From contig PBJR01000019.1 in assembly GCA_002721175.1 (NCBI GenBank), forward strand, positions 15,067-70,071: a DNA stretch of 55,005 bases. Direction: 5' to 3'. The notes below the pieces were generated by a model that worked only from the letters and a program-made list of their open reading frames with translations, had not been told where the DNA came from and did no database searches. Source of the stretch: Flavobacteriaceae bacterium (GTDB lineage Bacteria; Bacteroidota; Bacteroidia; Flavobacteriales; Flavobacteriaceae). The translations under genes and the position numbers were made by a program. Below, one piece after another: positions 1-55,005 of the stretch; the stretch's first letter is position 1; each line of letters starts with the position of its first letter.

Positions 1-1550
1 ACCTCCTGTGATCCTGGACCTGAGTATTGAAACATTAGTAATGGATATTTTTTTAATGGATCAAAATTAACAGGTTTAAGAGTCCACATATTTAACTCAT
101 TACCGTTAACTTGAATTGTGCTAAAAATTTTTTCTGAAAGTTGGTAACTCTTCAGCTTTTTAAGCAAATTTTCATTTGTCTTGATGACTTTTAACTCTTT
201 TCCATTAGAAGCATTATTCAAAGTATAGAAGGGGGGTATCTTGCTACTTGAAAATGAATTAATGTAGTAGCTAAAATTAGAACTAAAAAACGCATCATTG
301 GTTCCAATTTTATCAGACAATCTAAGCTTATTTTTTCCGTTCAATGAAATGGAAAAAATTTCTCTTTCAATTGAGCTATTTTCCACTGATTGGTAAAATA
401 TTTTATTCCTTTTTTCATCATAACCATAATAAGCAGTAACATCCCAATTTCCAGCAGTGACTTTATTAATCAAGTTACCTTCTTTGGAATAATGATAAAT
501 GTGATTAAATCCATCTTTCTCAGATGTCCAAATAAAGCTATTGTCTTTTAAAAAAGTTAAAACATCTGTGATATCAATGTAAGCATCATCAGTCTCCCTC
601 AATACTAATTTACTCTCATCTGTTTCAGAATTAATAAACCATAAATCTAATTGATTTTGATGCCGGTTAATGTATTGGGCACTTAAAATAGATGGGTCTA
701 AGGTCCATTTAATTCTTGGTATGTAAAAATCTTCGTATGAATCAGTTAATTTTACAGTTTTGGAAACTCCATTATCTAAATCATAAATATGGAGAGAAAC
801 GACAGAATTTTTTTCACCTGCTTTGGGATATTTGAAAACTTGTTGTTTTTGATATAAATAATCCCCATAGACATCCATTGAAAATTCAGGAACTTCTGAC
901 TCATCAAAACGAATATAGGCAATCTTTGTTCCATCAATATTCCATTCATATGCGCGAACGAATGCAAATTCTTCTTCATAGACCCAATCGGTAATTCCAT
1001 TGATAATCTTATTTTTTTCACCCCCACCTGTAATTCGCTTAACGATATCAGTTTCTAAGTTTTTTACATAAATATTATTTTCATAAGAAAAAGCTAGGTG
1101 TAAACCATCAGGTGAAAATGTTGGTTCCTGAATTTGATAGTTCCACACTTTTTGAATATCACCCGATGAAATGTCATAAATAAAATAGGTTCCTAAAATT
1201 GATCGGCGATAAACTGGGTTGGGGTTGGTCAATAGAAGAACTTTTGACTCATCATTATTAAAAGCATAATCTGTGAAATAATCAATTTCTTCCAGATCTT
1301 TTGAATCAATAACCGATTTGATTTTGAGCTGAGACTTGTATTCATATAAATCGATTGAGGTAGATCTAGTTGCTGCATTAAAATTAATAACACTATACTG
1401 CTGACCACTTTTCATTGAGTGGATTGCATCTATAGATTCTGTTTCAAAAGACCTGTCCCAAATCTGCTGGAGACTAATTTTTTTTAATTGTCCAAATGCA
1501 AAAAAAGATGTAACTAAAAAAAATAGTATTAAATAGATTCTAGAAAACAT
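1..1550 (-). CDS. Dipeptidyl peptidase IV (S9B prolyl oligopeptidase family), 5' part only
   Basis: This frame begins at an ATG (complement of 1548-1550) and runs off the left edge without a stop, giving about 516 residues. It starts with a signal peptide (hydrophobic residues 4-19 ending in FAFGQ), so the enzyme is exported. The rest is the eight-bladed propeller typical of DPP-IV N-terminal domains, with an EEEFAF-like stretch matching the double-Glu motif that binds the substrate amino terminus. The last residues, YPLLMFQYSGPGSQ, are the start of the alpha/beta-hydrolase domain. The catalytic Ser, Asp and His lie outside the window, where roughly 200 more residues are expected. The family releases X-Pro dipeptides from peptides, which suits a protein-degrading marine flavobacterium. 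It is divergent to the mevalonate genes. Confidence 0.9.
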   Translation of the reverse strand, partial: MFSRIYLILFFLVTSFFAFGQLKKISLQQIWDRSFETESIDAIHSMKSGQQYSVINFNAATRSTSIDLYEYKSQLKIKSVIDSKDLEEIDYFTDYAFNNDESKVLLLTNPNPVYRRSILGTYFIYDISSGDIQKVWNYQIQEPTFSPDGLHLAFSYENNIYVKNLETDIVKRITGGGEKNKIINGITDWVYEEEFAFVRAYEWNIDGTKIAYIRFDESEVPEFSMDVYGDYLYQKQQVFKYPKAGEKNSVVSLHIYDLDNGVSKTVKLTDSYEDFYIPRIKWTLDPSILSAQYINRHQNQLDLWFINSETDESKLVLRETDDAYIDITDVLTFLKDNSFIWTSEKDGFNHIYHYSKEGNLINKVTAGNWDVTAYYGYDEKRNKIFYQSVENSSIEREIFSISLNGKNKLRLSDKIGTNDAFFSSNFSYYINSFSSSKIPPFYTLNNASNGKELKVIKTNENLLKKLKSYQLSEKIFSTIQVNGNELNMWTLKPVNFDPLKKYPLLMFQYSGPGSQE

Positions 1551-1665
1551 ATGCGAATTTAAAATTTTAAAATCTAATTTTAATAAAAAAAAATCAAAAC
1601 CCGACCCTTAAACTAAATTTAACACTCAATTTATTGACAATGTTTTCTGATAATTTGAAGAATAG

Positions 1666-1673
1666 TATATTTG
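1666..1673 (+). promoter_or_regulatory. Bacteroidota -7 promoter box for the HMG-CoA reductase gene
   Basis: TATATTTG matches the Bacteroidota -7 consensus TAnnTTTG exactly and lies 23 nt before the ATG at 1697. That leaves a short leader. I see no clean -33 box at the usual spacing, so the call rests on the -7 element and its position. Confidence 0.55.
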
Positions 1674-1696
1674 TCTGAACTTAATTAGTTATTAAG

Positions 1697-3007
1697 ATGT
1701 CAATTTCAGGATTTTCTAAATTTTCAAAAGAAAAAAAAGTTGATTGGTTAATTAAAAACCACTTCAATGGTAATATTGATGCAAAAAAAATATTAAAATC
1801 TTACTGGAATGAGGACAAAAAACTTCAGCAATTACATGACGAGTTTACTGAAAATTGTATTTCAAACTTTTACATGCCATTTGGCATAGCACCCAATTTT
1901 TTGATAAATAACAAATTTTTCACTATCCCTATGGCAATAGAGGAAAGCTCAGTTGTTGCCGCGGCAAGTAATGCTGCAAAATTTTGGATGTCTAGAGGCG
2001 GATTCAAAACGCATGTAAGATCAATAACAAAAGTTGGACACATACACTTTTTATTCAAAGGGAACAAAGATGAGCTAATAAAATTTTATGAATCTATCAA
2101 ATCAGATTTGATAAAAACTTTATCACCATTAACAAATAACATGAAATCACGTGGCGGTGGTATACAAGAAATAAAACTCGTTAACTGCTGCGAGAAAATG
2201 AATTATTATTATCAAATTGAAGTAAATTTTAACACTTGTGATGCTATGGGTGCTAATTTTATTAATTCCTGCCTTGAAAAAATTGCTTATGAACTTAAAA
2301 AAATTGCTAATGAAAAATATCCGATGATATCAAAAAACTTGGAAATTATAATGAGTATTTTATCTAATTATGTTCCCAACTGTATTGTACATGTTGAAGT
2401 TTCTTGCCCAGTCAATGATTTGAATTTTGAAAGTGGTTTAGATGGAAGAGAATTTGCAGAAAAGTTTGTTCAAGCTGTGAAAATAGCTGAAGTTGATACT
2501 TCGCGTGCTGTTACACATAATAAAGGTATAATGAATGGTGTTGATTCTGTTGTAATTGCGACTGGAAATGACTTCAGAGCAATAGAAGCAGGAGTCCATG
2601 CTTATGCCTCCAAAGATGGAAATTATACTAGTTTGTCTCATGCACAAATAAAAAATAAAAATTTTAAATTTTGGATGGACCTTCCTTTAGCTTTAGGTAC
2701 AGTTGGAGGACTTACCTCATTGCATCCAATGGTTAAACTCGCCTTAGATCTACTAGATAATCCTTCTGCGGAAATGTTAATGGAAATTGTTGCCGCAGCA
2801 GGACTTGCCCAAAATTTTGCAGCAGTAAAATCTTTAACAACAACGGGCATACAAAAAGGACACATGAAAATGCACCTACTTAATATCTTGAATAATTTGC
2901 AGGCAAATCAAAATGAAAAGGACAAGCTAATAAATCACTTTAAATCTAATATTGTTTCTCATAGCGAAGTAGTCAAAGCCCTAACAAAACTCCGTAAAAA
3001 TGACTGA
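1697..3007 (+). CDS. mvaA: Hydroxymethylglutaryl-CoA reductase, class II
   Basis: This cytoplasmic enzyme interconverts HMG-CoA and mevalonate. At 436 residues it has the length of class II (bacterial) enzymes. The catalytic set known from the Pseudomonas mevalonii enzyme is visible: Glu83 in EESSVVAAAS, the DAMGAN motif at 182-187, Lys276 in THNKG, Asp292 in ATGND and the C-terminal His389 in GIQKGHM. In Bacteroidota this class feeds the biosynthetic mevalonate route to isoprenoids rather than mevalonate catabolism. The kinase gene downstream supports that: it overlaps by 8 nt, so the two are probably translationally coupled. The start is the ATG 23 nt after a clear TATATTTG box. Confidence 0.95.
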   Translation: MSISGFSKFSKEKKVDWLIKNHFNGNIDAKKILKSYWNEDKKLQQLHDEFTENCISNFYMPFGIAPNFLINNKFFTIPMAIEESSVVAAASNAAKFWMSRGGFKTHVRSITKVGHIHFLFKGNKDELIKFYESIKSDLIKTLSPLTNNMKSRGGGIQEIKLVNCCEKMNYYYQIEVNFNTCDAMGANFINSCLEKIAYELKKIANEKYPMISKNLEIIMSILSNYVPNCIVHVEVSCPVNDLNFESGLDGREFAEKFVQAVKIAEVDTSRAVTHNKGIMNGVDSVVIATGNDFRAIEAGVHAYASKDGNYTSLSHAQIKNKNFKFWMDLPLALGTVGGLTSLHPMVKLALDLLDNPSAEMLMEIVAAAGLAQNFAAVKSLTTTGIQKGHMKMHLLNILNNLQANQNEKDKLINHFKSNIVSHSEVVKALTKLRKND

Positions 3008-3890
3008 ATTTTATAGCCATGGGAAATTACTAATTACGGGTGAATATACTGTACTAGACGGATCAATGTCATTAGCCGTGCCCACAAAATTTGGACAAAG
3101 CCTCACGGTTAGCCCAATTTCAAAAAATGAAATTGTATGGAAAAGTTTTGATATCAATAAAAAATTATGGTTTAAAACTAATTTTTCAACTTTAGATATG
3201 GATCAAATTAGTAAAGACAAAATTCATGACAGTTTAATTAACTCTTTCAAAATTATTAAAGATCTAAAACCAGAACTTTTCAAAAAAAATGGATTTGAAT
3301 TTAATACCTTCTTAGAGTTTCCTCAAAACTGGGGTTTAGGTTCCTCATCAACACTAATAAATAATTTAGCACAATGGGCAGGTGTTGATCCATTTCAATT
3401 ATTAGAAAAAACATTTGGAGGCAGTGGATGTGATGTAGCCTGTGCTCAGAGCTCCAAACCCATAATTTATCAAAAAATCAATGGGAAAGCTAAAATAAAG
3501 CCGATAAGCTTTAATCCTTCATTTAATGAAAAAATTTTTTTTGTTTACAGAAATAAAAAACAAAACACTCGAGAGGCAATTTCACACTACAGTTCTTTAA
3601 GAAAAATCAGAAAAAAAGACATCTCCAAGATTAATACAATTACAAAAACAATTATTCTTACTTCAAAAATCAAAGAATTTGAAAATTTAATAACTGAACA
3701 TGAGATGATAATTAGTAATCTAATTAAACAACCCCCATTAAAAAAAATCAAGTTTAGTGATTATAACGGAGCTATAAAGAGTTTAGGAGCATGGGGAGGA
3801 GATTTCTTTCTTGCCACAGGGTCTGATCAAGACTATTTCAAAAAAAAGGGATATGAAACGATTATTAGCTACAAGGATATTATATTATAG
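3000..3890 (+). CDS. GYDIA-family GHMP kinase, probable mevalonate-pathway kinase
   Basis: A 296-residue GHMP-superfamily kinase. It opens with SHGKLLITGEYTVLDG, the substrate-site strand typical of mevalonate and phosphomevalonate kinases. The ATP-binding GLGSSS loop is at 112-117, and the C-terminal GAWGGDFFLATG matches GHMP motif 3. Flavobacterial proteins at this position next to HMG-CoA reductase are called GYDIA kinases after a conserved motif; here that motif reads GCDVA (143-147). The exact substrate (mevalonate, phosphomevalonate or diphosphomevalonate step) cannot be read from the sequence. Its start overlaps the end of mvaA by 8 nt. It converges with the PpiD-like gene after 32 nt. 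Confidence 0.85.
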   Translation: MTEFYSHGKLLITGEYTVLDGSMSLAVPTKFGQSLTVSPISKNEIVWKSFDINKKLWFKTNFSTLDMDQISKDKIHDSLINSFKIIKDLKPELFKKNGFEFNTFLEFPQNWGLGSSSTLINNLAQWAGVDPFQLLEKTFGGSGCDVACAQSSKPIIYQKINGKAKIKPISFNPSFNEKIFFVYRNKKQNTREAISHYSSLRKIRKKDISKINTITKTIILTSKIKEFENLITEHEMIISNLIKQPPLKKIKFSDYNGAIKSLGAWGGDFFLATGSDQDYFKKKGYETIISYKDIIL

Positions 3891-3922
3891 ATTTATGAAA
3901 TTTGATAATATGGCAGTAGGTT

Positions 3923-6100
3923 TTAATAAAAAAACGATCTATTATCTTCAATCATAGTAGCATTCTTTAAAGCCTCAAAAAGCATAGAATTGATATCATT
4001 TTCCTTAGCTTTTCCAACTTTATCAGCAGAAGCTTGATAGCTTTCGATTAATTTGGCACGTATAATTTTATTGACTTTCAAAACATACACGCCAAACTGG
4101 CCAGATATTGGATCTGAAATTTCACCTTCCTTCAAACCAAAAGCAGTACCAACAACAAGCGGCTCTTTTCCAAATTCAGAAAGAATAGGATTTTTCATAT
4201 TAATAGTAATAGATTTTTTTATTTGTTGCTCTTCATTTTTAGCTAATGACTCCAAGTCTTTAAAAGAAGATAAACGAGACTTAATTAGTGATGCTTTCTT
4301 TTCCTTTAAAATTTCGGGTTTAGCGGTTACTGAAGCTCGCTCTGTGGACATTAGGCCCTTGTTATCAATTGATGTAACTTTTACAACTATGTGACCTCCA
4401 TTGTTAGTTTTAAAGCTTTCAAAATCACCAAGTTTAGTACTATTTTTAAAGGTCCATTGAACAATCTCTCTATTAGGCTTCAGCCCAGGGATATTTTCAT
4501 CTAATTCACCTATTTTGGTGACTGTATTTATTTCATAATCACTCTCTTTAGCAGCTGATTCAAAGCTAGAATTTTTAGAACTGATTTGAAAATTTCTATG
4601 CTTTTTGTTTTGACTGTTAATTGTTTCATCGGATGCAACTATTTTTTTAGAAATGGTTGCTACTTTGTAAGAATCTTGAAAGGTTTGGTCAAGTATCTCA
4701 ATGACATGGAAACCAAAATCAGTACCAACGACTCCTAAACTGCCCTTTGAATTTTGTGTTGAAAATTCCTTGAATTGTGGTGCGAGAGCATTATTTGCAT
4801 GGTCAAATTCAATAACTCCACCTTTTTCATTACTCACTTTATCAGACGAAAGACTTAACAAGGAATTAAACTTTGTGGAATTTTTCTTCAAAATATCATA
4901 AATACTATCAGCCGTGGCTTTAGCTTCGTCTTGGGATTTAATAATTGAAGCATCAGCTCTAATCGCTCCACGATATGGAATTAGTATATGCCTAACTTTA
5001 ACGTTATTTACAGAGTCTTTGACGGACAACATTTTAGTTAATTTGTAAAATCCTGAGTCTTCATAAGGCCCAAATACCTCGTTTTGAGCAAGAGATACTA
5101 TACTGTCTGAATATTTAGCATTAAAAAAAGATTTAAGAACGTATCTGTCAACAAAATAATCATCAGAATTTGAATTTACAAAAGATTCATTATCGGATGT
5201 GCTAGCAAATCCTTTTGTAGCAGTCACACTTTGTGCGCTGTTAATATTTTGAATACCATTGACTAGTGATTTTAAACTGGAAAGAATAAATTTTTTGTCA
5301 TTTTCAGATGGCTCAGCTGAAAACTTAACAAAAATAAAATCCCTCGAAGATTCTACCTCAAATTTTTTTGGAAATCGATTTATGTAATCTTTTATATCTG
5401 TTGAACTAACATTAACCAAACTATCATTAATGCTTGAATAAGGAATTTGAATGAGATCAATTTCAACTTTGTCATTTTCAAGATTGTAATCAAATTCACC
5501 TTCAGTTAAAGTACCCATAGTTCCAGATCTAACCAAACTGAAGTAAGATTGTAGCATACCATTAAAAGAAACTTGTTGCTCAAAATCAGTCCAAGCATCA
5601 TAACTTATTGGAATTCCACCCAAAATTGAAGTCTCAGGTGCAATAGCCTTTAGATTTGAAATAAAATTAGAAAGTTTATCTTGATCAAAATTTCCTTCTT
5701 GATCTAAAAACTCTTCGTAAGTTTCAATCGCAGGACTCCCTTGGAACAAACTGCTTTTTCTAAGTAAATCAATTATGAAATCTCTTTCAATCGAAAGGCC
5801 TAGTTTATCGAACTGGGACTGCATCACCTTTGAATATACTTCTCGATCCCAAACCTGATTGACAATTTGTATGTTAGATTGTTGTCCACGAATCTGACGT
5901 TGTCGCAGCTCAACTTTTTGTCTGAAATCACTAACATCAATTTCATCTTCATTAATAACTCCAATGTTGGTCTTTTCTGAATTGAATATATCAACTATAG
6001 TTCCAGATCCAGTTGAAAAAACAAATGCAAAAAGAGCTAAGCCAATAACACTAATTAATGCTACAGGTCCAAGTGATCTTATTTTTCCTAGTAATGCCAT
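3923..6100 (-). CDS. PpiD/SurA-like periplasmic peptidyl-prolyl isomerase
   Basis: A 725-residue foldase anchored in the inner membrane by one N-terminal helix (about residues 12-32, GPVALISVIGLALFAFVF) with the bulk in the periplasm. A SurA-N-like chaperone region follows at about 40-165. A parvulin-type PPIase domain starts near residue 369 (VRHILIPYRG) and shows the GGVIEF and GTDFGFHVIEI elements near 440-475. A second, degenerate parvulin-like segment lies near the C-terminus (FGLKEGEISDP). This is the PpiD layout, somewhat longer than the E. coli protein. It is the last gene of the leftward envelope cluster, 83 nt behind the CNNM gene, and probably assists folding of outer-membrane and secreted proteins. 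Confidence 0.88.
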   Translation of the reverse strand: MALLGKIRSLGPVALISVIGLALFAFVFSTGSGTIVDIFNSEKTNIGVINEDEIDVSDFRQKVELRQRQIRGQQSNIQIVNQVWDREVYSKVMQSQFDKLGLSIERDFIIDLLRKSSLFQGSPAIETYEEFLDQEGNFDQDKLSNFISNLKAIAPETSILGGIPISYDAWTDFEQQVSFNGMLQSYFSLVRSGTMGTLTEGEFDYNLENDKVEIDLIQIPYSSINDSLVNVSSTDIKDYINRFPKKFEVESSRDFIFVKFSAEPSENDKKFILSSLKSLVNGIQNINSAQSVTATKGFASTSDNESFVNSNSDDYFVDRYVLKSFFNAKYSDSIVSLAQNEVFGPYEDSGFYKLTKMLSVKDSVNNVKVRHILIPYRGAIRADASIIKSQDEAKATADSIYDILKKNSTKFNSLLSLSSDKVSNEKGGVIEFDHANNALAPQFKEFSTQNSKGSLGVVGTDFGFHVIEILDQTFQDSYKVATISKKIVASDETINSQNKKHRNFQISSKNSSFESAAKESDYEINTVTKIGELDENIPGLKPNREIVQWTFKNSTKLGDFESFKTNNGGHIVVKVTSIDNKGLMSTERASVTAKPEILKEKKASLIKSRLSSFKDLESLAKNEEQQIKKSITINMKNPILSEFGKEPLVVGTAFGLKEGEISDPISGQFGVYVLKVNKIIRAKLIESYQASADKVGKAKENDINSMLFEALKNATMIEDNRSFFY

Positions 6101-6183
6101 TATCTATATTTTTCAATCAGTTGACGAAAATACCAATTTAATTTGAAATAATAAAGTAGGACCAATTATATTAAGGCTAAATT

Positions 6184-7479
6184 TTATAAATCATTATTTG
6201 AAAGTAATTTTAGAGATATTAACTCGATTTTAGTACTTGAAACTTCCTCAATTGTAAACTCAAATCCTTTAATATTGATACATTGCTTTTTTTCCGGGAT
6301 ATTTTCAGTGTGGTAAACAATTAATCCTCCCAAAGTTTCATAATTTTCGTTCTCAGGCAATTGTAATTTGTATGTTTCATTGAGATAATCAACTTCTAGT
6401 CTGGCAGAAAAGATAAATGAATTATCACTAATCTTTTTTTCAACTGTCACCACAGAATCATGTTCATCTTCAATTTCACCAAATAACTCTTCAACAATAT
6501 CTTCAATGGTTAAAATTCCAGATGTACCCCCATATTCATCTAATACAACTGCTAAACTTTTTCTTTTTTTTGTTAAAGTATTAAGTATGTCTTTTGCTAG
6601 CATAGTTTCAGGAACAAATTCTGTTGGCATCAAAATTGATTTAATTGATTTTGGATTTTTAAATAAATCGAAAACGTGTACATAACCTAAAACATCATCA
6701 ATTGTATTGTTGTAAACAACAATTTTAGATAAACCTGTGAGAGTAAAAATCTTGCTAAGATTTTCAATTGAGTCATGGATTTCTATCGATTTAATCTCAG
6801 TCCTTGGAATCATAGCTTCTCTGGCTTTTTTATCTGAAAAGTCAAGAGCATTTTGAAAAATTATAATTTCATTATCCATCACATCTTCAGCTTCAACCGA
6901 TTCCATCTGTTCGGAAATATAGTTAACCAGTTCAACTTTCGAAAAAGCTAATTGTACTTGATCACCTTTTGTTTTAAAAAAAATTCTCAAAACATAATCT
7001 GAAATCCAAATGACGAAATCGGATACGTAATAGAAAAATATGTAAAAAATATATGCAGGTAAAGAAAAAAGCTTCAATAATCTATTTGCATATATCTGGA
7101 AAAAAACCTTTGGTAAAAACTCAGCTGTCAATAAAATTATGACAGTTGAAATTATAGTTTGTGACAATAAACTCAATTCATCAAAAAAATATTTAAAAAA
7201 AACACTTTGATGAGATAATTTTAAATTTATAAAATCAACTAAAAAATCTCCCATGTAAAGTCCATAGATGACTAATGCAATGTTATTTCCTATAAGCATC
7301 GTAGCGATAAACTTTGATGGCTTAGCGGTAATTTTGTTAAGCAATTTGGATAAAAAACTTCTTTGTTTTTTTTGAATTTCAATGTGAATTTTATTGGAAG
7401 AAACAAAAGCGATTTCCATTCCTGAAAAAAAAGCTGATAAAAATAAGCTAACAAAAATTAAAATTAATTCGAGAGTCAT
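6184..7479 (-). CDS. CNNM/CorC-family transporter with CBS pair ('hemolysin' family)
   Basis: A 431-residue integral membrane protein. The N-terminal DUF21/CNNM domain has membrane segments at about 3-22, 56-76, 103-127 and 133-160. A CBS pair follows: AREAMIPRTEIKSIE opens the first repeat and LDEYGGTSGILTIEDIVEE closes the second. A CorC/HlyC C-terminal domain (about 345-425) ends the protein. Related proteins move or sense Mg2+; the 'hemolysin' label is historical. GldE of gliding flavobacteria has the same fold, but the neighbours here (lptC, PpiD) are not the usual gld genes, so I do not call it GldE. The ATG directly abuts the TAG of the small upstream gene. Confidence 0.88.
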   Translation of the reverse strand: MTLELILIFVSLFLSAFFSGMEIAFVSSNKIHIEIQKKQRSFLSKLLNKITAKPSKFIATMLIGNNIALVIYGLYMGDFLVDFINLKLSHQSVFFKYFFDELSLLSQTIISTVIILLTAEFLPKVFFQIYANRLLKLFSLPAYIFYIFFYYVSDFVIWISDYVLRIFFKTKGDQVQLAFSKVELVNYISEQMESVEAEDVMDNEIIIFQNALDFSDKKAREAMIPRTEIKSIEIHDSIENLSKIFTLTGLSKIVVYNNTIDDVLGYVHVFDLFKNPKSIKSILMPTEFVPETMLAKDILNTLTKKRKSLAVVLDEYGGTSGILTIEDIVEELFGEIEDEHDSVVTVEKKISDNSFIFSARLEVDYLNETYKLQLPENENYETLGGLIVYHTENIPEKKQCINIKGFEFTIEEVSSTKIELISLKLLSNNDL

Positions 7480-7677
7480 CTAATCGGATTTATCACGATT
7501 TTTAATTTTTTTTTGATATCTATCTCTAAAGAAAAAAATAAAAACTGAAAAAAATGCAAAAAAAAGAGAAATAGAAAATCTTGTTGAATCCAAGTTCCAG
7601 CTTTTTATAGCGTCAAGAAAAAATAGGGTTGCGAAAACTAAATAAAAATATTTAAAAAAATAGATAAGTTTCATCAT
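7480..7677 (-). CDS. Small two-helix membrane protein
   Basis: A 65-residue protein with no family I recognise. It has two hydrophobic stretches (about 6-22 and 36-49) separated by a short polar loop (KSWNLDSTR), and a strongly basic tail (RDRYQKKIKNRDK) that should stay in the cytoplasm. It lies 27 nt after lptC, and its stop codon touches the start of the CNNM gene with no gap. That implies translational coupling. The tight packing inside an envelope operon argues for a real gene, probably a small partner of the CNNM protein or of the LPS export machinery; this is inference from position only. Confidence 0.65.
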   Translation of the reverse strand: MMKLIYFFKYFYLVFATLFFLDAIKSWNLDSTRFSISLFFAFFSVFIFFFRDRYQKKIKNRDKSD

Positions 7678-7704
7678 TATGTAAAATATTGTTAAAGATA
7701 ACTA

Positions 7705-8238
7705 TTAATCTCTAATTTTTATTCGACCACTAACTTCCAGGACTTGAGCATTTGTAAAATTTTGATTTGCATCAAACCCGTTGCCATTAGTAATATAATT
7801 TCTTGTTCTAAACTTAACAGGAAAATCTGTAAAAAGCCACTCTCTTTTCTGATCATAATATAATTGCTCAGTAAATAATGAATCACTATCAGCTGTGATT
7901 AAAACAACATTACCCCTTAAATCAATAATATCAGTATCGTTATAAATTTTTGCAGTATTTGAAAAAACTTTACTTGAATCTTTATCCTTATCTAAAAGAG
8001 TTAAATTAATTCCCTCTGGAAATTCATAAAAAGGAAAAGGTTGATTTGAATAATTCATCATCTTTGAGGAACTCAATACAGATTTTAAATAACCTGAATC
8101 AGTGTATTTAGTTTTTATATTTTCAGCAGTTGAAAGTGGAAAAACTTTTGGAAGTGAATCGCCTTGAATTATTGATAACCTCCTCTCGCAAGACAAAACA
8201 AATGCAAAAACTAATAACAATAAGGCTAACTTTTTCAA
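7705..8238 (-). CDS. lptC: LptC, LPS export ABC transporter periplasmic component
   Basis: A 177-residue protein. The N-terminus MKKLALLLLVFAFVLSC is a lipoprotein signal with lipobox Cys17, the form usual in Bacteroidota; the E. coli protein instead keeps a membrane helix. The body has the beta-jellyroll repeats of the LptC/OstA family: IIDLRGNVVLITADSDSLFTE, then a DFPVKFRTRNYITNG segment and a final ALEVSGRIKIRD-like strand. It bridges LptBFG to LptA in LPS transport. The start is TTG: the first in-frame ATG would remove the signal peptide, and the upstream frame meets the TPR gene's stop 15 nt before this TTG. Confidence 0.85.
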   Translation of the reverse strand: MKKLALLLLVFAFVLSCERRLSIIQGDSLPKVFPLSTAENIKTKYTDSGYLKSVLSSSKMMNYSNQPFPFYEFPEGINLTLLDKDKDSSKVFSNTAKIYNDTDIIDLRGNVVLITADSDSLFTEQLYYDQKREWLFTDFPVKFRTRNYITNGNGFDANQNFTNAQVLEVSGRIKIRD

Positions 8239-8253
8239 GACATTGAGTAATAA

Positions 8254-9636
8254 TTATTGGATATTTGGAACAGTTACTTTTCTTTGAATCCAACATCCAA
8301 TGGATATAATTTGACCTTCCTTTCCAGACGAAAAAATTTCACTTTTCTGCGGTGCTTTAGCTGAATAATTAGCAATATATTCAGATGCCTTTTTACTAAG
8401 ATTTGGGGAAACTCTTGAAGCCTTGGAGGCCTCTTTTGCAGCCAACCAATAAACAGCTCTTTTAGAAAAATTATCATCACCACATTTGTTAGCACTTTTA
8501 GAATACATATATGCTATAGCGAGATATGCTTTACCCAAACTTGGATTTAGTTTAAGTGCTTTTTTGTAATAAGATCTCGCTTTTCCATAACTTCCTTTAT
8601 TTTTGAAATTTGTAGCAATTTTATAAAGTATTTTGGCTTTTGAAAAATCATCGCTCTCAAGATCCACAGCTTGATTATAATAACTTAGAGCTTCACTTGT
8701 CAAGCCTGATTTTTCTTTTAATATAGCTAGGTAAAAAGATGTCTCAGCATTTGGCGAAAGTTCATTTTTTTTCTCAACTATTTTTACAAATAATGGATCC
8801 TCATTACATCCCTTGTTATAAATTCTGTTCATAGCACGTTGGAGCCATAATTGGTCCTCCTTGTATAAATCAAAGTTACGAGTGTAAAGAGGGATTAAGT
8901 TCTCGCAATTTGCTCTCTTTCCAAGTTTAGTGTCAATACTAGTTGATATTTGATCATACGCTTTTAAATAACTGTTGTAGGAATTAAACTTAGATTTATC
9001 AGATCTTGTCATCTCTTTAGTTTCTCCATCTAATGTCATGTAAGAATTTCTTTTTATTGTATATTTTTTTACTTCGCTATCAACCTTTTCTGTAATAACG
9101 TCATACATATCAAAAAGCCCTTGAGCGGGTATCTTCCCCAAATCATACATATCAACAGTGAGCGAGAAATAAGTATATAAACTTTTTGGGTTTGTAAATG
9201 TCTCAAAATCGGATTCATATACATTATTAAACTCATAAAATAAATCTTCTTTGCTAATTGAAAGTTCTTTACGATGATCATACTTTAATTGACATGCCTT
9301 AGCCATGTATTGGCCAATAGGGGTTGTTGATGGAAATAAATCAATACGTTGCTCCCATAACTTAAGAATATCGTTTAAAAAAAATATTTTTTCTTCTTCC
9401 TTTGAAGTTCTAATTTTATGTTTTAATATTCTTTCACCGTAAACAAAAATAGCTTTGTTAAATTTAGGATTTCTCTGTCTTATCTCATTCCATGGCGCAT
9501 AGGCATCGTCATAATTTTTAGCCTTGACGTATTCGCTGAAAATTGAAAGTGTTTGAATGTCTTGCTCGTTTTGAGATGAGACATTGAAAAAATAAGTTAT
9601 CAAAATTAATGATATGATTGTTGTATTATTTAACAT
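8254..9636 (-). CDS. Exported tetratricopeptide-repeat protein
   Basis: A 460-residue protein with a signal peptide (residues 1-21, ending NVSSQ). It contains TPR-type helical repeats, clearest at about 300-380 (EALSYYNQAVDLESDD; KARSYYKKALKLNPSLGKAYLAIAYMY). The C-terminal part includes ASKASRVSPNLSKKA and a Gly/Ile-rich tail. It probably acts in the periplasm as a scaffold. It sits between an outer-membrane protein gene (25 nt upstream) and lptC (15 nt downstream), an order I associate with flavobacteria, so a role in envelope assembly is plausible. The exact function is unknown. Confidence 0.75.
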   Translation of the reverse strand: MLNNTTIISLILITYFFNVSSQNEQDIQTLSIFSEYVKAKNYDDAYAPWNEIRQRNPKFNKAIFVYGERILKHKIRTSKEEEKIFFLNDILKLWEQRIDLFPSTTPIGQYMAKACQLKYDHRKELSISKEDLFYEFNNVYESDFETFTNPKSLYTYFSLTVDMYDLGKIPAQGLFDMYDVITEKVDSEVKKYTIKRNSYMTLDGETKEMTRSDKSKFNSYNSYLKAYDQISTSIDTKLGKRANCENLIPLYTRNFDLYKEDQLWLQRAMNRIYNKGCNEDPLFVKIVEKKNELSPNAETSFYLAILKEKSGLTSEALSYYNQAVDLESDDFSKAKILYKIATNFKNKGSYGKARSYYKKALKLNPSLGKAYLAIAYMYSKSANKCGDDNFSKRAVYWLAAKEASKASRVSPNLSKKASEYIANYSAKAPQKSEIFSSGKEGQIISIGCWIQRKVTVPNIQ

Positions 9637-9661
9637 GATTAATTTTTAAAAATTTTTTTTA

Positions 9662-10966
9662 TTAATTAAATTTTCTTTTTTCAAACCACCTATCATTTAC
9701 AGATAAACTAACGTTGAAACTAAAAAAAGTTTCTTTGGCTAAATTTGAGGAAGTGGTGCCCCTCTGTCCCCATTCAAAACCTAAATTTGCGTTAGAAAAC
9801 AAACGACCAACTGGTAAACCTACACCAAAAGATATGCCAAATTCGTCAATTGATTGATTGTTAATTACTAATCCAGTTTGTTCCATGCGTATACCAGCTC
9901 TGTAAACAATTCTCTTCCAATAGTTGCTAAACGAGTCATATTTGGGAATAAAAAATCCACCAAGAGAAAAAGTGGATGCGTCCTCAAAATATGCATTATT
10001 TATTTCTATAAATTCGTTACTATATTTCGAAGACTCTGTAATTGAATAATCAAATCCAAAAAACCAAGACCTCGGAGCTCCAATCCCTAAGCCAAAGCTC
10101 GATTTTGAAGGCAGAGCTAATGTAGTCTCAGACAAGTTCAATAGTTCCAAATCTACATCTGCCGAAGATTCAATATATTCCACTTGATCTGAGTCAATAG
10201 ATATTGTTGCAACTTGGCTCTTGTTTTTAGAAGAAATATTTGAATCTGGACTCAATGATGCTGATGCCATTAATTCAATAGACTTAAATATCTTCTTACT
10301 CCAAATTATACCAAAATTTAATGAAAATCCTCCTAAATCTGATCTTTTTGCGACTCTACTTTGATACTGAAGTAATTCCCCTTGAGCATTGTATCCGAAT
10401 GCAATACTAGTATTGGTTACATTTCCAAAATTATATTGTCCGTCAATACCAACTTTTAAATTTTTGTGAATTTGATATCCGGTTGCAAGAAAAACCCTAT
10501 TAATTCCTCCATCTCCACGATAGCGAAATTGTAATTGATCATTGTCTCCTCTTGACTGCAGGCTATACCCGACTGAAGAGTATGGAAGAATTCCTAAACC
10601 AATACCAAATTTTCCTACAGGGAATGATAAAGCCAAATAATCTATAGATGAATTTCCATAATTGTCATTTGCACTCATTGTTTCAATCGTTGTTGAAGAA
10701 AAACTAGTCCCCATAGTGAATTTAACTGGACGAGCCTCATTATTATAGAATGCTAAGTTATTACCTGCATATGAGGCAGGATTTCGCAAATTTATATGAA
10801 TACTATCTGAATAAACGCTAATACCACCCATTGATTGATTCTCAACTGTACCTTTGAACTTAATACTGCCCAAGCCATAGAAAGAATAAGGTGAACTTGT
10901 AATTTGCTGACCAAAAGCTAAAAGAGAAAATACTAAAGCGGAACAAACAATTAAATTTCTAATCAT
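9662..10966 (-). CDS. Outer-membrane beta-barrel protein, function unknown
   Basis: A 434-residue protein with a signal peptide (about 1-19, cut near FGQQ). It is rich in alternating amphipathic strands ending in aromatic residues, for example YLALSFPVGKFGIGLGILPY and SSFGLGIGAPRSWFFGFDYS. These resemble FadL/PorV-type barrels. It ends ...EKRKFN rather than with a terminal aromatic residue, so the usual BAM signal is not at the extreme C-terminus. It overlaps coaX by 4 nt (ATGA) and precedes the TPR gene by 25 nt. That coupling places it in the coaX-lptC envelope cluster. It could be a transport channel or an assembly factor. Confidence 0.72.
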   Translation of the reverse strand: MIRNLIVCSALVFSLLAFGQQITSSPYSFYGLGSIKFKGTVENQSMGGISVYSDSIHINLRNPASYAGNNLAFYNNEARPVKFTMGTSFSSTTIETMSANDNYGNSSIDYLALSFPVGKFGIGLGILPYSSVGYSLQSRGDNDQLQFRYRGDGGINRVFLATGYQIHKNLKVGIDGQYNFGNVTNTSIAFGYNAQGELLQYQSRVAKRSDLGGFSLNFGIIWSKKIFKSIELMASASLSPDSNISSKNKSQVATISIDSDQVEYIESSADVDLELLNLSETTLALPSKSSFGLGIGAPRSWFFGFDYSITESSKYSNEFIEINNAYFEDASTFSLGGFFIPKYDSFSNYWKRIVYRAGIRMEQTGLVINNQSIDEFGISFGVGLPVGRLFSNANLGFEWGQRGTTSSNLAKETFFSFNVSLSVNDRWFEKRKFN

Positions 10967-11694
10967 TCCTTAAAATTAGCTTCTGATAAAAAGTTAAGAC
11001 CTTCCATAAGAAAATTAGAGATTGCAAATATGCTAATTTTAAATTGTTTACACAAGAAATTACAATCACCACCTGTAACTACTACTTTCAAATCAGGATA
11101 TTCTTTTTTGTACATAGATACCATTCCCTCAATTTCAGTTACAGCACCTAAAACAACGCCAGTATGGACTGAAGAGTGAGTTGAATTGCCAATAAAATTT
11201 TCAGGATGTGTGGGGTTTAAATTTGGTAGATTTTCAGTTAGCTGATATAATGACTTATAGCGCATCATTAATCCAGGTGAAATTGATCCACCATGGTAAT
11301 TAGAATCTTTATCTATGAAGTCATAAGTAATACATGTTCCGGTGTCAATTATCAAAACATTTTGATTTGGGTAGATATGATGTGCTGCTGCAACTAAAGC
11401 TATTCTATCAGTTCCAAGTGTTTCAGTTGTCTTATATAAAGAATTAAATGGTAATCTAACTTTTGAGTCTAGGAATAATAATCTATATCCGTCAAAAAAT
11501 TCTTTAATTTTATTTTTTTTCAGCGTAGATACAGAAGAAACTACAACAAAATTAATATTTGGATAATTTTTTAATACTTTAGACAAGCTTATTTTTAATT
11601 CTTTTTCTTTAAAAGTTCTATGCTCTATCTGTAATTTAGAATCAAAAACTGCAAGTTTAATTAAAGAATTCCCTACATCCAAAATTAATTTCAT
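10963..11694 (-). CDS. coaX: Type III pantothenate kinase
   Basis: A 243-residue cytoplasmic enzyme that phosphorylates pantothenate, the first step of coenzyme A synthesis. ASKHA-fold motifs are present: the phosphate-1 loop LDVGNS (5-10), GTDRIALVAAAH in the middle, IDTGTCITYDF as the phosphate-2 region with its Thr/Gly/Asp residues, and GGSISPG followed by VVTGGD. The length is normal for CoaX. It is the first gene of the leftward envelope cluster, and its TGA overlaps the ATG of the outer-membrane protein gene by 4 nt. The ATG at 11694 fits the family's N-terminus, MKLILDVGNS. Confidence 0.93.
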   Translation of the reverse strand: MKLILDVGNSLIKLAVFDSKLQIEHRTFKEKELKISLSKVLKNYPNINFVVVSSVSTLKKNKIKEFFDGYRLLFLDSKVRLPFNSLYKTTETLGTDRIALVAAAHHIYPNQNVLIIDTGTCITYDFIDKDSNYHGGSISPGLMMRYKSLYQLTENLPNLNPTHPENFIGNSTHSSVHTGVVLGAVTEIEGMVSMYKKEYPDLKVVVTGGDCNFLCKQFKISIFAISNFLMEGLNFLSEANFKE

Positions 11695-11737
11695 AACAAT
11701 TTATCTTGCGTAAATTTACAAACCATTTTTTTAAAAA

Positions 11738-11772
11738 TTTGGTTTAGGTAAATTAAAATTCTATTATATTTG
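11738..11772 (+). promoter_or_regulatory. Promoter of tRNA-Phe
   Basis: A TTTG -33 element at 11738-11741 and a perfect TATATTTG -7 box at 11765-11772 are separated by 23 nt. The expected transcription start falls a few bases before the tRNA 5' end at 11786. This is one of the cleaner Bacteroidota promoters in the window. Confidence 0.65.
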
Positions 11773-11785
11773 CTGCTCATTATAA

Positions 11786-11858
<73 letters not shown>

Positions 11859-11860
11859 CT

Positions 11861-11888
11861 AAACCCCATTCATTTTGAATGGGGTTTT
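11861..11888. terminator. Bidirectional hairpin terminator between tRNA-Phe and the threonine dehydrogenase gene
   Basis: An 11-bp perfect stem, AAACCCCATTC (11861-11871) with GAATGGGGTTT (11877-11887) and a 5-nt loop. It is followed by TTTT on the + strand and flanked by A-rich sequence for the - strand. It ends tRNA-Phe transcription on +. On - it can end the dehydrogenase transcript, whose TAA stop (complement of 11887-11889) lies at the edge of the stem. Confidence 0.75.
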
Positions 11889-12852
11889 AGATTTTTATAT
11901 TTTCTAACATCTCTTCGCAAATCATATCCAAATCGTAATTTGATTTCCATCCCCAGTCTTTATTTGCCTGGGAGTCATCAATAGTTTTAGGCCAGCTATC
12001 AGCAATCTCTTGTCTAAAATCAGGCTCATAATTGATCTTTGATTTAGGTAAAAATTTTTTTATTCTCTTAAAAAGCTGATTTGGATCAAAAGTAATTGCT
12101 GCTAAATTATAAGAGGAATTAACGGTTAATTTATCCGCTTCAGCACTCATGATCTCTGTGGTAGCGCGAACTGCATCATCAATGTACATCATTGGTAATT
12201 TAGTTTTAGATTTCAAAAAACAAGTATAAGCTCCCTTATCAATTAGTTCTTTGAAAATGTGTACAGCATAATCTGTTGTGCCACCGCCCGGAAGTGACTG
12301 CCAACTAATAATCCCTGGATATCGAAGACTCCTGACGTCGATCCCAAATTTTATTTTATAATACTCACACCAACGCTCCCCAGCCAACTTTGCGATACCA
12401 TAAATGGTAGTTGGATCCATGATGGTCAATTGGGGAGTATTAATTTTTGGAGTAGATGGACCAAATACTGCTATACTAGATGGCCAAAATAACTGCTTGA
12501 TAATCCCCTTTTTAGCTAAATCAAGCGTGACTAATAATGGCTTCGTATTAACATTCCATCCTATCGCTGGTTTCTTTTCAACTTCAGCGCTCAACATGGC
12601 AGCCATTAGATAAACAGTATCAATTGAAAAATTTATTACTGCTTCCTTTACAGCTAAATAATCTGTAGCATCTAGAATTATAAAGTTATTATCAGTATTA
12701 GAATTTCTATTTTTTCTAATATCGCTCGCTATAACGTTTGATTTGCCGTGTAATTTACATAATCGTTGTGTTAATACGCTACCAATTTGACCTAACGCCC
12801 CAAGAACCAATATCTTTTTGGAATGTTTACCAGATTTAGTTTCGTGAATCAT
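11887..12852 (-). CDS. NAD-dependent L-threonine 3-dehydrogenase, short-chain (SDR) type
   Basis: A 321-residue extended-SDR/epimerase-type enzyme. The NAD-binding Rossmann motif is GALGQIG (about 18-24), a Ser-rich strand leads to WPSSIAVFG, and the catalytic YGIAK gives Tyr and Lys. RYPGIISW and GGGTTDYAVHIF are characteristic of the SDR-type threonine 3-dehydrogenases found in Flavobacterium. The reaction oxidises L-threonine to 2-amino-3-oxobutyrate, normally followed by a CoA ligase that is not present here. A generic UDP-sugar epimerase is the alternative, but the GGGTTDYA motif argues against it. It appears monocistronic. Confidence 0.82.
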   Translation of the reverse strand: MIHETKSGKHSKKILVLGALGQIGSVLTQRLCKLHGKSNVIASDIRKNRNSNTDNNFIILDATDYLAVKEAVINFSIDTVYLMAAMLSAEVEKKPAIGWNVNTKPLLVTLDLAKKGIIKQLFWPSSIAVFGPSTPKINTPQLTIMDPTTIYGIAKLAGERWCEYYKIKFGIDVRSLRYPGIISWQSLPGGGTTDYAVHIFKELIDKGAYTCFLKSKTKLPMMYIDDAVRATTEIMSAEADKLTVNSSYNLAAITFDPNQLFKRIKKFLPKSKINYEPDFRQEIADSWPKTIDDSQANKDWGWKSNYDLDMICEEMLENIKI

Positions 12853-12948
12853 TTTATTTAGTATAAAGTTTCGGTTAAATTAACAAATATTTATAGCAAA
12901 GTGGCATATTTATTGTGATATTTGTATCTGTAGAAAGTTTTGAATGAC

Positions 12949-13479
12949 ATGACGATAATTAAAAAAAATACGATATTTTGTACAAGCTTAATATTATTTG
13001 TTTTTCTAACTAAATGCCAAACAAATGACCTACCTAAAAATGAAACATCCGTAAACTTCAAATATAAAGATAATCACATAAATAACTCTTATGTTGATAA
13101 TACAATAAAATTTGAATTAACTGCGAGTTCTGAGAAAATAATTAATGATTGGATTGCATTTGGAGTTCTACGTGAAAAAATCCTTTACATTAATAAAAAT
13201 GAAGGAAAAAAAACTAACACTTCCAAGGAAGAAATTAAAAAAATGTTTAAGAATTTAGAGCTAAATCCACCATCGCCTTTTGATAATAACAGTATTTGGT
13301 CTAGATTTAAGATTCTAGAAACTAATATTTATATGTACCTTGAAACATTAAAAATTAATCAATCCAATTTTGAAAAATCAAAAAAAATAAAAAATGATGT
13401 AGCTGTATCATATTCCAACATCGTAAGACAAATAAATAAAATCAACGAAAAAAATTCACAAATCTTATCCAATAACTAA
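12949..13479 (+). CDS. Hypothetical lipoprotein preceding the BNR/sortilin protein
   Basis: A 176-residue protein with no family I recognise. The N-terminus MTIIKKNTIFCTSLILFVFLTKC is a lipoprotein signal with lipobox LTKC. The remainder is Lys/Asn-rich and mostly helical, with conserved-looking aromatic segments (IINDWIAFGVLREK and NNSIWSRFKILETNIYMYLE). I chose the ATG at 12949; a TTG nine bases upstream is also in frame but adds only three residues before the signal. It lies 8 nt before the large T9SS propeller gene, so the two are almost certainly co-transcribed. A lipoprotein partner that holds the secreted protein at the surface is possible but unproven. Confidence 0.65.
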   Translation: MTIIKKNTIFCTSLILFVFLTKCQTNDLPKNETSVNFKYKDNHINNSYVDNTIKFELTASSEKIINDWIAFGVLREKILYINKNEGKKTNTSKEEIKKMFKNLELNPPSPFDNNSIWSRFKILETNIYMYLETLKINQSNFEKSKKIKNDVAVSYSNIVRQINKINEKNSQILSNN

Positions 13480-13487
13480 CTTCTATT

Positions 13488-16400
13488 ATGAAAAAACTTT
13501 GCGCACTATTTATTTTTTCAGTTTTTAGCTCCAATGCCCAAATCAGCTTCAATGCACCGTGGATTAATGAAAAGGATCTCTACGAAGAAAAAATTAACTT
13601 TCAAAAAATAGTTAATGATGCCAATTCTTATTGGGAGGGTCGAGATAAAGATGCTAAAGGTAGCGGGTACAAAGTCTTTAAAAGATGGGAAGCTTATTGG
13701 GGAAATTATGTTGACGAAAATGGCTTTTTGCCCTCCAAAGATGAATTTTGGAACTCTTGGATGGAGAAAAATACCACAAATCAAAGTAGACAAGCTAATG
13801 AGTCATTAACTGACGAGAGTGATTGGATATCTATGGGTCCAAATGACTTTCTAAATCGATCAACTTCGTACCTAAATTTAGGTCGAATTAATTGTATAAC
13901 TCCACACCCCACTAATCCCGACGAACTGTATGCTGGAGCACCTTCAGGAGGCATCTGGAAATCAACTGACGGGGGCCTAACGTATGTTCCACTTTCTGAT
14001 GATTTACCACAAATTGGGGTATCAAGTATTGTTATAAACTATGATAATCCTGATATAATTTATATTGGAACTGGAGATGATGATGCAGGAGATTCTTACA
14101 GCGTAGGAGTTTGGAAATCTACAGACGGTGGATTAAATTGGGTTCCAACTGCTCTTGGACCGACGAACTCCCCATCCAGAATATATGAATTAGAGATGCA
14201 TTTCACTAATCCTGATGTAATATGGGCAGCTACAAACGGAGGGATTTACAAAACCAGCGATGGTGGTGAAAATTGGACTGAAACTCAAAACGGAGCATTT
14301 CAAGGGGTTAAACAAAAGCCAAATAATCCAAATATATTGTATGCAATTACCAACTCAGAATTCTACAAATCTGTAAATGGTGGTGAAAATTTTAACATCA
14401 GCGGGACTGGTTTATTTACCGATTCAGCTAGGTTAGTGATGGATGTAACTCCTGCAAATGAAGATTTAGTGTATGTTGTCGCCAGTACTAGTAATTATGG
14501 ATTTGAAGGAGTTTATAAATCATCTGATAGCGGAAATAATTTTATGAAAATGGCCAATACTGAAAATATTTACCAAAGTAATCAAGCCTGGTTTGATTTG
14601 GCATTGGCTGTCTCTGATTCTAATGAAAATGAACTATACGTTGGGGTTCTTAACATATGGAAATCTGCAAATGGAGGTGATAGCTTTACTCAACTTAACA
14701 ATTGGGGAATCCGAAATGAAGCTTACACCCACGCTGACATCCACTTCCTAAAATTTTATGATAACGAATTATATGTTGGCTCTGATGGAGGATTTTTTAG
14801 ATCTTCTGATCAAGGTTCTACATTTTCTGACCTGACTGGTAATATGGCTATTGGTCAATTTTACAGAGTTTCTGTTTCAAAGCAAACTTCTACCAAAATG
14901 GCAGGAGGTACACAAGATAATGGAGGTTTCGCTTATTTTAATGATTGGAATATTTATCATGGTGGAGATGGCATGGAAAGCGTTATTGATCCAAACAATG
15001 ATAATTTGGTATACGGTTTTATGCAATCAGGCCAAACTTTATTTGTAAGTAATAATTCTGGAATGTCTGGTACGCAAGGTTTCAGCGGACCTTCTAACGG
15101 AAATTGGATTACTCCACTTAGTATTAATAAAGACAGCGAGGTTTATGCTGGATACAACAGTCTTTATCAATTTGAAAATGGTGAATTTACTGAAATTTCA
15201 ACAAATTTGATTGGAGGTAATATAGATGTTTTGGAACTAGATCCAATTGATTCTGATATAATATATGTAGCTATAAATCAAAGCCTTAGAAAAAGTACTG
15301 ACCATGGTGTGACTTTTACCAACTTATCTAACTTCTCCAATCACATAACGTCCATTGAAGTCAACAATAACGATAACAATATCGTATATGTAACAACAAG
15401 GGGAAATAATGGAGGGGTCTTCAAATCTTTAAACCAAGGAGTTAGTTTCAGTGATATCACAGGAACTTTGCCATCTGTTGTAAAAAATATTGTTAAGCAT
15501 CAACCAGATACTCCAGACAATATTTTGTATTTGGGTACAAGTCTAGGGGTATATCGATTCGATGAAGTTTTAAACACTTGGAGGTCATATAATTCAGGGT
15601 TACCAAATGTCTCAGTGACAGATTTAGATATTAATATTATCGATAATAAAGTGATTGCTTCCACCTACGGAAGAGGAGTTTGGCAAAGTGAAATGGCTGT
15701 TGGTGAATTACCACTTAACGATGTTAAGCTTGTTGAAATAATAAATCCTTCAGCAACATCAATCAACTGTGGCGAAGTTAGTCCCCAAATTCGAGTTAGA
15801 AATAATGGACTTAATACAATTACTGAAATAGTTGTCAATTATAACATTGGGGACAACACCCCATTTGGATCACAAGATTATTCATTTACTTGGACCGGAA
15901 ATCTAGAATCCCTAGAAAACCAAACTATTGATTTAGAGTCACTTAATTTAAATCTTGGTTCAAGAGAATTAAGTGTTAGTTTACTTATTGAGGACGATGC
16001 TTTTGAGTCAAATAACCAAATGAGTGTTACGTTTCAAACAAATGACTCTGGTTCAACTCAATCAGTCATGACATTTGAATCTAATTCAGAACGCCTGTTA
16101 GCTGTGGCTGACTATGGCTCCAAAAACTGGGAATTGGGAATTCCGTCGGGTGAAGATCTCAACCAAGCTAGTTCAGGTACAAAAGTCTACGCAACTAATC
16201 TTGATGGGAACTATACTGACAATACAAAAACATACTTATATTCCCCTTGTTATGATTTAACCACTTTAGCTGATCCGGTGCTAAAGTTTGATATGGCTTT
16301 TGATATCGAATTTGACTGGGATTTACTTTATATGCAATATTCAACTAATCTTGGAGAAAGTTGGGATATTTTAGGAAGTGCTGATGATCCCAATTGGTAC

Positions 16401-16877
16401 AATAGTTTCAGAATTTCTGGAGACGGAGTAAATAACAATTGTTATAATTGTGTTGGGTCTCAATGGACTGGAACTAATTTAGAAATGCAAGAATATTCGT
16501 ACAACCTTGCAGCATTTAATACTTACGAAAACATTGTTTTTAGATTTGTCTTCCATACAGATGAGTATGTCAACGAGGAAGGGGTCGTTATAGATGATTT
16601 AGTTATTGAAGGAACCACTCTTGATATTTCAGAAAGTGAGTTAAATCAAATTTCTATTTATCCAAATCCATCATCAGATATTTTTAATATTGATTTAAAT
16701 AACATCTCGAATTACAACATCAGAGTAAGAGATATAACCGCAAAACTTTTGTTTAGTGACTCCAATATCGCAAGATCTAATTATAGGCTTGACATGAGCA
16801 AGTTTTCTAATGGTGTGTATTTACTTGAGATAGAATCTGGAAACAAAAGAATTGTTAAAAAAATAATCCTAAATTAA
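13488..16877 (+). CDS. Secreted sortilin/BNR-repeat propeller protein with T9SS sorting domain
   Basis: An 1129-residue secreted protein. The signal peptide is 1-17 (ending SSNAQ). An aromatic-rich N-terminal region (about 25-100) precedes a VPS10/sortilin-like beta-propeller at about 110-740 with nine Asp-box motifs, such as GIWKSTDGGLTY, GVWKSTDGGLNW, GIYKTSDGGENW and NIWKSANGGDSF. A CARDB-like Ig domain follows (about 750-850), then a jelly-roll domain (about 880-1040) with paired Cys. The C-terminal type A T9SS sorting domain starts near 1053 (ISIYPNPSSD) and ends IVKKIILN. Relatives are annotated as sialidase-like or glycosyl hydrolase, but I see no catalytic residues that support an enzymatic call. 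It is likely surface-attached and pairs with the upstream lipoprotein. Confidence 0.88.
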   Translation: MKKLCALFIFSVFSSNAQISFNAPWINEKDLYEEKINFQKIVNDANSYWEGRDKDAKGSGYKVFKRWEAYWGNYVDENGFLPSKDEFWNSWMEKNTTNQSRQANESLTDESDWISMGPNDFLNRSTSYLNLGRINCITPHPTNPDELYAGAPSGGIWKSTDGGLTYVPLSDDLPQIGVSSIVINYDNPDIIYIGTGDDDAGDSYSVGVWKSTDGGLNWVPTALGPTNSPSRIYELEMHFTNPDVIWAATNGGIYKTSDGGENWTETQNGAFQGVKQKPNNPNILYAITNSEFYKSVNGGENFNISGTGLFTDSARLVMDVTPANEDLVYVVASTSNYGFEGVYKSSDSGNNFMKMANTENIYQSNQAWFDLALAVSDSNENELYVGVLNIWKSANGGDSFTQLNNWGIRNEAYTHADIHFLKFYDNELYVGSDGGFFRSSDQGSTFSDLTGNMAIGQFYRVSVSKQTSTKMAGGTQDNGGFAYFNDWNIYHGGDGMESVIDPNNDNLVYGFMQSGQTLFVSNNSGMSGTQGFSGPSNGNWITPLSINKDSEVYAGYNSLYQFENGEFTEISTNLIGGNIDVLELDPIDSDIIYVAINQSLRKSTDHGVTFTNLSNFSNHITSIEVNNNDNNIVYVTTRGNNGGVFKSLNQGVSFSDITGTLPSVVKNIVKHQPDTPDNILYLGTSLGVYRFDEVLNTWRSYNSGLPNVSVTDLDINIIDNKVIASTYGRGVWQSEMAVGELPLNDVKLVEIINPSATSINCGEVSPQIRVRNNGLNTITEIVVNYNIGDNTPFGSQDYSFTWTGNLESLENQTIDLESLNLNLGSRELSVSLLIEDDAFESNNQMSVTFQTNDSGSTQSVMTFESNSERLLAVADYGSKNWELGIPSGEDLNQASSGTKVYATNLDGNYTDNTKTYLYSPCYDLTTLADPVLKFDMAFDIEFDWDLLYMQYSTNLGESWDILGSADDPNWYNSFRISGDGVNNNCYNCVGSQWTGTNLEMQEYSYNLAAFNTYENIVFRFVFHTDEYVNEEGVVIDDLVIEGTTLDISESELNQISIYPNPSSDIFNIDLNNISNYNIRVRDITAKLLFSDSNIARSNYRLDMSKFSNGVYLLEIESGNKRIVKKIILN

Positions 16878-16887
16878 TATCACCTTA

Positions 16888-17589
16888 TTACTTTTCAAGC
16901 TCCTCTTTTTTAGTTGAAATTGCATTCTTTGCCAAAATTGCTAAGTTGAATTTGGGGGCTAATGCCAATGATTCATCTAATATAGCTGTTGAGAAATCAT
17001 GATTTGATTCTGGGTCTTCACTATACTTTGCTATTGCTTTTAAATATAAAAATGCAGCCTTCAGTGGGACTTGATAAGGTTGTTGAGTTTCGTAAAAAGG
17101 TTTCATCATATCGGAAGAACAGTTAGCAATTCCATAAGTTATATTTAAATTGGCTCCTATCAAGTCATTCAATTGAATTTTTAAATCCGCTAATTCATAT
17201 GCAAGACTTGCACTAGGTATGCGCTTGAAAAGTAATTCATAATGCTCTAATGCCCGTGTAGGTTGATTTAGAGCTTTCAAACATATCGCCTTTACTTCAA
17301 CCATCATGTTTGTATCATTGTCGTTTGTATCAATTCCAATCAAATTCAATGCCTGAAAATATTTACCATCATTCATATATCTCAAAGCGAGAGTGTCACT
17401 CCTTTTTACATTAGGCTCTAATATAAGTAGATGAGTCATTGCATTAATTATTCCCTGAGCATCGTCTTGTTTTAACATTTGAGTATAATAAGATTTGTAA
17501 TGACTTAATAAATCTGACTCTTCTTGAGCATTATTCGATTGAAATAAAAAGAAGATAAAAATGACACTGAGAGTAATTTTATATTTCAT
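16888..17589 (-). CDS. Exported TPR-like protein
   Basis: A 233-residue protein with a signal peptide (1-21, ending QSNNAQ). Short helical repeats of TPR type are visible: KYFQALNLIG, AICLKALNQPTRALEHYELLFKRIPSASLAYELADLKIQL, given here as one repeat pair at about 110-150, and FLYLKAIAKY near 190. It probably works in the periplasm. It converges with the propeller gene (10-nt gap) and lies downstream of the ammonium transporter gene, but a strong terminator separates them, so it should have its own promoter in 17590-17655. The function is unknown. Confidence 0.7.
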   Translation of the reverse strand: MKYKITLSVIFIFFLFQSNNAQEESDLLSHYKSYYTQMLKQDDAQGIINAMTHLLILEPNVKRSDTLALRYMNDGKYFQALNLIGIDTNDNDTNMMVEVKAICLKALNQPTRALEHYELLFKRIPSASLAYELADLKIQLNDLIGANLNITYGIANCSSDMMKPFYETQQPYQVPLKAAFLYLKAIAKYSEDPESNHDFSTAILDESLALAPKFNLAILAKNAISTKKEELEK

Positions 17590-17656
17590 AATTTAATTTT
17601 AAAAGCTCAAATTTAAAAGATTTTTTTATTTAATTGTGATTTAGAATGAGTAATAA

Positions 17657-17686
17657 TAAAAAAAAACCCTTGAAATTTTCAAGGGT
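17657..17686 (-). terminator. Rho-independent terminator of the ammonium transporter gene
   Basis: Read on the - strand, an 8-bp stem ACCCTTGA/TCAAGGGT with a 5-nt loop is followed by a run of at least eight T (complement of 17658-17665). It lies about 60 nt after the transporter's stop and before the next leftward gene at 17589. Weak reverse activity is possible. Confidence 0.8.
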
Positions 17687-17746
17687 CTTTTAGAAAAAAC
17701 AATAAATCAAAACTTAACGTTCTTCATCGTGAAGATTGTAAATAAA

Positions 17747-19060
17747 TTATTCCCTTTTTCTCTTTCCAGCGTAGGGTAAGTCACCATGTTCAGATAAACT
17801 AAGTCCTTCGATCTCTTCTTTTTCAGTAACTCTAAGACCGAGGGTAATTTTTAATATAAAAAATACTGCGAGTGATAGTAATACAGCCCAAATTGCATAT
17901 GAAAAGGCACCTGTTAATTGTATAACGAACTGTTCGGTCCCTCCACCATTAAACATACCAATGCCTTCTGAACCACCTGCAGAATCAACACCCCAAAGTC
18001 CTATTACAATGGTACCCCAAAACCCTGCAACTCCGTGCACAGAGGCAGCACCAATGGCATCGTCGATTTTAAGTACTTTTTCTATAAATTCAATAGAAAA
18101 TACAACAATAATACCACCAATTAAACCAGCTACCAAAGATCCAACTTCTGTCATATTTCCACAACCTGCTGTTATGCTAACTAGTCCAGCCAAGCAACCA
18201 TTTAAGGTGTGAGACAGATTTGGCTTTCCAAGGTAAAACCAAGTTGTAAACAAGGCACCTAAAGCTCCAGCTGCTGCCGCTATATTGGTGTTAAGAACAA
18301 CTTGAGATGCACTTATAGTAGAATCTCCGCCCCAAGCTAACTCGGAACCACCATTAAAACCAAACCAGCCTAACCAGAGTATAAAAACACCCAAGGTTGC
18401 TAGTGTTAAATTGTGACCTGGAATGGGGATAACTTTTCCATCTACATATTTTCCAATTCGTGGACCTACCATGTAGGCGGCAACAAGTGCGGCAAATCCA
18501 CCTACTCCGTGAACAATAGATGAACCAGCAAAATCAATAAACTCCTTCTCGAAAAAATACCCTTCGACATCATTCAACCAACCTCCGTTCCACTCCCATC
18601 CGCCTGCAATGGGATAAATAATAGCTGTCATGACAACTGTAAATATTGCGTAGGTAGAAAATTTAGTTCTTCCTGCAATAGCTCCAGAAACTATAGTAGC
18701 GGCTGTAGCAGCAAACATTGTTTGGAAAAATAAGTCAGCACCATCTCCTTGCATTATACCTTTCCAAAAAAACCAACCGTTCTCTGTATCACCATACATT
18801 AAAGAATAACCAACAAACCAATATGCTAAAGTTCCAACACAGATGTCTAACATATTCTTCATGGCGATATTAACTGCATTTTTGGATGCGGTCATTCCTG
18901 ACTCTACAAGAGTAAATCCAGCTTGCATGAAGAAAACTAAGATACCTGCTAAAAGCATCCACAGCATACCTAAGTCAGTTCCATCGCCACCAATTGTAGC
19001 AAATTCAGGGGCATCTTCAATTGCGATAAGGGGGATATTAATAAAAAGTGAATTGAACAT
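17747..19060 (-). CDS. amt: Ammonium transporter (Amt/MEP/Rh family)
   Basis: A 437-residue inner-membrane channel for ammonium uptake with about eleven membrane helices. Family signatures are clear: the DFAGSSIVHGVGG block with the first pore His, and VHGVAGFWGT carrying the second. AAATAATIVSGAIAGR and LGWFGFNGGS are typical Amt stretches. The short charged cytoplasmic tail ends LPYAGKRKRE. No P-II (glnB/glnK) gene is adjacent, which is common but means control partners are elsewhere. A good TTTG-N22-TACTTTTG promoter and a repeated G5/C5 motif lie upstream, suggesting regulation by nitrogen status. Confidence 0.95.
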   Translation of the reverse strand: MFNSLFINIPLIAIEDAPEFATIGGDGTDLGMLWMLLAGILVFFMQAGFTLVESGMTASKNAVNIAMKNMLDICVGTLAYWFVGYSLMYGDTENGWFFWKGIMQGDGADLFFQTMFAATAATIVSGAIAGRTKFSTYAIFTVVMTAIIYPIAGGWEWNGGWLNDVEGYFFEKEFIDFAGSSIVHGVGGFAALVAAYMVGPRIGKYVDGKVIPIPGHNLTLATLGVFILWLGWFGFNGGSELAWGGDSTISASQVVLNTNIAAAAGALGALFTTWFYLGKPNLSHTLNGCLAGLVSITAGCGNMTEVGSLVAGLIGGIIVVFSIEFIEKVLKIDDAIGAASVHGVAGFWGTIVIGLWGVDSAGGSEGIGMFNGGGTEQFVIQLTGAFSYAIWAVLLSLAVFFILKITLGLRVTEKEEIEGLSLSEHGDLPYAGKRKRE

Positions 19061-19130
19061 AATTATTTAATTATTTTTTTAAAAAAAGAGATTTAATTTT
19101 GCAATACTCTTTTTTTGATTAATGATTAAA

Positions 19131-19164
19131 CAAAAGTATTAATTTAATATTTAAGACCCACAAA
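19131..19164 (-). promoter_or_regulatory. Promoter of amt
   Basis: On the - strand, TTTG (complement of 19161-19164) and TACTTTTG (complement of 19131-19138, fits TAnnTTTG) are 22 nt apart. The expected transcription start lies about 65 nt before the ATG at 19060. One copy of an AAAAAATAGGGGG element overlaps the -33 region. Confidence 0.6.
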
Positions 19165-19228
19165 AAATAGGGGGCTTTTTTTTAAATTTATATAATTAAT
19201 AATTATTACCCCCAAAAATTAGGGGGTA
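19162..19228. repeat. Repeated (A)n-T-A-GGGGG element and palindrome upstream of amt
   Basis: Two near-identical 13-mers, AAAAAATAGGGGG (19162-19174) and AAAAATTAGGGGG (19214-19226), start 52 nt apart, about five helical turns. The distal copy is half of a perfect 7-bp inverted repeat, TACCCCC-N8-GGGGGTA (19207-19228). G/C runs stand out strongly in this AT-rich region. The arrangement looks like an activator or repressor site for amt. The 19061-19357 stretch holds no other feature apart from the amt promoter and a hairpin near 19270. Confidence 0.5.
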
Positions 19229-19251
19229 TATAAATTTAGATAGTTATTTTA

Positions 19252-19282
19252 AATAAAATTAATAATCTATCATTAGATTATT
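19252..19282 (-). terminator. Probable terminator of metG
   Basis: A perfect 9-bp AT-rich stem, AATAATCTA (19261-19269) and TAGATTATT (19274-19282) with loop TCAT. Read on the - strand it is followed by AATTTTATTT. It lies about 75 nt after the metG stop. The stem is weak because it is almost all A/T, so confidence is moderate. Confidence 0.4.
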
Positions 19283-19357
19283 TCAAAATGCAAGTGAATT
19301 ATTTAGCAATAAATTTTAAAAGTCCAAGAGATGCATTAGACTGAGTTATTTAATTTT

Positions 19358-21034
19358 TTATGAGTTTAGTTTAGAGAGCTGACTAAAAATTTGTGAGTCT
19401 TCAATTTTATTAAATAATAATTCAGCCTGATTTATTCTGTGATGAACAGGTAAAAGTATATCTCCAGACGTTATACCATCCCATGAAAGTTCTTTATCTA
19501 ATACTAACATCGATTTTAATCGAGATGAAGTGAAGGGTAAAAAAGGCTCAGAGACAAGAGCCAAACCAGCAACAATTTGTAATGCTGTATTTATAACAGT
19601 TTGAACACGAATTGGATCGGACTTAATTAATTTCCAAGGTTCTTGATCCGCTAAATATTTATTACCACTACGTGCCAAGTTAATCATTGTTTGGTTAGCC
19701 TCCCTGAATCGAAAACGATCTAAAGAAAATTTCAGAGAATTTGGTGTTTTGGACAATAAATCCAACACATAATGATCATCGCTCTTCAAGTCAGTAGCAC
19801 TGGGTACATGACCCTTATAGTATTTATGAGTTAAAACCACAACTCGGTTCACAAAATTACCAAAAATTGCAACCAATTCATTATTGTTCCTGGACTGAAA
19901 ATCCTTCCATGTAAAGTCATTATCCTTAGTCTCTGGAGCTGTTGAGATCAAAACATATCTTAAAACGTCTTGTTGGTTTGGAAAATCTTTCAAATAATCT
20001 GTTAACCATACCGCCCAATTTTTTGATGTTGATATTTTTTTCCCCTCTAAATTTAGAAATTCATTTGCGGGAACATTTTTTGGTAAAATATAACTCCCTT
20101 CAGCTTTTAACATTGAGGGAAAAATTATACAGTGGAAAACAATATTATCCTTGCCAATAAAATGTACTAAGCTTGTATCTTGATCCTTCCAATAGGGCTC
20201 CCAGTCTTTACCTTCTTTCTTTGCCCATTCTTTGGTTGAAGATATATACCCAATTGGTGCATCAAACCAAACATAGAGAACTTTACCTTTTTCCCCTTCA
20301 ATAGGAACAGGAATACCCCAATCTAAATCTCTTGTTACAGCTCTAGGACGCAAATCGTCATTAATCCAAGACATGCATTGTCCATAAACATTCGATTTCC
20401 AATCATTTTTATGTTCTTCTCCGATCCATTGTCTTAAAAATTTTTGATACTTATTTAAAGGCAAGTACCAGTGTTTAGTTGATTTGAGAATTGGCGAATT
20501 TCCTGAAATTACAGATTTAGGATCTATGAGGTCAGTTCCATTATGAATGCTTCCACAAGCCTCGCACTGATCGCCATAGCTTTCATTATTACCACATTTA
20601 GGACATGTCCCAACTACAAACCGATCAGGTAAAAATTGTTTAGCGTCAGAATCGTATAATTGATCAGAAACCTCTACAACGAATTTGTCATTCTCATATA
20701 ATTTTTTAAAAAAATAGGAAGCTGTCTCATGATGAATAGTATTTGATGTACGAGAGTAATTATCAAAAGAAATACCAAATTCAGCAAAAGAATCTTTGAT
20801 AATTTTATGATATCGATCAACAATGATTTGAGGACTGACATTTTCCTTTTTAGCCTTAATTGTGATGGGTACTCCATGCTCATCACTACCACATATAAAA
20901 ACAACATCATTTCCTAAAAGTCTTAAGTAACGAGCATAAATGTCGGCCGGAATGTAAACTCCCGCCAAATGACCAATATGAATAGGACCGTTAGAGTAAG
21001 GTAACGCAGCCGTTAGAGTAAATCTTTTTGACAT
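19358..21034 (-). CDS. metG: Methionyl-tRNA synthetase, form without C-terminal tRNA-binding domain
   Basis: A 558-residue class I aminoacyl-tRNA synthetase that charges tRNA-Met. The HIGH motif is PIHIGH (17-22). A zinc-binding knuckle is CPKCG...CEACG (about 144-160), and the KMSKS-type loop reads KISTS (about 330-335). The anticodon-binding helical domain covers about 385-545. The protein ends shortly after this domain. Many flavobacterial and enteric enzymes carry an additional Trbp111-like dimerisation and tRNA-binding domain of roughly 100 residues, which is missing here. Downstream DNA (19061-19357) shows no remnant in any frame, so this is a genuine short form rather than a frameshift. 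Confidence 0.93.
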
Positions 21035-21050
21035 TTTTAAGATTGTAATA

Positions 21051-21058
21051 CAAAAGTA
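21051..21058 (-). promoter_or_regulatory. -7 promoter box for metG
   Basis: TACTTTTG on the - strand (complement of CAAAAGTA) fits TAnnTTTG and lies 17 nt before the metG ATG. No convincing -33 box is seen at standard spacing. Confidence 0.45.
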
Positions 21059-21177
21059 AACAAATAAAGAAGTATTCGGAATATTACAAATGATAATTTT
21101 TTATCTTTACTAATAACATCAAAATGCTTTGATAATTTATTTTCCCACTTTTAATTATCCCAAAAACTTTATCATAA

Positions 21178-22131
21178 ATGATAAGTAAAAAAAAATCTAA
21201 AAGTTTGGCAAAAAAGTCACTCGTTAGTCCAACTAAATTAAAAAAAGGAGACACAATTGCAATTGTAGCACCGGCAGGAATACTGGACAGTTCATTAGGC
21301 TACATTAAAAAAGCGTCAGAACTCATAAAAAGCTGGGGGCTCAACTCCGTATTGGGACCAAATTTATTTTCAAAACATAATCACTTTGCTGGAACAGACA
21401 AAGAACGTCTTAAAGACCTTCAGTGGGCTTTAAATAGCCATGAATTTAAAGCTATTTGGTGTGCGCGTGGCGGTTATGGAACCCTTCGTGTTGTTGACAA
21501 TTTAAATTTCGAGCTATTCAATAAATATCCAAAATGGCTTATCGGCTACTCTGATGTAACAGTTTTGCACAGTAAACTTCACAATATTGGTATTGAAACA
21601 ATACATGGGATGATGCCTGTAGATATGAGGAATTACGCATCGCTTTCAAAAGCATCTATCAAATCGTTAAAATCAGCTTTATTTAATACCCCAATTAATT
21701 ATGAGATTAAGGCAAATAAATATAATACTCAAGGAACGGCTGTGGGGAAAATAATTGGTGGAAACTTATCGCTTCTTGTTGCTCAACTTGGAAGTAATTC
21801 TCAGCTTGATACAAAAAACAAAATTTTATTTTTTGAAGAAATAGGTGAATATAAATATCATATTGACAGAATGATTCAATCCTTAAAAAGGGCCAATTAC
21901 TTCGATCAATGTACTGGACTAATTGTTGGTGATATAACCAAAATTAAAAACAACTCTCCGTCATGGGGAAGCTGCGTTGAGAGCTTGATTAAAGACGCTC
22001 TAAAACCTTATAATTTTCCAATAGCTTTTGGAATGCCTGCCGGTCATTCGTCTGAAAACAAAGCTTTAATTTTGGGAAGAAAAATAGAACTTAGCGTTAA
22101 AAATTCCAAAACGCTTCTAAATTTTTATTAA
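21178..22131 (+). CDS. ldcA: LD-carboxypeptidase (peptidase S66 family)
   Basis: A 317-residue enzyme that removes the terminal D-Ala from tetrapeptide muropeptides during peptidoglycan recycling. The S66 catalytic triad is visible: nucleophile Ser125 in GYSDVT, Glu220/221 in FFEEIGEY and His290 in PAGHSSENK. The characteristic CARGGYG (95-101) and VAPAG (30-34) segments are also present. There is no signal peptide, only a Lys-rich N-terminus (ISKKKSKSLAKK), so it is probably cytoplasmic. It is transcribed away from metG and converges with mfd after 8 nt. Confidence 0.9.
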   Translation: MISKKKSKSLAKKSLVSPTKLKKGDTIAIVAPAGILDSSLGYIKKASELIKSWGLNSVLGPNLFSKHNHFAGTDKERLKDLQWALNSHEFKAIWCARGGYGTLRVVDNLNFELFNKYPKWLIGYSDVTVLHSKLHNIGIETIHGMMPVDMRNYASLSKASIKSLKSALFNTPINYEIKANKYNTQGTAVGKIIGGNLSLLVAQLGSNSQLDTKNKILFFEEIGEYKYHIDRMIQSLKRANYFDQCTGLIVGDITKIKNNSPSWGSCVESLIKDALKPYNFPIAFGMPAGHSSENKALILGRKIELSVKNSKTLLNFY

Positions 22132-22139
22132 AAAATTAT

Positions 22140-25100
22140 TTATTCCAAAATCAAACTCAAAGATTTTACCGCATCGTTGACCGTACAAATATTTTCAATT
22201 GTTAGGATAAGTCGAAGACCAGATCTTGTTGTTTTTTGTTTAAGCGAACAAGATTTTGAGTCCTTTTGAACATATGCCAAAACTTTTGAAAACTCTTGTG
22301 AATCAAAAAATATACTTTTTTGGTCATCAATAAAGTAACCAATAAATTTTTTTTCTCTCATTATTATTTTCTGCATTCCAAGTCTTACACCTAACCATTT
22401 CAATTTAATACTTTTCAATAAATCATTAACCTCAATAGGAAGTGGACCAAATCGATCGATTAGCTTTAATTTAAAACTTTTTAATTCTTTCTGATTTGTA
22501 ACTTTATTTAAATCGGTATATAACCTTAACCTTTCTTTGATATTATTAATATAATCGTCTGGAAAAAGCAATGAGAAATCTGAATCAATTGATAATTCTT
22601 TAACATGTTTTTTTGACATTAGATCTTGATTAAATAATTTTTGAAACTCATTTTCCTTAAGCTCTTCAATCGCTTCATTTAAAATTTTTTGATATGTATC
22701 AAATCCTATCTCATTTATAAAACCGCTTTGCTCACCACCAAGTATATCGCCTGCTCCTCTAATTTCTAAATCTTTCATGGCTATACTAAAGCCACTACCC
22801 AAAGCAGTATATTGCTGAAGTGCAGATATTCGTTTTTTGGCGTCAGCTGTCATAGCGTGAAATTCTGGGGTTATAAAATAACAAAACGCTTTTCTATTAC
22901 TTCTACCCACTCTACCGCGCATTTGATGTAAATCGCTTAATCCAAAGTTATTGGCATTATTAATGAAAATTGTATTTGCGTTTGGGACGTCAAGACCACT
23001 TTCAACTATTGTCGTGCTTACCAATACGTCGTAATAACCCTCCATAAAATCAAGCATAAGCTTTTCTAGTTTTTTGCCTTCAAGCTTTCCATGTCCGATA
23101 GCAATTTTTGCATCTGGAACTAAATTTTGAATAAAACTTGCTACCTCAATAATATTTTCAATCCGATTGTGAACAAAGAATACCTGACCTGATCTATTAA
23201 TTTCATTTTTAATCCCTTCCTTGATAATATCTCTATTCATTCTTATTACTTGACTTTCAATGGGAAATCTATTTATTGGTGGTGTATTAATTACTGATAA
23301 ATCTCTGGCAGCCATTAAACTAAACTGCAATGTTCTTGGAATTGGAGTAGCAGTCAAGGTTAGTACATCGATATTTTCTTTCAAAGTCTTTAATTTATCT
23401 TTGACTGCAACACCAAACTTTTGTTCCTCGTCCACTATTAACAAGCCTAAATCTTTAAACTCAACTGATTTATTAACAAGCTGATGTGTACCAATAATTA
23501 TATCAATTGCTCCGGACTTTAATTGTTTTAATATTTCTTTTTTTTGGCTCAAAGATTTAAATCGATTTAAATAATCTATCCGTACTGGAAACTCATTTAA
23601 ACGAGACTTAAAAGTTTTGGAATGTTGAAAAGCTAAAATAGTAGTGGGAACTAAGACAGCCACTTGTTTACCATTGTCAACTGCCTTAAAAGCTGCTCTA
23701 ATGGCTACTTCCGTCTTCCCAAAACCAACGTCCCCGCAAACCAATCTATCCATTGGTTGATTACTTTCCATATCGAACTTAATTTCAGATGTTGTTTTTA
23801 TTTGATCAGGAGTATCCTCGTAAACAAAGGATGACTCAAGCTCTAATTGCATAGCACTATCTGGGCTATATTGAAAACCTTTTTGTAATTTTCGCTTAGC
23901 ATATAACTTAATTAAATTAAAAGCAATTTCTTTAACTTTCGATTTTGTTTTGTGTTTAAGTGATTTCCAAGCCTTACTTCCCAGTTTATATATCTTTGGA
24001 ACTTTTCCATCCTTGCCACTAAATTTTGTTACTTTATACAACGAGTGAATACTTAGATATAAAATATCGCGCTCACCATAATAAAGCTTTATCGCCTCTT
24101 GCTGAGTACCGTTTACGTCAATTTTTTTTAAACCACCAAACTTTCCAATCCCGTGATCAATGTGAGTAACATAGTCACCTATTTCCAAACCATTTATTTC
24201 GCGAAGTGTTATGGATTGTTTTTTTGCATATCTATTCTTAAGTCTAAATTTGTTATAACGTTCAAATATTTGATGGTCGGTATAACACGTAATTTTAAGC
24301 TCATGATTAACAAAACCTTGATGAAGAGGTAAAACCACAACTTTACAATTAACGTAAACTTCATAATCATTAAAAATGTCATGAAAACGACTTGCTTGCT
24401 GTTCATTAGAACAACAAATATAGTTTTCATACCCTTTTTTATATTTTTCATTTAAATCATCAACTAAAATTCCAAATTGTTTATTAAATGAAGGCTGAGG
24501 AGATACATCAAACTTTAACATTTCTGAACAAAAATTACTATTATGATATGACCCAAACTCAACCACAGAAAATTTTTTTAAAGATAATTTTAGACTTTCT
24601 TGGCTACAAAACTGATTTGAGAGGCTTATATTTTGATGTGTTGCAGGGGTCTTACGAAAACCATCAAAAAAGTGACCTCCACCTTCAAAAAGAGAGCTGA
24701 TATTTTGAATCCAAAACAAAGTCTGCTTATTCATAAAATCTAAAAACGGAATCAGGTTTTTATTATCCGTTACATTATCGATATTAGGTATTATTTGTAA
24801 ACTTTCTTGAACTTGTATGGATAATTGTGTCTCAATATCAAAAGTTCTAATACTTTCAATATAATCACCAAAAAATTCGATTCTATATGGATTTTCATTA
24901 GAAAAGGAAAACACATCTACAATACCTCCACGCACAGAAAATTCTCCGGGATCTGTAACGAAATCTACACGACTAAATTGGTATTCAAAAAGAGTTTCAT
25001 TGAGGAGATCTATGTTTAATCTTTCACCTAAATTTATTCTTATAGTTTTTTTATCCAACTCATTATTGCTCATTACCTTTTCGAAAAGCGCCTCATGATA

Positions 25101-25460
25101 TGAAATAATTAATGAGGGGGGCTTTGAGCTATTAATTTGATTCAAAACCTCAGTTCGCATTAAAATATTAGAATTATCAATCTCACGGTTTTTTCTGTAA
25201 CTGCTGGGAAAAAAAAGAATAGAATGATTTGGTAATAAAACTTCAAAATCATTTAAATGAAAAGCCGCAATTTCCTTAGATTCAAACGAGATAAAGAAGT
25301 AATTCCTTTGAGATCTAAAAATATCAGCAATTGTAATTGAAATATCAGAGCCAACGCAATCAGAAATAAATAATTTTTTTTGAGACTTGGATAGGAGGTT
25401 GCGCAGTTTTTGTAAATTCAAAGACTGTTCATATACTTGGAAGAGATTTACATTACTCAA
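22140..25460 (-). CDS. mfd: Transcription-repair coupling factor Mfd
   Basis: A DNA translocase that removes stalled RNA polymerase and recruits UvrA to template-strand lesions. The order is a UvrB-like N-terminal module, the CarD-like RNAP-interaction domain (IGDYVTHIDHGIGKFGG), an SF2 helicase core with Walker A GDVGFGKTEVA, DEEQ box and VESGLDVPNANT, and a C-terminal TRCF domain. The open frame extends upstream to 25568, but those 36 extra residues have no family similarity and lie upstream of a TATATTTG box (25477-25484). I place the start at the TTG of 25460 (about 1106 residues); the adjacent GTG at 25463 is the alternative. Confidence 0.93.
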   Translation of the reverse strand: MSNVNLFQVYEQSLNLQKLRNLLSKSQKKLFISDCVGSDISITIADIFRSQRNYFFISFESKEIAAFHLNDFEVLLPNHSILFFPSSYRKNREIDNSNILMRTEVLNQINSSKPPSLIISYHEALFEKVMSNNELDKKTIRINLGERLNIDLLNETLFEYQFSRVDFVTDPGEFSVRGGIVDVFSFSNENPYRIEFFGDYIESIRTFDIETQLSIQVQESLQIIPNIDNVTDNKNLIPFLDFMNKQTLFWIQNISSLFEGGGHFFDGFRKTPATHQNISLSNQFCSQESLKLSLKKFSVVEFGSYHNSNFCSEMLKFDVSPQPSFNKQFGILVDDLNEKYKKGYENYICCSNEQQASRFHDIFNDYEVYVNCKVVVLPLHQGFVNHELKITCYTDHQIFERYNKFRLKNRYAKKQSITLREINGLEIGDYVTHIDHGIGKFGGLKKIDVNGTQQEAIKLYYGERDILYLSIHSLYKVTKFSGKDGKVPKIYKLGSKAWKSLKHKTKSKVKEIAFNLIKLYAKRKLQKGFQYSPDSAMQLELESSFVYEDTPDQIKTTSEIKFDMESNQPMDRLVCGDVGFGKTEVAIRAAFKAVDNGKQVAVLVPTTILAFQHSKTFKSRLNEFPVRIDYLNRFKSLSQKKEILKQLKSGAIDIIIGTHQLVNKSVEFKDLGLLIVDEEQKFGVAVKDKLKTLKENIDVLTLTATPIPRTLQFSLMAARDLSVINTPPINRFPIESQVIRMNRDIIKEGIKNEINRSGQVFFVHNRIENIIEVASFIQNLVPDAKIAIGHGKLEGKKLEKLMLDFMEGYYDVLVSTTIVESGLDVPNANTIFINNANNFGLSDLHQMRGRVGRSNRKAFCYFITPEFHAMTADAKKRISALQQYTALGSGFSIAMKDLEIRGAGDILGGEQSGFINEIGFDTYQKILNEAIEELKENEFQKLFNQDLMSKKHVKELSIDSDFSLLFPDDYINNIKERLRLYTDLNKVTNQKELKSFKLKLIDRFGPLPIEVNDLLKSIKLKWLGVRLGMQKIIMREKKFIGYFIDDQKSIFFDSQEFSKVLAYVQKDSKSCSLKQKTTRSGLRLILTIENICTVNDAVKSLSLILE

Positions 25461-25476
25461 CACAAATAAATTTGTG

Positions 25477-25484
25477 CAAATATA
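25477..25484 (-). promoter_or_regulatory. -7 promoter box for mfd
   Basis: TATATTTG on the - strand (complement of CAAATATA), a perfect TAnnTTTG match about 16 nt before the proposed TTG start. Its position inside the longest open frame is the main reason to trim the mfd N-terminus. Confidence 0.55.
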
Positions 25485-25557
25485 AACCAGTTGAGGTTTT
25501 TTCTCACATTTATGTAATTTATTTTCAAAAAAATTAAATTCATTTAACCAAATTACA

Positions 25558-25565
25558 TAGGTTTG
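25558..25565 (+). promoter_or_regulatory. -7 promoter box for the DUF456 gene
   Basis: TAGGTTTG matches TAnnTTTG and lies 35 nt before the ATG at 25601. It sits about 75 nt from the divergent mfd box, so the two promoters share one short control region. Confidence 0.45.
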
Positions 25566-25600
25566 CAATTTAAAATCTTTTGTAGTTGTATTCTAATCCA

Positions 25601-26092
25601 ATGGATGTATTTGTTTTATTTATTTCTGGACTATTTATGATCGCTGGTGTCATTGGAAGTTTTTTGCCAATTTTACCAGGTCCAATCATGAGTGGTTTTG
25701 GATTTTTAGTATTATATTTCTTTGACCTCTACAATTTTAACCTTATAATCTTAATTCTTATCTTAGCAACATCAATTATTATAACAATATTAGATTTCTT
25801 TGTTCCAGTTGTTGCAGCAAAAAAATTTGGCAGCTCGAAATACGGGCTAACAGGAACTAGTGTTGGACTAATAATAGGAATTTTCATCCCCATACCTGGA
25901 GGAATCTTGTTGGGGCCTTTTTTAGGGGCTATGATTGGGGAATTTTTTAACAAAAGTAAGTCTGTTAAAGCATTTAAATCAGCTTTTGGTTCACTATTTG
26001 GACTTCTAGCATCAGGATTTATAAAGTTCTTATATTCAGTCTTTTGTTTTGGATTTTTTATTAGAATTTGCATCGAACAAATTAAAATTTAA
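25601..26092 (+). CDS. DUF456-family membrane protein
   Basis: A 163-residue inner-membrane protein. The sequence is dominated by hydrophobic helices at about 2-45 (two helices), 50-72, 85-115 and 135-160. Gly/Pro-rich turns (GSFLPILPGP, GIFIPIPGGILLGPFLGAMIGE) are the hallmark of the DUF456 family, whose function is unknown. The open frame can be extended to a TTG at 25586, but ATG at 25601 is preferred because it fits the family start and follows the TAGGTTTG box at a sensible distance. It is divergent to mfd and 70 nt before the M1 peptidase gene. Confidence 0.8.
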   Translation: MDVFVLFISGLFMIAGVIGSFLPILPGPIMSGFGFLVLYFFDLYNFNLIILILILATSIIITILDFFVPVVAAKKFGSSKYGLTGTSVGLIIGIFIPIPGGILLGPFLGAMIGEFFNKSKSVKAFKSAFGSLFGLLASGFIKFLYSVFCFGFFIRICIEQIKI

Positions 26093-26162
26093 TAAATCTA
26101 AAATAATTCTGGTTTATTAATAAAATGAAAAAAATATTTGATTTAATTAAAAATACTTATCC

Positions 26163-28421
26163 ATGATTAAAATATTAGAAAACTTAAAATTTGTAATTCT
26201 TTTAGTTTTTTTTATTACTAACTCGCAAAATGAAAAATCCGTATATGATTATAATCTTGCTTTTGGTCACGGATTTTATAAAAATGATGGCTCTGAAACT
26301 AGATCTGCAAGTGGTAAACCAGGCCACTCATACTGGCAAAATAGTGCTGATTACTTTATTAAAGTCACTCTTGACGATAAATTAAAGAAAATTAGTGGTA
26401 GCGAAACCATCACTTACACGAACAATAGTCCTGACGAACTAGATTTTTTGTGGTTCCAGTTAGATCAAAATTTATTTAAAAAAGATTCGCGCGGTAATGC
26501 AATTATCCCCCTTACGGGAAGCCGAAATGGAGCAAAAGGACAAGATTTTGATGGTGGATATAATATTTCATCTGTTAAATTATCGTATGAAAACGAAAAA
26601 AAGAAAATATCAAAAAAAACAATATTTCTTGATCCTGTTTCAGTAACAGGATACCAAATCTATGATACACGAATGAAAGTAAATTTAAATAGACCTATTA
26701 GGCCTCGCGGCGGAAAAATTAAAATTGAAATTGATTGGTCCTTCATCTCACCAGACTACGGTTCTGACAGAATGGGTGTCTTAGAAACAAAAAATGGACG
26801 CATTTTCAACCTCGCGCAGTGGTATCCCAGAATCTGTGTATATGATGATATTCTCGGTTGGAACACCTTACCTTACCTTGGTGCTGGAGAATTTTATTTA
26901 GAATATGGAACATTTGATATTCATATTAATGTCCCTAGCGATCATATAGTTGTATGTTCTGGTGGTCTATTAAATCCCGAAGAAGTTTACACAAAAAACC
27001 AAATACAATTATTAGAAAAAGCTGCGAAAAGTGATGAAACTGTGATTATTCGGGGTGCAGATGAAATTAATGACCCATATTCCCGCCCATCTGAAAATGA
27101 TAGGATAACTTGGAAGTTTAAAATTGAAAACTCAAGAGATGTTGCCTGGTCGTCTTCTTCATCATTTATTTTAGATGCAGCCAGAATTAATCTACCGAGT
27201 GGAAAAAAATCAATAGCTATGTCCGTTTATCCAGTAGAAAGTAATTCTATGGATTCCTGGGCTAGATCTACTGAATATACCAAAGCCTCTATTGAACATT
27301 ATTCAAATAAATGGACAGAGTATCCCTACCCAGCCGCAATAAATGTGGCGGGGAATCAAGGCGGAATGGAATACCCTGGAATAGTATTTTGTGATTGGGA
27401 AAGGAAAAATGAATCATTATGGGGAGTAACTGATCACGAATTTGGACATATTTGGTTTCCAATGATAGTTGGTTCCAATGAGCGACTTCACGCATGGATG
27501 GATGAAGGTTTCAACACATTTATTAATGAACTGAGTACTGACGAATTCAACGATGGGGAGTATAAAGAACCAAAACGAAATATGCACAGATTTTCAAGCT
27601 ATCTTTTGAGAGAAAAAGCAGAGCCAATAGCAACCCCGCCTGACAATATGAAAGAAATAAATCTAGGTCTTCTGGCATACTACAAGCCAAGTGAAGGTCT
27701 CATTTTACTTAGAGAACAAGTCCTAGGTGAAAAAAGATTTGATGAAGCTTTCAAAGAATACATCAAACGTTGGTCTTATAAACACCCGACCCCTGACGAT
27801 TTTTACAGAACAATTGAAAACGTAGCAGGGGAAGAGCTTAATTGGTTTTGGAGAGGTTGGTTTATTAACAATTGGAAACTTGATCAAGCAATTACACGTG
27901 TTAAATATGTGAACGGAGATCCATCGCAGGGCTCAATTGTTACTATTGAAAATATGCAACAAATGCCAATGCCCGTAATTATAGAATTTACAACTGAAAG
28001 TGGAGCTAAAAGTAGGCATAAACTACCAGTAGAAATTTGGAAAAGAAACAAAAAATGGACCTTTAAATACGATTCAGATGAACCTTTGAAAAGGGTCAAA
28101 ATAGATCCTGATTTCGTTCTTCCTGATGTGAACTCGTCAAATAACACCTGGACTCCTGAAATAGGTGCTACAAACGCTGAAAATCTCTCTGCATACGTTG
28201 GAGAATACTCTTCATCTATGATACCTGTTGTAATAAAAATGGTTGTTGAAAATAACGAACTTGTAGCTGTCGTTGATGGTCAGCCAAATTTATATTTAAC
28301 AAATGATGGGGACGGAAAATTTCTTTTTGAAGAAGCTGATTTAGAAATACAATTTAGTGAAGAAAAATCATCATTTGAGATGAGTGTCAGTGGACAAATT
28401 TTTGAATTTAAAAGAAAATAA
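26163..28421 (+). CDS. Exported M1-family metallopeptidase
   Basis: A 752-residue zinc peptidase with a signal peptide (about 1-21, FITNSQ). The gluzincin site is HEFGH (His425, Glu426, His429) with the distal ligand Glu448 in WMDEGFN. The exopeptidase loop reads GGMEYP (usually GAMEN in M1 aminopeptidases). A propeller-like N-terminal domain precedes the catalytic domain. The tail after about 660 looks like an added beta domain ([17 protein letters not shown]). It is probably periplasmic or surface-exposed and degrades peptides. The next gene starts one base after its stop, so the phosphatase and the large dikinase-like gene behind it are likely on the same transcript. Confidence 0.9.
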
Positions 28422-28422
28422 A

Positions 28423-28950
28423 ATGGAAAAAATTTTTGTAATATTTATTTTTCTTGTGTCATCTTGTTCTATCTCAGACAATCTACATGGACAGGATCAG
28501 AACGAAAAATTTACAATTTACCTAATTAGACATTCAGAAAAAGATTTAAAATTTAGCGACCAATCCGATCCTCCGCTGAGCAAGTGTGGTCTCAAGAGAT
28601 CAAAAAATTTGAAAAAGTTTTTTAAAAATAAAAATCTAGATGTGATCTATACCACTGATTTTGACAGAACAAGATCTACTGCTGCTTGGATTTCTAACTC
28701 AAAAGATAATGCGATTGTTTATTACAATCCTGATGATCTTGAAAAACTATCAAAGTTATTGATTGCAAAAAAACAAAATGCTCTTGTTGTTGGTCACAGC
28801 AATACAACCGGAGTACTTTCTGGACTTCTTGCAGACCAAAGTATTGGTTCATATAGTTCAGATATTTATAATCGCATTTACAGAGTGGTTATTTACAATG
28901 ATAATAAGTTTTTAGAATTAATAGAGTCAAATTTTGTTTGTTTACAATAA
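28423..28950 (+). CDS. SixA-like histidine phosphatase, predicted lipoprotein
   Basis: A 175-residue histidine-phosphatase-superfamily protein. The catalytic RHSEK has Arg36 and His37 (phospho-acceptor), and the second His lies in VVGHSNTTG (His125). An IYTTDFDRTRSTA segment supplies the other phosphate-binding Arg. The N-terminus MEKIFVIFIFLVSSC is a lipoprotein signal with lipobox Cys15, so the enzyme should face the periplasm or surface. The longest frame starts at a GTG inside the M1 gene; the ATG at 28423 is preferred because it begins the signal peptide and lies 1 nt after the upstream stop. Relatives include SixA, which removes phosphate from phosphohistidine. The substrate here is unknown. 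Confidence 0.82.
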   Translation: MEKIFVIFIFLVSSCSISDNLHGQDQNEKFTIYLIRHSEKDLKFSDQSDPPLSKCGLKRSKNLKKFFKNKNLDVIYTTDFDRTRSTAAWISNSKDNAIVYYNPDDLEKLSKLLIAKKQNALVVGHSNTTGVLSGLLADQSIGSYSSDIYNRIYRVVIYNDNKFLELIESNFVCLQ

Positions 28951-28968
28951 ATTGAAAATATTTGCTAC

Positions 28969-31900
28969 ATGAAATGTATATTTAATAAGGTTAATATTTT
29001 AAAAAATATACTACCTGTTTTTTTTGTGGTTTGTTTATGCGATTTTGTTTTCGCCCAGCCGGTTAATATTGATAATTATTCTGCCAACACATTTGGCCAG
29101 GTTCAATTATCAATTCAAGGTCAAGCTGATAAATACTATATTTTGCATGCACAACACAGTCCAACGTTCAATTGGGCTACCTCTTTGACCATTGGCGTTG
29201 ATGGAACCATGATAATTTCAGAACCAGCTGCTGCTTACCCTTTGGAACAATATACCATTACGGCACATGATATAGCCACCCCTGATGACTATGACGGTGA
29301 TGGAATAGATGACCTTACTGAGTTTTATAATATGCCTACAGACTCACCTTTTAACTTTGCACCGCCAATCAATTTAGTTGATGGCACAACATCTATCCCA
29401 AACGCAGAAACATTTAATCAATTAGCAACTGTTAACAATGTCGGTTGGGCACCATTTCTAGACGACCAACTTTATGTAAAGTTTGGAATATTAAATAGAG
29501 ATACAGATGAACCACAAGTCTACTTCATTAACAGTAACACCTATGTAATTCACGCAAGTTTTTGGAACGGAATTGGTGCCTCTGTGAGTGGAGATGACGG
29601 CTCTGGAGAAATCGTTTTTAATCCAAATGACATATTGCCCTCTGGTGTAATAGGTAGTTATTCTTTCAATTTTTCTTTTGGAAATGCATACAACTTTGAA
29701 GAAACGCAAAGAACATATGAATTGCTCGTTGCCAGTATGCCATTTTTACAAAATAATATGAATCATTTTATTGGACAAGCTGATGAAAATGATCATATTA
29801 ATAATTACGCTGATCAATTTACAGACTCCAGATTTGATGTCGTGTTAGAGACGGATGTTTTCGCTGAAGTTAACTATATTCCTTTTCATGAAGCAGAGGG
29901 TTATGGATTCTTCAAACACATGCAAGATTTGAACGAAACACCAGGCAGTCGAGATATTGTTTTATATGATGCCTTACCTAACTCACTTCCCCGTGTAGGT
30001 GGGATCATTACTTCTGTGATACAAACCCCTTTATCACATGTAAATTTGAGAGCGATCCAAGACAATGTACCAAATGCATACATAGCTGATCCACTCTCTA
30101 ACAGCGAAATATCTAGTTTACTTAATGGATACATTTATTACAGGGTTGAAAGTGACCAATATGAAATAAGAGAGGCAACACTATCCGAAGTTAACGATTG
30201 GTATGAAGATTTAAGGCCAACAGAGCCTCAAACTCCAATACGGGATCTAAGTATAACAGATATAAAACCACTTGACGATATCACTTTTGAAATGTCAAGT
30301 TCTTTTGGTGCAAAGTGCGCTAATGTCGCAACTATGAGAACATTTGAACTTCCTGAAGGAACAATTCCAAATGGTTTTGGAATACCCTTCTACTTCTACG
30401 ACCAGTTCATGTTATACAACAATTTTTACGAAGAAGTACAAACCATTATTGATAATCCTGCCTTTCAGAATGATATTATTTTTAGAAATCAACGCCTTGA
30501 TGATTTTAGAAGAGCTATTAGAGACGCTCCCATGCCGCAATGGATGTTAGAGGATTTACAAACTATGCAAGACGCATTTCCCATTGACACTCCAATTAGA
30601 GTTAGATCTAGTACAAATAACGAGGACTTACCAGGATTTAGTGGTGCTGGACTATACACTTCAAAGACGCAATACCCAGATGAAGGACACATTTCAAAAT
30701 CTGTAAAGCAAGTTTATGCAAGCATGTGGAACTTTAGAGCCTACGAAGAGAGAGATTTTTATAGAATTGACCATTTCATGGCAGCCATGGGTTTGCTTTG
30801 CCATCCAAACTTCCAAGGAGAACAATCTAACGGAGTTGGTATTAGCATAGATCCAATTTACGAAACTGAAGACACTTTTTACCTAAACACACAAATTGGA
30901 GAGTCGCTCATAACAAATCCTGATCCAAACTCAGTGCCTGAAGAGATTTTATTATACAGAGATCCTACTCAAGGAGGGGGCTATTTAGTTTTAAGATTAT
31001 CAAATTTAGTAAACCCTGGCGAGCTTGTCATGGATCAAATTTATCTTGACCAAATGAGAGATTATCTGACAGTGATTCATGACGAATTTTCAATATTATA
31101 TGATGTGGTTGGTGCAGAAGGATTTGGTATGGATATTGAATATAAAGTAACTGCCCAAGAGCAATTAGCCATCAAACAAGCTAGACCCTGGGTTTCATTT
31201 TGGGCGGAAATTAATGGAGATTTTGATCTTGGGGTTGAGGCACTAATTAGTCCGCAATCCTCATCCAGCTTGACAGACAATGAAATCGTAACAGTTAAGA
31301 TTGCAAATCATGGTTTAAACAGTATGTCTGATTTTAACATTGAGTTAATAGTTAATAACCAATCAATTGAAATCATCACTATAAATGAAACTCTGGAGCC
31401 ATTTAGTGAATCAAACTACCAATTTTCCATTCCACAAAATTTTTCAAATATCGAAGATTATAACATCGCTGTTAATGTTAGTCATCCACTCGATGAATAT
31501 GAAAACAATGATTCTTTGAGTGTAGTAATAAGTAATGTACCAGAATTTGATGGATTAATTTCAATCGAAAATTTAACGGTAATATGCGACGGAATGATAG
31601 AAATCGATGTTAAAATTAGCAATAGTGGTGGAACGACCATAAATGAATTAGGAATTGAAACAATAGTGAATGGATCTTCAATCAGTACAACGGATTACAA
31701 TATTGATATTCCATTTGGAGAAGAAAATATAATTGAACTAATTGTTGATAACAACCTTCAGGAATTTAATGAAATATCTTTAAATCTAGTAACTATAAAT
31801 AATCAAACCAATGGAAACTCTATCTTTGATTCCGTTGACACAACTACATCGCTAGATTCAACATATGATATCATTACTCTGATTATTAATGCCGACAATT

Positions 31901-33681
31901 ACCCACAGGAAACTTCGTGGAAATTGTATGACAATAGCACCAACGAAATTGTAGCCACAGGTGCTCTAAGTTCAGGAACTGAAGTTTACACAGAAAATAT
32001 TTGTGTAAATTATAATTCATGCTACACTCTTGATGTTTTCGACTCGTATGGAGATGGAATATGCTGTGGATATGGGGAAGGAAACTTTTTAGTTCAAGAC
32101 TCTAGTGGAAATATAATTTTGACAAACGATGGTGAGTTTGATAACTTTACTCAAGAAGTTTTCTGCCTAGATAATGCAGGATGTGAAATAACAGCAGATT
32201 TTAATGTTACTAATGCAACTTCCACCAACTCGAATGATGGTGCAATCTCAATTATTGTTCAAACAGGCTTAAGCCCATTTCAATTTAGCATTGATGGGGG
32301 TATGACATTTTATGATACCAATTCATTTACTGATTTATCCCCTGGTATGTACGAAATCGTTATCCAAGGTGCTCTTGGAATCTGTTCATATAGCGAATCA
32401 ATTTCAGTTGAAGCATGTGAATTGATTTCTGTTGATATTGTTTCTTCAGGCGTACCCTCGGTTGTCTCAAATGATGGTACTATATCAATCTCTCCAAGTT
32501 CGGGAATCGCTCCCTATCAATATAGTATAGATGGAGGCCAAAATTTTTCAGAAAATAACTTTTTTGAAAATCTTCCAAGTGGGCTATACAATGTAGTTGT
32601 GAAGGATGCTTTAGAAGTTTGCCTTTATGAAGAGAGTATTCGTGTTGAAATCGAATCAATAATAATTAACGAGTTTAATTATCGATCAAGTGAAGAATTC
32701 GATCCAGAAGATTGGATTGAATTATATAATCCAAAATCATCGTCTGTAGATCTCTCAAATTGGCAAATTAGGGACGAAAACCCAAACCACATTTTTATTA
32801 TACCTGAAGGAACAGTAATTGATGGCAACGGATTTTTAATAATTGTTAAAGATGAAAATAAGTTCTTGACCGCATTTCCAGAAATAACATTTATTGGAGA
32901 ACTTGGATTTGGTTTAGGTAGATCAGACGCAATAAGGTTATTCAATTCAGCCAATAAACTTATGGATGAGGTCTATTATGATGTGGAAAACCCTACTCCA
33001 AACTGCTCGCATACATTAAACATGTTTGATTCTTATGGTGATGGTTGGCAAGGGAATGCAGTCGATATTATTGCCAACGGACAAACTATTTACAATCAAG
33101 CAACTTTTGAAGATGGATTTTCAGCCAGCATAGAATTTGAAATTACACATGGAGAAATAATAGAGCTTAGCTGGACTGACGGATCTTGGTCTTCAGAAGT
33201 TTCATGGGAAATTGTCGATACTACAGGAGCAGTTCTTATCTCAGGTGAGTATGGTGACACCTTGGTTGGACTAAATATTCAGGCTAATTGTCTGGTGGAA
33301 GACTCGGAATGGCCCACTTGTGCAGATGGAACCGGAAATACTTTAGAACTAATTACACCTGATTTAGACAACTATTTATCTGAATCATGGAGTTGTTTGA
33401 ATGAAAATGGAAGTCCGAACGAAGTAAACAGTGATGCATTGTCAACTTTGAATAATACTACAGACTCATTAGTAATATATCCTAACCCTGTCATAAATAT
33501 ATTACACATAGTAAGCAATTATAATACTCAAAGTATTAAAATTCGCAATCTGCTTGGACAGCTGATCCTAGTTTCAGAAAATAAAAACTTCATTGACTTA
33601 AGCTCCCTTGAAACAGGCATATACTTAATTGAAATCGAGAATACAAATTCACTAGTTACTAAACGTATTATTAAGAAATAA
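28969..33681 (+). CDS. Large secreted protein with glucan-water-dikinase-like module and T9SS sorting domain
   Basis: A 1570-residue protein with a signal peptide (about 1-29, ending VFAQP). A Ca-binding-type DYDGDGIDDLTEFY lies near 106. A phosphohistidine-swivel motif TPLSHVNLRA follows, with His357. Next is a dikinase ATP-binding module at about 430-745: FGAKCANVATMR, then IRVRSSTNNEDLPGFSGAGL (543-562), then DIEYK and QARP (737-740). CARDB-like domains (about 755-960), two SprB-type repeats (about 1090-1215), a lamin-tail domain (about 1225-1340) and two CFDSYGDG-type segments complete the exposed part. A type A T9SS domain (VIYPNPVINI, about 1500) ends the protein. Swivel before ATP domain is the order of glucan/phosphoglucan water dikinases. 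Activity outside the cell is unproven. Confidence 0.82.
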   Translation: MKCIFNKVNILKNILPVFFVVCLCDFVFAQPVNIDNYSANTFGQVQLSIQGQADKYYILHAQHSPTFNWATSLTIGVDGTMIISEPAAAYPLEQYTITAHDIATPDDYDGDGIDDLTEFYNMPTDSPFNFAPPINLVDGTTSIPNAETFNQLATVNNVGWAPFLDDQLYVKFGILNRDTDEPQVYFINSNTYVIHASFWNGIGASVSGDDGSGEIVFNPNDILPSGVIGSYSFNFSFGNAYNFEETQRTYELLVASMPFLQNNMNHFIGQADENDHINNYADQFTDSRFDVVLETDVFAEVNYIPFHEAEGYGFFKHMQDLNETPGSRDIVLYDALPNSLPRVGGIITSVIQTPLSHVNLRAIQDNVPNAYIADPLSNSEISSLLNGYIYYRVESDQYEIREATLSEVNDWYEDLRPTEPQTPIRDLSITDIKPLDDITFEMSSSFGAKCANVATMRTFELPEGTIPNGFGIPFYFYDQFMLYNNFYEEVQTIIDNPAFQNDIIFRNQRLDDFRRAIRDAPMPQWMLEDLQTMQDAFPIDTPIRVRSSTNNEDLPGFSGAGLYTSKTQYPDEGHISKSVKQVYASMWNFRAYEERDFYRIDHFMAAMGLLCHPNFQGEQSNGVGISIDPIYETEDTFYLNTQIGESLITNPDPNSVPEEILLYRDPTQGGGYLVLRLSNLVNPGELVMDQIYLDQMRDYLTVIHDEFSILYDVVGAEGFGMDIEYKVTAQEQLAIKQARPWVSFWAEINGDFDLGVEALISPQSSSSLTDNEIVTVKIANHGLNSMSDFNIELIVNNQSIEIITINETLEPFSESNYQFSIPQNFSNIEDYNIAVNVSHPLDEYENNDSLSVVISNVPEFDGLISIENLTVICDGMIEIDVKISNSGGTTINELGIETIVNGSSISTTDYNIDIPFGEENIIELIVDNNLQEFNEISLNLVTINNQTNGNSIFDSVDTTTSLDSTYDIITLIINADNYPQETSWKLYDNSTNEIVATGALSSGTEVYTENICVNYNSCYTLDVFDSYGDGICCGYGEGNFLVQDSSGNIILTNDGEFDNFTQEVFCLDNAGCEITADFNVTNATSTNSNDGAISIIVQTGLSPFQFSIDGGMTFYDTNSFTDLSPGMYEIVIQGALGICSYSESISVEACELISVDIVSSGVPSVVSNDGTISISPSSGIAPYQYSIDGGQNFSENNFFENLPSGLYNVVVKDALEVCLYEESIRVEIESIIINEFNYRSSEEFDPEDWIELYNPKSSSVDLSNWQIRDENPNHIFIIPEGTVIDGNGFLIIVKDENKFLTAFPEITFIGELGFGLGRSDAIRLFNSANKLMDEVYYDVENPTPNCSHTLNMFDSYGDGWQGNAVDIIANGQTIYNQATFEDGFSASIEFEITHGEIIELSWTDGSWSSEVSWEIVDTTGAVLISGEYGDTLVGLNIQANCLVEDSEWPTCADGTGNTLELITPDLDNYLSESWSCLNENGSPNEVNSDALSTLNNTTDSLVIYPNPVINILHIVSNYNTQSIKIRNLLGQLILVSENKNFIDLSSLETGIYLIEIENTNSLVTKRIIKK

Positions 33682-33763
33682 TATTCATTATTTTTATTTA
33701 AAACCCTATCAATTATTTTTATAAATCTATCTTAAAACTTATAATTTAATTTTTTTTGTTTTA

Positions 33764-33771
33764 TAATTTTG
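33764..33771 (+). promoter_or_regulatory. -7 promoter box for the photolyase gene
   Basis: TAATTTTG fits TAnnTTTG and lies 20 nt before the proposed TTG start, which would leave a leader of only about 12 nt. The rest of 33682-33790 is plain AT-rich sequence with no other feature I can identify. Confidence 0.45.
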
Positions 33772-33790
33772 TTTAATACGAATACTTATT

Positions 33791-35254
33791 TTGAGAAAGA
33801 AAAAAATTAATATTGTTTGGTTAAAAAGAGATATAAGAACCAAAGATCACGCTCCACTTCAAGCTGCTGAGTCACATCAAATTCCGTACATAGTTATTTA
33901 TATTTATGATAAAGATCTTGCTGAGCATCCCTCTGTAAGCTTACGGCACCAACAATTCATTTATCATTCAATTAACGATTTTAATAAATCACTTTATTCA
34001 TTTAATAAAAAGGTTGAAATATTTTACGGAAGTTCAATAGAAATATTTACCTACCTAAAAGACAAATTTAAAGTTGAAAATGTTTTTAGCTATCAGCAAA
34101 ATGGTGTTATTAAGTCCTGGAATCGTGATAAAAATGTAACGGTTTTACTAAAAAAAAGTTGTATTAATTGGATTGAATTTCAACGAAATGGAGTGATTAG
34201 AGGAATAAAAAATAGAGACAATTGGGCAAAACTGTGGAAATCATATGTTTTGAAAAATAATATTGATAATAGTTTTAAAAAAGGAAATGAAATAAAATTT
34301 ACACACCCATTTAAAATTCCAAAAAAACTAAGAGACCTGTTTGAAAATTATCCCGCTGAGCTTCAACCTCCAGGTGAATCAAATGCGTGGAAATACCTAA
34401 GATCTTTTGTCTCCGGTAGAGGAGAAAATTATCAGAATTATATATCCAAGCCTAGAGAAAGTAGGCTAAGCTGTAGCCGAGTTTCACCATACCTAAGCTG
34501 GGGTAATTTAAGTACAAGGCAAGTTTTTCAATTTATCAATAAGCATGCGAAAACACAAACTAACAAAAGACCTTTATATGCCATGCTTTCCAGACTTCAT
34601 TGGCGCTGCCATTTTGTGCAAAAATTTGAAATGGAATGTACCTATGAAACCAAATGTTTAAACAAAGGGTATGAAATATTGAAACACTCACATAACTTAG
34701 ATCATATAAATAGCTGGAAAAATGGAAGAACAGGATACCCATTAATTGATGCCTGTATGAGATCACTACAAAAAACGGGATGGCTAAATTTTAGAATGCG
34801 AGCACTACTAGTGTCGTTTTTTTCTTTTAATTTGGATCAAGACTGGAGAAATGGAGTTTATCATCTAGGTAACCTTTTTCTTGATTACGAGCCTGGTATA
34901 CATTATCCTCAGTTCCAAATGCAGTCAGGAACCACTGGTATAAATACGATTAGATTATATAATCCTGTAAAAAACTCAAAAGAACACGACCCTAAAGGAG
35001 TATTTATTAAAAAGTGGGTTCCTGAATTAATCAACATCCCCTCTGAACATATTCACGAACCGTGGAAAATGAGCCAAATGGAACAAAGTTTTTATAATTT
35101 TTCTTTGGGAAAAGACTATCCATTCCCCATTGTAAATTTAGAGGAGAGTTCAAGGTTTGCAAGAAAAAAGATTTGGGGTCACAGAAAACACCCTCTTGTT
35201 CAAGAAGAAAGAAAGAGAATAATTAAAAAACACATAAAAAAAGGAAATACCTAA
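33791..35254 (+). CDS. Photolyase/cryptochrome family flavoprotein, atypical clade
   Basis: A 487-residue protein. The N-terminal Rossmann photolyase domain starts [17 protein letters not shown], and the C-terminal FAD-binding helical domain covers about 200-480 ([50 protein letters not shown]). These support a light-dependent DNA repair enzyme or a blue-light receptor. In classic CPD photolyases the segment after LFLDYEP reads SNNGGWQW, with an Asn near flavin N5; here it reads [13 protein letters not shown]. This marks a divergent subfamily whose reaction I cannot assign. No ATG is available near the family start, so TTG at 33791 is used, close behind a -7 box. Confidence 0.82.
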
Positions 35255-35286
35255 TAAAAAAGCCTTCCAATTTAATGGAAAGCTTA
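35254..35286 (-). terminator. Terminator of tRNA-Asp
   Basis: Read on the - strand, GCTTTCCA-N6-TGGAAGGC (one mismatch) is followed by TTTTTT, about 75 nt beyond the tRNA-Asp 3' end. On + the same stem has no T-run, so it serves the tRNA rather than the photolyase gene. Confidence 0.6.
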
Positions 35287-35307
35287 TCAGTGGTTTAAAC
35301 AAACCCA

Positions 35308-35328
35308 TGGTAATCATTAAGATTACCA
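35308..35328. repeat. Perfect 8-bp inverted repeat between photolyase and tRNA-Asp
   Basis: TGGTAATC-ATTAA-GATTACCA (35308-35328). It has no T-run on either strand, so it is not an obvious terminator. It could be an RNA-processing structure in the tRNA trailer or a protein-binding palindrome. Confidence 0.4.
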
Positions 35329-35358
35329 CAACACAACATTTTTTAATTTTAATTATTG

Positions 35359-35432
35359 CGGTCTGGACGGGACTCGAACCCGCGACCCCCTGCGTGACAG
35401 GCAGGTATTCTAACCAACTGAACTACCAAACC
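35359..35432 (-). tRNA. tRNA-Asp (GTC)
   Basis: A 74-nt cloverleaf on the - strand. The acceptor stem GGTTTGG/CCAGACC has one T-G pair, and discriminator G matches Asp identity. The D-arm is TAGTTCAGTTGGTTAGA, the anticodon GTC (complement of 35396-35398) sits in a CCTGC...GCAGG stem, and the T-arm is CGGGTTCGAGTCCCG. CCA is not encoded. A promoter at 35451-35481 and a terminator at 35254-35286 make it a stand-alone unit. Confidence 0.98.
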
Positions 35433-35450
35433 GTTGCTAAAAAGCGAAAA

Positions 35451-35481
35451 CAAATATACACTGCATTTTTAATTCGACAAA
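35451..35481 (-). promoter_or_regulatory. Promoter of tRNA-Asp
   Basis: On the - strand, TTTG (complement of 35478-35481) and TATATTTG (complement of 35451-35458) are 19 nt apart, an ideal Bacteroidota promoter. The transcription start should fall about a dozen bases before the tRNA 5' end. Confidence 0.68.
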
Positions 35482-35497
35482 TCTTTTTATTTCTTTT

Positions 35498-36436
35498 TTA
35501 AAAAAACTTCATACGCTTTTCAAAAAAAGTCTTCATGATAATATCGAAATTTTGATGTATATCAACATCTACATAATTTATTTTATATCGTGCACATTTC
35601 AAACGAAAAATATTAAAATAATCATTAATCATTTTATTGTATTTAAATTGATAACTTTTGGTAAAAACATCAACAAATTCCTTTGTTTCAACATCAACAA
35701 GCCTCTTTGGATCCTTACCAAAATTCAAATTATGTTCTGTTTTTTTATCATATACATGAAATAGTGTTAAATCATGTTTGTTGTGCTTCAAATGTCTTAA
35801 AGCATCAAAAAGTTCTTTGTTCTGAACATTGCACTGAAGTAAATCTGTAAATAAAAAAATCATTGTTCGGCGTTTAAATTTTTCAGCAATTTGATGTAAT
35901 ATTTCGTGAATTCGTGTTTTACTAGTTGTAGATTTGTTTTCTAATAATGACTCTAAATTATTTTTTAATAACTGGTAGTGACTCTTAGACCCCCTTTCAG
36001 GGGCATAAAAATTATATTTATCTGAAAATAAACTCAAACCAGTAGAGTCACGTTGCCTTTCCAAAATATTTAATAAAACTGCCGATGCAAGGGCTGAAAA
36101 TTGTATTTTGTTGAAATTTAAATCAGGTCTTAAGTCATATTCTGGGTAAAACATCGAAGAACTAATATCTAAAATTATGTGACAAAGCACATTTGTTTCT
36201 TCTTCAAAACATTTAGTGAATAATTTATTTGTTTTGGCATATAATTTCCAGTCAACGTGTCTTACACTATCTCCGTTTATGTAACTTTTGTGTTCTTTAA
36301 ACTCAGCTGAATAGCCATTGAAAGGACTTTTATGAGATCCTGAAATATAACCCTCAGCAATTGTCTTAGAAATTAAATCGAATCTTGAAAGGTTTGAATT
36401 ACTTTGAAATTTATTTTTAATCATTCTAAGTTTCAT
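35498..36436 (-). CDS. DUF58 domain protein (MoxR-associated type)
   Basis: A 312-residue protein. The DUF58 signature is KSYINGDSVRHVDWKLYAKT (about 55-75), followed by a von Willebrand A-like fold. Its metal site begins ILDISSSM (a DxSxS motif), with FLFTDLLQ as the second strand. It has no signal peptide or membrane helix. DUF58 proteins usually work with a MoxR AAA+ ATPase and Bat-type membrane proteins in envelope stress functions, but no moxR or bat gene is in the window. It follows trxA by 51 nt and probably shares its transcript. Confidence 0.85.
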   Translation of the reverse strand: MKLRMIKNKFQSNSNLSRFDLISKTIAEGYISGSHKSPFNGYSAEFKEHKSYINGDSVRHVDWKLYAKTNKLFTKCFEEETNVLCHIILDISSSMFYPEYDLRPDLNFNKIQFSALASAVLLNILERQRDSTGLSLFSDKYNFYAPERGSKSHYQLLKNNLESLLENKSTTSKTRIHEILHQIAEKFKRRTMIFLFTDLLQCNVQNKELFDALRHLKHNKHDLTLFHVYDKKTEHNLNFGKDPKRLVDVETKEFVDVFTKSYQFKYNKMINDYFNIFRLKCARYKINYVDVDIHQNFDIIMKTFFEKRMKFF

Positions 36437-36487
36437 ATAAAAAAACCTTCAGCAAGGATTAGATTTGTAATATGATAATAGATTCAA

Positions 36488-36805
36488 CTAAAGTAAACTA
36501 TCTATTGCTTCTGCGTATGTTTCTTTTGTAGCAACCCCAACTTGACGTTTAACAACCTCTCCATTTTTAAACACTAGTACGGTTGGAATATTTCTAACTC
36601 CGTATTTAGCAGCGTATTCTTGATTTTTATCGACATCAACTTTTCCAATTACAGCTTTGTCTGCGTATTCATTACTTAATTCATCAATTATTGGTCCAAC
36701 CATGCGACAAGGTCCACACCAAGCAGCCCAAAAATCAACCATTACTGGTTTATCACTTTTTAAAACTGTTTCTTCAAAATTAGAATCTGAAATTTCTATG
36801 GCCAT
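36488..36805 (-). CDS. trxA: Thioredoxin
   Basis: A 105-residue classical thioredoxin with active site WCGPC (29-33) in DFWAAWCGPC and the cis-Pro loop RNIPTVLVF (about 72-80). It is a cytoplasmic disulfide reductase supplied by thioredoxin reductase. The length and ends are normal for TrxA. It lies between dnaE and the DUF58 gene, an order I associate with Flavobacteriia, and has its own -7 box TAAATTTG 30 nt upstream. Confidence 0.97.
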   Translation of the reverse strand: MAIEISDSNFEETVLKSDKPVMVDFWAAWCGPCRMVGPIIDELSNEYADKAVIGKVDVDKNQEYAAKYGVRNIPTVLVFKNGEVVKRQVGVATKETYAEAIDSLL

Positions 36806-36834
36806 ATTTTATTTTTTTGTAGAGATATTTATAT

Positions 36835-36842
36835 CAAATTTA
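36835..36842 (-). promoter_or_regulatory. -7 promoter box for trxA
   Basis: TAAATTTG on the - strand (complement of CAAATTTA), a perfect TAnnTTTG match 30 nt before the trxA ATG. No clear -33 box. Confidence 0.5.
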
Positions 36843-36901
36843 AACTATTATAAATAAACATGAAATAGTTTTTATTAATTTATAATTAATATATTAAAAA
36901 A

Positions 36902-39900
36902 TCAGTTTAGTTTATAAAAAACCTTTTCTCTATCCAAATCATTCAAAAGATCTTGAGAAATTTTAATCTTCTTTTTGCGACTTTTAAAGTCTACTTTATA
37001 ACTTTCATCATTATCATAAACAACAAAACTCAAATTATGATTACCATTGTGACCCTTTAACAAATTATCTATTTTTGAAATCATTTGATCATCAAGATCA
37101 CTAATATTTAGTTGGATTGAAAGTCTTTTTGCGTATGAATCTAAAACATCATGTAATAATTGGAAACTATTAAATTGAATTCTTGCATTTCCTTTTTTTC
37201 CCGTCTCTTTGTTGACCCACCCGTCACGAACTAATACACGTACAAATAAGAAATTATTTAACATCAAAAAATGTCTGAAGCGAAGATACTCTTCGCCAAA
37301 AATCTTAAAATTAAAATTGCCAGTATAATCCTCAATGGTGAAACTTGCCCATCCCTTACCCTGACGACTAACCCGGTGCTGAACATCTGTCAACACTCCA
37401 CCAAAAATTAATTCTTTATTTAACAAAGACCCAAGATTATTAAATAACTCCACTTCTGCATTACAAAAATTTTGCATTTCAATTTTGAAATCATCTAGTG
37501 GGTGACCAGAAATATATATTCCTACAACCTCCCGCTCCCTTGCTAATTTTTTCATAGTATCCCATGGGTCACAGGGAGGAATATCAGGTTCAGTAAAGTG
37601 ATTTTCATTTGAATCTACAAATAAGCTAATTTGAGATGAGTTTTGGCTATCTTGGAACCTGTGTGCAAATTTTAATATTTTTTCAATGAATGTTATATCA
37701 TTCCCCAAGTGATGAAAATATTGCGCTCTGTGGGTGTTTGAAAAACAATCAAATCCACCTGCATTAGCTAAATTTTCAAAAGCCTTTTTGTTCGCTGATC
37801 TTAGATCAATTCTCTTAGCAAGATCAAAAATAGATCTATAAAGGCCATTATTTTTTCTCTCATCAACAATTGTTTTTACAGCAGCCTGGCCAACTCCTTT
37901 GATTGCTCCCATGCCGAAACGGATCGCATTATCTTTATTAACCGAAAACTTATAATAGCTTTCATTAATATCAGGACCAAGAACTTTCAATTTCATGCGT
38001 TTGGCTTCCTCCATAAAAAATGAAACTTGTTTTATATCATTCATATTATTCGATAAAACTGCAGCCATATATTCAGCTGGATAATGAGATTTTAGATAAG
38101 CTGTTTGGTAAGCTATCCAAGCATAACAAGTTGAATGTGATTTATTAAAGGCGTAACTAGCAAATTTTTCCCAATCAGTCCAAATCTTTTCTAATTTTTC
38201 CGAATCAAACCCTTTTTCACTAGCCTGATCAATGAACTTAGGCTTCATTTTGTCTAATACAGGTTTTAATTTCTTTCCCATTGCTTTACGTAAAACATCT
38301 GCCTCACCTTTAGTAAAATCTGCCAATTTTTGAGATAATAGCATAACTTGCTCTTGATAAACAGTTATCCCATATGTCTCTTTTAATATTTCCTCCATTT
38401 CAGGTAAATCATATGAAATAATTTCATCTCCTTTTTTTCTTCTTATAAAACTAGGAATGTATTCAAGTGGACCAGGTCTATACAAAGCATTCATTGCAAT
38501 CAAATCTGCAAAAACAGATGGTTTTAAATCGCGCATGTACTTTTGCATACCGGCGGATTCGTACTGAAAAATACCAATTGTTTCACCACGTTGAAATAGT
38601 TCGTAAGTTTGTTTATCATCCAAAGGGAATTCCTCTGGATTTAGTGATATACCATGCTTTGCTTTAATTATTTTTACAGTATCCTTTATTAACGTTAGTG
38701 TTTTCAGACCTAAAAAGTCCATTTTTAATAATCCAGCGTCCTCAACAACAGCGTTATCAAATTGTGTAACAAATAAATCTGAGTCCTTAGCAGTTGCGAT
38801 TGGTACATAATTGGTTATGTCACTAGGTGTAATGATTACTCCGCAAGCGTGAATACCAGTATTGCGCAAAGAACCTTCAAGAACTTTAGCCTGATTAATG
38901 GTCTCTGCTTCAAGATCATCACCCTCTGAAATTGTTAATAGTTGATTAATTAGCTCCATATCTTCAGCACGAAACTTCTGCCTCAAACTATTTTCATCAC
39001 TATTGAAAATATTGTTTAGCTTAGCCATGTTAGGCACTAATTTTGCAATCCTATCCGCATCATTCAATGGTAAGTCTAAAACTCTGGCCGTGTCACGTAT
39101 CGACGATTTTGCAGCCATTGTACCATAAGTCATAATTTGAGCTACCTGGTTGGATCCGTATTTCTTGATAACATAATCAATAACTTTTTGACGGCCCTCA
39201 TCGTCAAAATCAATATCAATATCTGGCATACTTATTCTATCGGGATTTAAAAATCTCTCAAAGAGTAAATCATATTTGATTGGATCTATATTTGTAATCC
39301 ATAAACAATAGGCTACAACTGATCCAGCAACTGAGCCTCTTCCAGGTCCAACAGAAACCCCCAGGTTTCGTGCTTCCTTTATAAAATCTTCAACAATTAA
39401 AAAATAGCCTGGATAGCCTGTCTTCTGTATTGTATTTAATTCAAATTCAATTCGATCTTTTAAGTCATCTGAAATAATGCCATAGCGCTTTTCTGCGCCC
39501 AAGTAAGTTAAATGGCGTAGATATAAATTTTCTGCTTTTTTTTCATTCCCATTACTACTTCCAATGTCAACAAATTTTTTTGGAATATTAAATTTTGGCA
39601 ATAATACTTCACGCGTTAACTCGAATTCTTCAATTTTATCATAAATGATTTGCATGTTGAGTATAGCTTCAGGAATTTCTCTAAATAATTTCTTCATTGA
39701 CATGGAATCTTTAAAATAATATTCTTGATTCGGTAAACCATAACGGTATCCCCTTCCATGACCAATAGGAGTAGATTGTTTTTCGCCCTCTTTTACACAC
39801 AACAAAATATCATGAGCATTAGCTTCACTTTTTGTAGAATAATAAATATTATTTGTTGCAACTAATGAAGTATCGTGTTTTTTTGAAAACTCAATCAAAA

Positions 39901-41284
39901 CTGGTATAACCCTGTCTTCATCGTCCTGTCCATGCCTCATTATCTCAAGAAAAAAATCTTTTCCAAACTCTTTTTTCCACCACATCAATGACTGCTCTGC
40001 TTGTTCCTTGCCAACATTTAAAATCTTCGATGATATCTCACCTTTTAAATTGCCTGACAAAACAATAATATCACTCTTATATTTTTTTACAATTTCTTTG
40101 TCAATACGTGGAACATAGTAGAACCCTTCAGTGTAGGCTAAAGATGCCATTTTTATAAGATTTTGATATCCTGTCTTATTTTTTGCTAGAAAAACAGCCT
40201 GATATCCGTTATCTTTATGAGATTTGTTTTTATGGTCTTCACAAATAAAAAATTCACAACCTAAAATTGGCTTAATTGGTTTCAGATCAATTACTTCATC
40301 ATTTTCATTAGATTGAGCTTTTTTTGATAAAAGATTTTTATTGTAATTTTTTATTTCCTTAACAAAATGAAAAGAACCCATCATGTTGCCAAGATCAGTC
40401 AATGCTACTGCAATCATTTTGTTCTGCGATGTCATTTCAACCAATTTTTTTATGCTTATAGTAGATTGAAGCACAGAGAATTGGGAATGATTATGTAAAT
40501 GAATTACTTCTGCATCTGCCATAACCTGAGGTAAATCGCCATCGTTATCAATTTTATTGTTCTTCAATGATTGTTTTTCAGCTTCCTGAAGTTTAAATGC
40601 TTGTTTCTTTAAATTTTCATGGCGAAGACCCAATAATTGTATTGGCAGTGAATTTTTATTTTTAAAATTTTTAATATATTCAATTTCGCAATCTAATTCA
40701 TCAATTGAAAAAATTTCTCTCCTTAAAAGCTCGAAAAAACAGCGTGCTGTAGCTTCAACGTCAGCAGTTGCATTATGTGCTTCAATAAATTTTTCATCAA
40801 ATAAAAAATAATGCAATTCGGTTAGAGTTGGTAACTTATACTTTCCGCCACGGCCACCCGGAAGTTTACAAAGATTTGCCGTAACTTCAGTACATGTATC
40901 CAAAACTTTTAAATCTTTTAGATTGGTTTCTAATTGAACCCTGTAAAACTCACAAGAAATTATTTTGATATCAAAACCAACGTTTTGACCAACAATAAAC
41001 TTTGATTTTGAAATCACCTCATTAAATTTTTCTAAAACACCAGCTAATGAATCTCCCTTCAAAGTTGCTAAGGCAGTTGAAATTCCATGAATTTTTTCCG
41101 CATCATATGGAATATTAAATCCGTCAGGATGTATCATATACGCCTGGTGATCAATACAAACTCCCATATCATCATGTAGTTGCCAAGCGATTTGTACACA
41201 GCGGGGCCAATTATTTACATCGCTTGTTGGAGAATCCCATTTTTTTGGAAGTCCTGTAGTTTCTGTGTCAAATATTAAATACAT
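36902..41284 (-). CDS. dnaE: DNA polymerase III alpha subunit with fused N-terminal exonuclease
   Basis: A 1460-residue replicative polymerase. Residues 1-190 form a DEDDh-type 3'-5' exonuclease like DnaQ: FDTETTG gives Asp6 and Glu8, VGQNVGFD the third acid, and HNATADVEATARC the His/Asp pair. The PHP domain follows (about 265, VIHLHNHSQFS). The family-C palm has PGRGSVAGSVVAYC and the catalytic PDIDIDFDD near 705. A helix-hairpin-helix region and a C-terminal OB fold (FGGVLTDVQHR) complete it. Fusion of proofreading and polymerase activities in one chain occurs in Bacteroidota. It precedes trxA by 97 nt on the same strand. Confidence 0.95.
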   Translation of the reverse strand: MYLIFDTETTGLPKKWDSPTSDVNNWPRCVQIAWQLHDDMGVCIDHQAYMIHPDGFNIPYDAEKIHGISTALATLKGDSLAGVLEKFNEVISKSKFIVGQNVGFDIKIISCEFYRVQLETNLKDLKVLDTCTEVTANLCKLPGGRGGKYKLPTLTELHYFLFDEKFIEAHNATADVEATARCFFELLRREIFSIDELDCEIEYIKNFKNKNSLPIQLLGLRHENLKKQAFKLQEAEKQSLKNNKIDNDGDLPQVMADAEVIHLHNHSQFSVLQSTISIKKLVEMTSQNKMIAVALTDLGNMMGSFHFVKEIKNYNKNLLSKKAQSNENDEVIDLKPIKPILGCEFFICEDHKNKSHKDNGYQAVFLAKNKTGYQNLIKMASLAYTEGFYYVPRIDKEIVKKYKSDIIVLSGNLKGEISSKILNVGKEQAEQSLMWWKKEFGKDFFLEIMRHGQDDEDRVIPVLIEFSKKHDTSLVATNNIYYSTKSEANAHDILLCVKEGEKQSTPIGHGRGYRYGLPNQEYYFKDSMSMKKLFREIPEAILNMQIIYDKIEEFELTREVLLPKFNIPKKFVDIGSSNGNEKKAENLYLRHLTYLGAEKRYGIISDDLKDRIEFELNTIQKTGYPGYFLIVEDFIKEARNLGVSVGPGRGSVAGSVVAYCLWITNIDPIKYDLLFERFLNPDRISMPDIDIDFDDEGRQKVIDYVIKKYGSNQVAQIMTYGTMAAKSSIRDTARVLDLPLNDADRIAKLVPNMAKLNNIFNSDENSLRQKFRAEDMELINQLLTISEGDDLEAETINQAKVLEGSLRNTGIHACGVIITPSDITNYVPIATAKDSDLFVTQFDNAVVEDAGLLKMDFLGLKTLTLIKDTVKIIKAKHGISLNPEEFPLDDKQTYELFQRGETIGIFQYESAGMQKYMRDLKPSVFADLIAMNALYRPGPLEYIPSFIRRKKGDEIISYDLPEMEEILKETYGITVYQEQVMLLSQKLADFTKGEADVLRKAMGKKLKPVLDKMKPKFIDQASEKGFDSEKLEKIWTDWEKFASYAFNKSHSTCYAWIAYQTAYLKSHYPAEYMAAVLSNNMNDIKQVSFFMEEAKRMKLKVLGPDINESYYKFSVNKDNAIRFGMGAIKGVGQAAVKTIVDERKNNGLYRSIFDLAKRIDLRSANKKAFENLANAGGFDCFSNTHRAQYFHHLGNDITFIEKILKFAHRFQDSQNSSQISLFVDSNENHFTEPDIPPCDPWDTMKKLAREREVVGIYISGHPLDDFKIEMQNFCNAEVELFNNLGSLLNKELIFGGVLTDVQHRVSRQGKGWASFTIEDYTGNFNFKIFGEEYLRFRHFLMLNNFLFVRVLVRDGWVNKETGKKGNARIQFNSFQLLHDVLDSYAKRLSIQLNISDLDDQMISKIDNLLKGHNGNHNLSFVVYDNDESYKVDFKSRKKKIKISQDLLNDLDREKVFYKLN

Positions 41285-41418
41285 ATAAGGATCAAGCTAA
41301 ATAATGAAGTATATAAATATAAAATTATTTTAAATTAAATTCTTTTGTCAAGTTTTATATTTATGAACAAAATTTTTCTTACTAAACAATTTTATAAAAA
41401 CGATTTTAAAAAAGAAAT

Positions 41419-41886
41419 TTAAAGTTCGATGTAGGGGACTTTAAAAAAAACACCTTCTGAGAAATTCATGTAATTAAAACCAGATTCGTCATAGGAGTTA
41501 AAGTAAAAAGAACCTGTTATTGTTTTATTTACAACATCAATTGAAACTATCGTTACTTTACCATCACCGACATAAACAGGATATTCATTACCTATATTTT
41601 GAGTTGAATAAGTAATATTATTTTCTGTGTAAGTTACAGTTGGCGATTTTCCAGGACCCAAGTTAAAAGTTCCAATACTGAAATCTGGGAGGCTTATTAC
41701 CATAGTACCATAGCCATCACTGCCAGATATATTAAAAATACCTGTACTTTGCACAGTTGCTGTTCTAGCAGTAGACTTCCATACATAATCACCATGTCTA
41801 AGCCCTTGAAAAGTAGGATTATTAGTTTGAATATCGTCTTGACAAGAAAAAGCTAATAATAATAAAACTTTAAAATAAAACCTCAT
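41419..41886 (-). CDS. Small lipoprotein, resembles DUF6252 family
   Basis: A 155-residue protein. The N-terminus MRFYFKVLLLLAFSC is a lipoprotein signal with lipobox AFSC. The mature part is beta-rich, with a GTMVISLPDFSIGTFNLG strand pair and a C-terminal ITGSFYFNSYDESG...NFSEGVFF pattern seen in DUF6252-type lipoproteins of flavobacteria. The function is unknown. I use the ATG at 41886; the open frame extends two codons to a TTG. It lies upstream of dnaE (134-nt gap) and diverges from rpsP. Confidence 0.68.
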   Translation of the reverse strand: MRFYFKVLLLLAFSCQDDIQTNNPTFQGLRHGDYVWKSTARTATVQSTGIFNISGSDGYGTMVISLPDFSIGTFNLGPGKSPTVTYTENNITYSTQNIGNEYPVYVGDGKVTIVSIDVVNKTITGSFYFNSYDESGFNYMNFSEGVFFKVPYIEL

Positions 41887-41979
41887 AAACAAACTTTAAT
41901 GTAAAAACGCAATGGCACTTTTAATAGTTAATATCCAAAAATATAAAAAAAAACAAAAGTTTCATTTAAAAAAATATAC

Positions 41980-41987
41980 TATATTTG
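41980..41987 (+). promoter_or_regulatory. -7 promoter box for rpsP-rimM
   Basis: A perfect TATATTTG 47 nt before the rpsP ATG. The transcript leader (from about 41994) can form a small hairpin, GGGGT-CGAGT-ACCTC, at 42005-42019. Confidence 0.6.
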
Positions 41988-42033
41988 CCGACTAATTAAT
42001 AACCGGGGTCGAGTACCTCACAAATTAATACTT

Positions 42034-42549
42034 ATGCCTGTAAAACTAAGACTACAAAGACACGGAAAAAAAGGCAAACCATTCTATTGGATTGTCGCAG
42101 CGGACACACGTTCTAAGCGAGACGGACGTTTTCTTGAAAAAATTGGAACCTACAATCCAAACGTTAACCCCGCTGACATCAATCTTAATATTGACAGTGC
42201 TGTAAAGTGGTTAAAAAATGGTGCTCAACCAACTGATACTGCTAGAGCAATTTTATCATATAAAGGAGTTCTGCTCAAAAAGCATTTAGCCGAGGGAGTT
42301 AGAAAGGGTGCAATTACTGAGGATCAAGCAGAAAAAAAATTCCAAGCTTGGGTTAAAGAAAAAGAATCCAAAATAGAATCAAAAAAATCATCTATTCTAA
42401 AAGCAGACGAAGAAAAAAAAGCAAAAGCAAAAGCTGCAGAAATAGTTGCTAATGAAGCTAGGACTCAAGCTTCTAAAAAAACAAATGATGACAACGACTC
42501 TGAGGACCAAGTAACTACTGATAAAATTGAGAAGTCTGAAGAAGAGTAG
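42034..42549 (+). CDS. rpsP: 30S ribosomal protein S16
   Basis: A 171-residue protein. The first 80 residues are canonical S16 ([46 protein letters not shown]). The remaining half is a Lys/Glu/Ala-rich extension that looks disordered and ends in an acidic tail (ending KIEKSEEE). Such extensions are usual in Bacteroidota S16 but absent from the E. coli protein, which is about half as long. It is the first gene of an rpsP-rimM pair, with rimM 52 nt downstream. Confidence 0.97.
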
Positions 42550-42601
42550 TACTGTTTTTTTGATATTTAAACCGCAATAACTCTAGGTTTAAAACCAATT
42601 T

Positions 42602-43129
42602 ATGAAAAAAAAAGATTGCTATAAGCTTGGTAAAATCATCAAAAAATTCAGCTTTAAAGGCGAAGTTATAGCCAAAATCGACACTGATCAGCCTAATACT
42701 TATGAAAAAATAGAGTTCTTATTTTTGGAAATAGATAACAAACTAGTTCCATACTTTATCGATAACTCAAAATTACATAAATCTAATTTGTTAAGAATCA
42801 AATTTCAGGATATTGACAGTGAAACTAAAGCCCAAAAAATAATAAATAAAAATATTTTTTTACCCACAGATACCTTACCAAAATTAATTGGTAATAAATT
42901 TTATTACCATGAGATTATAGGTTTTGGCGTAATTGATTATAACCATGGTAAAATTGGGAATATCGTCGGAGTGAACGACCAAACAGCACAATCACTCTTT
43001 GTAATTGATAGTCGTGGAATTGAAATTTTAATACCCATCACCGACGAATTTATAACAAATGTAGACAGAGCAAAAAAAGAAATTCACATAAAATCACCTG
43101 AAGGCTTGATTAACCTGTTTACAAATTGA
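42602..43129 (+). CDS. rimM: Ribosome maturation factor RimM
   Basis: A 175-residue factor that binds S19 and helps mature the 30S head. The N-terminal beta-barrel begins CYKLGKIIKKFSFKGEV, and the PRC-barrel domain starts FYYHEIIGFGVID with KIGNIVGVND and EILIPITDEFI further on. Residues normally reading GLKGE are FSFKGE here, a usual variation. Its position directly behind rpsP is the conserved bacterial order. In many bacteria trmD and rplS follow; here they do not. Confidence 0.93.
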   Translation: MKKKDCYKLGKIIKKFSFKGEVIAKIDTDQPNTYEKIEFLFLEIDNKLVPYFIDNSKLHKSNLLRIKFQDIDSETKAQKIINKNIFLPTDTLPKLIGNKFYYHEIIGFGVIDYNHGKIGNIVGVNDQTAQSLFVIDSRGIEILIPITDEFITNVDRAKKEIHIKSPEGLINLFTN

Positions 43130-43186
43130 TGTAAATTTATTAAAAGAATTTTATCAAAAATCCGATAAATTAATTAATATTATAAT

Positions 43187-43194
43187 TAAATTTG
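43187..43194 (+). promoter_or_regulatory. -7 promoter box for the acyl-CoA dehydrogenase gene
   Basis: TAAATTTG fits TAnnTTTG and lies 62 nt before the ATG at 43257. No clear -33 box. Confidence 0.45.
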
Positions 43195-43256
43195 TTTGAT
43201 ATTCTTAATGAATTATCATTTGATATAATACCCCTTAATTAAGTAAAATTCTACTA

Positions 43257-44435
43257 ATGAAAACAGATTTATTTGAATCTCCTGATTATTACAATCTCGA
43301 TGAGTTACTCAGCGAAGAGCAAAAGCTAGTTAGAGAAGCGGCTAGAGATTGGGTAAAAAAAGATATCTCACCTATTATTGAGTCATATTCACAAAAAGCT
43401 GAATTTCCAAAGCAGATCATCAAAGGGCTCGCCAATATTGGAGCATTTGGACCTTACATTCCAGAAAACTATGGAGGTGCAGGACTAGATCAAATATCAT
43501 ACGGACTTATAATGCAAGAAATTGAAAGAGGTGATTCGGGAGTTAGAAGTACTGCATCTGTTCAATCCTCCCTTGTGATGTTCCCAATATGGAAATATGG
43601 TAATGAAGAACAGCGCCAAAAATATTTACCAAAGTTGTCAACAGGTGAATACATGGGGGCGTTTGGCCTAACTGAACCAGATCACGGAAGTAATCCTGGA
43701 GGAATGACATCGAACTATAAGGACATGGGAGATCATTTTTTATTAAATGGAGCTAAACTTTGGATTTCAAATGCACCATTTTGTGATATTGCTATTGTTT
43801 GGGCTAAAGACGAAAACGGGAGAATAAATGGTCTTATTGTTGAGAGAGGCATGGAAGGATTTTCAACACCTGAAACTCACAACAAATGGTCATTGAGAGC
43901 CAGCGCCACAGGTGAGCTTATTTTCCAAGATGTTAAAGTACCTAAAGAAAACTTACTACCGAATAAATCAGGTTTAGGAGCTCCATTGGGCTGTCTGGAC
44001 TCGGCGCGATATGGAATATCTTGGGGAGCAATTGGAGCCGCAATGGATTGTTACGATACTGCTTTAAGATATGCTAAAGAGCGTATACAATTTGATAAAC
44101 CAATCGCTGGATTCCAGCTTCAGCAAAAAAAATTAGCTGAAATGATCACTGAAATTACCAAAGCTCAATTATTAGCATTTAGATTAGGACAGTTGAAGAA
44201 TAAAGATAAGGCAAGCTCCGCACAAATATCGATGGCTAAGAGAAATAATGTAGAAATGGCACTTAAGATTGCCAGAGATGCACGCCAAATACTTGGAGGG
44301 ATGGGTATTACAGGCGACTATAGTATTATGCGTCATATGATGAACTTAGAAAGTGTAGTAACTTACGAAGGAACTCATGACATTCACTTGCTAATAACTG
44401 GTCTTGATATTACTGGAATAAATGCATTCAAATAA
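43257..44435 (+). CDS. Glutaryl-CoA-dehydrogenase-like acyl-CoA dehydrogenase
   Basis: A 392-residue FAD flavoenzyme of the acyl-CoA dehydrogenase fold. The catalytic base is Glu371 in TYEGTHDIH. GVRSTASVQSSLVM resembles the substrate-binding block of glutaryl-CoA dehydrogenases, which carries the Arg that holds the substrate carboxylate. FAD motifs GAFGLTEPDHGSN and LWISNAPFCD, and RQILGGMGITGDY near the C-terminus, are typical. The expected reaction is oxidative decarboxylation of glutaryl-CoA to crotonyl-CoA in lysine and tryptophan breakdown. No other pathway genes are near. It overlaps the downstream SGNH gene by 14 nt. Confidence 0.88.
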   Translation: MKTDLFESPDYYNLDELLSEEQKLVREAARDWVKKDISPIIESYSQKAEFPKQIIKGLANIGAFGPYIPENYGGAGLDQISYGLIMQEIERGDSGVRSTASVQSSLVMFPIWKYGNEEQRQKYLPKLSTGEYMGAFGLTEPDHGSNPGGMTSNYKDMGDHFLLNGAKLWISNAPFCDIAIVWAKDENGRINGLIVERGMEGFSTPETHNKWSLRASATGELIFQDVKVPKENLLPNKSGLGAPLGCLDSARYGISWGAIGAAMDCYDTALRYAKERIQFDKPIAGFQLQQKKLAEMITEITKAQLLAFRLGQLKNKDKASSAQISMAKRNNVEMALKIARDARQILGGMGITGDYSIMRHMMNLESVVTYEGTHDIHLLITGLDITGINAFK

Positions 44436-45180
44436 AAGATTATTTACTCCTTTTCCTTTTTTACTTTTTATTTCATCATTTCTTATAAATTCTTGCTACT
44501 ATGAAACTGATATATCAATAAATTCAACCAGCGATAACAACATACAAGAAATAATTGAAAATAACCCTGCTCAAAATTTTAAAATTATTTCATTGGGTGA
44601 TAGTTACACTATTGGTCACAGTGTATGTGAAAGCTGTCGCTTTCCTGAACAACTTAAAGACAGTTTAATTGCAAATTTCGACTATCAAGATAGCTTTGAA
44701 TTAGATATTATTGCTCAAACTGGTTGGACAACTACAAATTTAATTTCTGCCATTGAATACAATAGCCCAAGTTCAGATTATGACCTTGTAACATTGTTAA
44801 TTGGTGTTAACAATCAATACCAGGGACAACCATTTTCAATTTATGAAACTGAATTTATAGACTTAGTTGAAATCGCTTCTGCTCTAGCTGGTCAAGATTC
44901 CTCAAAAATAATTGTAATCTCAATTCCAGATTATTCTTACACTCCATATGCCCAAAATTTTGCTGGCGGTTTTATCTCAAATCAACTTGACAGCTATAAT
45001 AATTATGCAGAAAATTATTGTAATGATAATGATATATCTTATGTCTATATAACTGATATAACTAGAGAAGGACTTGAAAATCCTGATTTGGTTGCTAACG
45101 ATGGCTTACATCCATCATCACTGGCCTACACAAAATTTGTAGAAAGAATTTTACCAATTGCAATTCAAAAATTAAATTAA
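44422..45180 (+). CDS. SGNH/GDSL hydrolase, predicted lipoprotein
   Basis: A 252-residue protein with a lipoprotein signal ending LINSC (Cys25). SGNH blocks are visible: block I SLGDSYTIG with nucleophile Ser61, a block III LLIGVNNQYQG with the Asn, and block V NDGLHPSSLAY with Asp and His. The family contains esterases, lipases and carbohydrate deacetylases; the substrate cannot be told here. It probably acts on the outside of a membrane. Its start overlaps the dehydrogenase gene by 14 nt, implying coupled translation. Its stop overlaps the convergent ferredoxin gene by 4 nt. Confidence 0.85.
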   Translation: MHSNKRLFTPFPFLLFISSFLINSCYYETDISINSTSDNNIQEIIENNPAQNFKIISLGDSYTIGHSVCESCRFPEQLKDSLIANFDYQDSFELDIIAQTGWTTTNLISAIEYNSPSSDYDLVTLLIGVNNQYQGQPFSIYETEFIDLVEIASALAGQDSSKIIVISIPDYSYTPYAQNFAGGFISNQLDSYNNYAENYCNDNDISYVYITDITREGLENPDLVANDGLHPSSLAYTKFVERILPIAIQKLN

Positions 45181-45524
45181 TCTAATTCCGCAGGTGCGAG
45201 TTCAATAGCCAGACCCTCCAACTCAGAATTAATTTGAATTTGACAGGCTAGCCGACTATTTCTTTTAACTTCAATTACATCACCTAGCATCGCTTCTTCT
45301 TCATCACTTTTATCAAGAAGTTTATGTGAACTTAAAATATAACATTGACATGAAGCACACATTGCAATACCACCACAAACCCCAATCGTACCATCAGGTG
45401 CAAGATCATACATTCGCACAATATCCATTAAATTTAATCCCATATCAATCGGTGCGTCGACAATGTGGACATTTCCTTTTCGATCAACAATTTTTAAAGA
45501 GATATCTAATTCATTATATTTCAT
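45177..45524 (-). CDS. 2Fe-2S ferredoxin, adrenodoxin type
   Basis: A 115-residue ferredoxin. The cluster ligands follow the C-x5-C-x2-C...C pattern: Cys50, Cys56 and Cys59 in GVCGGIAMCASC, and Cys94 in RLACQI. An additional Cys61 is present. The acidic segment DKSDEEEAMLGDV is the partner-binding loop of adrenodoxin-type ferredoxins. It is a cytoplasmic electron carrier. Its ATG overlaps the stop of the ferredoxin reductase by 4 nt (ATGA), so the two are made together and probably form one electron chain. Confidence 0.92.
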   Translation of the reverse strand: MKYNELDISLKIVDRKGNVHIVDAPIDMGLNLMDIVRMYDLAPDGTIGVCGGIAMCASCQCYILSSHKLLDKSDEEEAMLGDVIEVKRNSRLACQIQINSELEGLAIELAPAELD

Positions 45525-46576
45525 TGAATTGACTTTACTACATTTTTTGTTGCTTCTTTTCTTGTTCCATCGAAACCATCAACTCCTGTAACTGTAGTAT
45601 ACTTTAAGACATAACGTTTACCAGGATTAATTATCTTGTATGCCGCATGACACATTAAAGTAGCTTCATGAAAACCACACAAAATCAATTTCAATTTTCC
45701 TGGATAAGTATTAATATCTCCGATTGCAAAAACCCCTGGAATGTTTGTCTGATAATCCAGAGCATTATTTACCTTGATAGCATTTCTTTCAATTTCTAGA
45801 CCCCAATTAGCTATTGGACCTAATTTTGGTGTCAACCCAAAAAGAGGTATAAAAGCTTCAGTAGACAAACTTTGTTGTTCGCCGTCTCTAGTAGTATACG
45901 TAACTGACTCTAAAAAATTATCCCCTTCAATGGAAGTTACTTCAGCAGGGGTAATAATATTAATTTTTCCTGAGTTTTTTAGTTCTTGAACCTTTTGAAC
46001 TGAATCAAGAGCACCTCTGAACTCATTTCGCCGATGAATTAAGGTTACTTTTTTAGCAATTTTACTTAAAAAAATTGTCCAATCTAAAGCGGAATCGCCA
46101 CCGCCAGCAATTACTACTCTTTTATTTCTATAGACTTCGGGATCTTTTATTATATACGCAACTCCCTTATCCTCTAACCGTTCAATATCTTTGATATTAG
46201 GTTTTCGCGGCTCAAAACAACCAAGACCACCAGCAATTGCCACTACAGGAGCTAAGTGTTTTGTTCCCTTGTTGGTAGTTACAATGAATTTACCGTCATC
46301 TTGGCGAGATATGGTCTCTGCTCTTTCGCCAAGGGTGAATCCAGGATTAAATTGCTTTGATTGCTCTAATAATTTTTCTGTTAATTCACCCGCAAGTATT
46401 TCTGGATGCGCAGGTATGTCATAAATGGGCTTTTTGGGATAAATTTCTGAGCATTGTCCGCCTGGCTGTGCAAGTACATCGATTAAATGACAATTCAATT
46501 TTAGAAGCCCCGCCTCAAAAACAGCAAATAATGCTGTTGGACCGGCACCTATAATCAAGATATCTGTTTTAATCAT
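45521..46576 (-). CDS. Ferredoxin--NADP+ reductase, thioredoxin-reductase-like type
   Basis: A 351-residue flavoprotein with two dinucleotide-binding motifs: FAD site IIGAGPTALFA (7-17) and NADPH site VVIAGGGDSALDW (about 150-162). The FAD-linked GVFAIGDINTYPG ends the core. There is no redox CxxC, so it is the ONFR-type ferredoxin reductase rather than thioredoxin reductase. YPKKPIYDIPAHPEI is typical of this group. It passes electrons between NADPH and the ferredoxin encoded directly downstream. It follows the NifU-like gene by 5 nt. Confidence 0.92.
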   Translation of the reverse strand: MIKTDILIIGAGPTALFAVFEAGLLKLNCHLIDVLAQPGGQCSEIYPKKPIYDIPAHPEILAGELTEKLLEQSKQFNPGFTLGERAETISRQDDGKFIVTTNKGTKHLAPVVAIAGGLGCFEPRKPNIKDIERLEDKGVAYIIKDPEVYRNKRVVIAGGGDSALDWTIFLSKIAKKVTLIHRRNEFRGALDSVQKVQELKNSGKINIITPAEVTSIEGDNFLESVTYTTRDGEQQSLSTEAFIPLFGLTPKLGPIANWGLEIERNAIKVNNALDYQTNIPGVFAIGDINTYPGKLKLILCGFHEATLMCHAAYKIINPGKRYVLKYTTVTGVDGFDGTRKEATKNVVKSIQ

Positions 46577-46581
46577 AGTAC

Positions 46582-46824
46582 TCAGTCCTGAATATTAATT
46601 ACAGATTTAATTTGTGGAGCATGCTTTTTAATTGTCATCTCAACACCTGTTTTAAGTGTCATTTGGTTAACTGTACATGACGAGCAAGCTCCAACAAGCT
46701 GGACTTTTACTATTTCATTATTTATTATTTCCAATAAGTTTATATCCCCCCCATCATTTTGAAGAAAGGGTCTTATTTCGTCCAAAGCTATTTCTACATG
46801 TTTACGAATTTCGTTCGAGCTCAT
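46582..46824 (-). CDS. NifU C-terminal-domain (Nfu-type) Fe-S carrier
   Basis: An 80-residue single-domain Nfu protein. The cluster-binding pair is Cys47 and Cys50 in GACSSCTVNQMTLK, and the N-terminal ALDEIRPFLQNDGGDI is the family signature. It carries and hands over Fe-S clusters. It lies 8 nt after mrp and 5 nt before the ferredoxin reductase, so one transcript can make a cluster carrier, a cluster-loading ATPase, the reductase and its 2Fe-2S partner. Confidence 0.93.
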   Translation of the reverse strand: MSSNEIRKHVEIALDEIRPFLQNDGGDINLLEIINNEIVKVQLVGACSSCTVNQMTLKTGVEMTIKKHAPQIKSVINIQD

Positions 46825-46832
46825 ACTTTTAT

Positions 46833-47966
46833 TTATTTATTAATTGCATTACAACCTGCCATCGTTGTAATTTTCACAACTTCGGTAGGAGGTATATTTT
46901 TATTACGTTTTACTAGTTCTGTTACCATTTTTTGTGTTAGTTTCACAAATGTATCTTCCAATGCAGTATTTTCTTGCAAAGCTGCAGGTCTTCCAAAATC
47001 ACCTGATTCTCTCAAGCTTTGTACTAATGGAACTTCACCTAAAAAAGCTACATCTAAATCAAAGGCTAGATTTTTTGCGCCTTGTTGTCCAAAGATATAA
47101 TATTTACTGTTAGGAAGTTCATCTGGGATAAAATATGCCATATTCTCTACAATCCCCAAAACAGGTACATTAATACTCTCTTGGTTAAACATTGCCACTC
47201 CTTTTCTTGCATCGGCAAGTGCAACGTTTTGAGGAGTACTTACAACGATAGCGCCTGTAATAGGTAAAGCCTGAACTGTGCTTAGGTGTATGTCTCCTGT
47301 TCCGGGAGGTAAATCAACAAGTAAAAAATCTAAAACTCCCCAATCTACATCAAAAATCATCTGACTAAGAGCCTTTGCTGCCATTGGGCCACGCCAAATT
47401 ACAGCCTGGTTTGGTTTAGTAAAGAAACCTATAGATAATATTTTTACACCGTAGTTTTCTACTGGCTTCATCTTGGAAGAATTACCAACCTTTACAGACA
47501 AAGGCTTTTGATCTGTAACGTCAAACATAATTGGTATTGACGGCCCATAAATATCAGCATCTAAAACCCCGACATTAAATCCCATTTTTGAGAGTGTTAC
47601 AGCAATATTTGAGGTAATTGTAGATTTTCCAACCCCACCCTTACCAGATGCAACGGCAATAATATTCTTTACTCCAGGAATTTTTTTGCCTTTGATTTGA
47701 GGCTTTTCTAACTTCGCTTTTTCTAAATTAAAATTCACTTTTATTTTGGCTTTGGAATAAATCAAATTGTGAATAGCTTTCTTGATTTCAGCCTCAGTGC
47801 GTTTACGAGCCTGAAGAGCTGGGTTGCTTGTGGATATATCAATAATAACCTCATCTCCAAAAATAACAATGTTTTGAATTGAATTATTTTCAACTATGCT
47901 TTTACTCTCGCCAGCAATTTTAATTGACTCAATGGCTGAAATAATATCGTTTTTTTTAATTTTCAA
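46833..47966 (-). CDS. mrp: Mrp/NBP35-family Fe-S cluster carrier ATPase
   Basis: A protein of about 377 residues with an N-terminal MIP18/DUF59 domain (1-90) and a deviant Walker A SGKGGVGKS (108-116), followed by GVLDADIYGPS and LVDLPPGTGD. It loads Fe-S clusters on target proteins. The open frame extends to 48047, but that part overlaps the upstream gene and contains a TATATTTG promoter (47995-48002). Flavobacterial Mrp proteins begin near (M)KxxxxxILxALE; here that is TTG-AAA-ATT (residues LKIKKNDIISAIE). I therefore set the start at TTG 47966. Confidence 0.92.
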   Translation of the reverse strand: MKIKKNDIISAIESIKIAGESKSIVENNSIQNIVIFGDEVIIDISTSNPALQARKRTEAEIKKAIHNLIYSKAKIKVNFNLEKAKLEKPQIKGKKIPGVKNIIAVASGKGGVGKSTITSNIAVTLSKMGFNVGVLDADIYGPSIPIMFDVTDQKPLSVKVGNSSKMKPVENYGVKILSIGFFTKPNQAVIWRGPMAAKALSQMIFDVDWGVLDFLLVDLPPGTGDIHLSTVQALPITGAIVVSTPQNVALADARKGVAMFNQESINVPVLGIVENMAYFIPDELPNSKYYIFGQQGAKNLAFDLDVAFLGEVPLVQSLRESGDFGRPAALQENTALEDTFVKLTQKMVTELVKRNKNIPPTEVVKITTMAGCNAINK

Positions 47967-47994
47967 TGAATTGCAATAAACGTTGTACGATTTA

Positions 47995-48002
47995 CAAATA
48001 TA
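47995..48002 (-). promoter_or_regulatory. -7 promoter box for mrp-nifU-FNR-ferredoxin
   Basis: TATATTTG on the - strand (complement of CAAATATA), about 30 nt before the TTG start of mrp and just after the stop of the alkyltransferase-like gene. It would drive the whole Fe-S group. Confidence 0.55.
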
Positions 48003-48022
48003 CGCTTGATTTAATAAAAAAA

Positions 48023-48343
48023 CTAGATTTCCTTTGAAGGATCCCAAAAAACAGTTTCAAAATTTTGAATCTGATCATTTGCGATAATTATTCCCTCATT
48101 TTCGAGAAGCTGCTGCATTAAGTTACATCCTCCAAAGTGATGCTTTCCTGTTAAATATCCATTACGATTAACAACACGGTGTGATGGAATATTTTTGGTA
48201 TGAGAAGCTACCATTGCATATCCAACGGTTCTAGCACTTTTAGCTGCGCCCAAATACTTAGCAATACTACCGTAGGTAGTGACTCTCCCATATGGAATTT
48301 GAACTACAATTTGATAACATCTTTCAAAAAAATTTTCTTTCAA
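48023..48343 (-). CDS. Alkyltransferase-like protein (MGMT fold, catalytic Cys replaced by Ser)
   Basis: A 106-residue protein of the O6-alkylguanine-DNA alkyltransferase fold. The helix-turn-helix segment IPYGRVTTYGSIAKYLG and KSARTVGYAMVAS with the Arg finger are present. The active-site motif that is PCHRV in true alkyltransferases reads PSHRV (53-57), so it cannot accept an alkyl group on Cys. Such ATL proteins bind O6-alkylguanine and channel it to nucleotide excision repair. HHFGG near 75 replaces the usual tail. The start is TTG, three bases after trmB's stop: the frame is closed by that stop and no other start fits. Confidence 0.88.
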   Translation of the reverse strand: MKENFFERCYQIVVQIPYGRVTTYGSIAKYLGAAKSARTVGYAMVASHTKNIPSHRVVNRNGYLTGKHHFGGCNLMQQLLENEGIIIANDQIQNFETVFWDPSKEI

Positions 48344-48346
48344 AAT

Positions 48347-49021
48347 TTATTTAAATTTAAATTTCAAATATGTGATTGGTTTACCTTGGTCTAAATAAAT
48401 TTTTTCATAGAATGTTTTAATATTTGTAACTTCAGATGGACTACCCGCCTGTTTGTAAATATCGTTATTTGAATATTGAATTTCATCTTCCATTGCATGT
48501 AATATTCCAATGGTATAACCATGTAAAAACCCGCTATCGGTTTTTAAATGCACTACCCCCTGTTTTTTTAAAATACACTTGTACTTTTTTAAAAAAGTCA
48601 TGTTTGTTAGTCTGTGTTTAGTTCTCTTATATTTTATTTGAGGATCCGGAAAAGTAATCCAAATTTCATCTACTTCATTTCTTCCAAAAACCTTATCAAT
48701 AAGTTCGACTTGTGTTCTAATAAACACCACATTATCAAGTTTTTCGTTTTCAACAATCTTAGCGCCTTTCCAAAAACGAGCCCCTTTAATATCAATTCCT
48801 ATATAATTTCGATTTGGGTTACTTTTGGCTAAACCAACAGTATACTCACCTTTTCCACAACCAACTTCAACAATTATTGGGTTATTATTTTTGAAAAACC
48901 TTGAATTCCAATTATATTTTAATGGAAATTTACAATCTATCAATTCCTCTCTGGATGGCTGAAGAACATGTGGGAATATTTCATTTTCTTTAAATCTTAT
49001 TAATTTATTTTTACTACCCAA
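48347..49021 (-). CDS. trmB: tRNA (guanine-N7-)-methyltransferase
   Basis: A 224-residue SAM-dependent enzyme that makes m7G46 in tRNA. The SAM-binding strand is IIVEVGCGKGEYTVGLA, followed by NYIGIDIKGARFWKGA. The TrmB signature IWITFPDPQIKYKRTKHRL contains the catalytic Asp and the tRNA-binding basic residues. The length is normal. The N-terminus GSKNKLIRFKENEIFPHVLQ matches the family only if translation begins at the TTG of 49021; the upstream frame is closed by a stop 15 nt earlier and contains no ATG. It is followed by the ATL gene after 3 nt. Confidence 0.93.
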   Translation of the reverse strand: MGSKNKLIRFKENEIFPHVLQPSREELIDCKFPLKYNWNSRFFKNNNPIIVEVGCGKGEYTVGLAKSNPNRNYIGIDIKGARFWKGAKIVENEKLDNVVFIRTQVELIDKVFGRNEVDEIWITFPDPQIKYKRTKHRLTNMTFLKKYKCILKKQGVVHLKTDSGFLHGYTIGILHAMEDEIQYSNNDIYKQAGSPSEVTNIKTFYEKIYLDQGKPITYLKFKFK

Positions 49022-49048
49022 TGATATACAGATATTTTAATTAGAATA

Positions 49049-50104
49049 TTAATTTACGATAAATTTTTTCAGAGTAAATGAAAACTCACTGCCAATTCCG
49101 TATTTGCTTTCGACAAATATTTTTTCATCATGAGCATCTATTATGTGTTTAACAATTGAAAGTCCTAAACCAGACCCGCCCTCACTTCTAGCTCCACTTT
49201 TATCAACCCTGTAAAATCTTTCAAAAATTCTTGGAATATGTTCTTCTTCAATACCTTCTCCGTTGTCTGAAATTTTTACTAGTATTTTCTCTTCGCCTGT
49301 GTTCACAATATCAACTTCAGTCGTTCCATTTTTATGACCGTATTTAATCGAATTAACAATTAAATTTGTGATAAGCTGCTGAATTCTCTCTTTATCAGCA
49401 AATACCTCAGAAATATTTTCAGACTTTTCCTTAAAAACTAATGATATATTCTTTTTTTTTGCTTTCATATCAAGATCTTCAAAAATACTTGAAATTAATT
49501 CAAAAATATCAAAGTTCGATTTATTTAACTTTGACTCTCCAAATTCAATCTTTGTAATCATGTCAAGATCCCTTACTATATAAATTAATCTATCTACCCC
49601 TTTGTCAGCCCTTTTTAAATATTTTTTTAGAACCTCAGGATCACTCAATGCGCCATCCAATAATGTAGAAATATAACCTTGAATAGTAAATAATGGAGTC
49701 TTTAGCTCGTGTGCAACATTTCCTACAAACTCTTTTCTAAATTCTTCACGGTCTTTTAATGATTGTACTTGTTTCTTTTTTAGGCTTATATACTTACTTA
49801 TTTCGTTTGTCAATAAATCCATATCCTCTGAACTAAGTAGCTTGTCTACTGCTGATTTATTTGACTCTAAAGTCAATATGTCATTATATATTTTTTCTGT
49901 TCTTTTGAACATGTATTTCTTTGAGCGAAAATGAAAAATAAAAAAAATAACTAAAAAATTTAGTAAGAAAGAAAAGATTAACGACTTGGCATCAAGCAAA
50001 TCAAATAAATACAAAAAAATACTAAAAAATAGCATTAAAACCAGTGAAGTTAATAAGGCTGTTAGTGCGCTAAAAATATAGGCTTTGTTTTTATAAGAGC
50101 TCAT
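49049..50104 (-). CDS. PhoR-like sensor histidine kinase
   Basis: A 351-residue inner-membrane kinase. Two hydrophobic helices (about 9-36 and 40-60) are separated by a loop of only a few residues, so there is no periplasmic sensor domain. The H-box is FVGNVAHELKTPL with phospho-acceptor His132. The ATPase motifs are the N-box NLIVNSIKYG, G1 DNGEGI, F-box RIFERFYRVD and G2 GSGLGLSIVKHII. Its ATG overlaps the stop of the response regulator by one base (TAATG). The pair resembles PhoBR-type systems, but the signal is unknown and phosphate genes are not near. Confidence 0.92.
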   Translation of the reverse strand: MSSYKNKAYIFSALTALLTSLVLMLFFSIFLYLFDLLDAKSLIFSFLLNFLVIFFIFHFRSKKYMFKRTEKIYNDILTLESNKSAVDKLLSSEDMDLLTNEISKYISLKKKQVQSLKDREEFRKEFVGNVAHELKTPLFTIQGYISTLLDGALSDPEVLKKYLKRADKGVDRLIYIVRDLDMITKIEFGESKLNKSNFDIFELISSIFEDLDMKAKKKNISLVFKEKSENISEVFADKERIQQLITNLIVNSIKYGHKNGTTEVDIVNTGEEKILVKISDNGEGIEEEHIPRIFERFYRVDKSGARSEGGSGLGLSIVKHIIDAHDEKIFVESKYGIGSEFSFTLKKFIVN

Positions 50105-50778
50105 TAGTCATTAAACTTATACCCCACCCCTTTTAAAGTCGTTAATTTATCATTACCAATTTTACTGCGAAGTTTTCGAATATGTACATCTATAGTTCGA
50201 CCACCAACAATAACATCTTCACCCCAAATTTTAGTCAAAATTTCTTTTCTCTTAAAAACTTTACCAGGCTTAGAAGTCAGTAAACATAACAGTTCAAATT
50301 CTTTTCTTGGTAAAATGATGTCTTTACCATGGTGAATTATTTTATATAATTCTTTATCAATTGTGAGTCCTTTAAGTTGTATTAATTCATCTTTAATTTT
50401 CGATTGATCGCTAATTTTGCGCCTTAATAGTGACTTTACTTTACTAATTAAAACCTTAGGTTTAATAGGCTTGGAGATATAATCATCAGCCCCAGCTTCA
50501 AGGCCAGCAACTAATGAATAATCCTCACTGCGTGCAGTCAAGAAAGTTATGATTGTCTCTTCAAGCTCTGGAATTTTTCTTATTTTTTCACATGCCTCAA
50601 TTCCATCCATTTCAGGCATCATGACATCTAAAATTATTAGCTCTGGTTTTTCTTTCTTAGCTTTTTTAATTGCCTTTTGACCGTTAGTAGCAGTTAATAC
50701 TGAATAGCCCTCAGATTTTAAGTTGTAACTCAATATTTCAAGAATATCAGGCTCGTCATCAACAATCAGTATCTTAAT
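50104..50778 (-). CDS. OmpR/PhoB-family response regulator
   Basis: The receiver domain has phospho-acceptor Asp51 (ELIILDVMMPEMDG), Thr in FLTARSED and Lys in YISKPIKPK. The DNA-binding winged helix covers about 130-222 (PRKEFELLCLL; GGRTIDVHIRKLR). From the first standard start codon (TTG at 50733) it would lack the acidic pocket. The same frame upstream reads IKILIVDDEPDILEI, exactly the expected N-terminus with Asp7 and Asp8, but contains no ATG, GTG or TTG. I extend to the ATT at 50778 (224 residues) as the most likely start. It is paired with the histidine kinase downstream. Confidence 0.82.
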   Translation of the reverse strand: MKILIVDDEPDILEILSYNLKSEGYSVLTATNGQKAIKKAKKEKPELIILDVMMPEMDGIEACEKIRKIPELEETIITFLTARSEDYSLVAGLEAGADDYISKPIKPKVLISKVKSLLRRKISDQSKIKDELIQLKGLTIDKELYKIIHHGKDIILPRKEFELLCLLTSKPGKVFKRKEILTKIWGEDVIVGGRTIDVHIRKLRSKIGNDKLTTLKGVGYKFND

Positions 50779-50958
50779 ATTTTTATTTATAACTAAAATA
50801 ATTTTGCTATAATAAATTTATAATTTTAAATTGAGAAAACAATAAATTTTGGAACTACTTCCTCAAACAAATTGAAAATTAAAAATTATTTAACTAAAAA
50901 TTTTCATTTTGTTAAATATTTGAACACAAAAAAAATAAAGATTAAAAATCAAAAAGTC

Positions 50959-50966
50959 TATCTTTG
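50959..50966 (+). promoter_or_regulatory. -7 promoter box for the lamin-tail T9SS gene
   Basis: TATCTTTG fits TAnnTTTG and lies 25 nt before the ATG at 50991. The 50779-50990 gap holds this box and otherwise only AT-rich sequence between the divergent two-component and T9SS genes. Confidence 0.5.
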
Positions 50967-50990
50967 ATTAATCAATAAAAATAATAGCTA

Positions 50991-53072
50991 ATGAAACACT
51001 TCTACTCAATTATAATAACAGCCCTTTTCTCCTGCATTGCTTACAGTCAAGTAACTGAACTTTACATTAGTAAATATGGTGAGGGAAGTTCTAACCATAA
51101 ATTCTTAGAAATTTATAATGGGACAAATGCAGATATTGATTTATCTAATTATTCTGTATCATCATGCAGTAATGGTTGTAACACAACTGGTGAATTTGAT
51201 TACCCAGATAATATAATATTTGCCGCAGGTACAATTATACAAAGTGGTGATGTTTATGTTATTACTCACGGGTCTGCTGATCCATCAATACACTCAGACC
51301 AAACCTTCACTTACTTATCAAATGGTGATGATTTTATGGCACTTACACTGGCAGGTGCTACAGCAAGCGACTATACAATTATTGATGCCCTTGGTGATAT
51401 GGGTCCTGATCCTGGTAATGGATGGGAAGTTGCAGGAATTTCGAATGGTACTCAAAATCACACATTGACAAGAAAATCGACTGTATGTGGCCCAAATCCA
51501 ACTCCGCTCGCATCATTTGGTACCAATTCTGAGGATTCTGAATGGATAGTAGGAGAGAGCAATTCAGGATGGGACACAGTAGGCTCGTATGATGGCTGTG
51601 TTTCTGGTCCAATATTGACTATTACTTCCCCATCAAATAATCAAGAGTTTGAGTCTGGCACAACTTCAGTCATTGTTTCTGTTTCTGTAGCAAACTTCAA
51701 CATAGGTGAATTAAATTCAGGTGCGGATGGACATATCCATTGGACAATAAATAATCAAGAACAGCCGATGAAATATGATACTCTTGATGAAACAATCAAT
51801 GTAGCTGATGGCGAAAGCTACTCCATTTATATGGAATTAGTTGATGATAGCCACCAAGCCATCAGCCCTGCAGTTAATCAAACTGTTTCTTTTGAAGTAA
51901 ATTTTCCATGTGATCTTTACATAGATACTATCAATTCGTCATGTGACTCGAATACAGCTGAAAACTCTGACACCTACTCCACTTCGCTGAGCTTTACTGG
52001 CGGAGGTACAACGTCATATGTAATCGATACTGGAGGTGTGGGAACTATTGAGGGAGATGACCCTTCTGTAACTCCAGAAGGGGTTATTATAATTAGTGGC
52101 GTTCCAGAAAATACAGATTATGTTGTAAGTTTTACTGGGGATCCGAGCAACAGCTCGTGTAATTTTATAAGATCAATAAGCAGTCCAAACTGTAATCCAT
52201 CAATAGCTTTACCTTATAATGATCCATTCGATTACCCTGATGGTTCATTAACCTCTTATCCAAATTGGAATAACTTTTCAGGAAATGAGGGAGATCTTTT
52301 AGTAACAAATGGTCAAGCGATCGTTCAACACGGAACCCCAAGTGAAGATGCTGGGGTAACTTTTGATCCAGTTGAGGGCGTCATATATTATGCTTTTGAT
52401 TTCTCAGTAAATGATCCTGGAAATCCTATATCTGGAAGCGATTTCGAATATTTTGCACTTTTTAAAGACGATGGCTTTAATTACAGAGCAAGGATAGATA
52501 TTGTAAGTGCTAATGATGCAGCAAGCGACTTCACTGTGGGTATTTCCACAAAAAATGGTACTGCAGATGTTATTTGGCCTGGGGACTTAGACTTTGAAAC
52601 CACATACAGAGCTACAGTAAAATATGATCAAGCTCAAAATACCACACAGCTATGGATCAATGCTGATGGTGAGACAGATCCATCAATTTATGGTAATGAT
52701 GAGGATGATCCAGGAACTACAATTACCCAATTTGGTCTTAGACAGTCTGACTCTTCAGCAAATGAAGGTATTTTAATAGACAACTTAACTATCACGCAAA
52801 CATTCAATGAAACTCTGAATAATAATGAGTTTTCTGATTTAGATTATTCTTTTATTTTATTTCCAAATCCATCAGTTTCTGGAATAATTTCCATAAAATC
52901 AAACAAATTAGGTGAAATAAAATCTCAAGTTTTTGATTTACTTGGGAAAGAACTGATAAATACAAAAATTAAAAATCAAAAGTTGGATTTATCAGACCTT
53001 AGCAGTGGTATTTATATTATAAGGCTTACTCAGGGCAATCTGATGTGGTCAAAAAAGTTTATTAAACAATAA
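50991..53072 (+). CDS. Secreted lamin-tail-domain protein with T9SS sorting domain
   Basis: A 693-residue protein with a signal peptide (1-19, ending CIAYSQ). A lamin-tail domain (about 20-200) begins VTELYISKYGEGSSNHKFLE, with KFLEIYNGTNADIDLSNYSV typical of LTD strands. An Ig-like region (about 205-305) contains ADGHIHWTIN. A laminin-G/LamG-like lectin fold (about 405-605) ends ILIDNLTI. A type A T9SS domain follows (SFILFPNPSVSG, about 620-693). In flavobacteria such LTDs often precede nuclease domains, but none is present. It is likely surface-bound with an adhesive or substrate-binding role. Confidence 0.85.
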   Translation: MKHFYSIIITALFSCIAYSQVTELYISKYGEGSSNHKFLEIYNGTNADIDLSNYSVSSCSNGCNTTGEFDYPDNIIFAAGTIIQSGDVYVITHGSADPSIHSDQTFTYLSNGDDFMALTLAGATASDYTIIDALGDMGPDPGNGWEVAGISNGTQNHTLTRKSTVCGPNPTPLASFGTNSEDSEWIVGESNSGWDTVGSYDGCVSGPILTITSPSNNQEFESGTTSVIVSVSVANFNIGELNSGADGHIHWTINNQEQPMKYDTLDETINVADGESYSIYMELVDDSHQAISPAVNQTVSFEVNFPCDLYIDTINSSCDSNTAENSDTYSTSLSFTGGGTTSYVIDTGGVGTIEGDDPSVTPEGVIIISGVPENTDYVVSFTGDPSNSSCNFIRSISSPNCNPSIALPYNDPFDYPDGSLTSYPNWNNFSGNEGDLLVTNGQAIVQHGTPSEDAGVTFDPVEGVIYYAFDFSVNDPGNPISGSDFEYFALFKDDGFNYRARIDIVSANDAASDFTVGISTKNGTADVIWPGDLDFETTYRATVKYDQAQNTTQLWINADGETDPSIYGNDEDDPGTTITQFGLRQSDSSANEGILIDNLTITQTFNETLNNNEFSDLDYSFILFPNPSVSGIISIKSNKLGEIKSQVFDLLGKELINTKIKNQKLDLSDLSSGIYIIRLTQGNLMWSKKFIKQ

Positions 53073-53090
53073 TTATTTACTCAAAATAAA

Positions 53091-53127
53091 AAAAAGAGCG
53101 TTATTTTGATAATGCTCTTTTTTTTAT
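53091..53127 (+). terminator. Rho-independent terminator after the lamin-tail gene
   Basis: The stem AAAGAGCGTTAT/ATAATGCTCTTT (one G-T pair, 12 bp, loop TTTG) is followed by a run of T that continues to 53125. It starts about 20 nt after the stop at 53072. Confidence 0.82.
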
Positions 53128-53132
53128 TTTTG
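53125..53132 (+). promoter_or_regulatory. -7 promoter box for the LuxE-like gene
   Basis: TATTTTTG fits TAnnTTTG, directly abutting the T-run of the upstream terminator and 18 nt before the ATG at 53150. A TTTG in the terminator loop (53105-53108) is 16 nt upstream and could act as the -33 element. Confidence 0.45.
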
Positions 53133-53149
53133 CAACTGTAATTAGTTCT

Positions 53150-54127
53150 ATGGATTTAAAATCAATATTTAATCTTAATTCGGAAAAAAAATTTAGTGAT
53201 TTAGCTATTGAAATTTTTCATATTCAATTTGAAAATAACCCTGTCTATCGTTCCTTTTGTGACTTATTAAATATAAATTCAAGTGATGTTCAAAAAATTG
53301 AAGAAATTCCTTTTCTACCAATTAATTTTTTTAAAACGCATACTGTAAAATCAACAAAAAAGAAAATTAAAAAAACCTTTCTAAGTAGTGGAACTACAAA
53401 CAAAAACGCTAGCAAACACTATTTAACGAATCCCAAAATATATAGAAAAAGCTTTAGAAAATGTTTTGAATTTTTTTATGGTCCAATCAAAGACTATGTT
53501 ATACTCGCTTTACTTCCCTCATACTTAGAACGCAATGGTTCATCGCTAGTTTATATGGTAAATGATATGATAGTTAGATCAAAAAAACCACAGAGCGGAT
53601 TTTATTTAAATAACTTAAAAGAGCTAAAAGACACGATCCAAGAGCTAGATCAGAGTGGGCAAAAAACTATTTTAATTGGTGTTTCATTTGCTCTCTTAGA
53701 TCTAATTGAATTTCACCAATTTAACTTAAAAAACACCATAATTATGGAAACTGGTGGTATGAAAGGACAACGAAAAGAATTGATAAAAAGCGAGCTTCAC
53801 GAATATTTAAAAAAAGGCTTTGGTGTGCAAGCTATTCACAGTGAGTATGGGATGACAGAAATATTATCGCAAGCATACTCCAAAAATAACGGACTTTTTA
53901 AAACACCGCCTTGGATGAAAATCTTAATTAGAGATACTGAAGACGCATTGTCTATTTTACCGATTGAAAAATCAGGAGGAATCAACATAATTGATTTAGC
54001 AAATATAGACTCCTGTGCTTTTATTGCAACACAAGATTTGGGAATGATTCATAAGAATGGTTATTTTGAGCTACTTGGGCGATTTGATCAATCTGAAGTT
54101 AGGGGCTGTAATTTAATGGTGGTTTAG
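53150..54127 (+). CDS. LuxE/acyl-protein synthetase-like adenylate-forming protein
   Basis: A 325-residue protein. The AMP-binding P-loop is FLSSGTTNKNASKH (SSGTT 79-83), and IHSEYGMTEILSQAYS (about 225-240) is the A5-like motif of LuxE/PaaK-type adenylating enzymes. A later IATQDLGMI matches the A7 aspartate region. The short length and lack of a C-terminal subdomain resemble LuxE, which activates a fatty acid as acyl-AMP. There is no LuxC reductase or luciferase nearby, so bioluminescence is not implied. Flavobacterial relatives are annotated only as acyl transferase. It converges with tyrS with a 2-nt gap. Confidence 0.8.
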   Translation: MDLKSIFNLNSEKKFSDLAIEIFHIQFENNPVYRSFCDLLNINSSDVQKIEEIPFLPINFFKTHTVKSTKKKIKKTFLSSGTTNKNASKHYLTNPKIYRKSFRKCFEFFYGPIKDYVILALLPSYLERNGSSLVYMVNDMIVRSKKPQSGFYLNNLKELKDTIQELDQSGQKTILIGVSFALLDLIEFHQFNLKNTIIMETGGMKGQRKELIKSELHEYLKKGFGVQAIHSEYGMTEILSQAYSKNNGLFKTPPWMKILIRDTEDALSILPIEKSGGINIIDLANIDSCAFIATQDLGMIHKNGYFELLGRFDQSEVRGCNLMVV

Positions 54128-54129
54128 AT

Positions 54130-55005
54130 TTAAATAACCTGAATTATAAAGGTCTTTCGTTTACCACGATTTATAACAATATAACTGTCATTAATCAAAT
54201 CAGAATTAGTCAATCTATAATTTTCGTCAACTTTTTCCTTGTTGATCATAATTGAATTTTCGTTCAAAGCCCGCCGTGCATCTCCTCTAGAGGACAAGAA
54301 TTTAGTTTCATCAAATAATACTGAAATCATATCTAGCCCTGCTTTTATTCTATTATTTGGAATTTGTGCAGTTGGAACTCCTTCAAAAATATCTAAAAAT
54401 AGTGATTTATCTATGGATTGTATGTCTTTTTTAAAATCTTTACTAAACAAAATTTTAGATGCTTTTTCAGCATTAATCAGGTCATTTTTACTATGTACTA
54501 AAGCTGTAATTTCTCGTGCAAGACGATTCTGTAATAATCTTAAATGAGGCTCTTTTTTGTGTAAATTAAGGACATTATCAATATCATCTTTTTTTAAAAA
54601 AGTAAAGATTCTAATATATTTTTCTGCATCCACATCACTGCTGTTCAACCAGTACTGATAAAATTTATAAGGAGATGTTCGTTCAGCGCAAAGCCAAATA
54701 TTTCCTTCCTCAGTCTTGCCAAATTTTGATCCATCAGATTTAGTAATTAATGGACAAGTTATGGCATAGCCTTTTCCATTCAAGACTCTTCTAACCAATT
54801 CAACTCCCGTTGTTATATTTCCCCATTGATCACTTCCACCCATTTGGATAATACAATTATGGTTTTTATTCAGGTAAAAAAAATCGTAAGCCTGAATGAT
54901 TTGGTATGTAAACTCGGTGAAAGACATACCATTTTTTAAGGATCCTTTAATTCTATTTTTTACAGAGTCTTTAGCAATCATGTAATTGACCGTTAAGTGT
55001 TTTCC
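54130..55005 (-). CDS. tyrS: Tyrosyl-tRNA synthetase, 3' part only
   Basis: The frame runs off the right edge, leaving 291 residues of the C-terminal two thirds. It opens with GKHLTVNYMIAKDSV, and the tyrosine site IIQMGGSDQWGNITTG is complete. The KMSKS loop reads KFGKT. The anticodon-binding helical domain follows, and a C-terminal S4-like RNA-binding domain (SSRGDARRALNENSIMINKE) ends the protein, the form found in most bacteria. The N-terminal HIGH motif is outside the window. An internal ATG at 54979-54981 is not the start, because the conserved sequence continues upstream of it. Confidence 0.93.
   Translation of the reverse strand, partial: GKHLTVNYMIAKDSVKNRIKGSLKNGMSFTEFTYQIIQAYDFFYLNKNHNCIIQMGGSDQWGNITTGVELVRRVLNGKGYAITCPLITKSDGSKFGKTEEGNIWLCAERTSPYKFYQYWLNSSDVDAEKYIRIFTFLKKDDIDNVLNLHKKEPHLRLLQNRLAREITALVHSKNDLINAEKASKILFSKDFKKDIQSIDKSLFLDIFEGVPTAQIPNNRIKAGLDMISVLFDETKFLSSRGDARRALNENSIMINKEKVDENYRLTNSDLINDSYIVINRGKRKTFIIQVI

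Follow-up and report, generated by a model that had tools for sequence, protein, structure and literature searches.

A paired-dyad operator of a probable nitrogen-assimilation regulon in the Flavobacteriaceae

The ammonium transporter gene amt in the analyzed stretch of a Flavobacteriaceae genome (55,005 nucleotides, hereafter the window) is preceded by two palindromic sites that very probably constitute the operator of a nitrogen-assimilation regulon, present in Flavobacteriaceae and in some relatives of the same order. The sites, which are putative protein-binding sites, have a consensus near TACCCCTA-N6-TAGGGGTA and stand 52–54 bp apart, a distance of five helical turns that would place them on the same face of the DNA; a conserved A-rich stretch lies between them. 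The reading is based on sequence comparison, which shows the pair and its spacing, how far it usually stands from a -7 box, that it is conserved and that it concentrates at nitrogen genes. In the open-licence PubMed Central literature on nitrogen control, no description of a flavobacterial nitrogen-regulon operator was found.

Organization of the amt Control Region

The elements of the region, all on the minus strand, are as follows.

17747..19060 (-): amt, ammonium transporter (TIGR00836), target of the window's operator
~19126 (-): predicted transcription start of amt, from the -7 box
19131..19138 (-): predicted sigma-A -7 box TACTTTTG; consensus TAnnTTTG, -12 to -5
19156..19175 (-): proximal dyad GCCCCCTATTTTTTGTGGGT; predicted centre at about -38 to -39, right arm at the -33 place
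19184..19193 (-): A-rich element ATATAAATTT between the dyads; consensus of relatives ATAAAAAT, visible in named genera
19208..19227 (-): distal dyad ACCCCC-TAATTTTT-GGGGGT; predicted centre at about -91 of the amt promoter, kept in relatives
19261..19282 (-): A+T-rich hairpin, a possible metG transcript end, separate from the operator
19358..21034 (-): metG, upstream of amt across a 297 bp spacer

A preliminary description of the region had pointed out two near-identical 13-mers, AAAAAATAGGGGG starting at 19162 and AAAAATTAGGGGG at 19214. They are indeed 52 nt apart, and no further exact match exists in the window or in its 1.67-Mb assembly (87% complete). Each proves to be one arm of a dyad ACCCC-N10-GGGGT, and the dyad starts are also separated by 52 bp. 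The palindrome TACCCCC-AAAAATTA-GGGGGTA was correctly recognized. The other copy also forms a dyad, which had been missed: ACCCCCAAAAATTAGGGGGT (19208–19227) matches at 10/10 arm positions and ACCCACAAAAAATAGGGGGC (19156–19175) at 8/10. Read towards amt, the distal dyad is ACCCCCTAATTTTTGGGGGT (19227 to 19208) and the proximal one GCCCCCTATTTTTTGTGGGT (19175 to 19156). The supposed rarity of G5 runs is contradicted by the counts: chance would give 4.7 G5 and 7.7 C5 start positions, and 13 and 12 were counted.

Only one pair in the window (in four overlapping registers) scores at least 16/20 at a distance of 51–54 bp, and 200 mononucleotide shuffles of the window yielded a single pair of at least 16/20 in total and none of at least 18. 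Single dyads were rejected as a genome-wide sign for being too unspecific, the motif CCCC-N10-GGGG occurring 74 times in 11 genomes of the genus against 40 for the reversed control. The specificity lies in the pair and its spacing, not in the single dyad.

The neighboring metG of the window encodes 558 aa, against 682–683 aa in the genus relatives G002 and G005, and the end of the PRK00133 model (after position 543 of 676) is absent from it.

Conservation of the Pair Upstream of amt

Lack of conservation before orthologous amt genes had been named as the observation that would speak against a nitrogen-responsive site. The gene amt was found in 40/60 relatives, six of which carry genus orthologues at ≥80% identity, and in 6/6 of these both dyads stand at the same place, some with one arm worn. 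In the remaining four genus members searched (G003, G007, G008, and G010) the pair precedes glnK-amt2. At a wider scale, 56 amt loci of the order were picked by protein search and not by the motif, 30 of them holding at most 1.5 kb of upstream DNA. These loci contain 47 dyad pairs at 51–54 bp, distributed over 27/56 loci, against 0–13 in the other 5-bp bins and three in the 50–54 bin of an everted control; 120 control loci around regulator genes gave one dyad pair. The 54 amt loci from outside the order, which are richer in G+C, show no spacing peak (27 in the 50–54 bin, 6–41 in the others).

The pair can be followed into named taxa. Seventeen of 40 scanned loci, out of 80 named ones, score at least 15, the maximum in 10 dinucleotide shuffles per locus being 12–15 for these carriers; in 16 the pair is upstream of amt and in one (L282) downstream. 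The carriers comprise Leeuwenhoekiella blandensis MED217, L. palythoae, Winogradskyella, Kordia, Algibacter, three Flagellimonas, Allomuricauda, [Muricauda] yonaguniensis, Galbibacter, Zunongwangia, Confluentibacter, and four MAGs not assigned to a named genus. Scores below 15 were obtained for the remaining 23 of the 40, including two Tenacibaculum, two Polaribacter (14 and 11), Aureibaculum, Aquimarina, Wenyingzhuangia, a Flavobacterium MAG, Flaviramulus, and Bacteroidales and Prevotella loci.

Target Genes

A profile of the paired operator, built from the sequences of 21 operators (A1, R1), was used to search 120 whole genomes of the family, which represent 119 genera. The best match reaches E ≤ 1e-7 in 60/120 genomes and E ≤ 1e-4 in 76. 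At E ≤ 0.01 the number is 104, which includes chance matches because these set in near 1e-4 (at E ≤ 1e-3, 17 genomes from outside the order match). The scan gave no match in 16/120 genomes.

The surroundings of 86 matches were read, and 81 lie upstream of nitrogen genes. The share is 31/31 at E ≤ 1e-10, 13/13 from there to 1e-7, 18/20 between 1e-7 and 1e-5, and 19/22 above 1e-5. Once the nine training rows, all at E ≤ 1e-10, are removed, 72/77 matches precede nitrogen genes, and 35/35 of those at E ≤ 1e-7. The 81 targets are glutamine synthetases GSII and GSIII together (18), amt2 with glnK (13), glnK (10), gltB with a porin (10), GSIII (8), ald (6), gltB with a second outer-membrane type (5), amt1 (4), glnK with gltB (2), the second outer-membrane type (2), a third amt type (2) and gltB (1). 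GSII, GSIII, ald and the third amt type were outside the training set of the profile. The five matches away from nitrogen genes (L118, L123, L269, L273, and L278) are chance matches or unknown targets. The same site is thus found before several unlinked nitrogen genes and before few others, as would be expected of a regulon operator. The suggestion that the repeats are a regulator site of nitrogen genes is borne out to this extent, and the further targets that had been predicted, glutamine synthetase, gltB and P-II genes, carry the pair as well as amt.

The genome of the window contains three operators, at amt, at gltB/porin and at GSII-GSIII. The dyads of the gltB/porin operator are exactly 52 bp apart (E 6e-14, a training row), and the weaker GSII-GSIII operator (15/20) is located between the divergent genes for glutamine synthetases II and III. 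The porin that shares its operator with gltB is a BBP2 protein (PF07642; L073:6505-7464), and a BBP2 gene directly precedes amt in G019, G024 and others. This β-barrel porin is a candidate outer-membrane channel for nitrogen compounds: the composition of the target set, with amt, glnK, two glutamine synthetases, gltB, porin-like genes and sometimes ald, suggests that it serves nitrogen uptake.

Other genes recur near the targets. A crcB-like gene near glnK and a CaCA-like exchanger near GSIII were each seen at 23 loci, some of which are the same place counted twice, and GSIII is also neighbored by BlaI-like (13 loci) and BlaR1-like (12 loci) genes.

Position Relative to the Promoter and Mode of Action

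Measured from the centre of the near dyad, a TANNTTT box begins at 24–28 bp in 103/157 operator-gene pairs, with a peak at 26 (53 pairs) and 0–8 at other positions. The strict form TANNTTTG was found at 25–27 bp 57 times in 135 operator-gene pairs, against twice in one shuffle. The box is most regular at glnK (32/35), amt (14/15), GSII (13/16) and porin genes (20/27), and less so at GSIII (12/25), gltB (7/21), ald (2/6) and other genes (3/12). No TANNTTT was present at the expected distance in 54/157 pairs, with gltB and ald poor in it, and the divergent GSII/GSIII loci have the box on both sides in only 6/14 cases. At the window's amt, the overlap with the -33 region that had been proposed is confirmed, since 17 bp separate the end of the near dyad from the -7 box TACTTTTG. 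According to a study on Flavobacterium psychrophilum, positions -12 to -5 are occupied by the sigma-A box TAnnTTTG (PMC9723704). If that numbering is applied here, the near dyad would be centred at about -38.5 and the far dyad at about -91, with the GGGGT arm at about -33 to -29 in the predicted numbering. In 103 of the 157 pairs, the operator therefore holds a fixed position relative to the predicted promoter.

This arrangement can be read in mechanistic terms. The near site, about 38 bp before the start, would take the place of the -33 element, and the far site would lie near -91. A dimeric protein would occupy each dyad, and the two dimers would cooperate. Because the -33 place is filled by an arm of the site, the regulator that binds the operator is probably an activator, or mainly so, making up for the missing -33 element with the help of the far dimer. 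Its signal would be nitrogen supply, as the nature of the target genes indicates. The preliminary description favored a looping regulator; a 52-bp same-face pair would also fit cooperative binding or wrapping without a loop, and looping may be no more than one of the options.

A repressor on the same operator, covering -33 in one nitrogen state and strengthened by looping to the distal site, is a less likely reading, although the geometry lends it some weight. The near dyad does overlap -33, and looping repressors usually have two sites on the same face, as found here. The GGGGT arm, on the other hand, fills the -33 place and does not flank it, and the weak core promoter seems to need help, a point that tilts towards activation and is not decisive. 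Far more improbable is that the dyads act as RNA hairpins, either as a terminator of the upstream gene or, within the amt leader, as an attenuator. In favor of such a role, the spacer between metG and amt folds better than its shuffles (z -3.7). Against it, no U run follows either dyad on the minus strand, both dyads are upstream of the predicted transcription start, and the same pair occurs between divergent genes (GSII/GSIII and gltB/porin) where nothing ends. A search of Rfam with positions 19000–19450 returned only two matches, both far below the gathering score. The earlier statement that the repeats are not the metG terminator agrees with this, and the separate A+T hairpin to which it referred exists at 19261–19282.

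In Prevotella ruminicola, amtB, glnK, glnN-2 and gltBD shift together with ammonium and are higher when it is plentiful (PMC5552732). This finding cautions that Bacteroidota may respond to nitrogen in another direction than enterics do.

Reach of the Operator and Its Worn Forms

Outside the family, weak profile matches appear in other families of the order, the best at 4e-7 to 4e-6 (G161, G038, G172, and G208); the G038 operator is itself a training row of the profile. The pair or part of it is present at GSIII of G161 (18/20), GSIII of G172 (15/20) and amt of G208 (14/20). In a class-level scan of 149 genomes, none from outside the order reaches 1e-7. The two best of these outside matches, in G320 (1.4e-6) and G353 (1.6e-5), lie directly upstream of GSIII, and the third best, in G383, does not.

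GSIII was also sought in 30 genomes, namely 29 with no or weak profile matches and that of the window, and the gene was found in 20. Among the 19 loci other than the window's, six have a pair of 15–17/20, and in eight (L396, L398–L402, L404, and L407) GGGGT half-sites occur as direct repeats 51–53 bp apart. The GSIII loci of G032 and G033 contain neither pair nor half-sites. From the pairs in 6/19 and the half-sites in 8/19 loci, it follows that a missing operator often reflects erosion. The half-site array would fit the survival of a single arm per dyad, and the direct repeats are perhaps a second form of the same operator.

Candidate Regulators

TACCCCT fits the NarL heptamer, and for this reason a NarL/LuxR type was considered. 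The only GerE protein found in the genome of the window is an orphan response regulator of NarL type, encoded between nadE and dnaG (L170:1063-1698, G000:C11). As a universal binder it was rejected, being absent from genomes with good operators: no orthologue at E < 1e-50 was found in G035, G131, G089, G084, G094 and G013 (completeness 100, 95, 94, 90, 84 and 80%), whose operators are all at E ≤ 1.2e-9. The orphan is present in most of the 120 family genomes; in the eight aligned members, the position of its phospho-acceptor Asp, assigned by eye, carries S, T or E.

The Lrp/AsnC protein linked to ald (AsnC1) was likewise rejected. No match at E < 1e-40 exists in G150, G017, G083, G094 and G137, all with an operator at E ≤ 1e-7; of these, G083 reaches 88% and G094 84% completeness, and the pair of G017 scores only 14/20. 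G150 (99% complete, one contig) lacks AsnC1, yet has a 19/20 operator before glnK-amt2. The absence of AsnC1 coincides with absent or weak operators in many genomes, and its lack in 10/16 genomes without a profile match points to some link by descent or function.

Since AsnC1 is missing from genomes with good operators, a binder of Lrp/AsnC type would have to be the paralogue AsnC2, with the array wrapped on a multimer. Lrp-type proteins recognize phased sites with A+T centres and respond to amino acids, properties that would suit the array, and the best solved relative is E. coli AsnC. A Lrp/AsnC match at E ≤ 1e-12 occurs in 120/120 genomes, a count in which AsnC2 orthologues are not separated and a breadth that is not specific evidence. 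The 12 AsnC2 loci examined, picked by Lrp/AsnC match, are without the operator, and the identification is doubtful.

A small MerR-type protein (~110 aa) acting like TnrA/GlnR of Bacillus is less probable again. A frame for it was found in 35/36 genomes, including all 20 chosen as operator-bearing, and it is the only MerR protein found in the genome of the window. Against it, 15/16 genomes chosen as operator-lacking have it too (G080, 82% complete, has only a longer one), and in the fetched loci it adjoins alaS and an M23-type peptidase (labels by eye) in place of nitrogen genes. It is closer to the models of MerR, HspR and CueR than to TnrA, and with 19.8 bits against a cut-off of 140 for the TnrA model of NCBIfam it is not a specific TnrA/GlnR homologue. 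A TnrA-like MerR was thus set aside as present nearly everywhere and not specific. Neither the small MerR nor AsnC2 is itself preceded by the operator: dyads of at least 9 number two in 30 small-MerR loci and one in 12 AsnC2 loci, against 44 in 56 amt loci. As regulators, AsnC2 and the small MerR are possible but unsupported.

Among the neighbor genes listed, no regulator gene accompanies the operator regularly beyond a single genus; the recurrent ones are the BlaI-like gene beside GSIII (13 loci) and a LacI gene. The latter (PF00356) stands directly behind amt1/amt2 in eight genus relatives (L010, L015, L020, L021, L023, L031, L467, and L468; G002 and G005 included). Behind the amt of the window there is no LacI gene but a gene at 16888–17589 without an NCBIfam match.

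Comparison With Known Systems

In the class III tandem activator promoters of E. coli, CRP sites are located near -41.5 and -91, with arms ~11 bp apart. The flavobacterial promoters resemble them in having a near site over -35/-33 and a second one some five helical turns farther upstream, on the same face. They differ in that the arms are 14 bp apart (~11 in CRP), the sequence is unrelated and the -7 box is of Bacteroidetes type. The operator may therefore work like a class III tandem promoter, which does not imply membership of the regulator in the CRP family.

Among nitrogen regulators, cyanobacterial NtcA recognizes GTA-N8-TAC near -41.5, and what the two have in common is a controlling palindrome, placed close to the class II position, at amt and glutamine synthetase genes. 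Sequence and width differ, and a regular second site at 52–54 bp is not known to belong to the definition of NtcA operators. The TnrA/GlnR operators of Firmicutes (TGTNA-N7-TNACA) share with the present one a wide palindrome, its location at glutamine synthetase and amt-glnK genes, and global nitrogen control. Their sequence is different, and the one MerR protein found in the window's genome is not specifically TnrA/GlnR-like. The NtrC/sigma-54 system of Proteobacteria also places paired palindromes before glnK-amt and glutamine synthetase genes. By contrast, many promoters here (103/157 pairs) carry the sigma-A TAnnTTTG box at a set distance. The sigma-54 regulon of F. psychrophilum has been linked to protein quality control, envelope stress and gliding (PMC9723704).

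Biological Significance

In the organism of the window, amt, the gltB/porin pair and the divergent glutamine synthetases would be switched together. That the pair acts as the master operator for nitrogen control in the Flavobacteriales, and perhaps in further Bacteroidota, under a regulator so far unnamed in this role, is about as likely as not. The matches before GSIII in G320 and G353 hint at a phylum-wide system, which would be independent of NtrC, NtcA, GlnR/TnrA and AmtR.

Bacteroidota are major consumers of organic matter, and little appears to be known of how they switch nitrogen assimilation. The pair provides an exact DNA bait for the regulator together with a list of target genes, and a sign, readable from the genome, of which flavobacteria may control which nitrogen genes together.
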